NCBI RefSeq assembly: GCF_000819865.1
Contig: NZ_CDDF01000005.1
Coordinates: 808,252-872,251 of the forward strand
Length of the DNA: 64,000 nucleotides
Direction of reading: 5' to 3'
Origin: Aeromonas eucrenophila
Lineage (GTDB): Bacteria > Pseudomonadota > Gammaproteobacteria > Enterobacterales > Aeromonadaceae
Positions 1 through 64,000 of this stretch are shown here, in pieces; position 1 is the stretch's first letter, and each line of letters begins with the position of its first letter. Below the pieces are notes generated by a model that saw only the letters and a list, made by a program, of their open reading frames with translations, searched no databases and was not told the DNA's origin. The translations under genes and the position numbers were made by a program.

Positions 1-1858
1 CCCAGTAGGGGGGGCGGCGGATATAGGTGCTCTGCGGGCGCCAGTCATACAGGGGCGCCACTTTGGGGCCATGGTCTTCCTCGATAGTGAACATGGGGAT
101 ATAGACCTGACGGAACTGCGCCGGTTTGACCGAGGCCTTGACCACGGCGTCGATCTCCTCATCCGTTGGCCAGATGTCCTTGAGGCGAACTTCCTTGCCG
201 TCCACCACTCCCAGCACATCCTTCTCGATGTCGAAGCGGATGGTGCCGGCGATGGCGTAGGCCACCACCAGCGGTGGCGAGGCGAGGAACGCCTGCTTGG
301 CATAGGGGTGGATGCGGCCGTCGAAGTTGCGGTTGCCGGACAGCACGGCGGTGGCGTACAGATCGCGGGCGATGATCTCCTGCGAGATGGCCGGATCCAG
401 GGCGCCGGACATGCCGTTGCAGGTGGTGCAGGCGAAGCCCACTATGCCAAAGCCGAGTTGGGCAAGCTCCTCGTCCAGACCCGCCTCTTTCAGGTAGAGG
501 GCGACCGTCTTGGAGCCGGGGGCCAGGGAGGATTTCACCCAGGGCTTGCGCATCAGGCCGAGCTTGTTGGCATTGCGTGCCAGCAGCCCTGCCGCAATCA
601 CGTTGCGCGGGTTGCTGGTGTTGGTGCAGCTGGTGATGGCGGCGATGATCACGGCCCCATCCGGCAGCAGGCCCTCGGCCTCCTGGGCGCGGGCCTTGTC
701 CAGATCCACGGCGATACCGCGATCGTGCAGATCGGCGACCGGCAGGCGGCGATGGGGGTTGGACGGGCCGGCCAGGGTGCGCACCACGGTGGAGAGGTCG
801 AAGCTTAAGCTGCGCTCGTACTGGGCGCTCGCCAGGGCGTCGGCCCAGAGGCCCGCCTCCTTGGCATAGGTCTCCACCAGCTTGACCTGCTCGCCGTCGC
901 GGCCGGTCAGGCGCAGGTAGTCGAGGGTCTGGTTGTCGATGAAGAACATGGCCGCGGTGGCGCCATATTCCGGCGCCATGTTGGAGATGGTGGCGCGATC
1001 GCCCAACGTCAGGGCGGCTGCGCCCTCACCACGGAACTCCAGATAGGCGCCGACCACCTTCTGCAGGCGCAGGAATTCGGTCAGGGAGAGCACCACGTCG
1101 GTGGCGGTGATGCCGGGTTGCGGCTTGCCGGTCAGCTCCACGCCGACGATCTCCGGCAGGCGCATCCAGGAGGCGCGTCCCAGCATCACGTTCTCGGCTT
1201 CGAGGCCGCCGACGCCGATGGCGATGACGCCGAGGGCATCCACGTGGGGGGTATGGCTGTCGGTGCCGACGCAGGTGTCCGGGTAGGCGATGCCGCGATC
1301 GTTATGGATGACCGGCGACATCTTCTCCAGGTTGATCTGGTGCATGATGCCGTTGCCAGGCTGGATCACCTCGATGTTCTTGAACGCCTGCTTGGTCCAG
1401 TTGATGAAGTGGAAGCGATCCTCGTTGCGGCGATCCTCGATGGCGCGGTTCTTCTCGAACGCCTGGGGATCGAAGCCGCCGCACTCGACGGCCAGGGAGT
1501 GATCGACGATCAGCTGCACCGGCACTACGGGGTTGACCTGGGCGGGGTCACCGCCTTGATCGGCGATGGCATCGCGCAGGCCCGCCAAGTCCACCAGGGC
1601 GGTCTGGCCGAGGATGTCGTGGCAGACCACGCGCGCCGGATACCAGGGGAAATCGCGCTCGCGTTTGCCCTGGGCAATCTGGGTCAGGCACTCGGTGAGG
1701 ATGGCCGGATCGCACTTGCGCACCAGGTTCTCGGCGTGCACCCGGGAGGTGTAGGGCAGCCTGTCCCAGGCGCCGGGCTGGATGGCTTCGACCGCCGCAC
1801 GGGCATCGAAGTAGTCGAGCTCCGTGCCGGGCAGGGGCTTGCGGTATTGGCTGTTCAT
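1..1858 (-). CDS. acnD: Fe/S-dependent 2-methylisocitrate dehydratase AcnD, partial (3' end beyond window)
   Basis: Aconitase-superfamily enzyme that dehydrates 2-methylcitrate to 2-methyl-trans-aconitate in the cytosolic 2-methylcitrate cycle. The visible N-terminal 619 residues begin [20 protein letters not shown] and contain the 4Fe-4S ligands as ITSCTNTSNP and, further on, CTTCNG, plus the aconitase segment DSHTPHVDALGV. Family members are about 865 residues, so roughly the last 245 lie left of base 1. The start ATG shares one base with the prpC stop (TGATG), so translation is coupled. AcnD normally works with the isomerase PrpF, which would be expected just outside the window. Identification is firm; only the C-terminus is unseen. 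Confidence 0.93.
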   Translation of the reverse strand, partial: MNSQYRKPLPGTELDYFDARAAVEAIQPGAWDRLPYTSRVHAENLVRKCDPAILTECLTQIAQGKRERDFPWYPARVVCHDILGQTALVDLAGLRDAIADQGGDPAQVNPVVPVQLIVDHSLAVECGGFDPQAFEKNRAIEDRRNEDRFHFINWTKQAFKNIEVIQPGNGIMHQINLEKMSPVIHNDRGIAYPDTCVGTDSHTPHVDALGVIAIGVGGLEAENVMLGRASWMRLPEIVGVELTGKPQPGITATDVVLSLTEFLRLQKVVGAYLEFRGEGAAALTLGDRATISNMAPEYGATAAMFFIDNQTLDYLRLTGRDGEQVKLVETYAKEAGLWADALASAQYERSLSFDLSTVVRTLAGPSNPHRRLPVADLHDRGIAVDLDKARAQEAEGLLPDGAVIIAAITSCTNTSNPRNVIAAGLLARNANKLGLMRKPWVKSSLAPGSKTVALYLKEAGLDEELAQLGFGIVGFACTTCNGMSGALDPAISQEIIARDLYATAVLSGNRNFDGRIHPYAKQAFLASPPLVVAYAIAGTIRFDIEKDVLGVVDGKEVRLKDIWPTDEEIDAVVKASVKPAQFRQVYIPMFTIEEDHGPKVAPLYDWRPQSTYIRRPPYW

Positions 1859-3018
1859 CAGGTGCGCTCCTTGAGCGGCACGAACTTGAGATCTTCCGGG
1901 CCGACGTAGTTGGCGCTCGGGCGGATGATCTTGCCGTCGATGCGCTGCTCGATGACATGGGCGGACCAGCCGGAGGTACGGGCGATGACGAACAGCGGGG
2001 TGAACATGGCGGTGGGCACCCCCATCATGTGGTAGCTGACGGCGCTGAACCAGTCGAGGTTCGGGAACATCTTCTTGGCGTCCCACATCACCTCTTCGAG
2101 GCGCTCGGCGATGTCGAACATCTTGGTGTTGTGCTGCTCTTCGCTGAGCTCGCGCGCCACCTCCTTGATCACCTTGTTGCGGGGATCGGAGACGGTGTAG
2201 ACCGGGTGGCCGAAGCCGATGACCACTTCCTTCTTCTCGACCCGGGCGCGGATGTCGGCCTCGGCCTCGGCTGGATTGTCATAGCGCTTCTGGATCTCGA
2301 AGGCCACCTCGTTGGCGCCGCCGTGCTTGGGCCCGCGCAGGGCACCGATGGCGCCGGTGATGCAGGAGAACATGTCGGAGCCGGTACCGGCGATGACGCG
2401 GCCGGTGAAGGTGGAGGCGTTGAACTCATGTTCGGCGTAGAGGATGAGGGAGGTGTGCATGGCACGCACCCAGGAGTCCCGCGGCTTCTCGCCGTGCAGC
2501 AGGTGCAGGAAGTGGCCACCGATGGAGTCGTCGTCGGTTTCGACGTGGATGCGCTTGCCGTTGTGGCTGAAGTGATACCAGTAGAGCAGCACCGAGCCGA
2601 GGCAAGCCATCAGCTTGTCGGCGATGTCGCGGGCGCCCGGGTGATTGTGATCGTCCTTCTCGGGGGAGAGGCAACCCAGCACGGAGACGGCGGTGCGCAT
2701 CACATCCATGGGATGGGCGGACGGGGGCAGTTGCTCCAGGGCGGTCTTGACCCCGGCCGGCAGGCCGCGCAGGGCCTTCAGCTTGGCCTTGTAGCCGGCC
2801 AGCTCGGCGGCGTTGGGCAGCTTGCCGTGCACCAGCAGGTGGGCGATCTCTTCGAATTCACAGCTGGTGGCGACATCCAGGATGTCGTAGCCACGGTAGT
2901 GCAGATCGTTGCCGGAGAGGCCGACGGTGCACAGGGCGGTGTTGCCGGCGGCGGTGCCGGAGAGGGCGACGGATTTCTTCGGCTTGAAGCCGGTAGTGGT
3001 TTCTGAAATGGCGCTCAT
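1858..3018 (-). CDS. prpC: 2-methylcitrate synthase
   Basis: Condenses propionyl-CoA with oxaloacetate to 2-methylcitrate. The 386-residue protein has the citrate-synthase histidine segments GPKHGGANE and GFGHPVY and the downstream Asp/His region around [14 protein letters not shown]. Length fits the short methylcitrate synthases (about 375-390) rather than the larger hexameric citrate synthases. I chose the ATG at 3018 because GAGGAA lies 7-8 bases upstream and the product then starts [15 protein letters not shown]; an upstream ATG would add five residues. Second gene of prpB-prpC-acnD, 64 bases behind prpB and overlapping acnD by one base. Confidence 0.95.
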
Positions 3019-3082
3019 CACATGTTTCCTCATTCAGTCCGTTGAAGCGCCAGCCGCCAGCATGAGGCGGCTGGTCGCCGGC

Positions 3083-3967
3083 TTATTCCTTGGTGAACAG
3101 ACGATCCAGGGTCTGCTCGTAATGGTGGTAACCGAGGAAGTCGTAGAGAGACTCCCGGGTCTGCATGGTGTCGACCACGGCGCGCTGATGGCCATCGTGG
3201 CGCAGCTGCTGATAGACGTTGAGAGCCGCCTGATTGGCCGCGCGGGTGGCGCTCAGGGGGTAGAGCACCATGTCGACGCCGTGCGCCGCCAGGGCTTCCT
3301 TGTCAAACAGCTCCGTCTTGCCGAACTCGGTCATGTTGGCGAGGATGGGCACCCCGGCCACCTGCTTGAAGCGATCGTACTGCTCCAGCTCGGTGACGGC
3401 CTCGGCGAAGATCATGTCGGCGCCCGCTTCCTTGTAGGCGGCGGCGCGCTCGAGGGCCGAGCCCAACCCTTCCACCGCCAGGGCGTCGGTGCGGGCCATG
3501 ATGACGAAGTCCTCGTCCTGGCGGGCATCCACCGCCGCCTTGATGCGATCCACCATCTCGGTGATGCTGACCACGGCCTTGTTCGGTCTGTGACCGCAGC
3601 GTTTCTGGGCGACCTGGTCTTCCATGTGGACGGCGGCGACACCACCGCGTTCGAAGGCGCGGATGGTGCGGGCGATGTTGAAGGCGCCGCCCCAGCCGGT
3701 ATCGATGTCCACCAGCAGGGGAACCTGGGTCGCGGCCGTGATGCGCTCGGCGTCGATCAGCACGTCGTTCATGGAGGTCATGCCGAGATCCGGCAGACCA
3801 TAGGAGGCGTTGGCCACCCCGGCGCCGGACAGATAGAGGGCCTTGAAGCCGCTACGCTCGGCCATCAGCGCCATGTAGGCGTTGATGGTGCCGACGATCT
3901 GCAGGGGTTTTTCGTTGGCAAGGGCGATGCGAAAACGCTTCCCGGCCGAGGGGGATAGGTTGGACAT
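3083..3967 (-). CDS. prpB: 2-methylisocitrate lyase
   Basis: Splits 2-methylisocitrate into pyruvate and succinate, the last step of propionate breakdown by the methylcitrate cycle. The 294-residue TIM-barrel protein carries the isocitrate-lyase signature as KRCGH in [12 protein letters not shown], and a Mg-binding VDIDTGWGG segment. The ATG at 3967 is preceded by AAAGGAGT at good spacing; the frame stays open a further 17 codons upstream but without a better ribosome site. First gene of the prp operon visible here. No regulator gene (prpR or similar) lies next to it; a palindromic ACGTTAACGT site stands about 60 bases upstream of the start. Confidence 0.95.
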
Positions 3968-4024
3968 TGTGACTCCTTTCATGCTGCTCATGTCTTGCTG
4001 CGGATAGAACCATCTCACACCACG

Positions 4025-4040
4025 TTTACGTTAACGTCAA
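4025..4040. promoter_or_regulatory. Palindromic operator candidate upstream of prpB
   Basis: The core ACGTTAACGT (4028-4037) is a perfect palindrome flanked by TTT and CAA. It ends about 60 bases before the prpB start. The shape resembles the operators I recall for LiuR/FadP-type regulators of acyl-CoA and branched-chain catabolism in gammaproteobacteria; the regulator assignment is inference. Confidence 0.5.
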
Positions 4041-4223
4041 TGCTGCTTAGGTAGAAGGCCCGGTGCTGACCGGCCCCTCGCCGAGCGGGGCAATGCGTCA
4101 CTCGATTCACCTCGATGGCCCCTTCATTCCAGCGTATTGCCGCTGTTTAGGGGGCTGTCGCCATGGTAGGTCAGGGGGATTCTGGCCTCTTCACCCCGGT
4201 CGGGCAACGAATTAGACGGGGGG

Positions 4224-4262
4224 TGTCATGAGATGAAAAGTGGCTGTCGCCCGATGCAAAGC
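4224..4262 (+). promoter_or_regulatory. Conserved 39-bp element, copy 1 (upstream of catabolic unit 1)
   Basis: By direct comparison this stretch matches 12782-12820 at 31 of 39 positions, with the run ATGAAAAGTGGCTG identical. It has TGTCAT at its left end and TGTCGC 21 bases later, a direct-repeat spacing typical of AraC-family binding sites. It ends 71 bases before the ATG at 4334. Confidence 0.6.
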
Positions 4263-4264
4263 GG

Positions 4265-4274
4265 ACGTTTACGT
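4265..4274. promoter_or_regulatory. Second ACGTTWACGT site, upstream of the 4334 gene
   Basis: ACGTTTACGT has the same half-site spacing as the site at 4028-4037 and lies about 60 bases before the ATG at 4334. The paired placement suggests one regulator acting on both divergent operons. Confidence 0.45.
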
Positions 4275-4333
4275 AACCCCCTAGATTCACTCTGGACGAT
4301 GTTTTCACCCATGAATGAATCTGGAGAACAGCC

Positions 4334-5314
4334 ATGGCCCACGCCATACGCTTTTATGAAACCGGGGGCCCCGAGGTCCTGCGCTACGAAGAAGTGACCG
4401 TCGGTGAACCCGGCCCGGGCCAGGTCCGTCTGCGCCATGCCGCAGTCGGCCTGAACTATGCCGACACCTATTTCCGTAACGGCACCTACCCGATCCCGCT
4501 GCCAAACGGTCTGGGGGTCGAGGCGGCCGGTATCGTCGAGGCGCTGGGGGAGGGCGTCACCAACGTCGCGGTCGGCGATCGCGTCACCTACACCGGCTTC
4601 ATCAACACACTCGGCGCCTATGCCACCGAACGCCTGATCCCGGCCGCGCCGCTCATCAAGCTGCCGGACAACATCTCCTGCGAGACCGCCGCCGCCATGA
4701 CCATGCGTGGCCTGACGTCCGCCTACCTGATGCGCCGCATCCACGGCTTCAAGCCCGGTGACAGCATCTTGCTGCATGCCGCGGCGGGGGGCGTTGGCCT
4801 CATCGTCGCCCAGTGGGCCAAGCTGCTGGGACTGACCGTGATCGGCACCGTCTCCAGCGACGCCAAGGCCGAGGTGGCCCGGGCCCACGGTTGTGACTAC
4901 ACCATCGACTACAGCCACGAGGACGTGGCCCAGCGGGTGCGCGCCCTGACCGAGGGTGCCGGTGTCGACGTAGTGTTCGACAGCGTCGGCAAGAGCACCT
5001 TCCTCGCGTCGCTCGATTCCCTCAAACGCCGTGGCCTCATGGTCTGCGTCGGCACCGCCTCCGGTCCCATCGACGGCTTCAATCCCCAGCTGCTGGCCAT
5101 GAAGGGGTCCCTCTACCTGACCCGTCCGGCGCTGGCCGACTACATCGCCGATCCGGCCGAGAAGACGGCCCTGGCGGGGGAGCTGTTCGACCACGTCGCC
5201 AGCGGGCGGATCAAGATCGAAGTCAACCAGAAGTACGAGCTGCAGGATGCCGCCCAGGCGCACCGCGATCTCGAGGCGCGCAAGACCACGGGTTCCTCCG
5301 TTTTCGTCATCTAG
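4334..5314 (+). CDS. NADPH:quinone oxidoreductase-like protein (zeta-crystallin/MDR family)
   Basis: A 326-residue medium-chain dehydrogenase/reductase without the structural-zinc cysteine cluster, typical of Qor/zeta-crystallin enzymes that pass electrons from NADPH to quinones or enones. The N-terminal GroES-like half runs to about residue 120. The nucleotide-binding fold follows, with HAAAGGVGLIVAQWAK near residues 150-165. First gene of the rightward unit; the TauD-family gene follows after 79 bases. Cellular substrate unknown; in this operon it may reduce an unsaturated carbonyl intermediate (inference). Confidence 0.82.
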   Translation: MAHAIRFYETGGPEVLRYEEVTVGEPGPGQVRLRHAAVGLNYADTYFRNGTYPIPLPNGLGVEAAGIVEALGEGVTNVAVGDRVTYTGFINTLGAYATERLIPAAPLIKLPDNISCETAAAMTMRGLTSAYLMRRIHGFKPGDSILLHAAAGGVGLIVAQWAKLLGLTVIGTVSSDAKAEVARAHGCDYTIDYSHEDVAQRVRALTEGAGVDVVFDSVGKSTFLASLDSLKRRGLMVCVGTASGPIDGFNPQLLAMKGSLYLTRPALADYIADPAEKTALAGELFDHVASGRIKIEVNQKYELQDAAQAHRDLEARKTTGSSVFVI

Positions 5315-5393
5315 GCCAGGGGCCCGGGCCTGCCCATCGGGGCAGTGCCCGGGTCTGCCGGGCAGCACCGACTTGTCATCTAGGGAGAGAGAC

Positions 5394-6242
5394 ATGCGTG
5401 TAGAACAACTGACCTGCCATATCGGCGCCGAACTCAGTGGCGTCAAGCTGGCGGATGCCGTCCACGATGGGGGCCTGTTTACGGAGATCCGCTCCCTGCT
5501 GCTCAAGCACAGGGTGCTGTTCCTGCGCAATCAGGACATCAGCCGGGGGGATCACGTGGCCTTCGCCCGCCGCTTCGGCGAGCTGGAGGATCACCCGGTG
5601 GCAGGCAGCGATCCGGAGCATCCCGGGCTGGTGCGCATCTACAAGTCACCGGAGGTGCCAAACGATCGCTACGAGAACGCCTGGCACACCGACGCCACCT
5701 GGCGCGCTCAGCCCCCGATGGGTTGTGTGCTGCGCTGCGTGGAGACCCCGCCGGTGGGGGGCGATACCCTCTGGGCCAACATGGTGGTGGCCTACGAGCA
5801 GTTGCCGGAAGAGATCAAGCAGAAGATCGCGGGGCTGCGGGCCCGCCACAGCATAGAGGCGAGCTTCGGGGCAGCCATGCCCATCGAGAAGCGGCTCGCC
5901 TTGAAGGCGCAGTTCCCGGATGCGGAGCACCCTGTGGTGCGCACCCACCCGGAGACGGACGAGAAGATCCTGTTCGTCAACGCCTTCGCCACCCACCTCA
6001 CCAATTTCCACACCCCGGCCCACGTGCGGGTCGGCCAGGACTACAGCATGGGGGGCAGCGATCTGCTGCGCTACCTGATAAGCCAGGCCTATATCCCGGA
6101 GTACCAGGTGCGCTGGCGCTGGCAACCCAACAGCATCGCCATCTGGGACAACCGCAGCACCCAGCATTATGCCGCCATGGACTACCCGCCGAGCCATCGC
6201 AAGATGGAGCGGGCCGGGATCATGGGCGACACGCCTTACTGA
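5394..6242 (+). CDS. TauD/TfdA-family Fe(II)/2-oxoglutarate dioxygenase
   Basis: A 282-residue non-haem iron oxygenase that should couple 2-oxoglutarate decarboxylation to hydroxylation of an organic substrate. Iron ligands are visible as H98-x-D100 (AWHTDATW) and H258 (STQHYAAMDY), and R269/R273 are candidates for the 2-oxoglutarate carboxylate clamp. Taurine, alkyl-sulfate and 2,4-D dioxygenases share this scaffold, so the substrate cannot be named. The ATG at 5394 is preceded by AGGGAGAGA; the frame is open further upstream but overlaps the previous gene. The BKACE gene starts 52 bases downstream. Confidence 0.85.
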   Translation: MRVEQLTCHIGAELSGVKLADAVHDGGLFTEIRSLLLKHRVLFLRNQDISRGDHVAFARRFGELEDHPVAGSDPEHPGLVRIYKSPEVPNDRYENAWHTDATWRAQPPMGCVLRCVETPPVGGDTLWANMVVAYEQLPEEIKQKIAGLRARHSIEASFGAAMPIEKRLALKAQFPDAEHPVVRTHPETDEKILFVNAFATHLTNFHTPAHVRVGQDYSMGGSDLLRYLISQAYIPEYQVRWRWQPNSIAIWDNRSTQHYAAMDYPPSHRKMERAGIMGDTPY

Positions 6243-6294
6243 GTCGTAACATCCCAGTGATACCGCTAATTTTCAATAACTTGAGGCAATAGAC

Positions 6295-7344
6295 ATGAAC
6301 TTCCTTGACGGTTCTCTCTTCCCTGAAAATCAGGACAAGTTGGTTATTACCGTAGCCCCGTATGGCCCTGAATGGTTCCCTTCTGACTATCCGGAAGACA
6401 TCCCGGTGACCATGGAAGAGCAGATCCAGAAAGCGGTCGACTGCTACGAAGCGGGCGCCGCCGTACTGCACCTGCACGTGCGTGAACTGGACGGCAAGGG
6501 CTCCAAGCGCCTGTCGATGTTCAACGAACTGATCGCTGGTGTGCGCAAGGCCGTGCCGGACATGATCATCCAGGTCGGCGGCTCTATCTCCTTCGCGCCG
6601 CCAGAAGATGGCGCGGCTGCCAAGTGGCTGCATGACGACACTCGGCACATGCTCGCCGAACTCGAGCCCAAACCCGACCAAGTCACTGTGACCGTCAACA
6701 CCACGCAGATGAACGTGGTCGAGCAGATGGATAAGCGTGACTACGCCGGCACCTCTATGGGGACCGATACCTACGAAGCCTACCGCGAGATGATCGTGCC
6801 TTCCGGCCCTGGCTTCATCGAGGAGCACGTCAAGCGTCTGAGTGCCGCCGGCATCCAGAGTGCCTTCCAGTTTTACAACATCAACAGCTACGAGTCGGTG
6901 GAGCGGCTGATCCGCCGCGGTGTCTATAAGGGTCCGCTGGTATGCAACTGGGTGGCGATTGGCGGTGGCATGGACCAGCCGCATATCTACAGCATGGCCA
7001 ACTTCCTGCGCGCCATCCCTGACGGCACCATGCTGACGGTGGAAAGTTCCATGCTCAACACCCTGCCAATCAACCTGATGGGCATGGCGATGGGCCTGCA
7101 CGTGCGCTGCGGTATTGAGGATAACCTCTGGACCCAGGACCGTTCGCGCAAGATGACCTCCGTCGAGCAGATCGAACAGTTGGTGCGCCTTGCCAAAGAG
7201 ATCGGCCGTCCAGTTGCCAACGGTAAGGAAGCCCGCGAGATCCTCAAAATTGGTGTTTTCTATGAGACGGTTGAAGAAACCCTTGCAGCCAACGGCTTCG
7301 CCCCGAATCCAAAGGGCGGTCAGCAGGGCTTCCTGAAGAAGTGA
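6295..7344 (+). CDS. BKACE-family (DUF849) beta-keto acid cleavage enzyme
   Basis: Members of this family (3-keto-5-aminohexanoate cleavage enzyme, dehydrocarnitine cleavage enzyme and relatives) react a beta-keto acid with acetyl-CoA to give acetoacetate or acetoacetyl-CoA plus a new CoA ester. The 349-residue protein shows the zinc-binding HLHVRE motif (H59 and H61) and conserved segments QVGGSIS and VGGG-like WVAIGGGMDQ. A CoA-transferase is encoded downstream, which fits acetoacetate activation. The gene looks richer in A/T at third positions than its neighbours, especially near its start. Exact substrate unknown. Confidence 0.85.
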   Translation: MNFLDGSLFPENQDKLVITVAPYGPEWFPSDYPEDIPVTMEEQIQKAVDCYEAGAAVLHLHVRELDGKGSKRLSMFNELIAGVRKAVPDMIIQVGGSISFAPPEDGAAAKWLHDDTRHMLAELEPKPDQVTVTVNTTQMNVVEQMDKRDYAGTSMGTDTYEAYREMIVPSGPGFIEEHVKRLSAAGIQSAFQFYNINSYESVERLIRRGVYKGPLVCNWVAIGGGMDQPHIYSMANFLRAIPDGTMLTVESSMLNTLPINLMGMAMGLHVRCGIEDNLWTQDRSRKMTSVEQIEQLVRLAKEIGRPVANGKEAREILKIGVFYETVEETLAANGFAPNPKGGQQGFLKK

Positions 7345-7548
7345 TGTAATACCCACGCAGATCTGCGTGTCAGGGCGCAAGGTCCCCAAGCCAAGCGCCC
7401 TAAGAACCTGTTTGCCAAACGCCGGTTGTCCTTGCACTATGCAGCTCTCGGGCAATTGAGCGATGAATCAATATTGTCGAGCCGGGGGCCTGTCCGCCGG
7501 TTCGCCGACCGAGAACCCAACCCAACTTGTAGTAGCGCGAGGGATTGT
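7345..7548. other. Spacer with hairpins between BKACE and MFS genes
   Basis: 204 bases without a gene. It contains a short palindrome (CACGCAGATCTGCGTG near 7354-7369), an inverted pair AGGGCGC/GCGCCCT, and at 7401 the string TAAGAACCTGTT, which resembles the end of the MITE-like element at 32363-32504. The open frame upstream of the MFS start is probably not translated. Confidence 0.4.
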
Positions 7549-8880
7549 ATGGCTACGTATCATATCGATGATGACGCAGAGGCCGGCAAGGTTGCCGTAC
7601 CACGTCGTTATGCCTGGATAGTGTTTGCACTGACCTTTGGTCTGCTCATCTCCGACTATATGTCGCGCCAGGTGCTCAATGCCGTCTTCCCCATGCTCAA
7701 GGGGGAGTGGGTACTCTCGGATACCCAGCTTGGCCTGCTCAGCGGCATAGTCGCGCTCATGGTCGGGCTCTTGACCTTCCCGCTGTCCCTGCTCGCCGAT
7801 CGCTTCGGTCGGGTGAAGAGCCTGGCCCTGATGGCCGCGCTCTGGAGTCTGGCCACCCTGGGCTGCGCCTTGGCCCAGAACTACGAGCAGATGTTCATCG
7901 CCCGCTTCCTGGTGGGAGTGGGGGAGGCGGCCTACGGCAGCGTTGGCATCGCCGTGGTGGTCTCCGTCTTCCCGCGGGAGATGAGGGCCACCCTCTCCGG
8001 CGCCTTCATCTCCGGCGGCCTGTTCGGCTCCGTGTTCGGCATGGCCACGGGGGGCGTGCTGGCCCACTTGATGGGCTGGCGCTGGGCCTTCGCCGGCATG
8101 GCCCTGTTCGGTCTGCTGCTGGCGGCGCTCTACCCCCTGATCGTCAAGGAGGACCGCATCGCCCAAGCCAACCGCACCTCGAAGGGCAGCGGAGGCCGCA
8201 ATCCGTTGCGCAGCCTCTACTCCAGCCGCTCGGTCATCGCCGCCTACGTGGGCAGCGGTCTGCAACTGTTCGTCGGTGGCACCGTCATCGTCTGGATGCC
8301 GAGCTACTTCAACCGTTACTACGGCATGGAGACGGACAAGGCGGGGGCCGCGGCCGCCATCATAGTGCTGTGCAGCGGCGCCGGCATGATCCTGTGTGGC
8401 ATGCTGAGCGACAGGTTGTGCAAGGCCCGTCCGGATCACAAGATAAGCCTCGCCATCGGCTATTGCCTCGGCAGCTGCGCCTTGCTCTCCCTGGCGTTCG
8501 CCCTGCCGGTGGGGGTGCCGCAGGTGCTCCTGATCTGCCTCGGCATGTTCATCGCCACCGGCACCTCGGGCCCCGCCGGCGCCATGGTGGCGAACCTGAC
8601 CCACGCCAGTATCCACGGCACCGCCTTCGCCACCCTGACCCTTGCCAACAACCTGCTCGGCCTCGCCCCTGGCCCCTTCATCACCGGCAAGGTGTCCGAT
8701 CACATCGGCCTGGACAAGGCCTTCCAGCTGGTGCCGCTCATCAGCATCGCGGCGGCCATCGTCTTCCTCTATGCCAAGCGCCACTACCACAAGGACGTGG
8801 CCAGGCTGGAGGGGGAGCAGCAGCCTCAGGCCGCCGATGCCCCCCTCATCGACCCGGCGCCCACGGAGGCGAGGGCCTGA
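7549..8880 (+). CDS. MFS transporter (organic anion/aromatic acid type)
   Basis: A 443-residue inner-membrane protein with about twelve hydrophobic segments and the major-facilitator motif ADRFGRVKS in the first cytoplasmic loop. It starts MATYHIDDDAEAG after GAGGGA, which decides the start against an upstream in-frame codon at 7426. The C-terminal tail is hydrophilic. Position within the catabolic unit suggests uptake of the pathway substrate or export of an end product. Family assignment is firm; substrate is not predictable. Confidence 0.85.
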   Translation: MATYHIDDDAEAGKVAVPRRYAWIVFALTFGLLISDYMSRQVLNAVFPMLKGEWVLSDTQLGLLSGIVALMVGLLTFPLSLLADRFGRVKSLALMAALWSLATLGCALAQNYEQMFIARFLVGVGEAAYGSVGIAVVVSVFPREMRATLSGAFISGGLFGSVFGMATGGVLAHLMGWRWAFAGMALFGLLLAALYPLIVKEDRIAQANRTSKGSGGRNPLRSLYSSRSVIAAYVGSGLQLFVGGTVIVWMPSYFNRYYGMETDKAGAAAAIIVLCSGAGMILCGMLSDRLCKARPDHKISLAIGYCLGSCALLSLAFALPVGVPQVLLICLGMFIATGTSGPAGAMVANLTHASIHGTAFATLTLANNLLGLAPGPFITGKVSDHIGLDKAFQLVPLISIAAAIVFLYAKRHYHKDVARLEGEQQPQAADAPLIDPAPTEARA

Positions 8881-8961
8881 CGACGCCCGCGGGAGCACAG
8901 TGAGTTTTATCTGTCCGGCGGCGACTCGCCGGACTGAAGTTGATGACACGGAGAGAAGGGC

Positions 8962-9969
8962 ATGAGCAGTACCCTGCAAAAGACGCTGAAAATAGAGATT
9001 TATTTCGATTTCATCTGCCCCTGGTGCCTGATTGGCAAGCGCCAGCTGGATCAGGCCCTGGCCCTGCTGCGGGCCGAGCGACCCGAAGTGCGGGTGGAGT
9101 TGCGCTGGCACGGGGTGCAACTGCTGCCCTACCTGCCGGCACAGGGGGAGGATTTCCACGCCTTCTACCTGCGCAGACTCGGGGGCGAGCAGGCGGTGCG
9201 CCTGCGCCAGGCCCAGGTGCAGCAGGCCGCGGCCAGCGTCGGTCTGAGCCTGGACTTCACCACAATCCCCCTGATGCCGAACACCGCCGATGCACACCGC
9301 CTGTGGCAGCAGGCCAGCCAGTCAGGCTCGCCGGCCCAGCAAGAGGCCTTGCTGGAGCGGCTGTTCGCCTGCCACTTCCAGCAAGGAGGGGATCTGGGGG
9401 ACGGCAGCACCCTGCTGAGGCTCGCCGAAGAGTCCGGTTTCGCGCTGGAGACGCTGGTGAGCAGCCTGCACGGGGATGGCAGCCCCTTCCTGGGCGTTGC
9501 CGTGGGGCCCGCCAGTCAGGGGGTGCCCAGTTTCGTGATCGGCGGCGCGCTGACCCTCTCCGGCGCCCAGCCGGTGGAGCGACTGCTCGCCAGCCTGCGC
9601 CAGGCCGTGGCCACCCAGCTTGGGGCGTCGCAGACCCGCATCGAGGTGCCCGCCAGCCGGGTACCGCTCCCCGGCCAGCGCGTCCTCATCGAAGAGCAGG
9701 GCAAGAGCCTGGTGCTGTTCAACGTCGACGGCGCTTTTCATGCCATCGATGACAGCTGTCCCCATCAGGGTGCCTCCCTGTGTGGCGGCAAGCTGGAGGG
9801 GGAGGTGGTCCAGTGCCGCTCCCACGGCCTGCGCTTCAACCTGCGCACCGGTTACCTGCTGGGATCGAGCCAGCTCAAGGTCGGCCGTTACCCGGTCGAG
9901 CAGGAGGGAGGCAGCCTCTTCATCGTCATCGCCTCACAGGAGAGCCTCCCATGCACGCCCTCGCTCTGA
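8962..9969 (+). CDS. DsbA/FrnE-like thioredoxin-fold protein fused to a Rieske [2Fe-2S] domain
   Basis: 335 residues with two domains. Residues 9-215 match the FrnE/2-hydroxychromene-carboxylate-isomerase branch of the DsbA family: the CPWC active site is at 19-22 (FDFICPWCLIG) and the cis-proline loop GVPSF near 187-191. Residues 228-325 form a Rieske ferredoxin with ligands C266-P-H268 and C285-R-S-H288. There is no signal peptide, so it should be cytoplasmic. The fusion joins a dithiol redox centre to a one-electron iron-sulfur centre and could supply electrons to an oxygenase such as the TauD-like enzyme (inference). It overlaps the YeiH gene by 19 bases. Confidence 0.8.
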   Translation: MSSTLQKTLKIEIYFDFICPWCLIGKRQLDQALALLRAERPEVRVELRWHGVQLLPYLPAQGEDFHAFYLRRLGGEQAVRLRQAQVQQAAASVGLSLDFTTIPLMPNTADAHRLWQQASQSGSPAQQEALLERLFACHFQQGGDLGDGSTLLRLAEESGFALETLVSSLHGDGSPFLGVAVGPASQGVPSFVIGGALTLSGAQPVERLLASLRQAVATQLGASQTRIEVPASRVPLPGQRVLIEEQGKSLVLFNVDGAFHAIDDSCPHQGASLCGGKLEGEVVQCRSHGLRFNLRTGYLLGSSQLKVGRYPVEQEGGSLFIVIASQESLPCTPSL

Positions 9970-10970
9970 CGGCCCGTTTCTCGCGGGTGCGCGAGCTCGC
10001 CCCCGGTATGGCAGTGAGCCTGGTGGTGGCCGCCGCCGCTACCTTCCTGGCCGAACACTACGGCGCCCCCGTGTTGCTGTTTGCCCTGCTGCTCGGCATG
10101 GCGCTGAACTTCCTCAGCGCCGAGGGGACCTGCAAGAAGGGGATCGAGTTCACTGCGCGCAGCGTGCTGCGCATCGGCGTCGCCCTGCTCGGTATGCGCA
10201 TCACCCTCGGCCAGATCGCCGAGCTCGGCTGGATGCCGGTTGTGCTGGTGGTGACCCTGGTGGTGGTGACCATCAGTCTCTCCGTGGTCGCGGCCAAGCT
10301 GATGGGCTTCCAGCGCTTGTTCGGCATGCTGACCGGTGGTGCCACCGCGATCTGCGGGGCCTCCGCCGCCCTGGCGCTGGCCGCCGCCCTGCCCAATCAC
10401 CCACAAAAAGAGCGCGCCACCCTGTTCACCGTGATCGGGGTCTCGGTGCTCTCGACGATCGCGATGATCACCTACCCCATGATCGCCCGCTATGTCGAAC
10501 TGACGCCGGTGGAGGCGGGGGTCTTCCTCGGCGCCACCATTCACGACGTGGCCCAGGTGGTCGGCGCCGGCTACAGCATGTCCACCGAGACCGGGGACGT
10601 GGCGACCGTGGTCAAGCTGATGCGGGTCGCCATGCTGCTGCCGGTGATCGTCGTCGCCGCCATGATCACCCGTATGCAGGGGGCGGATCCCGCCTCCGGC
10701 AAGCGTCCGCCCCTGTTGCCCCTGTTTGCGGTGGGCTTCCTGGTGCTGGCCTGCATCAACAGCACAGGCTGGGTGCCCGGCGCCATCCAGAGCGGGGTCA
10801 ACGAGCTGTCGCGTTGGTGCCTGGTGATCGCCATCGCCGCCATCGGCATGAAGACCCAGCTCAAGGAGTTGGCGTCGGTGGGCATCAAACCCATCCTGCT
10901 GATGGTGGGGGAGACTCTCTTCCTCATCGCCCTGGTCTTGGTGCTGATGCATTGGGGAATCAAGCCATGA
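9951..10970 (+). CDS. YeiH/UPF0324-family putative sulfate exporter
   Basis: A 339-residue polytopic membrane protein with about ten hydrophobic segments and family-typical stretches such as GMALNFLS, GGATAICGASAA and FLGATIHDVAQVVGAG. Family members are annotated as putative sulfate exporters; few have direct functional proof. The ATG at 9951 lies inside the end of the preceding gene (19-base overlap), with AGGAGAG just upstream, so translation is coupled. Beside a TauD-type dioxygenase, an anion exporter would fit a desulfonating or desulfating pathway; this is inference. Confidence 0.8.
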   Translation: MHALALTARFSRVRELAPGMAVSLVVAAAATFLAEHYGAPVLLFALLLGMALNFLSAEGTCKKGIEFTARSVLRIGVALLGMRITLGQIAELGWMPVVLVVTLVVVTISLSVVAAKLMGFQRLFGMLTGGATAICGASAALALAAALPNHPQKERATLFTVIGVSVLSTIAMITYPMIARYVELTPVEAGVFLGATIHDVAQVVGAGYSMSTETGDVATVVKLMRVAMLLPVIVVAAMITRMQGADPASGKRPPLLPLFAVGFLVLACINSTGWVPGAIQSGVNELSRWCLVIAIAAIGMKTQLKELASVGIKPILLMVGETLFLIALVLVLMHWGIKP

Positions 10971-11145
10971 CGATGTGATGTCGCGACAGTCCGAACACGG
11001 CCCCTATTCGAACCACAGCCCCTTGATGGGTGCGGGTGCGATTAGCGGCGTCATCGGACGGTAGTGACACCACCTCAAATCAAGCACATCCGTCATTGAA
11101 GAAGAACAAGCGCCCCCGTGGCCTAATGGATTAGCCGAGGTATTC
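10971..11145 (+). promoter_or_regulatory. Leader between the YeiH gene and scoA
   Basis: 175 bases without a gene. The imperfect inverted repeat GGCCTAATGGATTAGCC near 11120-11136 lies just before the scoA ribosome site (CCGAGG). No convincing terminator is visible, so scoAB may be read through from upstream or have its own promoter. Confidence 0.35.
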
Positions 11146-11847
11146 ATGAACAAGATCTATCCCAGCGCCCAGGCCGCTCTTAGCGATCTGGTGCAGGACG
11201 ACATCACCATCGCCTCCGGCGGGTTTGGCCTGTGCGGCATCCCGGAGCAACTTATCGAGGCGCTGCAGGAGACCGGCAAGCGCGGCTTCACCATCATCAG
11301 CAACAACTGCGGGGTGGACGAGTTTGGCCTGGGGCCGCTGCTCTACAGCCGCCAGATCAAGAAGATGATCTCCTCCTACGTGGGGGGCAACAAGGAGTTC
11401 GAACGCCAGTACCTCGCGGGCGAGCTGGAGCTGGAGTTCACCCCCCAGGGGACGCTGGCCGAGAAGCTGCGGGCCGGCGGCGCCGGCATCCCGGCCTTCT
11501 TCACCCGCACCGGCTACGGGACGCTGATCGCCGAGGGCAAGGAGACCCGCCAGTTCGATGGCGAGTGGTTCGTGATGGAGCACGCCTTGACCGCCGACAT
11601 CGCGCTGATCAAGGGGGCCAAGGCCGACAAGGCGGGCAACCTGATGTTCAACAAGACGGCGCGCAACTTCAACCCGCTCTGTGCCAAGGCGGGGCGCGTC
11701 TGCGTAGCCGAGGTGGAGGAGATAGTGGAGGTGGGGGAGCTGGCACCGGACGAGATCCACCTGCCCGGCATCTATGTGCAGCGGCTGGTGTTGAACCCCA
11801 ATCCCGAGAAACGCATCGAAGTGCGTACCGTCATGGAGAAAAACTGA
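11146..11847 (+). CDS. scoA: 3-oxoacid CoA-transferase subunit A
   Basis: Alpha subunit (233 residues) of succinyl-CoA:3-ketoacid CoA-transferase, which moves CoA from succinyl-CoA to acetoacetate or a similar 3-oxoacid. The glycine-rich segment [15 protein letters not shown] near residue 25 is diagnostic. The rest matches class I CoA-transferase A subunits, including FFTRTGYGT and the C-terminal [10 protein letters not shown]. It sits downstream of the BKACE gene, whose product class includes acetoacetate and other 3-oxoacids. ScoB follows, separated by a degenerate duplicate of the scoB start. Confidence 0.92.
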
Positions 11848-11848
11848 C

Positions 11849-11938
11849 ATGCTCTGGACCCGTGAAGAGTTGATGCAGTACATCCCCCAGAAGCTTCCAT
11901 TGGCTTTCTTTTCCCAACCGTGCGCAGCGAGGAACTAA
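11849..11938 (+). pseudogene. Remnant duplicate of the scoB 5' end (29 codons)
   Basis: Starting one base after the scoA stop, this short frame reads MLWTREELMQYIPQKLPL and ends at TAA after 29 codons. Its start is a near copy of scoB, which begins [10 protein letters not shown]; the DNA run CTGGACCCGTGAAGAG is shared. The usual spacing between scoA and scoB is a few bases, so this looks like a leftover from a tandem duplication or recombination. The tail supplies the GAGGAA ribosome site of the intact scoB. It could also be translated as a leader peptide. Confidence 0.65.
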
Positions 11939-11941
11939 ATC

Positions 11942-12571
11942 ATGGCCTGGACCCGTGAAGAGATGGCGCAGCGCGCCGCCCAGGAGTTGCAAGACGGCTT
12001 CTACGTCAACCTGGGCATTGGCCTGCCGACCCTGGTGGCCAACTATATTCCCGCCGGCATGGAGGTGTGGCTGCAAAGCGAGAACGGCCTGCTCGGCATA
12101 GGCCCCTTCCCGAGCGAGGAGGAGCTGGATCCGGATCTCATCAACGCCGGCAAGCAGACCATCACCACCCTGCCCGGCAGCAGCTTCTTCGACAGCGCCG
12201 AGAGTTTCGGCATGATCCGTGGCGGCCACATCAACCTGGCCTTGCTCGGCGCCATGCAGGTGTCCGAGCGCGGGGATCTCGCGAACTGGATGATCCCGGG
12301 CAAGATGGTCAAGGGCATGGGCGGTGCCATGGATCTGGTGGCCGGGGTCAAGCGGGTGGTGGTGCTGATGGAGCACTGCGCCAAGGGAGGCGAACACAAG
12401 ATACTGGAGTGGTGCAAGCTGCCGCTGACCGGGGTCGGGGTGGTGGATCGCATCATCAGCGATCTCGCCGTGCTGGATGTGACACCAACCGGCCTCAAGC
12501 TGGTGGAGATGGCCCCCGGCATCGCCTTCGAGCAGTTGCAGGCCGCGACCGGCTGCGCCATCGCGCGCTAG
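11942..12571 (+). CDS. scoB: 3-oxoacid CoA-transferase subunit B
   Basis: Beta subunit (209 residues) carrying the catalytic glutamate, E47 in the SENG motif ([12 protein letters not shown]). The GLPT segment and the C-terminal [17 protein letters not shown] are family-typical. The start is preceded by GAGGAAC at suitable spacing. With ScoA it forms the heteromeric transferase that would activate acetoacetate released by the upstream BKACE enzyme. It is the last gene of the first catabolic unit; a hairpin terminator follows about 30 bases downstream. Confidence 0.93.
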
Positions 12572-12599
12572 TACCGTTGCAGTGCCATGAGTTTTCGGT

Positions 12600-12633
12600 G
12601 GGGAAGGGGGCCTGGGCCTTCCCCGCCGTTTTT
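12600..12633 (+). terminator. Rho-independent terminator after scoB
   Basis: Stem GGGGAAGG / CCTTCCCC (12600-12607 with 12617-12624), then a T run at 12629-12633. Confidence 0.8.
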
Positions 12634-12781
12634 GCGTCAGTCCCCCCGAATGTTCCCTGGTAGTGGCAGCAGATGATCCTCCCTTGAGACAAGATCTCCT
12701 CCTCCTTCTTTACCGGCTGACGACCTGAACAGGGGCTGTATGGCACCGCTTTCAGGGACGCTTGTCCGCGCGCGCATCCCC

Positions 12782-12820
12782 TGTCATCAAATGAAAAGTG
12801 GCTGACGTTCAATGGCAAGC
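12782..12820 (+). promoter_or_regulatory. Conserved 39-bp element, copy 2 (upstream of the envelope module)
   Basis: Matches 4224-4262 at 31 of 39 positions. TGTCAT at the left and TGACGT 21 bases later keep the direct-repeat spacing. Its presence before both units indicates a common activator, possibly the AraC-family protein encoded at 20349. Confidence 0.6.
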
Positions 12821-13050
12821 GCGGCCCCGGAGCTAGGCCTTACAGTCGGCACACAAGAGAGAAAGAGAGTGCTCATCACAGTGAGCGACACCCCGGGGCC
12901 GATGCAAAAACAGAGCTGCATCCTCGAGAGCCAAACAAGGTGGTGCGCCATGAGTCAGGTCATCTCCACTTGCATGAAGAAAAAGCCAACGGAAACGGCG
13001 ATTAAACACAGAACAACAAACAACAGATGACGATACTCGGAGAGACTGTA

Positions 13051-14982
13051 ATGGATTACATGCACACGAGTCATGGTTGTGGTGCCCTGCGCCTCAGCCT
13101 GCTGGCGACGGCCATTGCGGCCGTGCTCCTGCCAACCGTTCAGGCGGTCGAAATCGACACGGACAGTGAAGACTGGTCCGTGCGTTTCGACAACACCGGC
13201 AAGTTCAACTACGGCGTACGCACCGAGAGCGCAGACTCTCGGATGCTCGCCACCCCGAACAGCAACGACGGTGACTACAACTTCAAGGATGCTGGCGACA
13301 CCGTCACCACCCGCTTCGATCTGTTGACCGAGCTGGACGTGGTGAACAAGGGCAACACCGGTTTTCGCATCAGTGCGGCGAGCTGGTACGACTATGCCTA
13401 TGACGACGTCGGCGCGAGCGACAACCCCTTTTTGAACAACAACGGTGATGCCTCCGGTATCCCGGGCTGGGGCGCTAACCCCGCAAGGTCGACCATGTTT
13501 GGCCAGCCGGGATTGAGCGATTATGCCGATCGCTACTACAACGGCCCCTCCGGCGAGATCCTCGACGCCTTCGTGTTCCACAACATGGAGATCGGTGACG
13601 AGTCGTTGCTCGGCGTCAAGATAGGCCAGCACAACATCTTCTGGGGCGAGACCCTGCTCAATCCGGTGCACTCCATCAGCTACGGCCAATCTGGCCTGGA
13701 TCTTGCCAAACTCGCGGCGTCCCCGGGCACCGAGGCGAAAGAGCTGTTCATGCCCCGCAAGCAGATCTCCGCCTCCTTCACCCTGAACCCGGAGTGGACC
13801 TTCGCCGCCCAGTACTTCTTCGACTGGGATGCGGCCCGTCTGCCGGAGGCCGGCACCTTCTACGGTGGCTCCGATCTGGTGGGCTACGGTGCCCGCGCCT
13901 TCCTGTTGGGTCACACCGGCGGCCCCGGCCTCGCCGGGCCGAACGGTACCCTGAGCAACATCCGCCGCGGCGCAGACATAGAGCCGGGCAAGCACGGTGA
14001 CTGGGGTGTCATGACCAAGTGGTCTCCCGAGGCGCTGGATGCCACCCTGGGTGCCTACTACCGTCGCACCGCCGACATCCTGCCCCAGGCGGTACTGGAC
14101 GCCCGTGGCCTGAGCGTCCGCGGGACGAATCCCCTGCCGGCCGGGGCTATTCCCAACCTGCGTAACTCGATTGCCAACACCAGCTATTCCCTGGCCTACG
14201 GCGAGAACATCGATATCCTGGGTCTGAGCCTGTCCAAGGACATCGCCGGGGTCAGCGTCGGCAGCGATCTGAACTATCGCCACAACATGCCGCTCTCCAG
14301 CATCCCGGCGCTGCTGAGTGCCTCGGGTCCACTCGGACTGAAACAGGGGCTCGGCGCACTGCCTGCCCGTAATGACAGCACCGGGGTGATCACCGACGAC
14401 AGCGACGGTTACAGCGCCACCGGCGAGACCCTGCACTGGACCATCAACGGCCTGATGACCATGGCCGACACCCCGCTGTTCGACGGCGCCGCCCTGCTGG
14501 CCGAACTCTATTACAGCAACCTGCTGAGCCTCAACGATCACAACAAGGCGCTCTACAAGGGCGAGGACAGCTACCAGGGGCTCGACAAGTCGACCACCGA
14601 CAACTGGGGCCTGGCGGTCAACTTCACCCCGACCTGGTATCAGGTATTCCCCGGCGTCGACATGAGCATGCCGCTGTCGATCAACCTCGGCCTGGCGGGG
14701 GTGTCTCCCGTGCAGGGCGGCGGCGCCAAGGACACCGGCAACTACGCCCTTGGTCTCGGCGCTACCATCTACAACCAGTATTTCGTCGATCTGAAGTACG
14801 TGGACTCCTTCGGCAAGTCTGCCGACTGTAACGATGGCGCCACCGATGGCTCCACCCCCAACGCTCTGGATGCGACCCAGCGCAACACCTGTTATGCCGG
14901 CGGTTACTCCTCCTTCTCCGGTGGCGGCGCCACCACGGAAGACAGAGGGGCCGTCTACCTGACCCTCAAGACCACTTATTGA
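13051..14982 (+). CDS. DUF1302 outer-membrane porin-like protein
   Basis: 643 residues with a signal peptide ending about residue 34 (LLATAIAAVLLPTVQA), then beta-strand-rich sequence with alternating aromatic residues and a final ETE-less but aromatic-ended strand (YLTLKTTY) typical of outer-membrane barrels. DUF1302 proteins occur next to DUF1329 and RND genes in proteobacteria that degrade hydrophobic compounds such as steroids or long aliphatics (from memory). The ATG at 13051 follows GGAGAGA; eight extra in-frame codons upstream are not needed. Presumed role: passage of the pathway substrate through the outer membrane. Confidence 0.82.
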   Translation: MDYMHTSHGCGALRLSLLATAIAAVLLPTVQAVEIDTDSEDWSVRFDNTGKFNYGVRTESADSRMLATPNSNDGDYNFKDAGDTVTTRFDLLTELDVVNKGNTGFRISAASWYDYAYDDVGASDNPFLNNNGDASGIPGWGANPARSTMFGQPGLSDYADRYYNGPSGEILDAFVFHNMEIGDESLLGVKIGQHNIFWGETLLNPVHSISYGQSGLDLAKLAASPGTEAKELFMPRKQISASFTLNPEWTFAAQYFFDWDAARLPEAGTFYGGSDLVGYGARAFLLGHTGGPGLAGPNGTLSNIRRGADIEPGKHGDWGVMTKWSPEALDATLGAYYRRTADILPQAVLDARGLSVRGTNPLPAGAIPNLRNSIANTSYSLAYGENIDILGLSLSKDIAGVSVGSDLNYRHNMPLSSIPALLSASGPLGLKQGLGALPARNDSTGVITDDSDGYSATGETLHWTINGLMTMADTPLFDGAALLAELYYSNLLSLNDHNKALYKGEDSYQGLDKSTTDNWGLAVNFTPTWYQVFPGVDMSMPLSINLGLAGVSPVQGGGAKDTGNYALGLGATIYNQYFVDLKYVDSFGKSADCNDGATDGSTPNALDATQRNTCYAGGYSSFSGGGATTEDRGAVYLTLKTTY

Positions 14983-15008
14983 GTCAAGCGACCGAGTCGG
15001 AGAACAAG

Positions 15009-16370
15009 ATGATGAAACATAAACAGACCATGCTGGCCCTGTCCCTCGCCCTGGCCTTCACCAGTCAGGCCCAGGCGGCCGTCTCCGCCAGCGAAGCGGG
15101 CAAGTTGGGCACCAGCCTGACCCAGGTCGGCGCCGATGCCGCGGCCAACGCCGACGGCTCCATCCCCGCCTATACCGGCGGCCTGACCACAGCGCCCGCC
15201 GGCTTCAAGGCCGGTGACAGCATGCGCCCGGATCCTTATGCGGGCGACAAACCGCAGCTGGTGATCGACGGCAAGAACGTGGCCAAGTACAAGGGCGAAC
15301 TGACCGCCACCACCGCCGAGTTGCTGAGCCGCTTCCCGGACTTCAGAGTCGATGTCTACCCGACTCACCGCAGCGTGGCGCTGCCCCAGGCGGTGCTGGA
15401 CAACACCAAACAGAACGCGCTGAACGCCAAGACCCTGGAAGGGGGGATGGCGGTGGATCAGGTACTGCCGGGCATTCCCTTCCCGATCCCGAAGACCGGC
15501 GCCGAGGCGATGTGGAACTTCCTGCTGCGCTACCAGGGGGTGAACATCGCCACCAAATACGACTCCTGGAACGTCGACTCTGCCGGGGTCGCGGCCCTCT
15601 CCACCACGGGGCAGGCGTTCATCAACTACGCCATCTACGAGGACATGAAGAAGCCCATCGCGGCCAAAGACACCTACTACCAGATGAAGCTCTACTACAC
15701 CGGGCCCGCCCGCCGTGCCGGTGAAGCCATCATGCTGCGCGATGCCGCCAACCCCCTTGAGCAGCCGCGCAAGGCCTGGCAATACCTGCCGGGGCAGCGC
15801 CGGGTCAAGCTGGCACCGAACCTGGCCTACGATACCCCGAACCCGGGTACCTCCGGCGCCGGCACCTATGACGACGTCTTCGTCTTCAACGGCGCGCTGG
15901 ACCGCTTCGATTGGAAGCTGGTGGGCAAGCAGGAGATGATCGTCCCCTACAACACCTACAAACTGACCTATGAGCCCAATGCCAAGGCGCTGACCACCCC
16001 GAACTTCCTGTCGCCGGATCACGTGCGCTGGGAGAAGCACCGGGTCTGGGTGGTGGAGGGCAACCTCAAGTCCGGTGAGCGCCACATCTATGCCAAGCGT
16101 CGCTTCTATCTGGACGAAGACAGCTGGGTGGCCCTGGCCTCGGATCAGTACGACGCCCGTGGTCAGCTCTATCGCGGCTCCTTCGCCTTCCTGAGCCAGA
16201 GCTACGACAAGCAGACCCCGGACGCCACCCCCTTCATGATCTATGACCTGGTGGCGGGGACCTACAACATCAACGGCGTGGTGGGCCCCTACGGCGGTAT
16301 CAAGTACGGCGCCTCCCTCTCCAAGGCGAAGTGGTCACCGGAGTCCCTGGCTGGCGCCGGGATCCGCTAA
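15009..16370 (+). CDS. DUF1329-family periplasmic/outer-membrane protein
   Basis: 453 residues with a signal peptide cleaved after about residue 24 (LALAFTSQAQA|AVSA). DUF1329 proteins are related in fold to LolA/LolB lipoprotein carriers, with a hydrophobic half-barrel suited to binding lipid-like molecules. The segments GGIKYGASLSKAKWSPESLAG near the C-terminus and NYAIYEDMKKP are characteristic. The start ATG at 15009 is preceded by GGAGA, 26 bases after the porin stop; an earlier TTG in the same frame overlaps the porin. Likely shuttles or tethers the hydrophobic substrate between outer membrane and RND pump (inference). Confidence 0.82.
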   Translation: MMKHKQTMLALSLALAFTSQAQAAVSASEAGKLGTSLTQVGADAAANADGSIPAYTGGLTTAPAGFKAGDSMRPDPYAGDKPQLVIDGKNVAKYKGELTATTAELLSRFPDFRVDVYPTHRSVALPQAVLDNTKQNALNAKTLEGGMAVDQVLPGIPFPIPKTGAEAMWNFLLRYQGVNIATKYDSWNVDSAGVAALSTTGQAFINYAIYEDMKKPIAAKDTYYQMKLYYTGPARRAGEAIMLRDAANPLEQPRKAWQYLPGQRRVKLAPNLAYDTPNPGTSGAGTYDDVFVFNGALDRFDWKLVGKQEMIVPYNTYKLTYEPNAKALTTPNFLSPDHVRWEKHRVWVVEGNLKSGERHIYAKRRFYLDEDSWVALASDQYDARGQLYRGSFAFLSQSYDKQTPDATPFMIYDLVAGTYNINGVVGPYGGIKYGASLSKAKWSPESLAGAGIR

Positions 16371-16471
16371 GCAGTCACGGGAGCCCGGCTCGCCATTGGC
16401 GAACCGGGCTCCTCGATGTTGGCGGTGGGCCGCCTCTGGCGTGCCGCCGCACAGTGAGACAAGGATGTGGT

Positions 16472-17548
16472 ATGGGTTCATTCAAGACGTTGGCGCCATG
16501 GTTCTGCTGCGCCCTGCTGATGCAAAGCGCAGGGGTGCTAGCCGGGCAGGCGACCACTTATGTGGACGTGCTGGACTTGCCGGCCAAGCCGAGCGCGCTG
16601 GCCAAGCGCAGCCCCTTGCTGGATCTGGCCCGTGCCGGCAGCCGGCTGGTGGCAGCGGGACAGCGGGGTCACATCCTCTATTCCGATGACGAGGGGCAGC
16701 GCTGGCAACAGGCCGAGGTGCCGGTCAGCTCGGATCTCACCGCCGTCGCCTTCCCCACGGCCGAGCAGGGCTGGGCGGTGGGAGGCGATGGGGTGGTGCT
16801 GCACAGCCAGGACGGTGGCGCCAGCTGGCAAAAACAGCTGGACGGTCGCCAGATTGGCGAGCTGGTGCGCACCTTCTATGCCGCCAAGGCCCAAGCTGAG
16901 CCGGACAACGAACAGTGGGCCGCGCTGGTGGAAGAGGGTCAGCGCCTGGTGGAGGAGGGCGCCGACAAGCCATTGCTCGACGTCTGGTTCCAAGACGACA
17001 AGGTGGGTTACGTAGTCGGGGTCTTCAACCTCATTCTGCGCACCGAGGATGGCGGCCAGCACTGGACGCCGATGCAGGATCGCACCGACAACCCGGATGG
17101 GCTCCACCTCAATGCCATCAACTCGACGGGGGAGGGGCTCTACCTCGCCGGCGAGCAGGGCCTGCTGCGCAAGTGGGATGAGGCGGCGCAACGCTTCGTC
17201 GCACTGCCGACGCCCTACGAGGGCAGTTATTTCGGCCTCATCGGCCGACCCGGCGAACTGCTGGTCTATGGCCTGCGTGGCCACGTCTATCGCAGCACGG
17301 ACGGGGGCGAAAACTGGACCCGGCTCCTGAGCCAGGTGCCCATCAGCATCAGTACGGCGGTGCAGGATGCCGAGGGTCACTTCCGCCTCTTTACCCAGGC
17401 CGGCCACATGTTGCGCCAGCGTGGCAACGATCCGCTGCAACTGGTGGCAGAGGCAGAGCCCTCACCGGTGGCGGGCGCCGTGCTGACCCCGGATGGGGTC
17501 CTGGCGCTGGTCGGCAGTCGCGGCGTGCGTACCCTGACCGTCAAATAA
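16472..17548 (+). CDS. YCF48/HCF136-like beta-propeller secreted protein
   Basis: 358 residues. A signal peptide (CCALLMQSAGVLAGQA) precedes BNR/Asp-box repeats visible as SDDEGQRW, SQDGGASW, TEDGGQHW and STDGGENW, which define a propeller related to the photosystem II assembly factor HCF136/YCF48. In non-photosynthetic proteobacteria such genes sit between DUF1329 and MMPL transporter genes, as here. Probably a periplasmic scaffold for the transport complex. The ATG at 16472 begins the signal peptide; 101 bases separate it from the DUF1329 gene. Function uncharacterised. Confidence 0.8.
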   Translation: MGSFKTLAPWFCCALLMQSAGVLAGQATTYVDVLDLPAKPSALAKRSPLLDLARAGSRLVAAGQRGHILYSDDEGQRWQQAEVPVSSDLTAVAFPTAEQGWAVGGDGVVLHSQDGGASWQKQLDGRQIGELVRTFYAAKAQAEPDNEQWAALVEEGQRLVEEGADKPLLDVWFQDDKVGYVVGVFNLILRTEDGGQHWTPMQDRTDNPDGLHLNAINSTGEGLYLAGEQGLLRKWDEAAQRFVALPTPYEGSYFGLIGRPGELLVYGLRGHVYRSTDGGENWTRLLSQVPISISTAVQDAEGHFRLFTQAGHMLRQRGNDPLQLVAEAEPSPVAGAVLTPDGVLALVGSRGVRTLTVK

Positions 17549-17601
17549 AGCCGTCACGCGATGGCGGCCGATAACGATAACAAGAGAATGAGGATCCAGA
17601 C

Positions 17602-20130
17602 ATGGGCCATGTGAAGCAAGATGCGATGCCGGTGATCCGCGAGTTGGCACAGTTCGATCGGCGCTCCGGCAACCTGCTGGAGCGGCTGGTGTTCAACCAT
17701 AGACCCCTGTTTATGCTGTTGATGACGCTGGCGACCCTGGTGTTTGGCTACATGGCGACGACTCGCCTGGCGCTGGCACCCAGCTTCGAGAAGATGATCC
17801 CCCAGAGCCAGCCCTACATCAAAAACTTCCTGGAGAACCGCAGCTCCCTGCGCGGCCTCGGCAACTCGGTGCGGGTGGTGGTGGAGAACACCCAGGGAGA
17901 CATCTTCGACCCCGACTACCTTGGCGTGCTCAAGCAGGTCAATGACGAGCTGTTTCTCACCGAAGGGGTCGACCGGGCCTGGATGAAATCCCTCTGGAGT
18001 CCGGCGGTGCGCTGGACCGAGGTGACAGAGGAGGGCTTCCAGGGCGGGCCCGTGATGCCCGATGCCTATCAGGGCAAGCCTGCCGACATCGAACAGCTGC
18101 GCCAGAACATCAACCGGGCCGGCATCGTCGGCAGCCTGGTGGCGAGCGACTTCAAGTCCACCATGTTGATAGTGCCCCTGCTGGACAAGGCATCGGCCAC
18201 CGGCAAGCCCCTTAATTATCACGAGTTCTCCCAGCGCATCGAGCAACTGCGCAGCAAAATCGAGTTTGACGGCCATCCCCACCAGGCGGGGGAGGAGGGA
18301 ACCGGCAAATACAAGATCCGGGTCATCGGCTTTGCCAAGTTGGTCGGCGATCTCATCGATGGCCTCATCCAGGTAATCATGTTCTTCGCCCTGGCGGTGG
18401 TGACCTCGCTCCTCATCATCTTCCTCTACACCCGCTGCGTGCGCAGCACCTTGCTCGTGGTTGGATGCTCCCTGATCGCGGTGATCTGGCAGCTCGGCAT
18501 TGTCGCCTGGCTCGGCTACGCCATCGATCCCTACTCTGTGCTGGTGCCCTTCCTCATCTTCGCCATCGGGGTCTCCCACGCGGCCCAGAAGATGAACGGC
18601 ATCATGCAGGACATCGCCCGCGGCACTCATCGCCAGATCGCGGCCCGCTATACCTTCCGTCGCCTGTTCCTGGCCGGGGTCACGGCGCTGCTCGCCGATG
18701 CGGTGGGCTTCGCCGTGCTGATGCTGATCGACATTCCCGTCATCCAGGATCTCGCCATCACCGCCAGCATCGGGGTGGCCGTGCTGATCTTCACCTCCCT
18801 GCTGCTGATGCCGGTGGCCCTCTCCTATGTGGGCGTCGGTCGTAAGGCGGCCGAGCGGGCCCTGCGGATGGAGAACAATGCCGCCGCCCACAAGGGCTTC
18901 GGCAGGCTCTGGGATCTGCTGGACTGCTGCACCGAGCGCAAGTGGTCGACTCTGGTGGTGGCGCTGGGTCTGGCCATGGGGATCGGCGGCTACCTGATGA
19001 GCCTGAACCTCAAGGTCGGCGATCTGGACAGCGGCGCACCCGAGCTGCGCGCCGATTCCCGCTACAACAAGGACAACGGTTACATCACCAGCCACTATGC
19101 GCTCTCGAGCGACCTGTTCGCGGTGATGATCAAGACGGCGCCGGAAGGCTGCCTCGACTACAAGACCCTGATCCTGGCGGACCGCCTGGGCTGGGAACTG
19201 CAGCAGCATCCCGGGGTGCAGGCCACCACCTCGCTGGTCAATGCGGTGCGCCAGATCACCGCCGGCACCTATGAGGGCAACCCCAAGCTCGCCAGCATCC
19301 AGCGCAACCAGAACGTGCTGAACTATGCAGCCCAGCAGGCCTCGGTCAACAGCCCGGAGCTGTTCAACACCGACTGCTCCCTGATGCCGGTGATCGCCTA
19401 CTTGAAGGATCACAAGGCCGAGACCCTGACTGGCGTGGTGGCCATCGCCGAGCAGTTTGCCCGTGACAACAGCACGGCGGATCGCCAGTTCCTGCTGGCC
19501 GCAGGCTCGGCGGGCATCGAGGCCGCCACCAACCTGGTGGTGCACGAGGCGAACCGCACCATGCTGCTCTACGTCTATCTGGCGGTGACCGTCTTCTGCC
19601 TCATCACTTTCCGCAGCTGGCGGGCGACCGTGGTGGCCCTGGTGCCCCTGATGCTCACCTCTGTGCTGTGCGAGGCGCTGATGGTCTTCATGGGGATAGG
19701 CGTCAAGGTGGCGACCCTGCCGGTGATCGCGCTCGGGGTCGGCATCGGCGTGGACTACGCGCTCTATCTGCTGAGCGTGCAGTTGCACTACCAGCGTCAG
19801 GGCCTCTCGCTGGTGGAGTCCTACCGCAACGCCGTGGCCTTCACCGGCCGGGTGGTGGGGCTGGTGGGGATCACCCTGGCCGCCGGTGTGGTGGGCTGGG
19901 CCTGGTCGCCCATCAAGTTCCAGGCGGATATGGGGATACTGCTCACCTTCATGTTCCTGTGGAACATGCTGGGGGCGCTGATCGGGGTGCCTGCGCTCTC
20001 CTATTTCCTGCTTCGGGATCCCAAGCAGGTTGTGGCTAAGGCGGAGGCAGAGGCGCCACACAACAACGGGGAGCAGAGCGCACCTCAGGAAAGCGTGGTG
20101 GCGAAACCCCTGTCGGTGGATGCCCGCTGA
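17602..20130 (+). CDS. RND-superfamily (MMPL-type) transporter
   Basis: 842-residue inner-membrane protein with two repeats. Each repeat has one transmembrane helix, a large periplasmic loop and a five-helix bundle (helices near residues 35-55, 250-420, 455-475 and 650-810). Segments GVSHAAQKMNGIM and GVGIGVDYALYLLS are typical of MMPL/SecDF-like members that move lipids, hopanoids or sterols rather than drugs. It needs no tripartite adaptor, and none is encoded nearby; the DUF1302/DUF1329/YCF48 proteins presumably take that part. A strong terminator follows 30 bases after the stop. Confidence 0.88.
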   Translation: MGHVKQDAMPVIRELAQFDRRSGNLLERLVFNHRPLFMLLMTLATLVFGYMATTRLALAPSFEKMIPQSQPYIKNFLENRSSLRGLGNSVRVVVENTQGDIFDPDYLGVLKQVNDELFLTEGVDRAWMKSLWSPAVRWTEVTEEGFQGGPVMPDAYQGKPADIEQLRQNINRAGIVGSLVASDFKSTMLIVPLLDKASATGKPLNYHEFSQRIEQLRSKIEFDGHPHQAGEEGTGKYKIRVIGFAKLVGDLIDGLIQVIMFFALAVVTSLLIIFLYTRCVRSTLLVVGCSLIAVIWQLGIVAWLGYAIDPYSVLVPFLIFAIGVSHAAQKMNGIMQDIARGTHRQIAARYTFRRLFLAGVTALLADAVGFAVLMLIDIPVIQDLAITASIGVAVLIFTSLLLMPVALSYVGVGRKAAERALRMENNAAAHKGFGRLWDLLDCCTERKWSTLVVALGLAMGIGGYLMSLNLKVGDLDSGAPELRADSRYNKDNGYITSHYALSSDLFAVMIKTAPEGCLDYKTLILADRLGWELQQHPGVQATTSLVNAVRQITAGTYEGNPKLASIQRNQNVLNYAAQQASVNSPELFNTDCSLMPVIAYLKDHKAETLTGVVAIAEQFARDNSTADRQFLLAAGSAGIEAATNLVVHEANRTMLLYVYLAVTVFCLITFRSWRATVVALVPLMLTSVLCEALMVFMGIGVKVATLPVIALGVGIGVDYALYLLSVQLHYQRQGLSLVESYRNAVAFTGRVVGLVGITLAAGVVGWAWSPIKFQADMGILLTFMFLWNMLGALIGVPALSYFLLRDPKQVVAKAEAEAPHNNGEQSAPQESVVAKPLSVDAR

Positions 20131-20159
20131 TGAACTGAGGGTTCGCTAACGGGAATGCA

Positions 20160-20192
20160 AGGAGGGAGGCACTGTGCCTCCCTCCTCTTTTT
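20160..20192 (+). terminator. Rho-independent terminator after the RND gene
   Basis: Twelve-base stem AGGAGGGAGGCA / TGCCTCCCTCCT with a 3-base loop, then TTTTT. Confidence 0.9.
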
Positions 20193-20297
20193 AGGGTTGA
20201 TAGTGCAGGGGAGGAAGGGAAATACGAGGAGGCATCGCGATGCCCCCTTGGCTCCGATGCCGAGGGCGAGTACGTGATGTCGGATGGGAGGGGAATA

Positions 20298-20327
20298 CAA
20301 AGAGGGAGGCCTAAGCCTCCCTCTTTG
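20298..20327. terminator. Hairpin 3' of the AraC-family gene
   Basis: Thirteen-base stem CAAAGAGGGAGGC / GCCTCCCTCTTTG with loop CTAA, 22 bases past the leftward AraC stop. The GGGAGGC core is the same as in the hairpins at 20160 and 45238. Confidence 0.75.
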
Positions 20328-20348
20328 TGTCTGGCGAAGGATGTGGGG

Positions 20349-21401
20349 TTAGCCGTAGGCCAGGCTGGTGCGTGCGCTCTGGGCCACTCGGGGCACTATC
20401 TTGTGGCGAGTGCGCCAGGTCGCGGGCGGCATGCCGAACTGGGCGTTGAACCAGCGGGTGAAGGAGCTCGGCATGGAGTAGCCCAGCATGTCGGCGATGT
20501 GGCCCAGCGAATAGCCGGAGTTTTGCAGGTAGCGCATCACCAGATCCCGGCGCACCTCGTTGATGAGCTCGCTGAAGGTGGCGCCGCTCTCCTCGAGATG
20601 GCGCTGCAGGGTGCGCACGTTCATGCCCAGGGTGCGGGCGATCTGCTCTATGGTGGCGCGCCCCATGGGCAGCAGCAGGTAGATGGCCTTGCGCACGTCG
20701 GTCAGCAGGGATTGCTGGGTCTCCACCATCAGGGTGTCGAGATACTGGCGTGCGTGGCGGGCCATGGCCTGGTTGGCCAGGGGGTTGGGGATGTCCAGAT
20801 CGGCGGAGTGGCAGACGATGCCGTTGAACTCGCTGCCAAATTCCAGCTTGCAGCCGAACAGGCGCTTGTGGATGGAGAGATCCGCCGGGGCGTCATGGGT
20901 GAAGTTGACGCTGATGGGATGCCAGTTAGCCCCTACCCCGACCTGGGCCGCGCAGAAGCGGAACATGACGCCGACCGCGAGCTCGGTGGCCTGGCGTGAC
21001 TGCATGGGGGCGTCCGTGATGATCTCCTCGCGGATGATGACCGCCTTGCCTGCCTCTTCGATGAAGATGGCCAGCGCATTGTTGAACAGGTGGATGTATT
21101 GCACCATCACCTGCAGGGCCTCACGCAGATTGGGCTGATAGCTGAGCAGCAGGCTGACCTCGCCAAAGTCCGACAGCTGGCGATGCTCCGCCATGCGCAG
21201 CCCCAGGCTCTGGCAGTCGCCGATGCGGGCCGAGAGTTCGAGCAGATTGACGATGGTGGCGACCGGGATGCGCTGATTGGGGACATCCAGAATGGAGGCG
21301 CTGAGTCCGGCTTGGGACAACAGGTTGGGGGTGTTCAGGCCCAGTTGGCGGGCGACGTCGAGATAATTGGTGAGGGTGGCGGCTCTGGCAAGGAGGGTCA
21401 T
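20349..21401 (-). CDS. AraC-family transcriptional regulator
   Basis: 350 residues. The N-terminal about 190 residues match the AraC-type ligand-binding domain found in regulators such as OruR (YLDVARQLGL, GEVSLLLSYQPNLREAL). The C-terminal part, about residues 240-335, is a double helix-turn-helix DNA-binding domain (IEQIARTLGMNVRTLQRHL and LGHIADMLGYSMPSSFTRWF). The ATG at 21401 gives the family-typical MTLLARAATLTNYLD start; an ATG nine codons upstream is a weaker choice. Placed at the end of the catabolic block and convergent with the RND operon, it is the best candidate to read the 39-base elements. Confidence 0.85.
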   Translation of the reverse strand: MTLLARAATLTNYLDVARQLGLNTPNLLSQAGLSASILDVPNQRIPVATIVNLLELSARIGDCQSLGLRMAEHRQLSDFGEVSLLLSYQPNLREALQVMVQYIHLFNNALAIFIEEAGKAVIIREEIITDAPMQSRQATELAVGVMFRFCAAQVGVGANWHPISVNFTHDAPADLSIHKRLFGCKLEFGSEFNGIVCHSADLDIPNPLANQAMARHARQYLDTLMVETQQSLLTDVRKAIYLLLPMGRATIEQIARTLGMNVRTLQRHLEESGATFSELINEVRRDLVMRYLQNSGYSLGHIADMLGYSMPSSFTRWFNAQFGMPPATWRTRHKIVPRVAQSARTSLAYG

Positions 21402-21753
21402 AATGCGGTTCCCATGGCGACAGCTCATCTGCTGGTTGTTAACCGTTTTTTATCATTTTGCTTACATCATGGAAAGGATTATTAATAGGTCTATTAGTCT
21501 AAGATGCTCAGCGGTATCACTGGATAACCCTGTGTTTCAGGCCCTTTCGCCGAGCTATTCGCCGCTTCTCCTTTGTCATCATAGGGTTGCATTTTTGTCA
21601 TTCGGCGGCTACGGGGCCATGACAAAGCGGTAGTGCCTCTGTCGCAAAAAGACAAGTCCATGGCACCCAAGGTAAAGCAGCCGGGCGCCGGGCATCTTAC
21701 TGTGATGCCCATATCACCCGGTCGTCGCCGGGTTGTCTGGAGAGGGGAGTGAG
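21402..21753. promoter_or_regulatory. Divergent promoter region, AraC gene / serine hydrolase gene
   Basis: 352 bases without a gene, A/T-rich near 21440-21500. TGTCAT occurs at 21574 and again 22 bases later at 21596, and its inverse ATGACA at 21619. These resemble the half-sites in the 39-base elements and may allow autoregulation by the AraC protein. Confidence 0.5.
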
Positions 21754-22320
21754 ATGAAGCAATGGCAGCCCAAGGCCACGGTGCTGATAGTGCCCGGCTT
21801 GCGCGAGCATGTGGCGGAGCACTGGCAGACGCTGCTCGCCGCCGAGCTGGACAAGGTGGTCACAGTGCCCCCCTTGACCGAAGACAAGCTCAATTGTCGG
21901 GCCAGGGTCGAGGCCATCGAGCAGGCGCTTGCCTCCATCGAGGGGCCGGTGATCCTGGTGGCCCACAGCGCCGGCGTGCTGATGACGGTGCACTGGGCTG
22001 CGCAGGCCAGCCGCCAGATCAAGGGTGCCCTGCTGGTGACGCCGCCGGATCTCGGCGCCAGCTGGCCAGCCCAGTACCCGAGCGCAGAGGCCATGCAGGC
22101 CGGTGGCTGGCATCCGCTGCCGCGCACCCGGCTGCCGTTCCCGAGCCTGGTGGTGATGAGCCAGAACGATCCCCTGGCAAGCTGTGAGGCGGTGCAGGCC
22201 ATGGCTGTCGACTGGGGGAGCGAGCTGGTCGATGCGGGGGCCGTGGGCCATCTCAACCCGGCCAGCGGCTTCGGTCCCTGGCCCCAGGCCCAGGCGCTGC
22301 TGGCGCGCCTCGATAGCTGA
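21754..22320 (+). CDS. RBBP9/YdeN-family alpha/beta hydrolase
   Basis: 188-residue small serine hydrolase with nucleophile S72 in AHSAG (a variant of GxSxG), acidic residue in SQNDPLAS and histidine in VGHLNPASGFGPW, the last being highly characteristic of RBBP9/YdeN proteins. No signal peptide, so cytoplasmic. The ATG at 21754 follows GGGGAG; seven extra codons upstream are unlikely. The acyl-CoA ligase starts 75 bases downstream, suggesting an esterase that frees an acid for CoA activation, though the family's natural substrates are poorly known. Confidence 0.82.
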   Translation: MKQWQPKATVLIVPGLREHVAEHWQTLLAAELDKVVTVPPLTEDKLNCRARVEAIEQALASIEGPVILVAHSAGVLMTVHWAAQASRQIKGALLVTPPDLGASWPAQYPSAEAMQAGGWHPLPRTRLPFPSLVVMSQNDPLASCEAVQAMAVDWGSELVDAGAVGHLNPASGFGPWPQAQALLARLDS

Positions 22321-22395
22321 ATATCTATTTCTTCAAGGGGACGGAGTTTCCCCGGCAGTCCACAGCTCTGTGAGCATGAATCGAAAGGAGTCCAT

Positions 22396-24054
22396 ATGGT
22401 GAAGACCCGGATCATACCGCCAGCGCAGGGAGCCCATGCCTATCCGCTGCTGATCAAGAGCCTGCTGCTGTCGGGGGGGCGTTACTATCCCGAGCAGGAG
22501 ATCGTCTACGCAGACAAGTTGCGCTATGACTATCGCACCCTCAATCAGCGCATCCACCGGCTGGCCAACCTGCTGACGGCGGCGGGGGTGGGTCCCGGCG
22601 ATACCGTCGCGCTGCTCGACTGGGACAGCCACCGCTCCCTCGAATGCTTCTTCGCGGTGCCCATGATCGGCGCCGTGCTGCACACGGTGAACGTGCGCTT
22701 CTCGCCGGAGCAGATTGCCTACACCATGCACCACGCCGAGGATCACCTGGTGCTGGTGCACGACGACTTCGTGCCGGTGCTGGAGTCCATCGCGGATCAG
22801 CTGCCCACGGTGCGCGGCTACATCCAGCTGACCGACGAGGTTGCCGCGGCGACCAGCCTGCCGGTGCTGGGGGAGTATGAGACGCTGCTGGCCGGGGCGG
22901 ATAGTCACTTCGATTTTCCCGACTTCGATGAAAACTCGGTGGCGACCCTGTTCTACACCACGGGCACCACGGGGGATCCCAAGGGGGTTTACTTCAGCCA
23001 CCGCCAACTGGTGCTGCATACCCTCAACGAACTGGGCACCCTGGCGGCCCATGCGGGGCAGTCGCTGCTGCAGTCCAATGATGTCTACATGCCCATCACC
23101 CCCATGTTCCACGTGCACGCCTGGGGTGTTCCCTACGTGGCGACCATGCTGGGGGTGAAGCAGGTCTATCCGGGGCGCTACGAGCCCAACAAGCTGGTGC
23201 GGCTCTATCGGGAAGAGGGGGTGACCTTCTCCCACTGCGTGCCGACCATATTGCAGATGATCCTCGACTGTGACGAGGCCAGGCAGGGCTCCTTCGACGG
23301 CTGGAAGATGCTGCTCGGGGGCAGTGCGCTGCCGCTAGGTCTCGCCACTCAGGCAAGCAACAAGGGCATTCTGGTGCATGCCGGCTACGGCATGTCGGAG
23401 ACCTGCCCGCTGCTGTGCGTGGTGCACCTCGGTGAGGCCGAGCTGGCGCTGCCCATGGAGGAGCAACTGCCCTTGCGGATCCGCACCGGCAAGCCCATCG
23501 GGCTGGTGGACCTGCGCATCATCGACGAGCAGGGCCGCGAGGTGGTGCACGATGGAGAGACCATGGGCGAGATAGTGGTGCGCGCACCCTGGCTGGCTCA
23601 GGGCTATCTGAAGGAGCCGGACAAGGGGGCCGAGCTCTGGCAGGGTGGCTGGTTGCACACCGGGGACATGGCCTCCATCACGCCGAATGGCACTGTGGAG
23701 ATCAAGGACCGCATCAAGGATGTGATCAAGACCGGGGGCGAGTGGATAAGCTCGCTGGCGCTGGAGAACCTTATCAGCGCGCACGGCGGAGTGCATTCGG
23801 TAGCCGTGGTGGGAGTACCTGACGAGCAGTGGGGAGAGCGCCCGCTGGCGCTGGTGGTGGGCAAGGAGGGGGAGTGCCTGGACAGTCAGGCCATCAAGAC
23901 GCACCTGCAAGGGTTTGTCGACAGCGGCCGCATCAACCGCTGGGCCATTCCGCGCCAGATCCGCATCGTCCAGGAGATCCCCAAGACCAGCGTCGGCAAG
24001 GTGAACAAGAAGCTTATTCGTGAGCAGGAGCTGAGTGCGCCGAGCAAAAACTGA
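22396..24054 (+). CDS. Medium/long-chain acyl-CoA synthetase (AMP-forming)
   Basis: 552-residue ANL-superfamily enzyme that adenylates a carboxylic acid and transfers it to CoA. The P-loop-like motif YTTGTTGDPKGV, the ATP-binding YGMSET, the hinge TGDMAS...IKDRIKD and the C-terminal lysine in SVGKVNKK are all present, so it looks active. It resembles FadD3/AlkK-type ligases of medium- or long-chain acids. AGGAG stands upstream of the start. The gene closes the catabolic block and is followed by a strong terminator. Confidence 0.9.
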   Translation: MVKTRIIPPAQGAHAYPLLIKSLLLSGGRYYPEQEIVYADKLRYDYRTLNQRIHRLANLLTAAGVGPGDTVALLDWDSHRSLECFFAVPMIGAVLHTVNVRFSPEQIAYTMHHAEDHLVLVHDDFVPVLESIADQLPTVRGYIQLTDEVAAATSLPVLGEYETLLAGADSHFDFPDFDENSVATLFYTTGTTGDPKGVYFSHRQLVLHTLNELGTLAAHAGQSLLQSNDVYMPITPMFHVHAWGVPYVATMLGVKQVYPGRYEPNKLVRLYREEGVTFSHCVPTILQMILDCDEARQGSFDGWKMLLGGSALPLGLATQASNKGILVHAGYGMSETCPLLCVVHLGEAELALPMEEQLPLRIRTGKPIGLVDLRIIDEQGREVVHDGETMGEIVVRAPWLAQGYLKEPDKGAELWQGGWLHTGDMASITPNGTVEIKDRIKDVIKTGGEWISSLALENLISAHGGVHSVAVVGVPDEQWGERPLALVVGKEGECLDSQAIKTHLQGFVDSGRINRWAIPRQIRIVQEIPKTSVGKVNKKLIREQELSAPSKN

Positions 24055-24077
24055 GCGCATCATCATAAAATCGCACA

Positions 24078-24122
24078 GCGGCCCCTCAGGCATCCTCATT
24101 GTCTGAGGGGCCGCGTTGCTTG
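24078..24122 (+). terminator. Terminator after the acyl-CoA ligase gene
   Basis: Twelve-base stem GCGGCCCCTCAG / CTGAGGGGCCGC with a 13-base loop, followed by a T-rich stretch. Confidence 0.75.
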
Positions 24123-24174
24123 GCCCCATGGGCTTGACTACGCTAGTTGAGTTATCACACAAGAGGCGTGCGTC

Positions 24175-25728
24175 ATGAATAAAACCCAGACTCATCTCGT
24201 GGATGAAGAGGTGGATTTTCCAGCAAATGAACAACTTGTCTCCACCACGGATCTGCAGGGAGTCATCACCTATGCCAATGATCACTTCTGCCGGGTCGCG
24301 GGATACAGCCGGGCCGAGATGATAGGCCAGCACCACAACATGGTGCGCCACTCCGACATGCCCAAGGCGGCCTTCGCCGATCTCTGGGGCAAGCTGAAAC
24401 AGGGCAAGCCCTGGCGCGGCATGGTGAAGAATCGCTGCAAGGATGGCCGCTACTACTGGGTGGATGCCTATGTCACCCCCATCTTCGAGCAGGGCCGGAT
24501 CAACGGCTACCAGTCGGTGCGCAACCGCGCCGAGCCCGAGATGAAGGCCATCGCCGCCCGCACCTACGCCAGGTTGAAGGCGGTGGAGCGAGGGGAGCGC
24601 AAGGCCGGTCTCTCCCTTGGTCACATGCGCCATGGGCTGGCCATCGTCGGGCTGATGTTGATGCTGGGGGCGGGGGCCTACTGGATGGGGGGCTGGGAAC
24701 CTCTGTTGATGTTGCTGCCACTGCTGTGGCTTGGCCTCATCTATCGCCACGAGATCATCACCACCCCCCGCTATCTGAGGCAATTGACCCGCGAGTATGA
24801 CAGCCTGACCCGGCTCATCTATTCCGGGGACGAGCCCAGCGCCATCGCCGATTTCCATATCAAGCTGCTGCAGGCCAGGATCCGGACAGTACTCGGGCGG
24901 GTCGACGATGCGACCCTCTCCCTGCAGGAGTTGGCCGTGCACCTTAAGACAGCGTCCAGCGAGGCGAGTGCCGACATCGCCGAGCAGGATATCCAGACCC
25001 AGCAGGTGGCGACCGCCATCACCGAGATGGCGGCGACGGCCCACGAAATCGCCCGCAACATTCAGGAGACGGACAACCAGATAGCCCAGGCCAAGGTGCA
25101 CTGCCAGCACACCAACCAGCAACTGGAGGACACCCAGCACAGGGTCACCGAGCTGGCCACCCAGGCCGAGCAGGCCTTCAGCGCGGCGGTGGCGCTGGCG
25201 GAGGAGTCCGACCGCATCGGGGTATTGATGAGCGAGATCCAGGGGATCGCGGATCAGACCAACCTGCTGGCCCTCAATGCGGCCATCGAGGCGGCGCGCG
25301 CCGGCGAGCAGGGGCGCGGCTTCGCGGTGGTGGCCGACGAGGTGCGCACCCTCTCCACTCGCACCCACAAGGCGACGGAGCAGATCCAGGGCAGCATAGG
25401 GCAGATCCAGCGCACCCTGAACGGCTGGAAGGGGATGATGCAGCAGAATCTGGATCAGACCCAATCCTGCGTGAGCCTGACCCGGCAGGGATCCGCGAGC
25501 CTGCATCAGGTGCTGGCGGAGATAGAGCAGGTGGTCGATCTCTCGACCCAGATCTCGGCGGCGGCGGAGCAGCAGCAGGCAGTGGTCGAAGACATCAGTC
25601 AGAACGTCAACGCCATCTCCCTGCACTCCCACACCAACAGCAGCAAGATGCAGGACATGGATGCGTCGAGCGACATCCTGCTCACCAAGGCGCGGCAGCT
25701 CAAATCCCTGGGACAGACCTTCGGTTAA
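24175..25728 (+). CDS. Aer-like PAS-domain methyl-accepting chemotaxis protein
   Basis: 517 residues. The N-terminal PAS domain (about 20-120) has the Aer-type segments [14 protein letters not shown] and [17 protein letters not shown] that bind FAD in the E. coli aerotaxis receptor. Two closely spaced membrane helices follow at about 150-190 with almost no periplasmic loop. The cytoplasmic signalling domain contains the hairpin tip [20 protein letters not shown]. It should report redox or oxygen state to CheA. It stands alone with its own terminator and no che genes nearby. Confidence 0.9.
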
Positions 25729-25750
25729 TCGCCACCAAGACGCACATGCA

Positions 25751-25785
25751 ACGAGGCCACCCTGGGGTGGCCTCGTCGTTTCTTT
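25751..25785 (+). terminator. Terminator after the Aer-like gene
   Basis: Eleven-base stem ACGAGGCCACC / GGTGGCCTCGT with loop CTGG, then CGTTTCTTT. Confidence 0.8.
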
Positions 25786-25836
25786 GGGAGTGTGGATTGG
25801 CGGTATTGAGCTGGCTCGGGCGCTGCTAGCGCCTGG

Positions 25837-27426
25837 TCAACCGGATTGTTCCGCCAAGGCGGCGAAGCTGCTGCCCTTGTCATCATACATGGCCCTGTCC
25901 GCCTGGATGAGCCACTGCTCTGCGCTCCAGCCGCTCTGGTAGTGGCTGACCCCTATGCTGATCCCGATGTGCATGAGCTGGCCATCCACCTCGAACGGCG
26001 CCTCCATGGCGAGCCGGATCACCTCGGTCACATCCTGTGCCTGGCGGCAGCTGTAGTCGGGCAGCAGCAGGATGAATTCGTCCCCCGCCAGCCGGGCAAA
26101 GAAGCAGCGATGATCGATGGCATCGTCGATCCGCCTGGCCAGCTGGCAGAGGAGGGCATCCCCCTGGCTGTGGCCAAAGTTGTCATTGATCCGTTTGAAG
26201 TCATCGAGATCGCAAAACAGCAGGCAACCTGGCCTGGGGCTCTGGATCTGCCGCTCCAGTTGCTCCATCAGGCTGAGGCGGTTGGGCAGGCCGGTGAGGG
26301 GATCCTGGCGGGCCAGCTGCAATATCTCCTGCTCCCGCTGCTTGCGGAGGGCAACTTCCCGATTGAGCCGCTGGTTGCTGACGAACAGGTAGATGGCCAG
26401 CAGCAGGATGAGGGCGCCCACCCCCAGGCTCAGCAAGAACCAGGGGCGCCAGAATGTCCACTGCTCCGAGGGGGCCTGATAGAGGAAATCTGCCAGCGGT
26501 ATGGGCCCCGAGATGAGGCCTATCTCCGTCAGCTGCTGCATGATGTGGGCGAAGCGATCCGGGTTCATATACCCGATCTCCACATAGATCGGCTGTATCA
26601 TCTCCTTGCTCATCTGCAGCTCGTACTCCAGATGGGCCTGAGTGCGCTGGACGCCATACTCCCGGCGCAGCAGGTCGATGGCCTCGGCCGGGTGGGAGAG
26701 GGCGTAGCGCCACCCCTTCAGGCTGGCGGCCCGAAAGCGCTCGACCCGCTCCGGGTTGGCCTGCTCCTCGGCTTGGGTGGTAAACAGAATGTCGCTGTAA
26801 AAATCGATGCCGTAATTACGGGGGTTGATGATGGAGATCGGGATGCCGCGCTCTTCCAGATAGAAGGGCTCATTGCTGAGATAGGCGTTGAAGATATCGA
26901 TCTTGCCCGCGATCAGATCGTCGATATTGACCGAGGTGGGCACCGGGGTGAGTTCGCGCTCGTGCAGCCCCTGATAGTAGAGGGTGGCGAGCAGCTCGGC
27001 GTCCTGGTGGCCGGGAAACATCATGATCCGTTTGCCACGCATGTCCGCAACGGTGAGAATGCCGCTGTCGCGCCGGGCCAGGAAGATGGACGGCGAATGC
27101 TGATAGACGGAGGCGAGCGCCAGCAGCGGCTTGCCACTGGCGTAGCTGGTCAGCACCTCGGTGTTGCCGACCCCAAAGTCGGCGCGCCCGGCCAGCACCT
27201 CCTGCACCGGGCTTATCCCCTTGCCACCGGGTCTTATCTCGACGTCCAGTCCGGCATCGGCATAGAATCCCTTGGCCTTGGCCATGTGATAACCCACAAA
27301 CTGGGGTTGGTGCAGCCAGCGCAGCTGCAACACCACCCGTTCCGGCTCATGGGAACGGTCGCTTGCCAGGAGGGGAAAAGCATAACTGGCGCCAAGCAAT
27401 AGCAGCCAAAACAAGCATCTGTTCAT
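25837..27426 (-). CDS. Membrane diguanylate cyclase with NMT1/THI5-like periplasmic sensor domain
   Basis: 529 residues. A signal sequence (CLFWLLLLGASYAFPLLA) leads into a roughly 300-residue NMT1/THI5-like solute-binding domain (VVLQLRWLHQPQFVGYHMAK, DFGVGNTEVL), the fold used by transporters of thiamine precursors and similar small molecules. One transmembrane helix (about 335-355) joins it to a GGDEF domain whose signature reads AGDEF, a variant usually still active. It should make c-di-GMP in response to a periplasmic ligand. The start at 27426 is chosen for the signal peptide; an in-frame ATG 18 codons upstream is possible. Confidence 0.85.
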   Translation of the reverse strand: MNRCLFWLLLLGASYAFPLLASDRSHEPERVVLQLRWLHQPQFVGYHMAKAKGFYADAGLDVEIRPGGKGISPVQEVLAGRADFGVGNTEVLTSYASGKPLLALASVYQHSPSIFLARRDSGILTVADMRGKRIMMFPGHQDAELLATLYYQGLHERELTPVPTSVNIDDLIAGKIDIFNAYLSNEPFYLEERGIPISIINPRNYGIDFYSDILFTTQAEEQANPERVERFRAASLKGWRYALSHPAEAIDLLRREYGVQRTQAHLEYELQMSKEMIQPIYVEIGYMNPDRFAHIMQQLTEIGLISGPIPLADFLYQAPSEQWTFWRPWFLLSLGVGALILLLAIYLFVSNQRLNREVALRKQREQEILQLARQDPLTGLPNRLSLMEQLERQIQSPRPGCLLFCDLDDFKRINDNFGHSQGDALLCQLARRIDDAIDHRCFFARLAGDEFILLLPDYSCRQAQDVTEVIRLAMEAPFEVDGQLMHIGISIGVSHYQSGWSAEQWLIQADRAMYDDKGSSFAALAEQSG

Positions 27427-27515
27427 CCGTGCGATTCTTGTGCTGAGGGTCCATGGGGTATGGCCTGAAGGCCCATTCACATTTTATTAATAAATGACAT
27501 TCTAAAGGGTTCTAG

Positions 27516-28160
27516 ATGTACCGGATACTGTCGCAGCATAAAGATTTCATGGTGATCAACAAGGGCCCGGGCCTTGGCATGCACGATGAAGCGGGTGAAC
27601 CCGGCTTGGTGAATCTGGTGCGTGCCGAGACTGGACTGGAGCTCTATCCCGTCCATCGCCTCGACAAGATGACCTCGGGGCTGCTGCTGCTGGCCCGTAC
27701 GCCGGAGGCGAACCGGGCGCTCAGCATGGGGTTTGCCGAGCGGCGGGTGAGCAAGCAGTACCTGGCACTCTCCGACAGCAAGCCCAAGAAGAAGCAGGGC
27801 TGGATCAAGGGGGACATGCAAAAGGGGCGCGGCGGCAGCTGGATGCTGGCCCGCACCCAGGACAATCCCGCCATCAGCTGGTTTGACTCCAACCCGGTGC
27901 GCGAGGGCCTGCGGCTCTATCGCATCAAGCCCCAGACCGGCAAGACCCACCAGATCCGGGTCGCCCTGAAGAGCATTGGTGCCCCCATCCTCGGGGACGA
28001 GCGCTACGGCGGCACCGCGGCGGATCGTGGCTACCTGCACGCCTGGCGTCTTTCGTTCTCTTTGGGGGAGGAGGCATTCGATTTCGTCTGCCCCCCCGAC
28101 GAGGGGCAGTTGTTCCTCATCCCTGAGCTGCACGGGGCTATTGCCGGGTTGGGTGAATGA
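27516..28160 (+). CDS. RluA-family pseudouridine synthase (TIGR01621-like)
   Basis: 214-residue enzyme converting a uridine of a structured RNA to pseudouridine. The catalytic aspartate lies in HRLDKMTSG, and TGKTHQIRVALK plus GDERYGG are the other RluA signatures. The N-terminal S4 domain of larger RluA proteins is missing, which fits the small subgroup represented in Vibrio and Aeromonas. The RNA target is unknown. The stop overlaps the next start (ATGA), so the HAD gene is translationally coupled. Confidence 0.88.
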   Translation: MYRILSQHKDFMVINKGPGLGMHDEAGEPGLVNLVRAETGLELYPVHRLDKMTSGLLLLARTPEANRALSMGFAERRVSKQYLALSDSKPKKKQGWIKGDMQKGRGGSWMLARTQDNPAISWFDSNPVREGLRLYRIKPQTGKTHQIRVALKSIGAPILGDERYGGTAADRGYLHAWRLSFSLGEEAFDFVCPPDEGQLFLIPELHGAIAGLGE

Positions 28161-28825
28161 GCCGGGGGAATGAAGTGCCGCCCAAGGGCTGGATCCTGGC
28201 GGACTTTGACGACACCCTGGCGCCGGATGACAGCCACGCCGGCCTGCTGAGGTTCATCTTGTGCCGCCGCCTCTGGCCGCTGTTGCTGCTGCCGGTCATC
28301 GCCCTGGGTGGCCTCGTCTATCTGTTGCCGAGCCGATTGCTGCCAAGCCAGCGGCGCCTGGGCATCTCCCTCATCTGGTGGGCCATCACCCTCGGGCTCT
28401 CGCCCCTTGGCTGGCGCACACTGGTTCGCGCCTATTGCCGCACTCGGCCTGGCCTGTATCGGGAGGCACGAACCCTGTTGCTGGAAGAAGGGAAGCGTTG
28501 CTGGGTGATCTCCGCCAGCCCCCGTGCTCTGGTGCGTGCTCAGCTTCATCGACAACTGCCTGGCCGGTTGCCCCACCGCATCCTGGGGTCGCGCATGCAC
28601 TACCGCCTTGGCGGCCTGTTGCCGTGCTTCTACTGCCACGGCCAGCACAAGCTGCTGCCGGAGATCCTGGCACTCAAGCCGTCCCTCGCCTTGAGCGACA
28701 GCCCGCACGATCTGCCGCTGCTGGCGCTGGGTGAGCAGGCCTGGCTCATCAACCCTAATCCTGCGCGCCTGCAAAAAATACAGGCACGCTTGCCCCGGAT
28801 CCTGCCCAAACGCTGGTCACTGTAA
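28157..28825 (+). CDS. HAD-superfamily phosphatase with a hydrophobic cap
   Basis: 222 residues. HAD motif I is DFDDTLAPDD near residues 15-24, motif II is the Ser in WVISASPRAL, and motif IV is LSDSPHDLPLL. The subclass IB layout resembles phosphoserine-phosphatase-like and PgpC-type enzymes. Residues about 35-85 between motifs I and II are strongly hydrophobic (LWPLLLLPVIALGGLVYLL), suggesting membrane association and perhaps a lipid phosphate substrate. Start codon lies inside the end of the pseudouridine synthase gene. Confidence 0.75.
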   Translation: MSRGNEVPPKGWILADFDDTLAPDDSHAGLLRFILCRRLWPLLLLPVIALGGLVYLLPSRLLPSQRRLGISLIWWAITLGLSPLGWRTLVRAYCRTRPGLYREARTLLLEEGKRCWVISASPRALVRAQLHRQLPGRLPHRILGSRMHYRLGGLLPCFYCHGQHKLLPEILALKPSLALSDSPHDLPLLALGEQAWLINPNPARLQKIQARLPRILPKRWSL

Positions 28826-28834
28826 GGCAAAGCT

Positions 28835-28864
28835 GACAGCCTCCCGGGCCTTGAGGAGGCTGTC
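28835..28864 (+). terminator. Hairpin after the HAD gene
   Basis: Ten-base stem GACAGCCTCC / GGAGGCTGTC with a 10-base loop; no T run follows, so it may be a weak or Rho-assisted terminator. Confidence 0.5.
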
Positions 28865-28883
28865 CACAAGGCCTTCGACTCAA

Positions 28884-28901
28884 TGTCACAATCCATTTAC
28901 A
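28884..28901 (+). promoter_or_regulatory. TyrR-box-like site upstream of hppD
   Basis: TGTCAC-N6-TTTACA matches the TyrR consensus TGTAAA-N6-TTTACA at 10 of 12 defined positions. It lies about 170 bases before hppD, first gene of the tyrosine catabolic operon, where an aromatic-amino-acid-responsive regulator is expected. Confidence 0.5.
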
Positions 28902-29071
28902 TCTTTGCGAGGCCAAGCCCGCAAGACTATCTGGGGCCCGCCTCTTTTCTTCTGTCGCGCCCACGCCTCTAATGAAACAAGTCGTTAACAATCTCGATTG
29001 GCGAGCATCCTGGCCCGCGCCGTCAATCCGGTGTTACCCGTTTCACTCACTGGCCAGCAAAGGAGCGCATC

Positions 29072-30202
29072 ATGACCACCTCTTCTTCCTCTTCCAAGAC
29101 CATCAATCCCCTTGGCACGGACGGCTTCGAGTTCGTTGAATACACGGCGCCGACGGCCGCAGGCATTGCCGCCCTCAAGGCGCTGTTCGTCTCCCTGGGA
29201 TTTGCCGAGGTGGCGCAACACAAGCACAAGCAGTGCTGGCTCTATCGTCAGGGGGACATCAACTTCGTGGTCAACGCCGAGCCCCACTCCCAGGCGGAGC
29301 AGTTCGCCAGCGCGCACGGGCCGAGCGTCTGCGGCATGGCGTTTCGGGTGAGCGATGCGGGCCGTGCCCAGCAGTACGCCATCACCAAGGGGGCCAAGCC
29401 CTTCGTCGGCAAGATAGGGCCCATGGAGCTCAACATCCCCGCCATCTACGGCATCGGCGAGAGCACCCTCTCCTTTGTGGACCGTTACGGCGACAAGGGC
29501 TCCATCTATGAGGTGGACTTCGTCTTCTACCCGGACTGGCAGGCACGCATGGAGGCGGTGGATGCCGGGCTGGTCGAGATCGATCACCTGACCCACAACG
29601 TACAGCGCGGCAACATGGACCTCTGGTCCCAGTTCTACGAGCGGATCGGCAACTTCCGGGAAATTCGCTACTTCGACATCGAGGGCAAGCTGACCGGTCT
29701 GCACTCCCGCGCCATGACGGCTCCCTGCGGCAAAATTCGCATCCCCATCAACGAATCCTCCGACGACAAGTCCCAGATCGAGGAGTACCTGCGCCAGTAC
29801 AAGGGGGAGGGGATCCAGCACATCGCCCTCGCGTCCAGCGACATCTACCAGACCATCCGCACCCTGCGCGGCCGTGGCACCGGCTTTATGCCGACGCCAG
29901 ATACTTATTACGAGGGGGTGAACAGCCGGGTGGAGGGCCATCTGGAGGATCTGGAGGCGCTCAAGGAGCTGCGCATCCTGATCGACGGCTCACCGACCAA
30001 GGACGGCATCCTGCTGCAGATCTTCACCGACACCGTCATCGGCCCCGTGTTCTTCGAGATCATCCAGCGCAAGGGCAACGAAGGCTTCGGCGAGGGCAAC
30101 TTCCAGGCACTGTTCGAATCCATCGAACTGGACCAAATTCGCCGTGGCGTCTTGCATGGAGACGTGACTGGCGAGAAGAGCGGAGAACTGAACGATGCGT
30201 AA
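29072..30202 (+). CDS. hppD: 4-hydroxyphenylpyruvate dioxygenase
   Basis: 376-residue non-haem iron enzyme turning 4-hydroxyphenylpyruvate into homogentisate. The three metal ligands are visible in IDHLTHNV, IQHIALAS and the Glu of GPVFFEIIQ, and the conserved C-terminal GNEGFGEGNFQALFE is present. The N-terminal extension TTSSSSSK is not conserved in the family but AAAGGAG precedes the ATG at good spacing. It starts the operon hppD-hmgA-fahA-maiA; the stop overlaps the hmgA start by eight bases. Confidence 0.95.
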   Translation: MTTSSSSSKTINPLGTDGFEFVEYTAPTAAGIAALKALFVSLGFAEVAQHKHKQCWLYRQGDINFVVNAEPHSQAEQFASAHGPSVCGMAFRVSDAGRAQQYAITKGAKPFVGKIGPMELNIPAIYGIGESTLSFVDRYGDKGSIYEVDFVFYPDWQARMEAVDAGLVEIDHLTHNVQRGNMDLWSQFYERIGNFREIRYFDIEGKLTGLHSRAMTAPCGKIRIPINESSDDKSQIEEYLRQYKGEGIQHIALASSDIYQTIRTLRGRGTGFMPTPDTYYEGVNSRVEGHLEDLEALKELRILIDGSPTKDGILLQIFTDTVIGPVFFEIIQRKGNEGFGEGNFQALFESIELDQIRRGVLHGDVTGEKSGELNDA

Positions 30203-31355
30203 CTGGATAAGCTTCCCCCACCGGGAGGGGACCCATTCCCGTCAGGCCCACGCCGACCTGCCCGAGCAGGCCATCTACGAGCGCGAGCTCGGGCGTGCCG
30301 GCTTCTTCGGCCCGGCCACCCACATGCACCACAAGCACCCTCCCACCGACTGGATCAATTGGGAGGGGCCGCTGCGGCCCAGGGCCTTCGATCTCAACGG
30401 CCTGCAGGAGGAGATAAGCTCCCTCTCCCCCTGGGTGATGCCGGACATTTTGCACAACGCCCACTGTCGCTACCGGGTCTGGCGCTTGAGCGAGCCCATG
30501 CCGTTTCTGGTGCGCAACGCCGACGGCGACGAGCTGCTGTTCATCCACGAGGGGAGCGGCGAGTTTTACTGCGACTACGGCCATCTGACCCTGAGGGACG
30601 GGGACTATGTGGTGATCCCCCGTGGCACAATGTGGCGCATAGAGCCAACGGAGCCGCTGTTTATCCTGATGATAGAGGCAACCGACGACAGCTATCAGCT
30701 GCCGGACAAGGGGCTGGTGGGCAATCATGCCATCTTCGATCCGGCGGCGCTGGACGTGCCTTCCATAGACCCGGCCTTTCTGGCCCAGCAGGATGAAAAT
30801 CCCTGGTCGTTGCAGATCAAACGCCACAACCAGGTGTCGGCCGTCACCTGGCCCTTCAACCCGCTCGATGCCCAGGGCTGGCACGGGGATCTCTGCGTGG
30901 TGCGCCTCAACTGGCGCGACATCCGTCCGCTGATGAGCCACCGCTACCATTTGCCACCCTCGGCCCACTCCACCTTCGTGGCGAGCCGCTTCGTGGTCTG
31001 CACCTTCGTGCCGCGCCCCATCGAGAGCGACCCCGGCGCCCTGCGGGTGCCTTTCTATCACAGCAACGATGACTTCGACGAGGTGCTGTTCTACCACGCC
31101 GGCGACTTCTTCAGCCGGGACAACATAGAGCGGGGCATGGTGACCTTCCACCCCGCGGGTTTCACCCACGGCCCCCATCCCAAGGCGTTTGCGGCCGGTC
31201 GCGCCCACGCCAAGACCTTCACCGACGAGGTGGCGGTGATGCTCGACACCCGCGATGCCCTGAGTGTGGGCAGTCTGTGCGAGGGGGTGGAGAACCCCCG
31301 CTACGTCAACAGCTGGCTGCGTCCCGCCCCCTCTACCGCGCCAAGCGGCAAATAA
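30195..31355 (+). CDS. hmgA: Homogentisate 1,2-dioxygenase
   Basis: Opens the ring of homogentisate to maleylacetoacetate. The 386-residue cupin-fold protein shows the iron-ligand region around FYHSNDDFDEVLFYHAGDF and FHPAGFTHGPHP, plus the N-terminal GTHSRQAHADLPEQAIYE. It is shorter than the roughly 430-residue human and Pseudomonas enzymes and belongs to the shorter bacterial form. It overlaps hppD and is followed 9 bases later by the fumarylacetoacetase gene. Loss of this enzyme usually causes brown pyomelanin. Confidence 0.9.
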   Translation: MRNWISFPHREGTHSRQAHADLPEQAIYERELGRAGFFGPATHMHHKHPPTDWINWEGPLRPRAFDLNGLQEEISSLSPWVMPDILHNAHCRYRVWRLSEPMPFLVRNADGDELLFIHEGSGEFYCDYGHLTLRDGDYVVIPRGTMWRIEPTEPLFILMIEATDDSYQLPDKGLVGNHAIFDPAALDVPSIDPAFLAQQDENPWSLQIKRHNQVSAVTWPFNPLDAQGWHGDLCVVRLNWRDIRPLMSHRYHLPPSAHSTFVASRFVVCTFVPRPIESDPGALRVPFYHSNDDFDEVLFYHAGDFFSRDNIERGMVTFHPAGFTHGPHPKAFAAGRAHAKTFTDEVAVMLDTRDALSVGSLCEGVENPRYVNSWLRPAPSTAPSGK

Positions 31356-31364
31356 GGATCCCCT

Positions 31365-32363
31365 ATGAAACTGGCAACCTTGAACAATGGCAAGCGCGAC
31401 GGCGCTCTGGTGGTAGTGAGTCGCGACCTGAGCCTAGCGGTGCGCGTGACCCAGATAGCCCCGACCCTGCAGGCGGCCCTTGACGACTGGGCCGAGCTGT
31501 CCCCAGCGCTTGCCGCCGTCTATCAGACACTCAATGATGGCGCCTGCACCGATGCCTTTGCGTTCGATGAGGCGGCCTGTCTCTCGCCGCTGCCCCGGGC
31601 CTACCAGTGGGCCGATGGCAGTGCCTACGTCAATCACGTGGAGCTGGTGCGCAAGGCGCGCGGCGCCGAGTTGCCGGACAGCTTCTGGCACGATCCCCTG
31701 ATCTATCAGGGGGGCTCCGACAGCTTCCTCGCCCCCCAGGGACCCATCGTCATGGGCTCGGAGGAGTGGGGCATCGATTTCGAGTCGGAGATTGCCATCA
31801 TCACCGACGACGTGCCCATGGGCACCCCGCCGGAGGGCGCCGCCCAGCACATCAAGCTGCTGATGCTGGTCAACGATGTCAGCCTGCGCAACCTCATCCC
31901 TGGCGAGCTCGCCAAGGGCTTTGGCTTCTTCCAGTCCAAGCCGTCCAGCGGCTTCTCGCCGGTGGCCATTACCCCGGACGAGCTGGGCCAGGATTGGCGC
32001 GAGGGCAAGGTGCACCTGCCGCTGCTGACTCACCTCAACGGCGCCCTGTTCGGCGCCCCGGATGCAGGGCTCGACATGACCTTCAATTTCTTCGAGCTGG
32101 TGGCCCACGCTGCCAAAACTCGCCCCCTCGGTGCGGGCTGCATCATCGGCTCGGGCACCGTCTCCAACTACGACAGAAGCAGGGGATCTTCCTGCCTCGC
32201 CGAGCTGCGTATGCTGGAAATTATCGAGTCAGGTCAAGCCACTACACCCTATCTGCGCTTTGGTGATACAGTGTCCATCGCGATGCAGGATCGCAACGGG
32301 ATGAGTCTGTTTGGCACCATTTTTCAGCGGGTCACGCAATTGGAGGCCAGTCAGACAAGCTAA
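31365..32363 (+). CDS. fahA: Fumarylacetoacetate hydrolase
   Basis: 332-residue FAH-family enzyme that hydrolyses fumarylacetoacetate to fumarate and acetoacetate, the last step of tyrosine breakdown. Metal-binding segments include DFESEIAIITDD and LMLVNDVSLRNLIPGELAKGFGFFQSKP, and the GCIIGSGTVSN segment is well kept. AAGGATCCCC precedes the ATG. Its TAA stop is formed at the edge of the MITE-like element: the last A is the element's first base. It could be called a FAH-family hydrolase, but operon context makes the specific role very likely. Confidence 0.92.
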   Translation: MKLATLNNGKRDGALVVVSRDLSLAVRVTQIAPTLQAALDDWAELSPALAAVYQTLNDGACTDAFAFDEAACLSPLPRAYQWADGSAYVNHVELVRKARGAELPDSFWHDPLIYQGGSDSFLAPQGPIVMGSEEWGIDFESEIAIITDDVPMGTPPEGAAQHIKLLMLVNDVSLRNLIPGELAKGFGFFQSKPSSGFSPVAITPDELGQDWREGKVHLPLLTHLNGALFGAPDAGLDMTFNFFELVAHAAKTRPLGAGCIIGSGTVSNYDRSRGSSCLAELRMLEIIESGQATTPYLRFGDTVSIAMQDRNGMSLFGTIFQRVTQLEASQTS

Positions 32364-32504
32364 GAACCTGTCACGATCTGTGACGAGAGGTCGTCAGCAA
32401 GGTAAAGAGCAGCGCAGGAACCGGAGTTTATAGACATAAATGAGGATTCCGAGCAGCACATGAGCCTTGATCACGGCCTCGCAGTAAGATTGTGAACAGG
32501 TTCT
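32363..32504. mobile_element. 142-bp MITE-like element with terminal inverted repeats
   Basis: The left end AGAACCTGTCACGATCT (32363 onward) and the reverse complement of the right end, AGAACCTGTTCACAATCT (ending 32504), match over 17 of 18 positions when one gap is allowed. The inside is lower in GC than its flanks and codes for nothing recognisable. The left arm includes the small hairpin GTCAC-GATCT-GTGAC. It sits exactly at the fahA stop and separates fahA from maiA within one operon, so the transcript must carry it. It could be a remnant of a larger insertion sequence. Confidence 0.6.
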
Positions 32505-32541
32505 AGGGAAGCCTGGGCCGGTACAAGGCCGGCAGGCACAC

Positions 32542-32562
32542 GGCAGGTGGCGGACACCTGCC
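32542..32562 (+). promoter_or_regulatory. Hairpin in the maiA leader
   Basis: Eight-base stem GGCAGGTG / CACCTGCC with a 5-base loop, ending 16 bases before the maiA ATG. There is no T run, so processing or translation control is likelier than termination. Confidence 0.4.
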
Positions 32563-32578
32563 ATCACAGGGACAGAAT

Positions 32579-33217
32579 ATGCTGCAGTTGTTTGGATATT
32601 GGCGTTCATCGGCCAGCTATCGGGTGCGTCTGGTGCTGCAACTCAAGGGACTCGGTTATGAGCAGCACCCGGTGCATCTGGGCAAGGGCGAACAGAAAGA
32701 GAAGGCCTATCGCCGGCTCAATCCTCAGGGGCTGGTGCCCTTCCTCATCGACGGCGAGGTGCAGATAGGCCAGTCCGTCGCCATCATGGAATACCTCGAC
32801 GAGACCTATCCCGCCTATCCCCTGATGCCTTCGGCCCCCATCGACAGGGCCAGGGTGCGGCAGATAGTCAACATGATTGCCTGCGACACCCACCCCCTGA
32901 ACAACCTGCGGGTGCTCAACTACCTGGAGCAGGAGCTGGGGCAGGGCAAGGTTGTGCGGGACATCTGGTATCGCCACTGGATTGACGAGACCTTCACCGC
33001 CCTCGAGCAGTTGCTGATGACCACCGCCGGTGTCTACAGCGTCGGCAACGAGGTGACCCTGGCCGACTGCATGCTGGTGCCTCAGGTCTACAACGCCCAC
33101 CGCTTCAATATGACCCTGGACGACTACCCCACCATCGCTCGCATCGTCGCCAACTGCGAGCAGTTACAGGCTTTTATCAAGGCCGCCCCGGCCAATCAGC
33201 CGGATGCGCAGGCCTGA
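32579..33217 (+). CDS. maiA: Maleylacetoacetate isomerase (zeta-class GST)
   Basis: 212-residue glutathione-dependent enzyme converting maleylacetoacetate to fumarylacetoacetate. The zeta-class signature SSASYRVRL near residues 10-18 holds the catalytic serine, and QSVAIMEYLDE binds glutathione. It is the fourth gene of the homogentisate operon but is separated from fahA by 215 bases that hold the MITE-like element and a hairpin. Upstream GGGACAG is a weak ribosome site. Confidence 0.93.
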   Translation: MLQLFGYWRSSASYRVRLVLQLKGLGYEQHPVHLGKGEQKEKAYRRLNPQGLVPFLIDGEVQIGQSVAIMEYLDETYPAYPLMPSAPIDRARVRQIVNMIACDTHPLNNLRVLNYLEQELGQGKVVRDIWYRHWIDETFTALEQLLMTTAGVYSVGNEVTLADCMLVPQVYNAHRFNMTLDDYPTIARIVANCEQLQAFIKAAPANQPDAQA

Positions 33218-33828
33218 GCTGAGACATCAGGGAACAACGGGATGGTGTTATCACGCCATCCCCGCTTTCTGATCATTACATCTCGCTGATGTGCCTCGTT
33301 CCGATGAGTGTGCTGGGACTCTGGTTATCAACCTCGCCTTCTCCAGCACGCTTCTTTTCCCCCTCGTCAGGCCCTCTGCCAGCTGAACCGAAGATCTGCC
33401 TGTTTCATCTCCACACAATGCAACCCTGTTCCGAGGGAGGACAGGGTGCGCCGTACTCGGCTTGTCTGGGCAGGTGAGGGAATACAGTTTTTTAGATGTA
33501 AATTCTGCATTATTAATGCGTGTTAATATTTTAAATTAACATTCTATTTTTTGTTGGTGTTTTGAGCTGTTTATCACACTTAAACCCCTAGATAAGGCCT
33601 AGTATCGCCAGGCCAAAGGGAGATGCGAACAGGTCGCCTGTTATCCCGCTATACCAGGTGCACGGTGGGCGATGCAACATCGACTCGCGCCTCTCTTCCT
33701 CGTTTTTTATCGCTTTATGGCCCGCTATATACCGCCTGATTTGGGCAAACCGTCGCGACTCGTTGTGATGGATGCCTGCCTGCCTGCGTGCGGGCGAGCC
33801 AGCGCTATTTTTGCAACAAGGAGATATC
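33218..33828 (+). other. Long A/T-rich intergenic region before the dipeptidase gene
   Basis: 611 bases without a convincing gene. It contains the maiA terminator, an inverted repeat ACCCTGT/ACAGGGT (33423-33447), and a strikingly A/T-rich stretch at about 33485-33590 that looks like a promoter or nucleoid-protein target upstream of the dipeptidase. Confidence 0.5.
33239..33270 (+). terminator. Terminator after maiA
   Basis: Stem GGGATGG / CCATCCC, extended inward by GTG/CAC with one bulge, followed by GCTTTCT. Confidence 0.6.
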
Positions 33829-35325
33829 ATGCATTCCTTCAAGAAGTGCGTCGTCGCACTCTCCATCAACCTTGCTCTGTTCTCTTCGGCGTTCGCCTGT
33901 ACGACCCTGCTGGTTGGCAGTGAGGCCACCGCCGATGGCTCCATGATGGTGGCCCGCAGTGCCGACAGCGATGCGCTGAAGGCCCAGCATTTCGTGATCC
34001 ATCCGGCGAAACAGGGGCAGAGCGGCATTCACAGCTCAAAAGCCCATAACGGCGCCAATGATTTCAGCTACCCCTTGCCCAAAAACTCCCTGCGTTACAC
34101 CACTGTGCCGAACTGGAAGACCCAGCTGCACGGCGCCACGGGTTTCAACGAGAAGGGGGTCGGGGTTAGCGGCACCGAGTCCATTTTCGCCTCACCCGCG
34201 GCGCTCGCCTTCGACCCCTATGTCGAGGATAAGGGCATCACGGAAGATGATATTCCCGATGTGTTGCTCTCCCGTGCCGGTACGGCCCGCGAAGCCGTTG
34301 CCCTGCTTGGCAATATCATCGAAACCATAGGGGCGGGGGAGGGCTTCGGTGTCGCCGTCGTGGACGATAACGAGCTCTGGTATCTGGAGACCGCCACCGG
34401 TCACCACTGGATGGCGCAGCGTCTGCCCAAGGATCAGTATTTTGCCTCGGGCAATCAGGGGCGCCTGCAGCAATACGATCCCAAGCGTGACGACACGATG
34501 GGCTCGAAAAACCTGGTCGAGTTTGCCACCGAGAAGGGGCTCTACCAGCCACAAAAGGATGGGAAGTTCAATTTCTCGAAAGCCTATACCCGCGATGACG
34601 AGCGGGATCGTACCTATAACGATCCCCGGGTCTGGACCATACAGCAGATGTTCAACCCGTCTCTGAAGCAGGCGGTGGAGGCCGGTCGCCAATTCCCTGT
34701 CACCCTGACCCCCGAGAAGAAGATGACCCTGGATGAGGTCAAGGCGGTGCTGCGCAATCACTATGACGGCACCGAGCACGATCCCTACAGCAAGGGGTTG
34801 AACGGCCAGGAGCCGTGGCGCCCCATCAGCGTGTTTCGCACCTACGAGGCCCATGTGATGCAAGTGCGTCCCTGGATGCCGAAAGAGGTAGGGGAGGTGA
34901 CCTATGTGGGCCTCGGGATGGCGGACTTGACCGCATTTGTGCCCTATTACAGCGGCCTGGAGGCCTATCCTCCCCACTATGCCCTGGGCAGCGACAAGGC
35001 GGACAGCGACTCCATCTACTGGAAATATCGCAAGTTGCAGACCCTGGTAATGACCGATTACCCCAAGCTGGCGCCCATGGTGAAGCAGGCATACCAGAGC
35101 TGGGAGGCGAAGATCGCCAAAGAGCAAACAGAGATGGAGGCCAAGTATCTGAAAACGGTCAAAACAGACAAGGCCGCCGCCAACCGCATGCTCAACGACT
35201 TCAATCTGCGGGTGATGAAGGACGCGGAAGCACTGACCGACGATCTGACCAACCAGGTCTTTACCGTCCGCACTCAGGATATTCAGGCCGATATCTTCTT
35301 TGCCAACAAGGCGAAAAAGGATTGA
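33829..35325 (+). CDS. Secreted C69-family dipeptidase
   Basis: 498-residue Ntn-hydrolase peptidase. The signal peptide ends SSAFA, so cleavage leaves Cys (of CTTLLVG) as the new N-terminus; that Cys is the nucleophile in C69 enzymes. Thus export and activation should be one event. Later segments GEGFGVAVVDDNELWYLETATGHHW and YFASGNQGRL are family-typical. AAGGAGATATC precedes the ATG, fixing the start against an in-frame codon 19 residues upstream. Single-gene unit with a long A/T-rich promoter and a strong terminator. Confidence 0.88.
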   Translation: MHSFKKCVVALSINLALFSSAFACTTLLVGSEATADGSMMVARSADSDALKAQHFVIHPAKQGQSGIHSSKAHNGANDFSYPLPKNSLRYTTVPNWKTQLHGATGFNEKGVGVSGTESIFASPAALAFDPYVEDKGITEDDIPDVLLSRAGTAREAVALLGNIIETIGAGEGFGVAVVDDNELWYLETATGHHWMAQRLPKDQYFASGNQGRLQQYDPKRDDTMGSKNLVEFATEKGLYQPQKDGKFNFSKAYTRDDERDRTYNDPRVWTIQQMFNPSLKQAVEAGRQFPVTLTPEKKMTLDEVKAVLRNHYDGTEHDPYSKGLNGQEPWRPISVFRTYEAHVMQVRPWMPKEVGEVTYVGLGMADLTAFVPYYSGLEAYPPHYALGSDKADSDSIYWKYRKLQTLVMTDYPKLAPMVKQAYQSWEAKIAKEQTEMEAKYLKTVKTDKAAANRMLNDFNLRVMKDAEALTDDLTNQVFTVRTQDIQADIFFANKAKKD

Positions 35326-35390
35326 TACCGTTGAATGCGGCAACAGCGGCCAGCTGAGCTGACAGGCACCTCAGCGATGGCCAGAAAAAT

Positions 35391-35415
35391 AAAAGCCCCT
35401 CGCGAGGGGCTTTTT
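35391..35415. terminator. Bidirectional terminator between the dipeptidase gene and asnB
   Basis: Twelve-base inverted repeat AAAAGCCCCTCG / CGAGGGGCTTTT with A and T runs on both sides, between two converging genes. Confidence 0.88.
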
Positions 35416-35455
35416 GATGTGGGCGGTTGGACTTACGGGGATATGCGTCAGCGGA

Positions 35456-37120
35456 TCAGTAACTCTGCTGGTGGACGTCCATAACGGCGCGACCTGAGGG
35501 GTCGGCCATCTCCTTGAACTTGGCATCCCACTCCAGCGCGGTCGGGGTGGAGCAGGCGACCGACTTGCCGTAGGGCACGGTGCGGGCGGCGGCTTCCAGC
35601 GGGAAGTGCTCGTCGAAGATGGCGCGGTAGTAGTAGGCCTCCTTGGTGAGCGGGGTGTTGATGGGGAAGCGGAATGCCGCCGCCTCGAACATCTGATCCG
35701 TCACCTCTTCCTCGACCATGGCCTTGAGGCTGTCAATCCAGGAGTAACCCACGCCGTCTGAGAACTGCTCCTTCTGGCGCCAGGCCACCTCGTGGGGCAG
35801 CAGCTCCTCAAAGGCTTCCCGCAGGATGTGTTTCTCGATCTTGCCCTTGCCGCACATCTTGTCGGCGGGCTGCAGGCGCATCGCCACGTCCATGAACTCC
35901 TTGTCGAGGAAGGGCACGCGGCCCTCCACGCCCCAGGCGGCCATGGATTTATTGGCGCGCAGGCAGTCATACAGATGCAGGGAGGCGAGCTTGCGCACGT
36001 TCTCCTCGTGGAATTCTTTGGCGTTCGGCGCCTTGTGGAAGTAAAGGTAGCCGCCAAACAGCTCGTCCGAACCCTCGCCGGAGAGCACCATCTTGATGCC
36101 CATTGCCTTGATGTAGCGCGCCATCAGGTACATAGGCGTGGAGGCGCGGATGGTGGTGACGTCATAGGTCTCGAGGTGATAGATGACGTCCCGCAGGGCA
36201 TCCAGACCCTCTTGTACGGTGAAGTGGATCTGGTGGTGAATGGTGCCGAGGTGATCGGCCACCTTGCGGGCGGCGGCCAAGTCCGGCGAGCCATCCAGGC
36301 CCACGGCGAAGGAGTGCAGCTGGGGCCACCAGGCCTCGCTCTTGCCATCGTCTTCCACCCGGCGGGCGGCGTAGAGCTTGGTGATGGCGGAGATGACGGA
36401 GGAATCCAGACCGCCGGAGAGCAGCACGCCGTAGGGCACGTCGCACATCAGCTGGCGCTTGACCGCCGCTTCCAGCGCGGCTTTCAGTTCAGCCTTGTCG
36501 CTGACGTTCTGCTCCACCGCCTGGTACTCCATCCAGTCGCGCTTGTACCACTGTTTGAGCTCGCCGTCCTTGCTCCACAGGTAGTGTCCTGGCGGGAAGG
36601 TCTCGACGCTCTTGCACACCGGTACCAGGGCTTTCATCTCGGAGGCGACATAGAAGTTGCCGTGCTCGTCGCGGCCGGTGTAGAGCGGGATGATCCCCAT
36701 GTGATCGCGACCGATCAGGTAGGCGTCTTGTTCTGCATCGTAGAGGATAAAGGCGAAGATGCCGTTCAGATCGTCCAGGAAGGCGGGGCCCTTCTCCTTG
36801 TAGAGTGCCAGCAGCACCTCGCAGTCGGAGTGGGTCTGGAACTGGAAGTCGACCTTGAGGCCCTTTTCCAGTTCTTTGTGATTGTAGATTTCGCCGTTGA
36901 CGGCCAGCACATGGGTGCGCTCGGGGTTGTAGAGCGGCTGGGCGCCATTGCCCGGATCGACGATGGCCAGGCGCTCGTGCACCAGGATGGCCTTGTCGGA
37001 GCTGTAGACGCCGGACCAGTCGGGTCCGCGGTGACGCAGTCGCTTGGACATTTCCAGCGCCGATTTACGCAGGACTGCTGCATCGGATTTGATGTCCAGA
37101 ATGCCGAAAATAGAACACAT
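35456..37120 (-). CDS. asnB: Asparagine synthase B (glutamine-hydrolysing)
   Basis: 554-residue two-domain enzyme making asparagine from aspartate, glutamine and ATP. Cys2 (MCSIFGI) is the glutaminase nucleophile, with RHRGPD and NGEIYNH lining that site. The synthetase domain has the ATP PP-loop LLSGGLDSS near residues 233-241. Length matches E. coli AsnB. Upstream AGGATTACCGCCA leads into the ATG. It lies 192 bases downstream of the cupin gene, with its own probable promoter. Confidence 0.97.
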   Translation of the reverse strand: MCSIFGILDIKSDAAVLRKSALEMSKRLRHRGPDWSGVYSSDKAILVHERLAIVDPGNGAQPLYNPERTHVLAVNGEIYNHKELEKGLKVDFQFQTHSDCEVLLALYKEKGPAFLDDLNGIFAFILYDAEQDAYLIGRDHMGIIPLYTGRDEHGNFYVASEMKALVPVCKSVETFPPGHYLWSKDGELKQWYKRDWMEYQAVEQNVSDKAELKAALEAAVKRQLMCDVPYGVLLSGGLDSSVISAITKLYAARRVEDDGKSEAWWPQLHSFAVGLDGSPDLAAARKVADHLGTIHHQIHFTVQEGLDALRDVIYHLETYDVTTIRASTPMYLMARYIKAMGIKMVLSGEGSDELFGGYLYFHKAPNAKEFHEENVRKLASLHLYDCLRANKSMAAWGVEGRVPFLDKEFMDVAMRLQPADKMCGKGKIEKHILREAFEELLPHEVAWRQKEQFSDGVGYSWIDSLKAMVEEEVTDQMFEAAAFRFPINTPLTKEAYYYRAIFDEHFPLEAAARTVPYGKSVACSTPTALEWDAKFKEMADPSGRAVMDVHQQSY

Positions 37121-37312
37121 TGGCGGTAATCCTCTTGATTTTTATGGAGCCCCCCACGTTTGGGCTCGAAATTCCATTTACATTCCTCGCCAATCACAAT
37201 GCCTAGCGCAAAACCCTTTTGCAAGCGGGAAAACCGCACAAAATCATGCCGCGAGCGTCAAGCTGGCGGCATATAAAGCGGGTCGGGAGAAGGGGATGAG
37301 TTGACGCGGACG

Positions 37313-37681
37313 TCAGGCCGTCGTGGGCTCGAAGATCACATAGAGTTTGCGGCAGGCAACGAGTGTCTCCCACTCGCCGACGAAGCCCGCCGGGATGACG
37401 AACTGGCTGCCCGGGGTTAGGTGCAGTTTGCCCCCCAGGCCGTCGTGGATCAGCGCCTCGCCCTCCAGCAGCTGGCAGTATTCGTGCTCGGTGTAATGCA
37501 CGGCCCAGCGCCCCGGTTCACAGGCCCAGAAACCCACGTGAAACTGCTGGCTCGGATCCGAGTAGTGGTTCCACAGGGTTTGGCTCGGATTACCGGACTT
37601 GATGCGATTCGTCGGTGGGGTGAGAGGGGTGGGGGTGACGAAGTGATCGTCCAGCAGGATCCAGTCGTTCAGGCTCTTCAT
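37313..37681 (-). CDS. Single-domain cupin protein
   Basis: 122 residues with one cupin barrel. The segments GRWAVHYTEHEYCQLLEGEA and PGSQFVIPAGFVGEWE hold the usual cupin motifs, including candidate metal ligands His and Glu (HYTEHEY). Resembles the DUF861/(S)-ureidoglycine-type cupins, but no function can be assigned. The ATG at 37681 follows AAGGAAG. Two inverted repeats lie upstream. Between nagD and asnB on the same strand, with independent regulation likely. Confidence 0.75.
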   Translation of the reverse strand: MKSLNDWILLDDHFVTPTPLTPPTNRIKSGNPSQTLWNHYSDPSQQFHVGFWACEPGRWAVHYTEHEYCQLLEGEALIHDGLGGKLHLTPGSQFVIPAGFVGEWETLVACRKLYVIFEPTTA

Positions 37682-37734
37682 GGGGCTTCCTTGCAAGGGC
37701 TAAGGGGGCAACGGGATCGTCCTGATCCCGCGGT

Positions 37735-37773
37735 CGTTTACTTTTCTTAACGATGTTGCGTTTAAGTTAAACG
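37735..37773 (-). promoter_or_regulatory. Two palindromic operator candidates upstream of the cupin gene
   Basis: CGTTTAAGTTAAACG (37759-37773) is a perfect inverted repeat, and CGTTTACTTTTCTTAACG (37735-37752) an imperfect one. Adjacent copies before a single gene suggest a dimeric repressor; which one is unknown. Confidence 0.45.
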
Positions 37774-37822
37774 ATCTGCCCCGCCTTGCCAAGAGGGACC
37801 GCCCCGCGACCTGGGAGGCAAA

Positions 37823-38572
37823 TCAGACGATGTCGATGTCGACCACTGAATCGAAGATGTGGTTCGGTCTGAACGGCATGCGGTCGATGTCCGCCACCTT
37901 GCTCACCCCGGAGAGCACCAGCACAGTTTCCAGACCAGCCTGGAAGCCCGCCAGAATGTCGGTGCGCAGGTTGTCGCCGATGATGATGGTGTCGTCGGAG
38001 TGGGACTCCATCCGGTTGAGCGCAGCGCGGATGATCCAGGCGCTCGGCTTGCCCACGTAGAAGGGCTTCTTGCCGGTCATCCGCTCGATGGGGGCGCACA
38101 GCGCACCGCAGGCGGGGTACATCATGGGGCCGTGGGTGTCCGGGTTGGTGGCGATGAAGCGCGCGCCCTGATCCACGAACTTGGCGCCGAGCTGCATCAT
38201 GGTCCAGTTGTAGTTGCGGGTCTCGCCCACCACCACGAAGTCGGGATCGATGTCGGTGATGGTGAAACCGGCCTTGTAGAGCTCGTGGGTCAGGGCCCCT
38301 TCGCCGATGACATAGGCCTTCTTGCCATCCTGGCGGCGCAGGAAGTCGGCGGTGCCCATGGCGGAGGTGTAGAAGCACTCCTCGGGCACCTCGATGCCGG
38401 CGGAGCGGAAGCGGTTCTGCAGATCTTTTTGGGTCTGGGCCGGGTAGTTGGTGAGGAACAAGAGCTTGCTGCCTTGCTCCAGCAGGCGGTGCACGAAGCG
38501 GTCGGCCCCGGGGATGAGATCGTTGTTGTGCAGTATGACGCCGTCGATATCGCAGATGACGTTTTTCTTCAT
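37823..38572 (-). CDS. nagD: NagD-family HAD nucleotide phosphatase
   Basis: 249-residue HAD subclass IIA enzyme; E. coli NagD dephosphorylates UMP and GMP. Motif I is CDIDGVILHNN, motif II FLTNYP, motif III lysine in KPSAWI and motif IV IIGDNLRTDI. The ATG at 38572 follows AAGGAGT. Unlike E. coli, nagABC are not next to it; the neighbours asnB and adenine deaminase are nitrogen and nucleotide metabolism genes. Confidence 0.92.
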   Translation of the reverse strand: MKKNVICDIDGVILHNNDLIPGADRFVHRLLEQGSKLLFLTNYPAQTQKDLQNRFRSAGIEVPEECFYTSAMGTADFLRRQDGKKAYVIGEGALTHELYKAGFTITDIDPDFVVVGETRNYNWTMMQLGAKFVDQGARFIATNPDTHGPMMYPACGALCAPIERMTGKKPFYVGKPSAWIIRAALNRMESHSDDTIIIGDNLRTDILAGFQAGLETVLVLSGVSKVADIDRMPFRPNHIFDSVVDIDIV

Positions 38573-38770
38573 AGAGACTCCTTGTAGGGGGGAGGCGATG
38601 GCCAACCTCGAATGTCTTCAATCAGTTATGGTTTTTGTGCCGCCATTATAAGACGCTTTGATGACAAGTCTCCCCCGGCGCACCGGATGGGTGCACAATG
38701 GTGATGGAGGAACGTGCAGAGGGTGTCCAACCCGCCTGAGCGCCCGGAGTCTGACAAGGAGGCCGCCACC

Positions 38771-39787
38771 ATGGATAACTTTATTGCCGGCTTGCCCAAG
38801 CTGGAGTTGCACCTGCATATCGAGGGCACCCTGGAGCCCGAGCTGATGTTTGCGTTGGCCGCCCGCAACGGCCTGACCCTGCCCTGGCCCGACGTCGAGC
38901 GCGTGCGGGCCGCCTACGAGTTCGACTGTTTGCAGTCCTTTCTCGATCTCTACTATCTGGGCGCCAGCGTGCTCATTCATGAGCAGGATTTCTTTGATCT
39001 CACCTTCGCCTATCTCGAGCGCTGCGCCGCCGAGCGGGTGGTGCACGTGGAGATCTTCTTCGATCCCCAGGCCCACACCGCCCGCGGCGTGCCCTTCGCC
39101 ACCGCCCTCGGCGGCATAGAGCGGGCCTTGCTGGCAGGCGAAGAGAGTTTCGGCATCAGCTGGCGGCTCATCATGAGCTTCCTGCGCCACCTCAGCGAAG
39201 AGGAGGCCTTCGCCACCCTGGCCGAGGCCGAGCCCCATCTCGCACGCATCCACGGGGTGGGCCTCGATTCGGGGGAGCTTGGCAACCCACCGGCCAAGTT
39301 TGCCGGGGTCTTTGCCAGGGCGAGGGCGCTCGGCTTGCCTGTGGTGTGCCATGCGGGGGAGGAGGGACCGGCGACTTATATCTGGCAGGCCATCGACGAG
39401 CTGCAGGTGAGGCGCATCGATCACGGGGTGCGCTGCGTCGATGACCCCGCGTTGCTGCGTTATCTCGCCGACACCCGGCTGCCGCTCACCGTCTGCCCGC
39501 TCTCCAACACCCGACTCAAGGTGTTCGAGGAGATGAGGCAGCACAATGTGCTAACCCTGTTGGAGCGGGGCCTATGTATCACCATCAATTCAGATGATCC
39601 TGCTTATTTCGGCGGCTACCTGGGGGCCAATTTCCAGGCGCTGGCCCGGGATCTCGGTGCCAGCCGGGCGCAGCTCTGCCGCCTCTCCCTCAACGCGGTG
39701 GAGGCGAGCTGGCTCGGCTTCGCGGACAAGGCGCGGCTGACCCACGACATTCATGCCCACGGGGCCAGTCACGGCGTCTCTATCTAG
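38771..39787 (+). CDS. Adenine deaminase (adenosine-deaminase superfamily)
   Basis: 338 residues, amidohydrolase fold. Zinc ligands are visible as HLH in LELHLHIEGTLEPE, the later His of VCHAGEEGP, and Asp in NSDDPAYFGGY. The sequence follows the Pseudomonas/yeast Aah1-type adenine deaminases (FDCLQSFLDLYYLGASVL, FFDPQAHTARGVPF) more closely than true adenosine deaminases, so hypoxanthine formation from adenine is the likely reaction. AAGGAGG precedes the ATG at 38771; 19 further in-frame codons upstream are unlikely. Confidence 0.85.
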   Translation: MDNFIAGLPKLELHLHIEGTLEPELMFALAARNGLTLPWPDVERVRAAYEFDCLQSFLDLYYLGASVLIHEQDFFDLTFAYLERCAAERVVHVEIFFDPQAHTARGVPFATALGGIERALLAGEESFGISWRLIMSFLRHLSEEEAFATLAEAEPHLARIHGVGLDSGELGNPPAKFAGVFARARALGLPVVCHAGEEGPATYIWQAIDELQVRRIDHGVRCVDDPALLRYLADTRLPLTVCPLSNTRLKVFEEMRQHNVLTLLERGLCITINSDDPAYFGGYLGANFQALARDLGASRAQLCRLSLNAVEASWLGFADKARLTHDIHAHGASHGVSI

Positions 39788-39842
39788 CCAGGGCCAGAAG
39801 CAGGTCAACAGAGCGCAGGTCAATACGGGCAGGCCAACAAGA

Positions 39843-39869
39843 GCACGGGGCCCATAACGGGCCCCGTGC
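39843..39869. terminator. Terminator between the adenine deaminase gene and the P1B-ATPase operon
   Basis: Eleven-base stem GCACGGGGCCC / GGGCCCCGTGC with a 5-base loop, shared by two converging transcripts. Confidence 0.75.
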
Positions 39870-39895
39870 GAGGGGATGCTGCTTGGTTCTCGGCT

Positions 39896-41983
39896 TCAAC
39901 GTCGCCCGCGCAGGGCGTTGAGCAGGATGCCTATGGTGGTGCCATTGTGCAGCACGGAGGCGACTATGGGGCTCAGCAGTCCGACCGCCGCCGCTCCCAG
40001 GATGGCGGTGTTGGCGCCTATGGTGAGCCGGTAGTTGTCGTGGATGAGCGTCATGGCGGCGCACGCCAGCTCGCGGGCATCGGCCACTCGGCTGATGTCA
40101 TCCTGCAGCAGGGCGATGTCGGCGGAGATCCGGGCAATGTCGGCCCCCTTTTGCATGGCGATCCCCACGTGAGCCCCCGCCAGCGCCGGTGCATCGTTGA
40201 TGCCGTCCCCGACGAAGGCGATGCGGGCCCCCTCTGCGGTCAACTGCTCTATGATGCTGGCCTTCTCCTCCGGCAACAGCTGGGCAAACACCTCGTCGAT
40301 GCCGAGCTGCGCTGCGAGCTCGCTGGCCCTGTCGTGGTGATCCCCGGTCAGCATCAGGATGCGTTTCACCCCGGATTGGCGCAGCCGTGCCAGGGTTGCC
40401 TTGCTCTGCTCGCGCACGGTGTCGCGCAGGGCCAGCACCCCGATGAGGCTGCCGCCGTAGCCGATGTAGAGCAGGGTCTTGCCCTCCAGATAGAGGCCAT
40501 GGAGGGTCTCGGCCCAGGGGTTGACGTCTATCCCCTCATCTTCCTCGATGAAGTGGCGCGAGCCCACCACGATGCGCTTGCCGTCGATCTCGCTCGCGAC
40601 CCCATGGGCGACGATGAACTCCACCTCGGTGTGATCGAAGTGACGGCCCTGGATGCTGCGGGATGCCTCCACCACGGCGATGGCCAGGGGGTGGAAGTAG
40701 TGCTCCTCCACCGAGGCGGCGAGCCAGATGAGATCGTCCGCCGTGTAGGCGGAATCGAAGGTCACCGAGTCGGTCACCACCAGATCCCCGTTGGTCAGGG
40801 TGCCGGTCTTGTCGAAGATGAAGGTGTCGGCTTCTGCGAGGCGCTCGAGGGCCGTTGCCCCCTTGATGAGGATGCCCGTTTGGCCTGCGGCATACATGGC
40901 CGACTTGAACGCCACCGGGGTGGCGAGCTTGAGGGCGCAGGAGTAGTCCGCCTGCAGCACGGCGGCGGCCCGGCGCCAGTCGCCGCTGAGCAGGAAGGCC
41001 GAGCCCGCGAGTCCGAGCACCCTCGGCACCAGCCGATCGGCGAGTTGGGAAGCCTGCAGCTGCACCTCGCTCTTGGCGGTGAGGGATTGCTGCACATAGT
41101 CGGCGATGCGGGCGGCGGCGGTGCGTTGGCCCACGTGCTCGGCATAGACCCGCAGCCGACCATCTTCCAGCACTGTGCCGGACATCACGGCATCCCCGCG
41201 TGCTTTGGCTACCGAGCGGCTCTCGCCGGTCATGGAGGCCTCGTTGACGTAAGCCTCCCCGCCGAGCACTGTGCCGTCGACCTGGATGACCATGCCGGTG
41301 GCGACGATCACCGTTTCACCCACTTGGACTTCCGCCGCTGGGATCAGGATCTCCACCCCGTCCCGCTCGACCCAGATCTCGTCGCTGGCGGGCTTGAGCA
41401 ATTCCCGCAGCATGTCGTCGGATCGTCTGGAGATGGACTCTTCCAGATATTCGCCGAGCTCCAGCATGAAGGCGGTGGTGTTGGCCGCGAGATAATCGCC
41501 GCTGCCAAGGGAGATGGAGACCGCCATGCCTTCCAGCACATGGGAGGTGAGGCCGCGGGAGAGCAGTTCACCGGCGCCGTGGCGCAGCACCGGCAGCGCC
41601 ATCAGCAAGGAGAGAGGCAGGCGCAGTGGTACCGGCAACAGGTTGACCCCGAGCAGCGTCGCCAAGTTGGCCAGCAGCTTGGTCTGGCTGACGGCGGGAG
41701 CCGCCGGGGCTGCGATCCCGCCCCGTCGGGGTGGTGGGGTTAGCGCCAGGATCTGCTCGGCCAGGGCCGGCGCAGTGGTCTGCCGCCAGTCGAATGTGAC
41801 CACCAGGGAGCGGACGGTCGGGTTGAATCTGACCTCCTGCACCCCGGCCAGATCGGCGATGGCGTAGCTGAGCCCCTGACAGTCCAGGGGTTGCCCCGAT
41901 GCGTGGCGATAGTGCCAGCGCACCCGTCCCCGGCACAGGTGTACCTGGCGCAGGGAGGTGAGCGTGGCTCGCTCGCTACTCAT
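39896..41983 (-). CDS. fezB: P1B-type heavy-metal ATPase, FezB-like (ferrosome-associated)
   Basis: 695 residues. P-type ATPase motifs are intact: TGES (252-255), phosphorylated D391 in DKTGTLTNG, HP (431-432), TGDHHDRA and GDGINDAP (592-599). The metal-site helix reads YSCALKLATP (SCA at 348-350) where copper and zinc pumps have CPC; I recall SCA as the mark of the P1B-6 subgroup. The N-terminal HMA-like region lacks CxxC and instead has Arg-rich CRGRVRWHYR (17-26). P1B-6 ATPase FezB is the hallmark of iron-storing ferrosomes in Desulfovibrio magneticus and Shewanella. The ATG at 41983 overlaps the previous stop by eight bases. Confidence 0.75.
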   Translation of the reverse strand: MSSERATLTSLRQVHLCRGRVRWHYRHASGQPLDCQGLSYAIADLAGVQEVRFNPTVRSLVVTFDWRQTTAPALAEQILALTPPPRRGGIAAPAAPAVSQTKLLANLATLLGVNLLPVPLRLPLSLLMALPVLRHGAGELLSRGLTSHVLEGMAVSISLGSGDYLAANTTAFMLELGEYLEESISRRSDDMLRELLKPASDEIWVERDGVEILIPAAEVQVGETVIVATGMVIQVDGTVLGGEAYVNEASMTGESRSVAKARGDAVMSGTVLEDGRLRVYAEHVGQRTAAARIADYVQQSLTAKSEVQLQASQLADRLVPRVLGLAGSAFLLSGDWRRAAAVLQADYSCALKLATPVAFKSAMYAAGQTGILIKGATALERLAEADTFIFDKTGTLTNGDLVVTDSVTFDSAYTADDLIWLAASVEEHYFHPLAIAVVEASRSIQGRHFDHTEVEFIVAHGVASEIDGKRIVVGSRHFIEEDEGIDVNPWAETLHGLYLEGKTLLYIGYGGSLIGVLALRDTVREQSKATLARLRQSGVKRILMLTGDHHDRASELAAQLGIDEVFAQLLPEEKASIIEQLTAEGARIAFVGDGINDAPALAGAHVGIAMQKGADIARISADIALLQDDISRVADARELACAAMTLIHDNYRLTIGANTAILGAAAVGLLSPIVASVLHNGTTIGILLNALRGRR

Positions 41984-42296
41984 CCTGCTCGCCGCTCTGG
42001 GCCTGCAACTCGGCCTGCATGTCGGCCATCTGCTCCTTGAGCTCGGCCATGCCACCGTTGATGTCGCTGTAGAGGCGCACCGCCGAGCGGACTATCTTCT
42101 CGCGCATCTCGTCGTTGCTCAGCACATAGGCCGCCGCCGCGCCTATGGCGGCCCCCAGCAGCAGTTGCTGGGTGCTGTTGCCCTGCAACTTGCCAAGCCA
42201 GCCCTGGGCCTGCCCCAAGCCAGCCTGGGCGCCATTGCCTTGTGCCATCTGTGCCTTCAACAGCTTCTTGTAGGCCTTCTTGCTCTTCTTACCCAT
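41976..42296 (-). CDS. Small glycine-zipper membrane protein (YtxH-like) of the fez-like operon
   Basis: 106 residues. A lysine-rich start (MGKKSKKAYKKLLKAQ) is followed by a Gln/Gly-rich linker, one short Ala/Gly membrane helix (LLLGAAIGAAAAYVLS, about 45-60) and an amphipathic, probably coiled-coil C-terminus (MAELKEQMADMQAELQAQ). Shape is like YtxH-domain proteins. Its stop overlaps the ATPase start, so the products are made together. In a ferrosome setting such a protein could help shape or fill the vesicle membrane; this is inference. Confidence 0.75.
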   Translation of the reverse strand: MGKKSKKAYKKLLKAQMAQGNGAQAGLGQAQGWLGKLQGNSTQQLLLGAAIGAAAAYVLSNDEMREKIVRSAVRLYSDINGGMAELKEQMADMQAELQAQSGEQDE

Positions 42297-42300
42297 GTGA

Positions 42301-42576
42301 CTATTCCTTCGAATGATTCAGTAGTTGTTCGGTGCTGGCGATACCGACGACACCGCCGATGAGCAGCAGACTGGCCCGTGACAGCTGGCCCTGCTCTAGG
42401 GCGTTGGCGACCCCAAGGCCGGTCGCCACGGCCAGGCCGCCTTGCAGGGAATGGCGCAGGATCTTGCGACCGGGCACCTTGCCCGGCTTGGTGCCGCCTT
42501 GCAGTGCACTGATGAGGCCACCGGCCACGGCGCCGCGCACGAAGTGGTTGGCGAGCTCGCGCGTCTGGGGCTTCAT
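42301..42576 (-). CDS. Small polytopic membrane protein of the fez-like operon
   Basis: 91 residues with two or three short glycine-rich hydrophobic segments: AVAGGLISAL near 15-25, GGLAVATGLGVANAL near 45-60 and LLLIGGVVGIASTEQLL near 70-86. A basic stretch (KPGKVPGRKILRH) lies between. No known family recognised. The ATG overlaps the preceding gene by four bases (ATGA) and the next gene starts 4 bases after its stop, so it is firmly within the operon. Confidence 0.72.
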   Translation of the reverse strand: MKPQTRELANHFVRGAVAGGLISALQGGTKPGKVPGRKILRHSLQGGLAVATGLGVANALEQGQLSRASLLLIGGVVGIASTEQLLNHSKE

Positions 42577-42845
42577 GCCGCTGGCCCTTGCGGTGCGGAG
42601 TTATCCTCCGGCGCGGCCTGGGGCTCGTCCGGGATGACTGCGGGCGCCACCTCGGGCACGGAGGCCAGATGCTGGCGCAGCCTGGCGGAGGAGTGCTCCA
42701 GGTTGCTGAGGCCACAGATGGAGGCCTCGCGCAGTCGGGTCTTCACCTTGTCGACCGAGGCGGTGGGCACAGCGCGGGGAATAGTGCGCTGCAGGGTGCG
42801 CATCGCCAGGGCGCCGGCGATGGCGCCGACAATCAGTGGGATCAT
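42573..42845 (-). CDS. Small single-pass membrane protein of the fez-like operon
   Basis: 90 residues. One N-terminal membrane helix (MIPLIVGAIAGALAM) is followed by a basic region (RTLQRTIPRAV) and a soluble tail rich in Glu, Pro and Ala (PEVAPAVIPDEPQAAPED). No family recognised. AACAGGAGCATCAAC places a good ribosome site before the ATG, 41 bases after the upstream gene. Likely an inner- or vesicle-membrane accessory of the P1B-ATPase. Confidence 0.7.
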   Translation of the reverse strand: MIPLIVGAIAGALAMRTLQRTIPRAVPTASVDKVKTRLREASICGLSNLEHSSARLRQHLASVPEVAPAVIPDEPQAAPEDNSAPQGPAA

Positions 42846-42886
42846 GTTGATGCTCCTGTTGTTGATTCAGATGTGTCGCGGCCTGC

Positions 42887-43225
42887 TCAGCCGCGGGCGA
42901 AAGTCTGGTAATGGTGTTCGATGCGATCGAGTGCCTGCTGTACCTGCTCGCACTCTTCCCCGCCGAGCAGGGACTCCCACAGGGGAGGGGGGATCTCGGC
43001 CGGATCATACTCCACCACGCACGACAGGGCGGCGGGGTTGACCCTCAGATCGCGGATCCCCGGCATGGTTTCGATCATCTGCTTGAGTTGCCCGACCTGA
43101 CTCAACTGGCCGAGCTCGTTGCTGCCAAGGGCCCCCAGCTTGAGTTTGAAGCGTACCCGGCCGGGAATGTGGTGGGCTATGGTCAGGTGGCGGGTCAGGG
43201 CCCGCAGCTGTTCAAGGCGTGTCAT
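42887..43225 (-). CDS. HMA-like domain protein with Arg motif (GRVR), fez-like operon
   Basis: 112 residues that read like a heavy-metal-associated ferredoxin-like fold (HMA_2 type): HHIPGRVRFKLKLG, then QMIETMPGIRDLRVNPAALSCVVEYDP, a pattern of strand-helix-strand with PGxxxxxxN. The metal-binding CxxC of ordinary HMA domains is replaced by the basic GRVR (22-25), as in the ATPase's own N-terminus. Probably cytoplasmic, perhaps docking on the ATPase or an anionic iron-phosphate phase (inference). Nineteen bases separate it from the first gene of the operon. Confidence 0.75.
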   Translation of the reverse strand: MTRLEQLRALTRHLTIAHHIPGRVRFKLKLGALGSNELGQLSQVGQLKQMIETMPGIRDLRVNPAALSCVVEYDPAEIPPPLWESLLGGEECEQVQQALDRIEHHYQTFARG

Positions 43226-43244
43226 GCATTACCTTTGTGCTGGA

Positions 43245-43730
43245 TCAGTGGAAGACGTTGCGACGATGGATGGCGAGGTGCACCGACAGGGCCGCCACAA
43301 ACAGCCAGCCGGTGGCCGCGTGTAGGCGCTTGTTGCCGGCATAAACCAGGGCGATGGAGGCGGGCAGTGCCACCATGGCGGCGACCTTGGCACCCCGATT
43401 GGCCCGGCGGCGCCAGGCGGCGCGGCGAGCGCGCTGGGGCTTGCCGACGGGGGTGGGCTCGGTGATCGCTTGGGGCGAGGGGGCGGCCTGGGCTGGCTGG
43501 CCATTGCACAGGCTCAGCACCCGTGACTCCATCTCGTGCTGGCCGCATTGCGTGATGCGATACTGCATCACCAGGCTGCCAGCCTGTGGATTGAGGTGAG
43601 TGCTCTCTACCTCGGGCCAGGCGGCGATCTGTGCCTGCCACTGGTGCAGTTGGGGGAGAGCCGGGGCCTGTTGTCTGATGCGCAGCCGACCCGGAACCGA
43701 GGCGACCAGGCGAGATTGCGGTGTGCTCAC
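43245..43730 (-). CDS. HMA-like/membrane protein with Arg motif (GRLR), first gene of the fez-like operon
   Basis: 161 residues from a GTG start preceded by GGAG. Residues 5-75 resemble the same HMA-like fold, with SVPGRLRIRQ (11-20) and VESTHLNPQAGSLVMQY. A Pro/Ala-rich linker and a very basic block (RARRAAWRRRANRGAK) follow. Two hydrophobic helices close the protein (VAAMVALPASIALVYAG and GWLFVAALSVHLAIH). No named family. The protein joins the Arg-motif domain to a membrane anchor, as FezC-like proteins might; homology search is required for a name. Confidence 0.7.
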   Translation of the reverse strand: MSTPQSRLVASVPGRLRIRQQAPALPQLHQWQAQIAAWPEVESTHLNPQAGSLVMQYRITQCGQHEMESRVLSLCNGQPAQAAPSPQAITEPTPVGKPQRARRAAWRRRANRGAKVAAMVALPASIALVYAGNKRLHAATGWLFVAALSVHLAIHRRNVFH

Positions 43731-43791
43731 AACCTATGCTCCGTGGATGAGTGAGATAGCTGCACTATCTGCCTCTGGTCCCGCCAATTAT

Positions 43792-43805
43792 TTGATCTCC
43801 ATCAG
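43792..43805 (-). promoter_or_regulatory. FNR-box-like site upstream of the fez-like operon
   Basis: TTGATctccATCAG matches the FNR consensus TTGAT-N4-ATCAA at 9 of 10 positions. It is centred 68 bases before the GTG start of the operon. Confidence 0.55.
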
Positions 43806-43882
43806 GCAAGTGATGAATGGCTCCCAATTTCTGTCGCATGGGCTGAGCATGGGGCCGGGCAGGGGAGAGAGAGGCAGCAGAT

Positions 43883-43909
43883 GTAAAAAAGCCCCCGAAG
43901 GAGGGGCTT
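43883..43909 (-). terminator. Terminator of the Old Yellow Enzyme gene
   Basis: On the minus strand, stem AAGCCCC / GGGGCTT is followed by a T run of six. Confidence 0.8.
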
Positions 43910-43937
43910 GTGGAGCATGGGTGAAGCGGGGAGGCCA

Positions 43938-45059
43938 TCAGGCTGGCTGGGATGCTGTCTCGGCTTGATAGGTCGGGTAGTCGATGAGGCCCTGCTCGGC
44001 GCCGCCAAACAGGGTGGCCGGATCGTGGGGGGCCCAGGGGTAGCCGTGACGCAGCCGGTTTGGCAGATCCGGGTTTGCCACGAAGGGGCGACCGAAGCCA
44101 ATCATGTCGGCCCAGCCCGCCTTGAGGGCGGTACGCGCCCGCTCACCGTCATATTTTCCCGCATAGATGAGGGTGTTGGGGAAGGCCGCCCGCAGCCCCT
44201 GCTTGAAGTTCTCCGGCATCAGGGGGGCATCGTCCCAATCCGCCTCGGCGATATGCAGATAGGTGACGTTGAGATCCCCCAGCAGCTTGGCGGCGGCCAG
44301 ATAGGTCTGCTCCGGGTTCGCATCCACGGTGCCGTTGAGGGTGGTGAGGGGGGCCAGGCGCACGCCCACGCGGTCTGCGCCTATCTCGGCGCTGACCGCC
44401 TCGGTCACTTCTTTCAGGAAGCGCAGCCGGTTCTCAAGAGCGCCGCCGTAGTTGTCGGTGCGGGCATTGGATTCCGAGTCCAGGAACTGGTTGATGAGGT
44501 AGCCGTTGGCCGCGTGCAGCTCAATGCCGTCAAAACCGGCGTCCATGGCGTTACGGGCGGCCTGGCGGAACTGGCCGACCACAGCGTCGATGTCGTCCTG
44601 GGTCATGGCGCGCGGGGTGGCGGTTTCGACGAAGCCGGGGGCGTCGCTGCCGTTATCGACGAACACACGAACCCCGGCGGCCGGGATGGCGGAGGCCGAG
44701 ATGGGCTGGGCGCCGCCGATGTTGTCAGGATGGGTGACCCGGCCCACGTGCCAGAGCTGGGCGAAGATGGTGCCGCCCTTGGCATGCACCGCATCTGTCA
44801 CCTGCTGCCAGCCTGCGACCTGCTCAGGACTATAGATGCCCGGGGTCCAGGCATAGCCCTTGCCGAGGGGATCTATCTGGGTTCCTTCGCTGACGATGAG
44901 GCCGGCCTCGGCGCGCTGGGCGTAATAGGTCGCCATCATGGCGTTGGCCACGTCCCCTGGCTGACTGGCACGGGAGCGGGTCATGGGGGGCATGACGATG
45001 CGGTTGTTCAGGTGCAATTGACCGAGGCGCAGGGGGCAGAACAGGTTGTCGTGGCTCAT
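43938..45059 (-). CDS. Old Yellow Enzyme-family alkene reductase (NemA-like)
   Basis: 373-residue FMN-dependent NAD(P)H enzyme reducing activated C=C bonds, N-ethylmaleimide or nitrate esters. Recognisable segments: LGQLHLNNRIVMPPMTRSRA at the start, LWHVGR, and GFDGIELHAANGYLINQFLDS. The ATG at 45059 follows GAGGAATTC; 37 in-frame codons upstream have no support. Monocistronic, with its own terminator before the fez-like promoter. Likely detoxifies reactive electrophiles. Confidence 0.92.
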   Translation of the reverse strand: MSHDNLFCPLRLGQLHLNNRIVMPPMTRSRASQPGDVANAMMATYYAQRAEAGLIVSEGTQIDPLGKGYAWTPGIYSPEQVAGWQQVTDAVHAKGGTIFAQLWHVGRVTHPDNIGGAQPISASAIPAAGVRVFVDNGSDAPGFVETATPRAMTQDDIDAVVGQFRQAARNAMDAGFDGIELHAANGYLINQFLDSESNARTDNYGGALENRLRFLKEVTEAVSAEIGADRVGVRLAPLTTLNGTVDANPEQTYLAAAKLLGDLNVTYLHIAEADWDDAPLMPENFKQGLRAAFPNTLIYAGKYDGERARTALKAGWADMIGFGRPFVANPDLPNRLRHGYPWAPHDPATLFGGAEQGLIDYPTYQAETASQPA

Positions 45060-45237
45060 CTTGAATTCCTCATTTGGGATTGAGGCCACTCTATCCCCGG
45101 ATGTCATTGTGAAAAAGAGGGGTAATCGCAGAAGAGAATTGTCCGTCGTGCAGCAATAGCGCTGGAGCAAGCAATGAGGCTATCGGATTGCGGTGCACTG
45201 ACGGCGCGCACCTGGATGGGGCAGAGCGGAGATGAAA

Positions 45238-45270
45238 AAAGAGAGGGAGGCGCTGTGCCTCCCTCTCTTT
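45238..45270 (-). terminator. Terminator of the TerC/CBS gene
   Basis: Fourteen-base stem AAAGAGAGGGAGGC / GCCTCCCTCTCTTT, followed on the minus strand by a run of T. Shares the GGGAGGC core with the hairpins at 20160 and 20298. Confidence 0.85.
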
Positions 45271-45293
45271 GTTATCAGCTACATCTGCTCTCG

Positions 45294-46835
45294 TCAGAGG
45301 CTCTGCGGGGTGACACGCACCCGCTCGATGCGCCGCTCGCTCACCGCCAGCACCTCGAAGCAGAACTGGCCGAGGCGCAGCTGCTGACCGGTGCTCGGCA
45401 GGCTGCCGAAGTGGGAGAGCAGCATGCCCGCGAGGGTCACGTACTCGTCGCTCTCGCTCACCAGACCGTCGATCCCCAGTGCCTGCTCCACCTGATGGAT
45501 GTTGGTACTGCCGTTGATGAGCCAGCCTTCCCCCTCACGCACCACGTCGGGGGTCTCGTCCTCGTCCGGCAGTTCGCCAACGATGGCTTCCAACAGATCG
45601 TGGGTGGTGACCAGTCCCTGGATTATGCCGAACTCGTCGGTCACCAGGATGAGACTGCCCCTGGCCTGACGCAGCTCTGCCAGCAGCCGGATCACGTTGA
45701 TGGTCTGGGGCACTATGACGGGATCGTTCTGGCGCGCCAGCTCGCTCAGGGATTGCCCTTCGTTGAGCGCAAACAGCAGATCCCGGGCCTTGACCACCCC
45801 GATGAGGTCGTCCAGCCCGCCATCACAGACCGGGAACAGGCTGTGGGGGGCCCGCTGCAGCAGGGCGCGGATCTCGTCGATGGAGTCGTTGACGTCGATC
45901 CACTCCATCTCGGCACGGGGGGTCATGATGGTGCGAATGGATCGCTCGGCCAGGGACAGTACCCCGGTCACCATGTAGCGCTCCTCCTCCCCGAAGCTGA
46001 GGGGCAGGGGCCTGTCCTGCTCCTCTTCTTCGTCCTCTTGCGAGTGAGCGCCGTGCTTGTTGCCCCCCATCAGTTTGAAGATGGCGGCGGTGGTGCGCTC
46101 ACGCAGGGGCTGCCTGGACTCATGGCGCTGGGCACTGCGCTGGGCCAGCTGGTTGAAGAACTCGATGAGCACCGAGAAGCCGATGGCGGCGTAGAGATAG
46201 CCCTTGGGAATGTGGAAGCCAAAGCCTTCCGCCACCAGGCTGAAGCCGATCATCAGCAGGAAGCTCAGACAGAGCACCACCACGGTCGGGTGAGCGTTGA
46301 CGAAGCGGGTCAGCGGCTTGGAGGCCAGCACCATCACCACCATGGCGATGGTCACGGCGGCCATCATGACGCCCAGGTGATCCACCATGCCGACGGCGGT
46401 GATGATGGAGTCCAGGGAGAAGACCGCATCCAGCACCAGGATCTGGGCGATCACCACCCCGAAACCGGCGTAGACGCCCACCTGGCCATGCTCTTCGGGC
46501 TTGGCTTCGAGCCGCTCGTGCAGCTCAGTGGTGGCCTTGAACAGCAGGAACAGGCCGCCCCCCATCAGGATGAGATCCCGACCGGAGAAGGAGAGTTCGC
46601 CAAATTGCAGGATGGGCTGGGTCAGGGTCACCAGCCAGGACATCACGCTCAGCAGCCCCAGGCGCATCAGCAGCGCCAGCGACAGGCCTATGATGCGGGC
46701 CCTGTCCCGCTGGGCGGGGGGCAGCTTTTTCACCAGGATGGCGATGAACACCAGGTTGTCGATCCCGAGCACTATCTCCAGGATGATCAGGGTAAAGAGA
46801 CCGACCCAGATAGAGGGGTCCAGCAAGAATTCCAT
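45294..46835 (-). CDS. TerC-family membrane protein with CBS and CorC/HlyC domains (YoaE/YegH type)
   Basis: 513 residues. The N-terminal TerC domain (1-235) has seven hydrophobic helices and the acidic membrane motifs EIVLGIDN and [13 protein letters not shown] that are thought to bind metal ions. An acidic linker (EDEEEEQD, about 263-270) leads to paired CBS domains (about 300-420, [17 protein letters not shown]) and a CorC/HlyC C-terminal domain (to 513). E. coli YoaE has the same architecture. Related TerC proteins export manganese or metallate secretory enzymes; the role here is unproven. Confidence 0.9.
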
Positions 46836-47572
46836 GTCATAAACCTCAATAAAAACAAACAGAATAGGTGTCAGTCACGGCAAGGGCCGCGGCAGTGCAA
46901 GGCTGTTGTTCAGAGGCGCTGATTGAGCAGGTACAGATAAGCTTTGATGGGAAAAATCGAAGGGTAACTTCGGGGATTGTCCATGATGGGCAATAAAACC
47001 TCGGGTGAAAAATGAGCCCTGATGATAACGGCTGGCGCTGATTTGGCAAGAGGGCTGATGAGGATCTGAGGTTGGCGGCCGGCACGGGGGAGCCGTCTTC
47101 GCCTCGTGGCCACGCCGTCCACGTCGCTCGCGGATGGAGCAGGGGACTGTGCCGGGTTGGGCGGCGACAAACGGGGCTTTTTATATTCAGATGCTGAAAA
47201 CTGTGCCAACGATCCGGCAGTATTGGCGGTATCTTCCATGGCCATAAAAGCTGTGGGAGGGCGTCACCATTATCGACCGGCAGGATCTCGGATCATATTG
47301 GTGATTATCTGGCCAGACTGAAAATTGTAACTAAATATGTCTCACCCTTCCTGATGGTGATATTTAAATAATATTGGGTATGGCTTAAATAGGCTTTTGT
47401 TAACATCGGGTAAATATAGAGCCTTTATTCTTTTGTTAACGCCGAATTCACTAGTGTGACGATTATCAATTGCAAAATAAGACCCGATAAATAAAGCAAG
47501 GAGGCCATGCCTCCTCGTTTGGAATCACACATCTCTTGTGGCGAGTCGCACCGGGTGCGGCTCCCATGCAGA
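46836..47572. other. 737-base intergenic region
   Basis: No frame here shows family resemblance or a ribosome site. It should hold the promoter of the TerC/CBS gene on its left and, on its right (47320-47480), an A/T-rich stretch and the terminator of the secreted-protein gene. Confidence 0.5.
47495..47520 (-). terminator. Terminator of the secreted-protein gene
   Basis: Stem AGGAGGC / GCCTCCT around CATG; on the minus strand it is followed by TTGCTTTATTTAT. Confidence 0.65.
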
Positions 47573-48088
47573 TCAGTTGCCGGTATAGGCGGCGCCCTGA
47601 ACCCGGCCGTTTTTGTCACTCAGGCAAGACCAGGGAGCATCAGCGCCCGGCACCTGGATGGTGACGCCGACCCCGGCTTGGGAGTCCATCACATCGGTCA
47701 CCTTGAGCTGGCTCTGAGCCACCTTGGTCTTGTCAGAGACCGCCTTCAGGCAGGCCTTCTCGGCCGGACTGGCCTTGCTGACAGGGGCGCTCTTGGCCGT
47801 GGCGCTCGAGACGGGCTGGCAGATGCCAGAGGCTTTCTTGCGGCTGTAGGAGACATCGTACTGACTCCCGGTCTTGCTGATGGAGAGGGTCACGCCGGCG
47901 CCCTTGGCCTCATAGAAGTCGTCGCTGTACTTCTTGAGCTTGGCCTCCTGGCCATTGATATAGACGGAGCCGCCTTCATCGCTGTGCATCTGGATCTGGC
48001 CCGGGCACTGATAGTTCAATTGCGGAAGCGCGGCATGGGCCGTGCTCGCCATGGCCAGGGTGACGACTGTCATCAGTATTTTCTTCAT
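47573..48088 (-). CDS. Secreted protein of unknown function
   Basis: 171 residues with a clear signal peptide (MKKILMTVVTLAMASTAHA|ALPQ). The first mature part has LNYQCPGQIQMHSDEGG and three cysteines, two of which could form a disulfide. The C-terminal part (ACLKAVSDKT...VPGADAPWSCLSDKNGRVQGAAY) is a small repeat domain common in secreted gammaproteobacterial proteins. The ATG at 48088 follows GAAGG; an ATG five codons earlier is less well placed. I do not recognise a function; a lipocalin-like or inhibitor fold is possible. Confidence 0.75.
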   Translation of the reverse strand: MKKILMTVVTLAMASTAHAALPQLNYQCPGQIQMHSDEGGSVYINGQEAKLKKYSDDFYEAKGAGVTLSISKTGSQYDVSYSRKKASGICQPVSSATAKSAPVSKASPAEKACLKAVSDKTKVAQSQLKVTDVMDSQAGVGVTIQVPGADAPWSCLSDKNGRVQGAAYTGN

Positions 48089-48473
48089 GGACATTACCTT
48101 CACTGTTTAATGATACGTTATTTATTATTTTATTTTTCCGACGGGTAACAATTCCATTGTCGAGCGGCGATAGCCTTTCATCCGTGCCGGAAATAAATAA
48201 CCGCAGCACTTAATTTTAGCAACGAATTTTTGTATTTTATTTTTGGTGCTGATAATGCTTCTTGATTCCTTATTCGCGGTGCAAGTATTTCCGCCGGGTG
48301 ATATCCCTGTGCGGTTCATATTGAATCGGGAAGAAAGGTATGAGGAGTGGAGAGGACAATGGCGGCTGGGCAGGGAGAGTTTGGGTTATGGGCAACCTGG
48401 CTTGAGTGAGGGGGGCGTGACGCTGCGCCATGTCATCGCCGGGACAGATAGAGGCAACATGGCTATGCGGAAC

Positions 48474-48507
48474 ATAGAGACAGGGGACATATAGAGACAG
48501 GGGACAT
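48474..48507. repeat. Tandem duplication of a 17-base unit
   Basis: ATAGAGACAGGGGACAT occurs at 48474-48490 and again, identically, at 48491-48507. Confidence 0.85.
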
Positions 48508-48508
48508 A

Positions 48509-48535
48509 GCCACGCGGGGCCTGGCCCCGCGTGGC
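48509..48535 (-). terminator. Perfect palindrome downstream of the CDF gene
   Basis: Thirteen-base arms GCCACGCGGGGCC / GGCCCCGCGTGGC around one base. No clear T run, so termination efficiency is uncertain. Confidence 0.55.
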
Positions 48536-48556
48536 ATGGATTGGCGACTCGCGGAT

Positions 48557-49483
48557 TTAGAGCCAGCGTTTCTCGCGGGTGAAGCAGACCGACAGCCAGG
48601 CATCCCCCAGAGTATCGCCGAGGCGGGACCAGAGCTCATGGCGCAGGGCATCCTGGCGCTCGATGGGCCACTCCTGTCCCGGCGCAACCAGGATATTGAG
48701 TTCGAGATCGAAGCGGCGCCCGCTCTTGGCCAGGTGGCTGTAGCACTCGATGCCATGGCGCTGGCGCAGGGCCTCTATCTCGTGCTCGACCCGCTGGGTG
48801 ACCTCCCCCTTGGGGGCGACTTTCAGCACTTCCCGCAGGTTGCGGCCCAGCACCTTGATGGGGATCAGAGTGGCGCACAGGGCGAGCAGGGTGACCAGCA
48901 CGGGATCTATGTAGCGGTTGTAGTGGCCATAGCCGATGGCATCGAGGCCGATGGCGACCACGAAGCCGACCAGCAGGGTGGCGCTGAGCAGGGTATCGAC
49001 CAGCCACTCCTTGGAGTCGACTCGCACCAGCTCGGAGTTGACCCGCTCGGCGACCTCGGCCTCGACCCGGTAGATGATGGCGCAGAAGAAGGTGGAGACG
49101 GCGGCGTAGACCAGTGCATGGCCGAGATCGATCTCCCGTCCGCCGTCCAGCAGAGTAGTGATGCCGCTATAGAAGGCGCCGAGGCAGAGCAGCAAGATGA
49201 TGGTGCCGTTGATGACGTTGGTGATGGGCTCGAAGTGGGCGTAGCCGTATTGGAAGCGCGCATCTGAGGGGCGGGTGACGAGGTAGGCGGTGATGAGCCC
49301 GAGGCCCGTCATGCCCATGCTGAACAGGGTGAAGATGCCATCGAGCATAATGGCGTTGGAACCGACGAACAGACCGTAGCCGATCCCGAACAGGGCGAAG
49401 CCGATGCAGCCGAACAGCGACAGGGTCAGGGCCTGTTTCTCGGTGCGAATAAGCGTACTGATAACATGGCTGTAATGAGCCAT
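48557..49483 (-). CDS. Cation diffusion facilitator family transporter
   Basis: 308 residues with about six membrane helices (20-190) and a cytoplasmic C-terminal domain (about 215-308). Overall pattern is CDF, but the metal sites depart from FieF/YiiP. The first-helix pair D-x3-D appears as D48 with Thr at +4 (MLDGIFTLF), and the HxxxD of helix five appears as E159-x3-D163 (EWLVD). AAAGGAGG precedes the ATG at 49483, fixing the start. The transported ion cannot be predicted; the changed ligands argue against plain zinc export. Confidence 0.82.
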   Translation of the reverse strand: MAHYSHVISTLIRTEKQALTLSLFGCIGFALFGIGYGLFVGSNAIMLDGIFTLFSMGMTGLGLITAYLVTRPSDARFQYGYAHFEPITNVINGTIILLLCLGAFYSGITTLLDGGREIDLGHALVYAAVSTFFCAIIYRVEAEVAERVNSELVRVDSKEWLVDTLLSATLLVGFVVAIGLDAIGYGHYNRYIDPVLVTLLALCATLIPIKVLGRNLREVLKVAPKGEVTQRVEHEIEALRQRHGIECYSHLAKSGRRFDLELNILVAPGQEWPIERQDALRHELWSRLGDTLGDAWLSVCFTREKRWL

Positions 49484-49651
49484 AAAAGTCCTCCTTTCAA
49501 ATGGTGAAGATTGAGCGCGCAAGCGGTTTTCTAGCTGATATACTGCCGGCTCACATGTGAGCGGACCGGCCAAGGCAGCCCGAGAGAGGCGGGTCTGGCG
49601 GTCGTTGTCGCCGGTGTTCCGGCATCAAGCAAAGGAAGGGAACAAGGATTC

Positions 49652-52600
49652 ATGATCCCGAGACTCGATTACCAGGACAGTTTGTCACCCACAACCCTGC
49701 AGTTCCTCGATGTATTGGGACGCAGCGCATTTCGTGGTGATATCGAAAAGTCTTATGCAAGCCGGTTGGCGATGGCGACGGACAACAGCGTCTATCAGGT
49801 TATTCCAGAGGCGGTCCTCTATCCGCGCAGCGCGGATGATATTGCGGTGATGCTCAGGTTGGCCCAGGAGAGCGCCTATGCCAGCGTGAGTTTCTTCCCT
49901 CGCGGCGGCGGCACCGGCACCAATGGCCAGTCTCTGGGCGGCGGCATTATCGTCGATCTCTCTCGCCATATGAACCAGATCCTGGAAATTAACTTGGAGG
50001 AGGGCTGGGTACGGGCCCAGGCCGGGGTGATCAAGGATCAGCTCAACGCCTACTTGAAACCCCACGGCTACTTCTTCTCGCCGGATCTCTCCACCTCCAA
50101 CCGCGCCACCCTGGGCGGCATGGTCAACACGGATGCCTCCGGACAGGGGTCGCTCGTCTACGGCAAGACTTCGGATCACGTGCTGGGGCTCAAGGCCGTG
50201 CTGGAGAACGGCGATCTCATGACTACGGAGCCGGTCACGGGCGCGCGGCTCGAAGACAAGTTGGCGCTGGAGAATCGGGAAGGGGAGATCTATCGCACCC
50301 TCTATCGCATCGGCAAGGAGAGGCGCGCCGACATAGAGGCGATCTTCCCCAAGCTCAACCGCTTCCTGACCGGTTACGACCTCAAACATCTTTATCAGCC
50401 AGAGACCGACACCCTGGACGTCAGCCGGGTGCTGTGCGGCTCTGAAGGGTCCCTGGGTTTCATCACCGAGGCCCGCCTCAACATCACCCCCATCCCGCGC
50501 TATCGGACCCTGGTCAACGTCAAGTACGACAGCTTCCCGTCGGCGCTGCGCAATGCCCCCTTCATGGTGCAGGCCCATGCCCTGTCGGTGGAGACGGTGG
50601 ACTCCCGCGTCTTGGGGCTGGCCCGCGCCGACATTATCTGGCACTCGGTCAAGGCGTTCATTCAGGATGTGCCCGGCAAGGATCTGCAGGGGCTCAACAT
50701 CGTCGAGTTTGCGGATACAGATGAAGCAGAGCATCAGGCCAAGGTAACCGAGCTGTGCCGCCGCATCGACGCCCTCTTGGCGAGCGGTGAAGCCGGCATC
50801 ATCGGCTATCAGGTGTGCAACCACCTGCCGAGCATCGAGACCATCTACGCCATGCGCAAGAAGTCGGTGGGGCTGCTCGGCAACGCCGAGGGGCGCAAGA
50901 AGCCGGTGGCCTTCACCGAAGACACCGCGGTACCGCCGGAATCCTTGGCCGACTTCATCATGGAATTTCGCGCCCTGCTCGATGACCACGGCTTGGACTA
51001 CGGCATGTTCGGCCACGTGGACGCAGGGGTCTTGCACGTGCGCCCGGCGCTGGACCTGTGCGATCCGGAACAGGAAGTGTTGCTGCGGCGCATCTCGGAT
51101 CAGGTGGTGGCGCTCACCGCCAAATATGGCGGCCTGATGTGGGGGGAGCACGGCAAGGGTTTTCGCTCCGAATACAGTCCCGCCTTCTTCGGCGAGCTGT
51201 GGGAGGAGCTGCAGCGGGTGAAGGGGGCCTTCGATCCCCAAAACCGCATCAACCCCGGCAAGATCTGCGTGCCCTATGGCAGCGGCGCTGCACTGGTGTC
51301 GGTGGACGGGCCCAAGCGCGGCAAGTTCGATCGCCAGATCCCCATAGCCGTGCGGGAAAGCTACACCCGGGCCCTCGATTGCAACGGCAACGGCCTCTGC
51401 TTCACCTTCGAAACCGACTCCCCCATGTGCCCCTCGGTCAAGATAAGCAAAGACAGGCGCCACTCTCCCAAGGGACGGGCCGGGCTGATGCGCGAATGGC
51501 TGCGTCAGCTGGCGGAGCAGGGCTTCGATCCCTTGAGCGAAGAGATCGAGCTGCAAAGCGGCGGTCTGCGCATCAAGTCCATCGTCGACAAGCTGCGCAA
51601 CACTGTGGCCCGCGCCCGCGGCCAGTATGACTTCTCCCACGAGGTGATGGAGGCGATGGAAGGGTGCCTCGCGTGCAAGGCGTGCACCAGCCAGTGTCCC
51701 ATCAAGGTGGATGTGCCCACCTTCCGCGCCCGTTTCATGCAGCTCTATCACAGCCGCTACCTGCGGGGCCCCAAGGACTACTTCGTCGGTACCGTCGAGA
51801 GTTACGCGCCCCTGCTCGCCAAGGCCCCCAAGCTGGTCAACTTCTTCCTGGAGAAGGAGTGGGCCCAGAAGGCCACCGAGAAGAGCATCGGCATGGTGGA
51901 CGTGCCGCTGCTCTCGGTGCCCACCCTGGCAGACTCCCTGCGCGACAGCCGCGCCCGTTACTTTGATCTGCCGGGGCTCGAGGCCATGAGCCCGGAACAG
52001 CGTCAAAAAGTGGTTCTTATCGTGCAGGATCCCTTCACCAGTTATTATGACGCTCCCGTGGTGCGGGATCTGGTGAAACTCGCCAGCAAACTCGGGCTTC
52101 AGCCCTATTTGCTGCCGTTCAAGCCCAACGGCAAACCCCAGCACGTGAAGGGGTTCCTGCGCGCCTTCGCCCGCACCGCGGCGAGCAGCGCCCAGTTCCT
52201 CAACAAGATGGCGGCGCTCGGCATTCCCATGGTGGGGGTCGACCCTTCACTGGTGCTCTGCTATCGCGACGAATACGCCAAGGCCCTCGGCCCCGCCCGT
52301 GGCGACTTCCAGGTGATGTTGCCCCAGGAGTGGCTGCTCTCTTTACCAGCTGACAAGTTGCCAGCCCCCAAGGCGGACGCCGCCGAACAGGGCGAGGCCG
52401 CGCCCTGGTATCTGTTCGCCCACTGCACCGAGAAGACCGCCAAGCCCTCGACTCACGGCGACTGGAGCGCCCTGTTCAGCCGCTTCGGTGCCAGGCTGCA
52501 GCCGGTGTCGGTCGGTTGCTGCGGCATGGCCGGCACCTATGGTCATGACGCCAAGCAGGTGGAAAACTCCAAGGGGATCTATGGGCTCAGCTGGGCCGAG

Positions 52601-52723
52601 CCGCTCGCCCGTCTGCCCAAGGATCGTTGTCTGGCCACCGGCTATTCCTGCCGCAGCCAGGTGAAACGGATGGAGGGGGAGAAACTCAAGCACCCATTGC
52701 AGGCCCTGCTGGAACTGCTCTGA
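49652..52723 (+). CDS. ydiJ: YdiJ-type FAD and Fe-S dehydrogenase (D-2-hydroxyacid/D-2-hydroxyglutarate)
   Basis: 1023 residues. An FAD-binding PCMH domain (about 50-270, PRGGGTGTNGQSLGGG) and FAD-oxidase C-terminal domain (to about 550) come first. Cysteine-rich Fe-S segments follow (NGLCFTFETDSPMCP and GCLACKACTSQCPI near 671), then a CCG domain with SVGCCGMAGTYG near 955. Length and order match E. coli YdiJ (about 1018), reported to oxidise D-2-hydroxyglutarate. Electrons probably go to the quinone pool. It shares a base with the next start and lies near menI, as in E. coli. Confidence 0.93.
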   Translation: MIPRLDYQDSLSPTTLQFLDVLGRSAFRGDIEKSYASRLAMATDNSVYQVIPEAVLYPRSADDIAVMLRLAQESAYASVSFFPRGGGTGTNGQSLGGGIIVDLSRHMNQILEINLEEGWVRAQAGVIKDQLNAYLKPHGYFFSPDLSTSNRATLGGMVNTDASGQGSLVYGKTSDHVLGLKAVLENGDLMTTEPVTGARLEDKLALENREGEIYRTLYRIGKERRADIEAIFPKLNRFLTGYDLKHLYQPETDTLDVSRVLCGSEGSLGFITEARLNITPIPRYRTLVNVKYDSFPSALRNAPFMVQAHALSVETVDSRVLGLARADIIWHSVKAFIQDVPGKDLQGLNIVEFADTDEAEHQAKVTELCRRIDALLASGEAGIIGYQVCNHLPSIETIYAMRKKSVGLLGNAEGRKKPVAFTEDTAVPPESLADFIMEFRALLDDHGLDYGMFGHVDAGVLHVRPALDLCDPEQEVLLRRISDQVVALTAKYGGLMWGEHGKGFRSEYSPAFFGELWEELQRVKGAFDPQNRINPGKICVPYGSGAALVSVDGPKRGKFDRQIPIAVRESYTRALDCNGNGLCFTFETDSPMCPSVKISKDRRHSPKGRAGLMREWLRQLAEQGFDPLSEEIELQSGGLRIKSIVDKLRNTVARARGQYDFSHEVMEAMEGCLACKACTSQCPIKVDVPTFRARFMQLYHSRYLRGPKDYFVGTVESYAPLLAKAPKLVNFFLEKEWAQKATEKSIGMVDVPLLSVPTLADSLRDSRARYFDLPGLEAMSPEQRQKVVLIVQDPFTSYYDAPVVRDLVKLASKLGLQPYLLPFKPNGKPQHVKGFLRAFARTAASSAQFLNKMAALGIPMVGVDPSLVLCYRDEYAKALGPARGDFQVMLPQEWLLSLPADKLPAPKADAAEQGEAAPWYLFAHCTEKTAKPSTHGDWSALFSRFGARLQPVSVGCCGMAGTYGHDAKQVENSKGIYGLSWAEPLARLPKDRCLATGYSCRSQVKRMEGEKLKHPLQALLELL

Positions 52724-53211
52724 TGCTGACGCTGCCCAAGCGGTTTCGGGTGCCGCAAGCCTGTCGGCACCCACGCTTTCTGCTGCTGCCGACCAGTCCG
52801 ACCCAGGGGGTGGTGGAGTTTGTGGCCATGCTGCGCGAACGCGAGCAGTTGCATCAACTGTTTCGCCGAGACGATGTCTGGCCGTCCGCCAACTTCAGCC
52901 TGAGCCAGCACGAAGCCGATCTGGAGTGGCAGCGATCCGAGTTTCTGGCCAAGCGCTCCTTCGCCTATGGCCTCTGGAGTCCGGAGCGGGAGCCGCAGTT
53001 CTGGGGCGGGGTCTATCTCTATCCTTCGGTGCTGCCGGAGGTCGAGGTGGAGCTGTTCTTCTGGAAGGTGGCCGAGGCAACCCTGGGGGATGCCGAGCTG
53101 GAGGCCGAGTTGCGCGCCTGGCTTGGCAAAACCTGGCACTGGTCGGCACCCTGCCTGCCGGGGCGGGATATCCCCTGGGAGGAGTGGCCAGGGGTCACCT
53201 ACCCCTGGTGA
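52723..53211 (+). CDS. GNAT-like N-acetyltransferase-fold protein
   Basis: 162 residues. The middle resembles a GNAT core: NFSLSQHEADLEWQRSEFLAKRSFAYGLW followed by FWGGVYLYPS, the usual substrate-side strands, and VELFFWKVAEA. The acetyl-CoA loop (QxxGxG/A) is not evident, so activity may be altered or lost. The ATG overlaps the ydiJ stop (TGATG), indicating coupled translation. The role beside a hydroxyacid dehydrogenase is unknown. Confidence 0.65.
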   Translation: MLTLPKRFRVPQACRHPRFLLLPTSPTQGVVEFVAMLREREQLHQLFRRDDVWPSANFSLSQHEADLEWQRSEFLAKRSFAYGLWSPEREPQFWGGVYLYPSVLPEVEVELFFWKVAEATLGDAELEAELRAWLGKTWHWSAPCLPGRDIPWEEWPGVTYPW

Positions 53212-53248
53212 CGCTGATCTGGCCCCGGTGAGACCGATTGCTTCGTTC

Positions 53249-53272
53249 AATGCCCCTGTCGGGGCATTTTTT
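53249..53272 (+). terminator. Terminator after the ydiJ operon
   Basis: Eight-base stem AATGCCCC / GGGGCATT with loop TGTC, then TTTTTT. Confidence 0.85.
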
Positions 53273-53365
53273 ATCAAAGCGTTTTGCGCTGACCGGGGCC
53301 ATTTTGATATCGTTAACAGCAACCCATTGATCACACTCACTAATCACATAAGGAGTCTGACTGTC

Positions 53366-53827
53366 ATGAGTCAAGAGATCGCCCCCATCTGGCGCAAGCC
53401 CATGAGCCTTGAGGGGCTCAACGCCAGCTCCAACAACACCCTGATGGCCCGCCTCGGCATTCTCTATACGGCCTTTGGCCCGGATTGGCTGGAGGCCAGC
53501 ATGCCGGTGGATCACCGCACTCATCAGCCGCTCGGCATGTTGCACGGGGGCGCCTCCGTGGTACTGGCGGAGACGCTGGGGTCACTGGCGGCCAACATGG
53601 CGGTCGGAGAAGACAGCTATTGCGTGGGACTGGAGGTCAATGCCAACCATCTGCGGGCCAAGCGGGAAGGGGTGGTGACAGGGCGTTGTACCCCCCTGCA
53701 TCTGGGGGCGACGACTCAGGTGTGGCAGATAGAAATCCGGGATGAACGTGAGCGTTTATTGTGCACCAGCCGGTTGACCATGGCCGTGCTCAAACACAAG
53801 CGGGACAAGGACTCCCGCGAGGAGTGA
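53366..53827 (+). CDS. menI: Hotdog-fold thioesterase MenI/YdiI
   Basis: 153-residue acyl-CoA thioesterase. E. coli YdiI hydrolyses 1,4-dihydroxy-2-naphthoyl-CoA in menaquinone synthesis and also aromatic and medium-chain CoA esters. The hotdog signature PLGMLHGGASVVLAETLGS with the catalytic Glu and the Asn-His pair VNANHLRAK are present. AAGGAGTCTG precedes the ATG at 53366, deciding against the long open frame upstream. It lies just after ydiJ, as in E. coli, but behind a terminator, so it is a separate unit. Confidence 0.9.
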   Translation: MSQEIAPIWRKPMSLEGLNASSNNTLMARLGILYTAFGPDWLEASMPVDHRTHQPLGMLHGGASVVLAETLGSLAANMAVGEDSYCVGLEVNANHLRAKREGVVTGRCTPLHLGATTQVWQIEIRDERERLLCTSRLTMAVLKHKRDKDSREE

Positions 53828-54012
53828 TCCGCAATAACGCACTATGCGTGCAAAATAAGCAAGCCATAGTCGCGAGATCCCTCTATAATTGCCAACGTCT
53901 TGAGATGCTTATCACATTTTTCAAGACAGCAGAACAAAGTGGCGCTATAATCGCCGCCTTTTTGCTATTCCGCGGTGTTAGCCGCCTGCCTTAATCTGGA
54001 AGAATCGAATCT

Positions 54013-55941
54013 ATGTCTGATACCGAACAACTGCCCCTTTTTAGTGAGCTTGGACTGGCCGCGCCTGTATTGAAAGCGCTGCAGGACGTGGGCTATGAGC
54101 GCCCGTCTCCCATCCAGGCCGCAGCAATCCCCCACCTGATGGCGGGACACGATCTGCTGGGGCAGGCTCAAACCGGTACAGGGAAGACCGCTGCTTTTGC
54201 CTTGCCTCTGTTGTCACGTCTGGAAGCTGGTAACCGTAATACTCAGATTTTAGTGCTGGCACCGACCCGTGAGCTGGCGCTGCAGGTGGCCGAAGCGTGC
54301 CAACGCTATGCCCACCACATGCCTGATTTCCACGTGCTGCCCATCTACGGTGGCGCTTCCTACGAAACCCAGACCCGCGCCCTGCGTCGCGGTGCTCAGG
54401 TGGTCGTGGGTACCCCGGGTCGTGTGATGGACCTGATCCGTCGCAAGAACCTGGATCTCTCCGGCCTGAAAGCCCTGGTGCTGGACGAAGCCGATGAAAT
54501 GCTGCGCATGGGCTTCATCGACGACGTGGACTGGATCATGGATCAGTGCCCGAGCACCCGTCAGGTTGCCCTGTTCTCCGCCACCATGCCGGATCAGATC
54601 CGTCGTGTGGCCCAGAAGCACCTGAAACAGCCAAAAGAGATCAAGATCGTCTCCAAGACCTCCACTGCACCGACCATCCGTCAGCGCTACTGGCAGGTGA
54701 CCGGTCTGCACAAGCTGGACGCCATGACCCGTCTGCTGGAAGTCGAGCCCTACGAAGCCGTACTGGTGTTCGTACGTACCAAGAATGCCGCCGAAGAACT
54801 GGCCGGCAAACTGGCTGCGCGCGGTCACGCCTGTGAAGCCCTGCACGGTGACATCCCGCAGAAACTGCGTGAGCGTACCGTCGACAAGCTGCGTCAAGGC
54901 CAGCTGGACATCCTGATCGCCACCGACGTCGTCGCTCGTGGTCTGGACGTTGAGCGTATCACCCACGTGGTGAACTACGACATTCCTTACGATACCGAAT
55001 CCTACGTACACCGTATCGGTCGTACCGGTCGTGCCGGCCGCAAGGGCGAGGCCATCCTGTTCGTGGCACCGCGTGAGCGTCGCATGCTGCGCGCCATCGA
55101 GCACGCTACTCGTCAGGCCATCGAGCCGATGAAGATGCCGAGCACCGAGGACATCAACCAGCACCGCATGACCAAGTTCAAGGAGCGCATCCGGGAAACC
55201 ATGATGGGCGAAGAGCTGGAGATCTACCACAACCTGGTGAACGAGCTGATCCAGGAAGACTCCGCCGATCCGCTGGAACTGGCTGCCGCACTGGCCAAGC
55301 TGGTACAGGGTGATCAGCCGCTGCTGCTGGACGAATCCATTCCGGATCCTGCGTTCAACGCCGGCAGCGATCGCGGCAGCTTCGAGCGCCGTGACTTCAA
55401 TGATCGTGGCGGTCGTGACTTCAACGACCGTGGTGGTCGTGACTTCGCCGACCGTGGCGATCGTCCTGCCCGTCGCATGCCGTCCCTCGAGCCGCGTCCG
55501 CTGAAAGACAATCCTGACGTAGAGATGGAACGCTACCGCGTAGACGTGGGTGCCCATCACGGCGTCAAGCCGGGCCAGATCGTTGGCGCCATCGCCAACG
55601 AAGCGAACATCGAGAGCCGTTTCATCGGCAACATCGACATCGCCGATGACTTCTCCACCGTCGATCTGCCCAAGGGCATGACCGCCGATGTGCTGGAAGT
55701 GATCAAGAAGGCCCGTGTCTGCCAGCGTCCGCTGCAGATCACTCGCTACACCGAAGTACCGGCCGGCACCAACACTGCCCCCCGTCCTTCCAGCGATCGT
55801 CCTGCCTTCAACAAGGACCGTCCTTTCAACAAGGATCGCCGTCCTGCCGGTGACCGCCCGTTCAACAAGAGCGGGGAGCGCCGTGAAGGTGGCTTCAACA
55901 AGGATCGCAAGTTCGGTGGCAACAAGCGCCGCGACAGCTAA
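54013..55941 (+). CDS. deaD: DEAD-box RNA helicase DeaD (CsdA)
   Basis: 642 residues. Q motif (GYERPSPIQ), Walker A AQTGTGKT, DEAD box as LDEADEM, SAT and HRIGRTGRAGR are all present. A C-terminal DbpA/CsdA RNA-binding domain follows (about 485-560, VGAHHGVKPGQIVGAIANEANI). Two low-complexity stretches flank that domain: an Arg/Gly/Asp-rich repeat (RDFNDRGG) near 455-480 and a tail of FNKDR repeats. Helps ribosome assembly and mRNA decay in the cold. The 185-base leader is long, as in cold-induced deaD genes. Confidence 0.95.
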   Translation: MSDTEQLPLFSELGLAAPVLKALQDVGYERPSPIQAAAIPHLMAGHDLLGQAQTGTGKTAAFALPLLSRLEAGNRNTQILVLAPTRELALQVAEACQRYAHHMPDFHVLPIYGGASYETQTRALRRGAQVVVGTPGRVMDLIRRKNLDLSGLKALVLDEADEMLRMGFIDDVDWIMDQCPSTRQVALFSATMPDQIRRVAQKHLKQPKEIKIVSKTSTAPTIRQRYWQVTGLHKLDAMTRLLEVEPYEAVLVFVRTKNAAEELAGKLAARGHACEALHGDIPQKLRERTVDKLRQGQLDILIATDVVARGLDVERITHVVNYDIPYDTESYVHRIGRTGRAGRKGEAILFVAPRERRMLRAIEHATRQAIEPMKMPSTEDINQHRMTKFKERIRETMMGEELEIYHNLVNELIQEDSADPLELAAALAKLVQGDQPLLLDESIPDPAFNAGSDRGSFERRDFNDRGGRDFNDRGGRDFADRGDRPARRMPSLEPRPLKDNPDVEMERYRVDVGAHHGVKPGQIVGAIANEANIESRFIGNIDIADDFSTVDLPKGMTADVLEVIKKARVCQRPLQITRYTEVPAGTNTAPRPSSDRPAFNKDRPFNKDRRPAGDRPFNKSGERREGGFNKDRKFGGNKRRDS

Positions 55942-55958
55942 GTCCTGATTGCACTGAT

Positions 55959-55987
55959 AAAAGGCCGCTCATCGAGCGGCCTTTTTT
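55959..55987 (+). terminator. Terminator after deaD
   Basis: Twelve-base stem AAAAGGCCGCTC / GAGCGGCCTTTT followed by T. Confidence 0.9.
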
Positions 55988-56181
55988 ATGCCCGAATTAA
56001 AGTGGAAACGGTGATTTTGACCGGTTTGGCCCGATGTTTCCTCGCGGTGTCGCCCTCCTGGCCGCCGCCTCGATGGAACAGGAGTAGAGCCGATGAGGGG
56101 CGGGGTGCTACCTTGTGCCACTGGAGCGTCGGTGGCGGGCAGCAAGCCGTCATATGGCCGGGATTGACGAAGGATAGACGT

Positions 56182-57096
56182 ATGGATCGATTAGGGGCGA
56201 TGGAGGTCTTCGTGCTGGCGGTGGAGACGGGATCCTTCTCGGCGGTGGCACGCCGGCTGAGCCTGGGGCAGCCCGCGGTGTCCAAGCAGATAGCCCAGCT
56301 GGAGGCGCAACTTGGCAGCCGGCTCTTGCTGCGCTCAACTCGCGGCCTGACCCCGACCGAGGCCGGTGAGGCCTATTATCAGCGCGCCAGGCAGATCCTC
56401 GACGACATCAGGGAGGCGGACGCCATGGTGGCGCAGTGCCGCGGCGAGCTGAGCGGTCGCCTGCGGGTAAGTGCCCCCGTCACCTTCGCCCGTTTGCACA
56501 TCATCCCCCAGTTGCCCGCATTCATGGGCGCTCACCCCGGGCTCGATATCGAGATCCTGCTGGACGATGGCAACGTCGATCTCATCTCGGCGGGGATCGA
56601 CGTCGCCCTGCGGCTCGGGGAGCAGGCGGACTCGGCGCTGGTTGCCCGCCGCTTGTCCCATTGCGCACGGCGGGTACTGGGCACGCCGGCCTATCTGGCG
56701 GCCAGGGGTATGCCGACGTCGCCCCAGGATCTGCAGCATTATGACCTGGTGATCTACAGCCCCAAGCCCGGCCTGGGGCAGCAGTGGCTGTTCTGCCGGG
56801 GGGAGGAGCAGATCGCGCTTGCCGGGCGCGGGCGCCTGACGGTCTCCGCCGCCGAGGGCATGCGCGCCGCCGTGCTGGCGGACATGGGGCTGGCGGTCAG
56901 CTCCGAGTGGATGTTTGCTCCCGAATTGGCCAGGGGGGAGGTCGTGCCTATCCTCACCGACTGGCAGCTGCCCCCGCTCGAGCTGTGGGCCCTGTTTCCC
57001 GCCGGCCGCCAGCTCAGTGCCAAGTCTCGCGCCTTCGTGGCGTTCGTGGCCAGCCTGCCCGAGCTGCAGTCGCCGACCCATTCCCGCCTGGAATAG
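56182..57096 (+). CDS. LysR-family transcriptional regulator
   Basis: 304 residues. The winged helix-turn-helix (1-60) reads AVARRLSLGQPAVSKQIAQL, followed by the effector-binding domain (about 90-295) with the usual LRVSAPVTFARLHI segment. It belongs to the branch related to AaeR/DmlR-type regulators. The ATG at 56182 follows GAAGGA. The MFS gene begins 105 bases downstream on the same strand, and the regulator probably controls it. Confidence 0.9.
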   Translation: MDRLGAMEVFVLAVETGSFSAVARRLSLGQPAVSKQIAQLEAQLGSRLLLRSTRGLTPTEAGEAYYQRARQILDDIREADAMVAQCRGELSGRLRVSAPVTFARLHIIPQLPAFMGAHPGLDIEILLDDGNVDLISAGIDVALRLGEQADSALVARRLSHCARRVLGTPAYLAARGMPTSPQDLQHYDLVIYSPKPGLGQQWLFCRGEEQIALAGRGRLTVSAAEGMRAAVLADMGLAVSSEWMFAPELARGEVVPILTDWQLPPLELWALFPAGRQLSAKSRAFVAFVASLPELQSPTHSRLE

Positions 57097-57201
57097 CTGT
57101 TATCGCGCCGGGCCGGCTACTGCCGCGCCCCGCTCATGATTAGGCTGTGCTCATCCAGACCGTGCCCGGCACGGCGTTCAATCAGCCACGAGGATGACCA
57201 C

Positions 57202-58407
57202 ATGAGTGCAACCATATCCACCCAGCCAACCGGAGCGCCTGCGACACTGCTCAGCCCCGGGCTTGTCTTCGCCATGGCGCTGTCGTGTGGCCTGGCGGTG
57301 GCCAACATCTACTACAACCAGCCCATGCTGGCGGTGATGGCGCAGGACTTTCCCGGCCAGTCCGCCATTCCCATGATCGCCATGCTGACCCAGCTCGGCT
57401 ATGCCGTCGGCCTGTTGTTGCTGGTGCCGCTTGGGGATGTGCTGGTGCGTCGCTGGCTCATCGTGGGGCAGTTTGTGCTGATCGCGCTGGCCTCCCTGCT
57501 GGCGGCCATGGCCACCGGGCCCGGCATGCTGATGCTGGCCTCGGTGCTGCTTGGCATAGGCGCCACGGCGGCCCAGCAGATAGTGCCGGTGGCGGCGACC
57601 CTGGCAACACCCGCCAAACGGGGCGCCGTGGTCGGCAGCGTGATGAGCGGGCTGCTCGGCGGGATCCTGCTCAGCCGCACCCTGGCCGGCGTCATCACCG
57701 CCTATGGCAGCTGGCGCGCCATGTTCTGGCTCGGGGTGCCATTGGCCCTGTTGGGGGCGCTGTTGATGGCCAGGATGATCCCCCTTGGCTTGCCGCGCGC
57801 CAACCTGAGCTATGTCAGGCTGCTGCGCTCGCTCGTCGGCCTGTGGCGTGAGGAGCCCAGTCTGCGTCGGGCGACCCTGACCCAGGCCCTGCTGTTTGCC
57901 TCCTTCAGCGCCTTCTGGACTGTGTTGGCCTTCTACCTCGCCACTCCCGAATACCGGCTCGGGTCCGAGGTCGCCGGTCTGTTCGGGGTGATAGGGGTCG
58001 CAGGGGTGGTGGCCGCGCCGCTGGCCGGGCGGATGGCCGACCGGCGAGGGGCGAGATCCGTGGTACTGGTCGGGGCCTTGCTGGTAGTGCTGGCCTGGAT
58101 CTGCTTCGAGGCATGGCACTCCCTGCTCGGGTTGGCCCTGGGGGTCATACTGCTGGATCTGGGGGTACAGAGCGCCCTCATCGCCCATCAGCAGCTGATC
58201 TACGGCCTGCGGGAGGAGGCGAGGGGGCGGGTGAACACCCTGTTCATGACGGGCATGTTCCTCGGGGGGACCCTCGGCTCGAGCCTCGCCATGCTGGCCT
58301 GGCAACAGGGGAACTGGGTCGGGGTGGGGGGCGTTGGGCTGGTGCTGGCCTTGCTCGCGCTGCTCCTTGGGGTGGCCAGCAAGGGGGCGGGCCCGGCGGC
58401 CTCATGA
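57202..58407 (+). CDS. MFS transporter (drug/metabolite efflux type)
   Basis: 401 residues, twelve hydrophobic segments. The first helix has ANIYYNQPMLAVMA, a hallmark of a subgroup annotated as YgaY/YnfM-like transporters, and the DVLVRRWLI and SGLLGGILLSRTLAG segments fit motif A and motif C (antiporter). The ATG at 57202 follows GAGGATGACC; 22 in-frame codons upstream are unlikely. Paired with the preceding LysR gene, it is probably an inducible efflux pump. Substrate unknown. Confidence 0.87.
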   Translation: MSATISTQPTGAPATLLSPGLVFAMALSCGLAVANIYYNQPMLAVMAQDFPGQSAIPMIAMLTQLGYAVGLLLLVPLGDVLVRRWLIVGQFVLIALASLLAAMATGPGMLMLASVLLGIGATAAQQIVPVAATLATPAKRGAVVGSVMSGLLGGILLSRTLAGVITAYGSWRAMFWLGVPLALLGALLMARMIPLGLPRANLSYVRLLRSLVGLWREEPSLRRATLTQALLFASFSAFWTVLAFYLATPEYRLGSEVAGLFGVIGVAGVVAAPLAGRMADRRGARSVVLVGALLVVLAWICFEAWHSLLGLALGVILLDLGVQSALIAHQQLIYGLREEARGRVNTLFMTGMFLGGTLGSSLAMLAWQQGNWVGVGGVGLVLALLALLLGVASKGAGPAAS

Positions 58408-58440
58408 AGCGGCACGGCGCTTCATACAAATAGAAATGAG

Positions 58441-58465
58441 AAAGGCGACCCTGAGGTCGCCTTTT
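58441..58465. terminator. Bidirectional terminator between the MFS and antiporter genes
   Basis: Ten-base stem AAAGGCGACC / GGTCGCCTTT between converging genes. Confidence 0.85.
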
Positions 58466-58487
58466 GCATGCAGTGACAGTCGCCGAC

Positions 58488-59810
58488 TCAGAGCACCATG
58501 GCGGCAATCCAGCCGAAGATGATGAGCGGGATGTTGTAGTGGATGAAGGTGGGCACCACGCTGTCCCAGATGTGATCGTGCTGACCGTCGGCGTTGAGGC
58601 CCGAAGTGGGGCCCAGGGTCGAGTCGGAGGCGGGGGAGCCCGCATCCCCCAGCGCACCGGCGGTGCCCACCAGGGCGATGGTCGCCAGGGGGGAGAAGCC
58701 GAGGTGGATGCACAGCGGCACATAGATGGTGGCGATGATGGGCACGGTGGAGAAGGAGGAGCCTATTCCCATGGTGATGAGCAGGCCCACCAGCAGCATC
58801 AGGAAGGCGGCCAGGCCCTTCTGATCCCCGATGACCGCAGAGACGGACTGCACCAGGCTCTCCACCCCGTGGGTCTCTTTCATCACGGCGGCGAAGCCGG
58901 CGGCGGAGATCATGATGAAGCCGATGAGGGACATCATGCGCACGCCCTGGGTGAAGGCATCTTGGCTCTCTCGAAACTTGATGACGCCGCCACAGGTGAA
59001 GATGACGAAGCCCGCCAGCGCACCGAGCACTATGCTGTTGGTCATCAACTGCAGCCCCAGCGCCACGGCGATGGCCAGCAGGGCCACCCAGATGTGGTTG
59101 AGGTTGAGCTCCACCGTCTCCGGCTCGGCGGCCAGAATCTTGTCCAGATCATACTGGCGCGGCTTTCGATAGCTGAAGAAGACCGCGATCAGCAGGCCGA
59201 TGAACATGCCAAGCACCGGAATGGCCATGGCCAGCGGCAGCTGGCTGTGCTCCACCGGCACGCCGTTGTCGATCAGGTTCTTGGCCAGGATGTTGTTGAG
59301 GAAGATGCCCCCAAAGCCGACCGGCAACAGCATGTAGGTCGCGGTCAGGCCGAAGGTGATGACGCAGGCCACCTGACGGCGATCGATCTGCATCTGAGCC
59401 ATGACGTGCAGCAGTGGCGGGATCAGGATGGGAATAAAAGCGATGTGCACCGGGATCAGGTTCTGGGAGGAGATGGACACCCCCAGCACCGAGGTGAGCA
59501 GCAGGCTCTTGACCCAGAGGATGCGCGAGCTGCTGGCATCTTTCCCCAGCTGGCTTATTACCTTGCGGGCCAGCAGATCGGTGATCCCGGAGCGGGAGAT
59601 GGCGACCGCAAAGGCCCCCAGCATGGCGTAGGAGAGGGCGATCTCGGCACCACCACCCAGGCCACCGGTGAAGGTGCTGAGGGTATGTTCCAGTGAGAGC
59701 CCGCCGATCAGGCCGCCGACGATGGCGCCGATGGCGAGGGAGACCACCACATTGATCCGCAGCAGGCTGAGCACCAGCATCAGCGCCACTGCGATAACAA
59801 CAGGATTCAT
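58488..59810 (-). CDS. Na+/H+ antiporter family protein (NhaC/YuiF-like)
   Basis: 440 residues with about eleven hydrophobic segments. Typical stretches are [45 protein letters not shown] and [29 protein letters not shown] in shorter pieces, the last being conserved in this family. Some relatives carry amino acids such as histidine or methionine rather than sodium, so the substrate is open. No neighbouring gene is co-transcribed. Confidence 0.82.
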
Positions 59811-60036
59811 TTGTTTTCCTTATAGTTTCTATTGCTGTCTGTCTTCTGAAAGGCAGCTAGTTTGCGAAAAACGTGACAAATGTCTAGTAAAAAATCAGGC
59901 AAAAAGGCTATCGGACAGCATCTTGTGGCACAAAGTTGATCGGCGCCGGGATTTGGTCTGCCAGCCGCGCCAATACTGGCTTCTGGTCAAACCAGCCCGG
60001 TCGCCACAGCCGCTCTTTTTTGCCCCGATAGACAGC

Positions 60037-60064
60037 AAACAGGCTGCCATGGGGCAGCCTGTTT
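60037..60064 (-). terminator. Terminator after rnt
   Basis: Twelve-base stem AAACAGGCTGCC / GGCAGCCTGTTT with loop ATGG. Confidence 0.75.
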
Positions 60065-60083
60065 GGGCGAGGTCGGGATGCCC

Positions 60084-60746
60084 TCAGGCATCCGCCTCCT
60101 CTGCGGGCATCTCATCCGGATTGGCCGGCGGCCAGCCACCCAGACTTTTCCAGCGATTGACGATGTGACAGAACAGCTCGGTGGTGCGTTCGGTGTCATA
60201 GAGGGCGGAGTGCGCCTCTTTATTGTCAAACGGAATGCGGGCGCTCTGGCACGCCTTGGCCAGCACCGTCTGCCCCAGCGCCAGGCCCGAGAGGGCGGCG
60301 GTATCGAAGGTGGCGAAGGGGTGGAACGGATTGCGCTTGAGGCCGGCACGCTCGGCGGCAGCGGTCACGAAACCGTGATCGAAGGTGGCGTTGTGGGCGA
60401 CTATGATGGCCCGGCCGCAATCCTGCTCCTTCATTCCCTTGCGCACCCCCTTGAAGATCTCGGTCAGCGCCTCTTTCTCGCTGACGGCGCCGCGCAGCGG
60501 ATTGAAGGGATCGATGCCGGTGAACTCCAGCGCGGCCTTCTCCAGGTTGGCGCCTTCGAACGGCTCCACATGAAAGTGGAAGATCTGATCGGGCATGAGC
60601 CAGCCCTGCTCATCCATCTTGAGGGTATAGGCGGCGATCTCCAGCAAGGCGTCGGTGCTGGCATTGAACCCGGCGGTTTCAACATCGATGACGACGGGGT
60701 AAAAGCCACGAAAGCGGGCCTTGAGGGTGTGAACGGCGTCGGTCAT
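60084..60746 (-). CDS. rnt: Ribonuclease T
   Basis: 220-residue DEDD-family 3'-5' exonuclease that trims tRNA CCA ends and stable RNA 3' ends. Exo I is [10 protein letters not shown], Exo II is [13 protein letters not shown], and Exo III is [11 protein letters not shown] with the catalytic His/Asp. Very close to E. coli RNase T in length and sequence, which also supports the ATG at 60746 over longer open frames. Divergent from motY, an arrangement also seen in Vibrio. Confidence 0.96.
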
Positions 60747-60919
60747 GGTATCTCGGTCGGCATAAAGTAAGGCGCGCATTATGGCAAAAAAGCGCGGCCT
60801 TGTCCCACCCGCGCGATGGGCCACTTCACGCCGGGCCGAGGTCGCCGGCCCGCGCCAGGGGTCTCGGGACCCCGCCATGGGCCCGATGCGACCATGTCCG
60901 GCTTCCCTCGTTTTGTTGC

Positions 60920-60946
60920 TAAAGCTTGCCAGCCCCCTGCCGATAG
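60920..60946 (+). promoter_or_regulatory. Sigma-28 (FliA) promoter of motY
   Basis: TAAAGCTT, an 11-base spacer and GCCGATAG match the sigma-28 consensus TAAAGTTT-N11-GCCGATAA at 14 of 16 positions. The -10 ends about 30 bases before the motY start, so motY is a late flagellar gene. Confidence 0.88.
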
Positions 60947-60976
60947 TTAATCCGAGATCGTATGGAGGGCAAGCCG

Positions 60977-61852
60977 TTGAATGCTTGGGTGTTAGGGTTG
61001 GTCAGCATATCCGTGAGTATGCAATTGCAGGCGGGGGTCACCGAATTTGGTGCCGGCCTGGATCAATCCGTCTGGCGGTTGACCTCGGACAGCCAGATCG
61101 AATGCCGCCTCGAGCACCCCATTCCCCGCTGGGGGACCGGGGCCTTCGTCAGCCGGGCCGGTCGCAAGATCAACCTGGACTTCGAATTGAAGGGGCTGCG
61201 CCCCCAGGCACGCACCCAGCGGGTGAGCCTCGGCATCATGCCGCCCATCTGGCGACCGGGCGTGGCGGGCCGCGAGATCAGCCAGTTGCAGCTTTACCAG
61301 CAGTTCGACGGTCTGGTGGCCGGGCAGACCGCCTGGACCATGCTGGACGAGTTGGAGGGGGGGCGCATGCCGACCTTCCAGTACCGCGACTGGTATCGCC
61401 AGGATCAGCCGGTGCGGGTGTCCCTCTCCTCGGTCAACTTCAGGGTCAAATACCAGGCCTTCATGGATTGCCTGAGTGGCCTGCTGCCCTACAGCTTCAA
61501 CGACATCGCCTTCAGCGTGCTCTCCTACGACAAGAACAGTGATGCCCTGTCGCCGGCCTCCAAGCGGCGGCTGGCGATGATCGGTGACTACGTGAAGGCG
61601 GACAAGAGCATCGACGTGGTGGTGATCGATGCCTACAGCGACAGCTACGGCGGGCGCTGGCCCAACCAGAAACTCTCAGAGAAGCGCGCCGATGCCATCA
61701 AGCAGGTGTTCGTGGACTTGGGGATAGAGGAGGGCAAGATCTCGGTGGAGGGGCACGGCGAGAAGCAGCACGTGGCCTCCAACGAAACGGAAGGCGGCCG
61801 CGCCAAGAACCGGCGAGTGGTGATCAACATGGGCCGCAACGGCGCCATCTAA
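60977..61852 (+). CDS. motY: Sodium-type flagellar motor protein MotY
   Basis: T-ring component of the polar, Na+-driven flagellar motor; anchors the PomA/PomB stator in the periplasm. 291 residues: signal peptide ([15 protein letters not shown]), MotY N-terminal domain ([38 protein letters not shown]) and a C-terminal OmpA-like peptidoglycan-binding domain (about 175-290, [23 protein letters not shown]). I chose the TTG at 60977 because GGAGGG lies eight bases upstream and the product then starts MNAW, like Vibrio MotY (MNKW); the ATG at 60962 lacks a ribosome site. Confidence 0.93.
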
Positions 61853-62000
61853 TCGGTAGCGAACCCTGCTGCCTTGTTACGTTGTAGTGTCGTCTTGTGT
61901 TTTAAAACATGGTCGTGGTGACATATTACCCTGCACTCCAGGGGCCATTTCCCGCATCTCCTGCCATCCTGAGCGGCCTTCTTCCTGATTTGCGGGTATA

Positions 62001-62037
62001 AAAAATGCCAGTCGGCTGAGCCGACTGGCATTTTTTT
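62001..62037. terminator. Bidirectional terminator between motY and suhB
   Basis: Fifteen-base stem AAAAATGCCAGTCGG / CCGACTGGCATTTTT with loop CTGAG. Confidence 0.9.
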
Positions 62038-62056
62038 CACGATAACGCGGACTTAT

Positions 62057-62860
62057 TTATTTAGCCAACGATTCCGGCAGGTTCTCGCGGATCTTGCCGA
62101 GCATCTCTTTGAGGACGCGCGGGTTGGCGACGACGATGTTGCCGGAGTTTTCGTAGTTGTGACCACCCACGAAGTCGGTGACGATGGCGCCAGCTTCCTT
62201 GGCCAGCAGCTCACCGGCTGCGGTTTCCCAAGGCTTCAGACCGATTTCCCAGTAACCGTCGATGCGACCGGCGGCCACATAGGCCAGATCCAGCGCAGGG
62301 GCGCCGGCACGGCGGATGTCGGCACACTCGATGAACATGCTCTGGAACATCTTCAGGTAGGGTTCGATGTGGTGCTTCTGCTTGAACGGGAAACCGGTCG
62401 CCAGCACGGTGCCGGCCATCTCTTTGGCCTTGCCCACACGGATGCGGTAGCCGTTCAGCTGGGCGCCGTTACCACGGGTAGAGGTAAACAGCTCATCGCG
62501 GATCGGATCGTAGACAACGGCTTGTTCGGTCTTGCCCTTGACGCGCAGGGCGATGGAGACGGCAAAGTGCGGAATGCCCTTGACCAGGTTGGTCGTGCCA
62601 TCCAGTGGGTCGATGATCCATTGGTAGTCCGGATTGGTACCGGCGATCTCACCAGACTCTTCAGCCACGATGCTGTGTTCCGGGTAAGATTTTTTGATGG
62701 TATGAATGATGGCCGCTTCGGCTTCACGGTCAACGTTGGTCACGAAGTCATGGCTGCCTTTCTGGATAGCCTCGATGTTCTCAGGCTGGGAGAAGGCTTT
62801 TACTACAACTTGACCGGCGTTGCGCGCAGCGCGCACGGCGATATTCAGCATCGGATGCAT
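62057..62860 (-). CDS. suhB: Inositol-1-monophosphatase SuhB
   Basis: 267-residue Mg-dependent phosphatase that also acts in rRNA antitermination in E. coli. The metal-binding motifs IVAEESGE and IDPLDGTTN and the C-terminal KPWETAAGELLAKEAG are complete. The ATG at 62860 gives MHPMLNIAVRAARNAG, as in E. coli SuhB; a 29-codon in-frame extension upstream is not conserved. Single-gene unit. Confidence 0.96.
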   Translation of the reverse strand: MHPMLNIAVRAARNAGQVVVKAFSQPENIEAIQKGSHDFVTNVDREAEAAIIHTIKKSYPEHSIVAEESGEIAGTNPDYQWIIDPLDGTTNLVKGIPHFAVSIALRVKGKTEQAVVYDPIRDELFTSTRGNGAQLNGYRIRVGKAKEMAGTVLATGFPFKQKHHIEPYLKMFQSMFIECADIRRAGAPALDLAYVAAGRIDGYWEIGLKPWETAAGELLAKEAGAIVTDFVGGHNYENSGNIVVANPRVLKEMLGKIRENLPESLAK

Positions 62861-63060
62861 AGGTTCACCACTGGATGTTAAAGAACGGGGGATAAAAGGA
62901 CGCGGTATCTTACCAAGATATTCCGGAATGGCAACCGTTATCCGCATGGGCAGCGACGGGGGCGACTGCCAGATCTGACGGCTCCAATAAAGACTCTTTT
63001 TGGTCTAGTCTTACTGCGGCAGTCGGATAACAGGCTGCGGTGAGCATAGGGATATGAACC

Positions 63061-63516
63061 ATGAATCTGTCATTAGTCAGTCAAAAACCGTCAGCCGCGA
63101 CGACCCTGGGGGTGCTGGCTGCGCTGCGAGCCTCCAGCGGATATGGGGACTATTTCAGCGAGGTGCGCGTCGCGCAGCCAGGCCAATGGCAACCGTCGAA
63201 GGAAGAGGCGGCCATCTTGTTGCTGGAAGGGGACGATGATACTTGGCCCGAGTTGGCCTGGTCAGCCAGCGACGATCCCCTGGGATTGCCCGTATTGCCG
63301 CTGCTGGTGCACCGCCTGGATGACAGTCTTCCCCAGGGGCCGGACGTCAGGGATCCACGTTTCTACTTTATTTCCAATGGCATAGTGCTGGATGAGGCGG
63401 AGCTGTCGGATCCCGCTTGCAGCCACATACTGCAGAGCAAGCTCGAGTCCTATTTCCCGCTCCTCTCCCGTCTCACCCTGCTGCGACAGCGCCAACCTCT
63501 GGGTCTGCGCAACTAA
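63061..63516 (+). CDS. Protein of unknown function
   Basis: 151 residues, mildly acidic, without signal peptide or membrane helix. Segments such as EEAAILLLEGDDDTWPELAWSA and DPRFYFISNGIVLDEAELSD suggest a folded soluble protein, and codon use matches real genes in the window. No family recognised. The ATG at 63061 lies after a weak GGATATG; the gene stands between suhB, divergent, and a GST gene. Confidence 0.65.
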   Translation: MNLSLVSQKPSAATTLGVLAALRASSGYGDYFSEVRVAQPGQWQPSKEEAAILLLEGDDDTWPELAWSASDDPLGLPVLPLLVHRLDDSLPQGPDVRDPRFYFISNGIVLDEAELSDPACSHILQSKLESYFPLLSRLTLLRQRQPLGLRN

Positions 63517-63653
63517 CCTCTGTTCCTGATCCCGGACTATTCAAACGGCGCAATATTTGTCATAACAGACCGATATTGCGCCGTCGTGATCGCGTCCATG
63601 CCCGAGAGGTCGCGCGATGACGGCATATGAACGCCCTGTCCATGGAGAATGAG

Positions 63654-64000
63654 ATGAAGGTGTATGAGTTGAGACGTGCCCCCAACGCCCGCCGGGTCAG
63701 GATGTTTCTGGCGGAGAAGGGCATCGAGATGGCCTATCAGCAAGTGGACCTGGGAGCCGGCGAGAATCTGAGCCCCGAGTTTTTGGCCAAGAATCCGGCG
63801 GGGCGCATCCCTGTGCTTGAGCTCGATGATGGCACTCATATCAGCGAAACCCTGGCCATCTGCCGTTATTTTGAAGAGCTGCATCCCACCCCTAACCTGT
63901 TTGGCAGCACGCCGCTGGAGCGGGCGACCATAGAGATGTGGAGCCGTTTCATCGAGTTCAATCTCTGGTTGCCCACCGGCATGGCGTTTCGCCACATCAC
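63654..64000 (+). CDS. Glutathione S-transferase, partial (3' end beyond window)
   Basis: The visible 115 codons start MKVYELRRAPNARRVRMFLA and show the N-terminal thioredoxin-like GST domain: KNPAGRIPVLELDDG with the cis-proline and the glutathione-binding SETLAICRYFEE. The helical C-terminal domain has just begun (ERATIEMWSRFIEFN) when the window ends. GGAG lies eight bases before the ATG at 63654. A beta-class or GstA-like detoxification role is likely. Confidence 0.88.
   Translation, partial: MKVYELRRAPNARRVRMFLAEKGIEMAYQQVDLGAGENLSPEFLAKNPAGRIPVLELDDGTHISETLAICRYFEELHPTPNLFGSTPLERATIEMWSRFIEFNLWLPTGMAFRHI

Follow-up and report, generated by a model that had tools for sequence, protein, structure and literature searches.

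A six-gene operon of probable ferrosome type in Aeromonas eucrenophila

Organization of the locus

Positions 39896–43730 of the window, the 64,000-nucleotide stretch of Aeromonas eucrenophila DNA that was analysed, carry six tightly packed genes on the minus strand, and none of the six frames is interrupted at the coordinates given below, in agreement with the first-pass annotation, where this arrangement had been proposed. From first to last, the products are a FezC-like protein, a protein with an Arg-motif HMA domain, two small hydrophobic proteins, a YtxH-like protein and a P1B ATPase. Four further loci within Aeromonas also retain this set of six. Assignment of the window to that genus agrees with a DNA match to a record named Aeromonas caviae, 86.4% identical over 62% of 24 kb.

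Gene 1 (43245–43730, minus strand, as are all six) encodes an Arg-motif HMA_2 domain (PGRLR) followed by a two-helix membrane hairpin that resembles DUF4405 cytochromes and carries H137 and H151. Gene 2 (42887–43225) encodes a soluble HMA_2 protein in which HHIPGRVR replaces the CxxC metal loop. These two genes correspond to the pair of HMA-like proteins, one of them membrane-anchored, that had been described as having an Arg motif in place of CxxC. The small, fast-evolving product of gene 3 (42573–42845) starts with a single membrane helix at its N-terminal end and has a tail that varies, that of gene 4 (42301–42576) is small, hydrophobic and glycine-rich, and gene 5 (41976–42296) encodes the YtxH-like membrane protein; the three small membrane proteins originally listed are recovered as two small hydrophobic proteins and one YtxH-like protein. 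Gene 6 (39896–41983) encodes the FezB-type ATPase, with an N-terminal Arg-motif HMA-like domain and the motifs SCA, DKTGT, TGE and GDGINDAP. Its start is most likely the ATG at 41983, which gives a protein of 695 amino acids and overlaps the stop codon of gene 5; the alternative GTG start in the mechanical list of reading frames, which would give 719 residues, falls within that gene.

Between the window operon and its copies, dN/dS was 0.06–0.26 for gene 2, gene 5 and the ATPase gene, 0.24–0.47 for the FezC-like protein, 0.25–0.37 for gene 4 and 0.27–0.95 for the rapidly evolving gene 3. An intrinsic terminator with a 12-pair stem follows the ATPase gene (39843–39869, minus strand; z -3.49), and a second terminator-like hairpin is present at the other end of the operon (43909–43889); only the first of the two folds better than shuffled sequences.

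The ATPase and its partner proteins

The ATPase matches the Pfam family E1-E2_ATPase (E=1.5e-35), and a sequence search of the PDB gave nothing but general P-type ATPases among the best 60 of 94 matches. Phylogenetic analysis places it, with an SH-aLRT value of 100, within a single group of 64 FezB-like rows (61 with SCA) whose members were gathered as relatives of the window protein rather than from published FezB proteins. Outside it lie the three CPC-type ATPases encoded by this genome. The tree comprises 68 of the 101 sequences, with a Streptomyces ATPase as outgroup; it leaves out 32 rows, clostridial and similar, and one outgroup, L005, and comes from a quick search with no bootstrap and with long outgroup branches. 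A Cereibacter relative with ACP at the metal site, which is not of the six-gene type, was kept in the tree and in the counts. At the metal site, 92 of the 96 FezB-like sequences in the alignment have SCA, a figure biased by the inclusion of SCA in one of the scan patterns. In the last helix, the H, N and T of HNxxT are present in all 87 FezB-like sequences that reach the motif and occur together in none of five outgroups. The Pfam match, motifs and tree bear out the earlier assignment to a P1B ATPase with an SCA motif, as expected of the P1B-6 ATPase FezB, and the placement in a P1B tree that had been proposed as a check sets the protein apart from the CPC-type ATPases of its own genome. With no CPC metal site and no grouping with those proteins, it does not appear to be a CPC-type exporter of the copper or zinc kind.

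The HMA_2 matches of the two small HMA-like proteins lie below the Pfam cut-off (E=5.8e-6 and 0.0037), and at E≤0.1 the domain is matched by 17 of 17 aligned gene 2 members and 11 of 11 aligned FezC-like members. GRxR, H137 and H151 are invariant in the 11 FezC-like rows, as are H19 and GRxR in the 17 gene 2 rows; both alignments consist of chosen rows and omit FezC-like genes of Shewanella/Vibrio type that lie on the divergent strand, loci L102 and L062, and short or HMA-only frames (L085, L121). A third Arg loop, CRGRVR, lies at the N-terminus of the ATPase and is an addition to the first-pass list. Gene 1 combines the features expected of FezC, namely an HMA-like domain, DUF4405-like membrane helices (E=0.0036, below the cut-off) and conserved histidines. 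The FezC of Desulfurispirillum indicum is a haem b-binding protein (PMC10979944), and the window protein has the DUF4405-type pair of histidines that published work associates with a haem-binding FezC. With its two histidines 14 residues apart, it is predicted to be a b-type cytochrome. Paired membrane histidines are shared with DUF4405 cytochromes (PMC10979944), whereas here they are fused with an Arg-motif HMA domain.

The YtxH match in gene 5 (E=1e-4) is below the Pfam cut-off, and an iterated YtxH-like profile, which cross-matches gene 3, has a match directly ahead of FezB at 82 of 89 loci. A small membrane protein is encoded beside FezB, as expected for FezA, and from its position gene 5 is the probable FezA counterpart. 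Relatives of gene 4 lie upstream of FezB in 31 of the 89 loci. Rather than matching unrelated families, which would have counted against the original proposal, the small proteins come from families whose members accompany SCA ATPases in several phyla.

Distribution and promoter region

A relative of the operon was found in only 5 of 37 Aeromonas genomes. Four of these five operons adjoin an old-yellow-enzyme gene, and three of the four have an adenosine-deaminase gene on the other side; in 26 fetched relatives both flanking genes are present and the operon is absent. Beyond the genus, six genes in identical order are annotated in Azospirillum brasilense (FezB 65.7% identical), and the same order occurs in Azoarcus and Magnetospirillum loci and was read in one genome of the genus Shewanella, where gene 3 is assigned by position only. 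Among 97 Shewanella-genus genomes, this one has a FezB of 70% identity and eight have one of 37–40%. Shorter versions in Clostridia and Desulfovibrionaceae have ATPases that fall in the same group as the window FezB. The 80 named loci are a selection, the best of at least 490 confirmed, and do not amount to a census. Iron genes adjoin several relatives: feoB- and feoC-like genes, recognised by eye, in Magnetospirillum, an iron ABC transporter in Azospirillum, and feoA with siderophore receptors in the more distant Cereibacter relative. Three ferritin-family genes are also present in the A. eucrenophila genome, so that iron could be stored by means other than the operon.

Upstream of gene 1, an FNR-like site, CTGAT-N4-ATCAA (43792–43805, minus strand), lies upstream of a -10-like hexamer, GATAGT (43769–43764, minus strand), at a centre-to-centre distance of 32 bases, which is the spacing expected for anaerobic activation. 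The hexamer is overlapped by an inverted repeat, AGATAG-N5-CTATCT (43754–43770), that is exact in the window, L017 and L018 and has one mismatch in L019 and four in L020. Of 20 upstream regions tried, 19 were scored (L012 could not be located), and the FNR-like site is present with at most one mismatch in four Aeromonas copies and in L065. The fifth Aeromonas copy has a site with two mismatches (p 0.13), and an equally good candidate lies 16 bases from it; the best site in the other 13 regions has two or more. The pattern itself is not rare (3 matches in the window versus 0.86 expected, with as many in 5 of 100 shuffles), and the case for FNR rests on conservation and spacing of the site in close relatives; FNR possibly activates transcription of the operon without oxygen. 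Fur control was also considered and rejected, since none of the five regions upstream of the Aeromonas operons has a box that outscores shuffled sequences, the best match upstream of the window operon having 9 mismatches in 19 positions (shuffle p about 0.79). A Fur-like match is present at the Vibrio type-2 operon L013 (5 mismatches in 19 positions, p 0.027).

Interpretation and comparison with known ferrosome systems

It is highly probable that the locus is a six-gene fez (ferrosome) operon, as judged against its relatives rather than directly against tested ferrosome strains. The earlier suggestion of a ferrosome-type system in Aeromonas is supported by gene order, homology, grouping of the ATPase, the small-protein families and the FezC histidines. 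Iron is the likely substrate, and FezB would pump ferrous iron across the membrane into a compartment derived from the inner membrane, the putative organelle. The probable FezA, the YtxH-like product of gene 5, may act with the other two small hydrophobic proteins to shape or pack the compartment membrane, and FezC may move electrons through it for iron storage and release. The three Arg-motif HMA-like domains would not bind soft metals by CxxC and may dock with one another, with phosphate or with an iron-phosphate mineral. With FNR activating transcription when oxygen is lacking, the Aeromonas ferrosome might be an optional, oxygen-controlled organelle: a single-locus cassette gained or lost at one main chromosomal site. 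Some species would then have, in addition to their ferritins, a store of iron for anaerobic conditions, in which FezC, a transmembrane cytochrome, sets the redox state of the iron inside. This broader proposal is tentative.

An unlikely alternative is that the ATPase and its helpers export a divalent metal, iron or another, across the cytoplasmic membrane and form no organelle, as in the mycobacterial PacL1-CtpC zinc platform. P-type ATPases are reported to build efflux platforms together with small helper proteins of the membrane (PMC9374683), and the window ATPase scores 363.9 bits against the cadmium-family subfamily model TIGR01512 (cut-off 313.5), but it has no CPC metal site, Arg loops replace CxxC in the HMA-like domains, SCA ATPases repeatedly have FezC-like and small proteins as neighbours, and some relatives adjoin iron genes. 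It is very improbable that the operon was acquired horizontally and is complete in sequence yet silent or cryptic, for although its presence is patchy (the five of 37 genomes), the fetched relative closest in a flanking gene does not have it, and gene 3 is little constrained in two comparisons (dN/dS 0.92 and 0.95), the other five genes show low dN/dS, the frames are intact in five genomes, promoter elements are conserved and a terminator is present.

To our knowledge, ferrosomes have been demonstrated in few bacteria only. The kind of system proposed here is already known; what is new is the Aeromonas member, its presence in five of 37 genomes, the flanking-gene context and the FNR-like promoter site. 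Because the operon is compact, the genus grows with and without oxygen, and relatives with and without the operon at one site are available, ferrosome function and the proposed FNR control are directly testable. Comparison of loci indicates that FezB and its YtxH-like neighbour are the recurring parts and that the others vary.

The fezABC genes of Desulfovibrio magneticus form a three-gene arrangement. The likeness to it is drawn through the Desulfovibrionaceae relatives L081 and L120, which have a YtxH-like protein, an SCA ATPase and an HMA_2 plus DUF4405-like FezC; there, FezC follows FezB and neither gene 2 nor gene 4 was found, whereas the window has six genes with FezC first. Clostridioides difficile fezAB is likened through clostridial relatives that pair a YtxH-like protein with an SCA-type ATPase, and not through C. 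difficile itself. Its fez operon is reported to be Fur-repressed (PMC12574912), in contrast to the FNR-like site, with no Fur box, of the window. These shorter clostridial and Desulfovibrionaceae versions group with the window FezB, so that homology and gene order together give good support to a ferrosome interpretation. Grant et al. (2022) reportedly described six-gene fez operons in Rhodopseudomonas palustris and Shewanella putrefaciens, and that of R. palustris also appears in PMC12016538. The host genus differs, and the resemblance is one of composition rather than of compared sequences: six genes that include a P1B ATPase, as in the window.

Layout and upstream region of the probable fez operon

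The six genes of the probable fez operon lie on the minus strand (39896–43730), separated by short overlaps or by gaps of at most 41 bases. In order of transcription, they encode proteins of 161 (gene 1, GTG start), 112, 90, 91, 106 and 695 amino acids, the last counted from the ATG at 41983. Because one terminator-like hairpin upstream (43909–43889) and a strong one downstream of gene 6 (39869–39843) bracket the set, the operon looks like a single transcription unit. Four other Aeromonas loci retain relatives of the whole six-gene set, and comparison with these gave dN/dS values of 0.06–0.26 for genes 2, 5 and 6, 0.24–0.47 for gene 1, 0.25–0.37 for gene 4 and 0.27–0.95 for gene 3, whose alignment to the L020 copy reads through a stop.

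A sigma-70 scan of 39700–44000 returned no promoter-like site. An FNR-like site, CTGAT-N4-ATCAA, is present at 43792–43805, with one mismatch to the FNR consensus. Its centre lies 32 bases upstream of that of a GATAGT hexamer, the geometry expected of an FNR site at -41.5, and this spacing is identical in all five Aeromonas copies. In four copies the best site carries a single mismatch, with a shuffle p of 0.000–0.020 (300 shuffles); these four are close relatives and thus not independent. In the fifth copy it carries two mismatches, and p is 0.13. An inverted repeat, AGATAG-N5-CTATCT (43754–43770), overlaps the -10-like hexamer and may be an operator for some regulator; it is exact in three copies and carries one mismatch in L019. 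No Fur box was found in the upstream regions of the Aeromonas fez operons.

The encoded proteins and a proposed mechanism

The gene 6 product exceeds the cut-off of the heavy-metal P1B ATPase model TIGR01525 (485.9 bits against 346.25), and its metal site reads D-Y-S-C-A-L-K-L, in place of the CPC found in three further ATPases of the same genome. SCA ATPases of this kind carry the label P1B-6, which the first-pass annotation also used. In a 68-row tree, 64 FezB-like sequences (61 SCA, one ACP, one ACA and one CCA) fall into a single group (SH-aLRT 100) that excludes the three CPC sequences and an ATPase from Streptomyces; these four are the only outgroups, none of them a characterised manganese or cobalt ATPase, and their branches are long. 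Over 96 FezB-like sequences the triplet is SCA in 92, CCA in two, and ACA and ACP in one each, a count biased by the inclusion of SCA in one of the two scan patterns. The HNxxT motif of the last helix is part of no scan pattern; its H, N and T are present in all 87 FezB-like sequences that reach it and occur together in none of five outgroups.

Gene 1 has an HMA_2-type domain with PGRLR as its metal loop, followed by two membrane helices bearing H137 and H151. Eleven FezC-like rows were chosen (the window, Thauera, Pseudothauera, Azoarcus, Magnetospirillum, Hahella, an unclassified gammaproteobacterium, Duodenibacillus, Desulfobacula and two Desulfovibrionaceae), in which G14, R15, R17, N47, H137, G141, F144 and H151 are invariant. 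At E ≤ 0.1, Pfam matched HMA_2 in all eleven and DUF4405 in seven. Judged from its sequence, gene 1 is the kind of protein published as FezC, which is reported to bind haem b (PMC10979944).

The loop of gene 2 reads HHIPGRVR, and all 17 rows chosen for its alignment share H19 and G-R-x-R; a third Arg loop, CRGRVR, stands at the N-terminus of the gene 6 ATPase. The gene 5 product has a YtxH match below the cut-off (E = 1e-4) and is by position the best FezA counterpart. Of 89 loci, 82 show a match to its profile directly upstream of FezB, and among the seven that do not, five offer less than 170 bases of upstream DNA; the profile is iterated and cross-matches gene 3, so that single rows are soft. 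Relatives of gene 4 lie upstream of FezB in 31 of the 89 loci, all from Pseudomonadota or Campylobacterota with the single exception of L055.

By analogy with published work on relatives, FezB most likely carries Fe(II) into a membrane compartment and FezC would provide a path for electrons. We propose a structural role for the small hydrophobic proteins and, possibly, binding of phosphate, partners or mineral for the Arg loops. The genome also holds three ferritin-family genes and a FeoB-like frame of 758 amino acids, predicted to serve ferrous iron uptake. A CDF-type cation transporter-like protein, judged by eye from its translation, is encoded about 5 kb from the operon (48557–49573, minus strand).

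Distribution and chromosomal site in Aeromonas

The host genome is 4.54 Mb. A relative of gene 2 occurs in five of 37 genomes of the genus and in 15 of 394 sampled from the order. The 24-kb stretch around the operon is 86.4% identical, over 62% of its length, to a record named Aeromonas caviae, whose fetched stretch has both flanking genes and no fezB or fezC match. One A. caviae record in the plasmid collection, NZ_AP026896.1 (L177; 4.94 Mb, circular), looks like a mislabelled chromosome.

All 37 genus genomes have a match to the flanking old-yellow-enzyme (OYE) family, G006 only a 43% paralogue. Among 30 OYE loci fetched, fezC adjoins the OYE gene in four (the window and L131–L133), and the adenosine-deaminase gene of the other flank lies within 200 bases of OYE in 15 and about 1.2–1.3 kb away in 11; in A. 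caviae a dehydrogenase-like gene, recognised by eye, fills the larger gap. Of the four fez loci adjoining OYE, three (window, L017 and L018) have the deaminase gene after the operon, whose 12-kb L019 counterpart gave no such gene; in L020, fez and OYE are on different contigs. Genome G002 has the OYE most similar to that of the window (97%) and lacks the operon, with DNA about 94% identical on both sides. The five Aeromonas FezB copies group together, adjoining a Shewanella-genus FezB, and because this cluster sits inside an alpha/betaproteobacterial group, the tree favours transfer of fez into the Aeromonas lineage followed by descent.

A literature search did not find 'ferrosome' alongside 'Aeromonas' or 'FNR'; as its scope excluded the original ferrosome studies (Grant 2022; Pi 2023), in which Aeromonas may be listed already, no first report is claimed.

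Comparison with fez loci of other bacteria

The full six-gene set, in the same order and strand, occurs in Azospirillum, Azoarcus, Magnetospirillum, five Aeromonas loci and one Shewanella-genus genome, whose gene 3 gave no tblastn match and is assigned by position only. Sinirhodobacter has five of the six genes, all but FezC. In Thauera, Pseudothauera and Campylobacterota loci, FezC is missing from the operon front, and an additional gene separates gene 2 from gene 3. Three of four such proteins tested (L012:2949-3632, L046:4818-5594 and L047:4709-5425, from Arcobacter and Thauera-group operons) match DUF2202 or Rubrerythrin weakly (E 0.0006–0.0075, all below cut-off), the L012 protein also being annotated as DUF2202 in its record; the Campylobacter protein (L054:5074-5724) matched neither. 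This resemblance to ferritin-like families suggests that a di-iron protein joined the fez system in the Arcobacter and Thauera-group operons.

In two of three Thauera-group loci, a FezC-like gene lies 3.7–3.9 kb past fezB, on the opposite strand. In Campylobacterota, L012:6860-7111 and ORFs after fezB in L051–L054 encode a stand-alone hairpin protein matching the FezC profile, as if FezC had been split; L012, the one tested against Pfam, matches DUF4405 (E = 0.0079).

In a second type (Shewanella, Vibrio, Photobacterium and Kluyvera), the FezC-like gene is upstream on the opposite strand in all six loci (L013, L061, L065, L066, L068 and L071). Both types occur within the genus Shewanella (L163, from genome G497, versus L071), where FezB is 70% identical to that of the window in one of 97 genomes and 37–40% identical in eight. 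The clostridial stretches searched yielded a YtxH-like gene and FezB and nothing else of the set. Among Desulfovibrionaceae, L081 and L120 encode a YtxH-like protein, FezB and FezC, in that order; in L085 and L121, all that follows FezB is a short HMA-like ORF.
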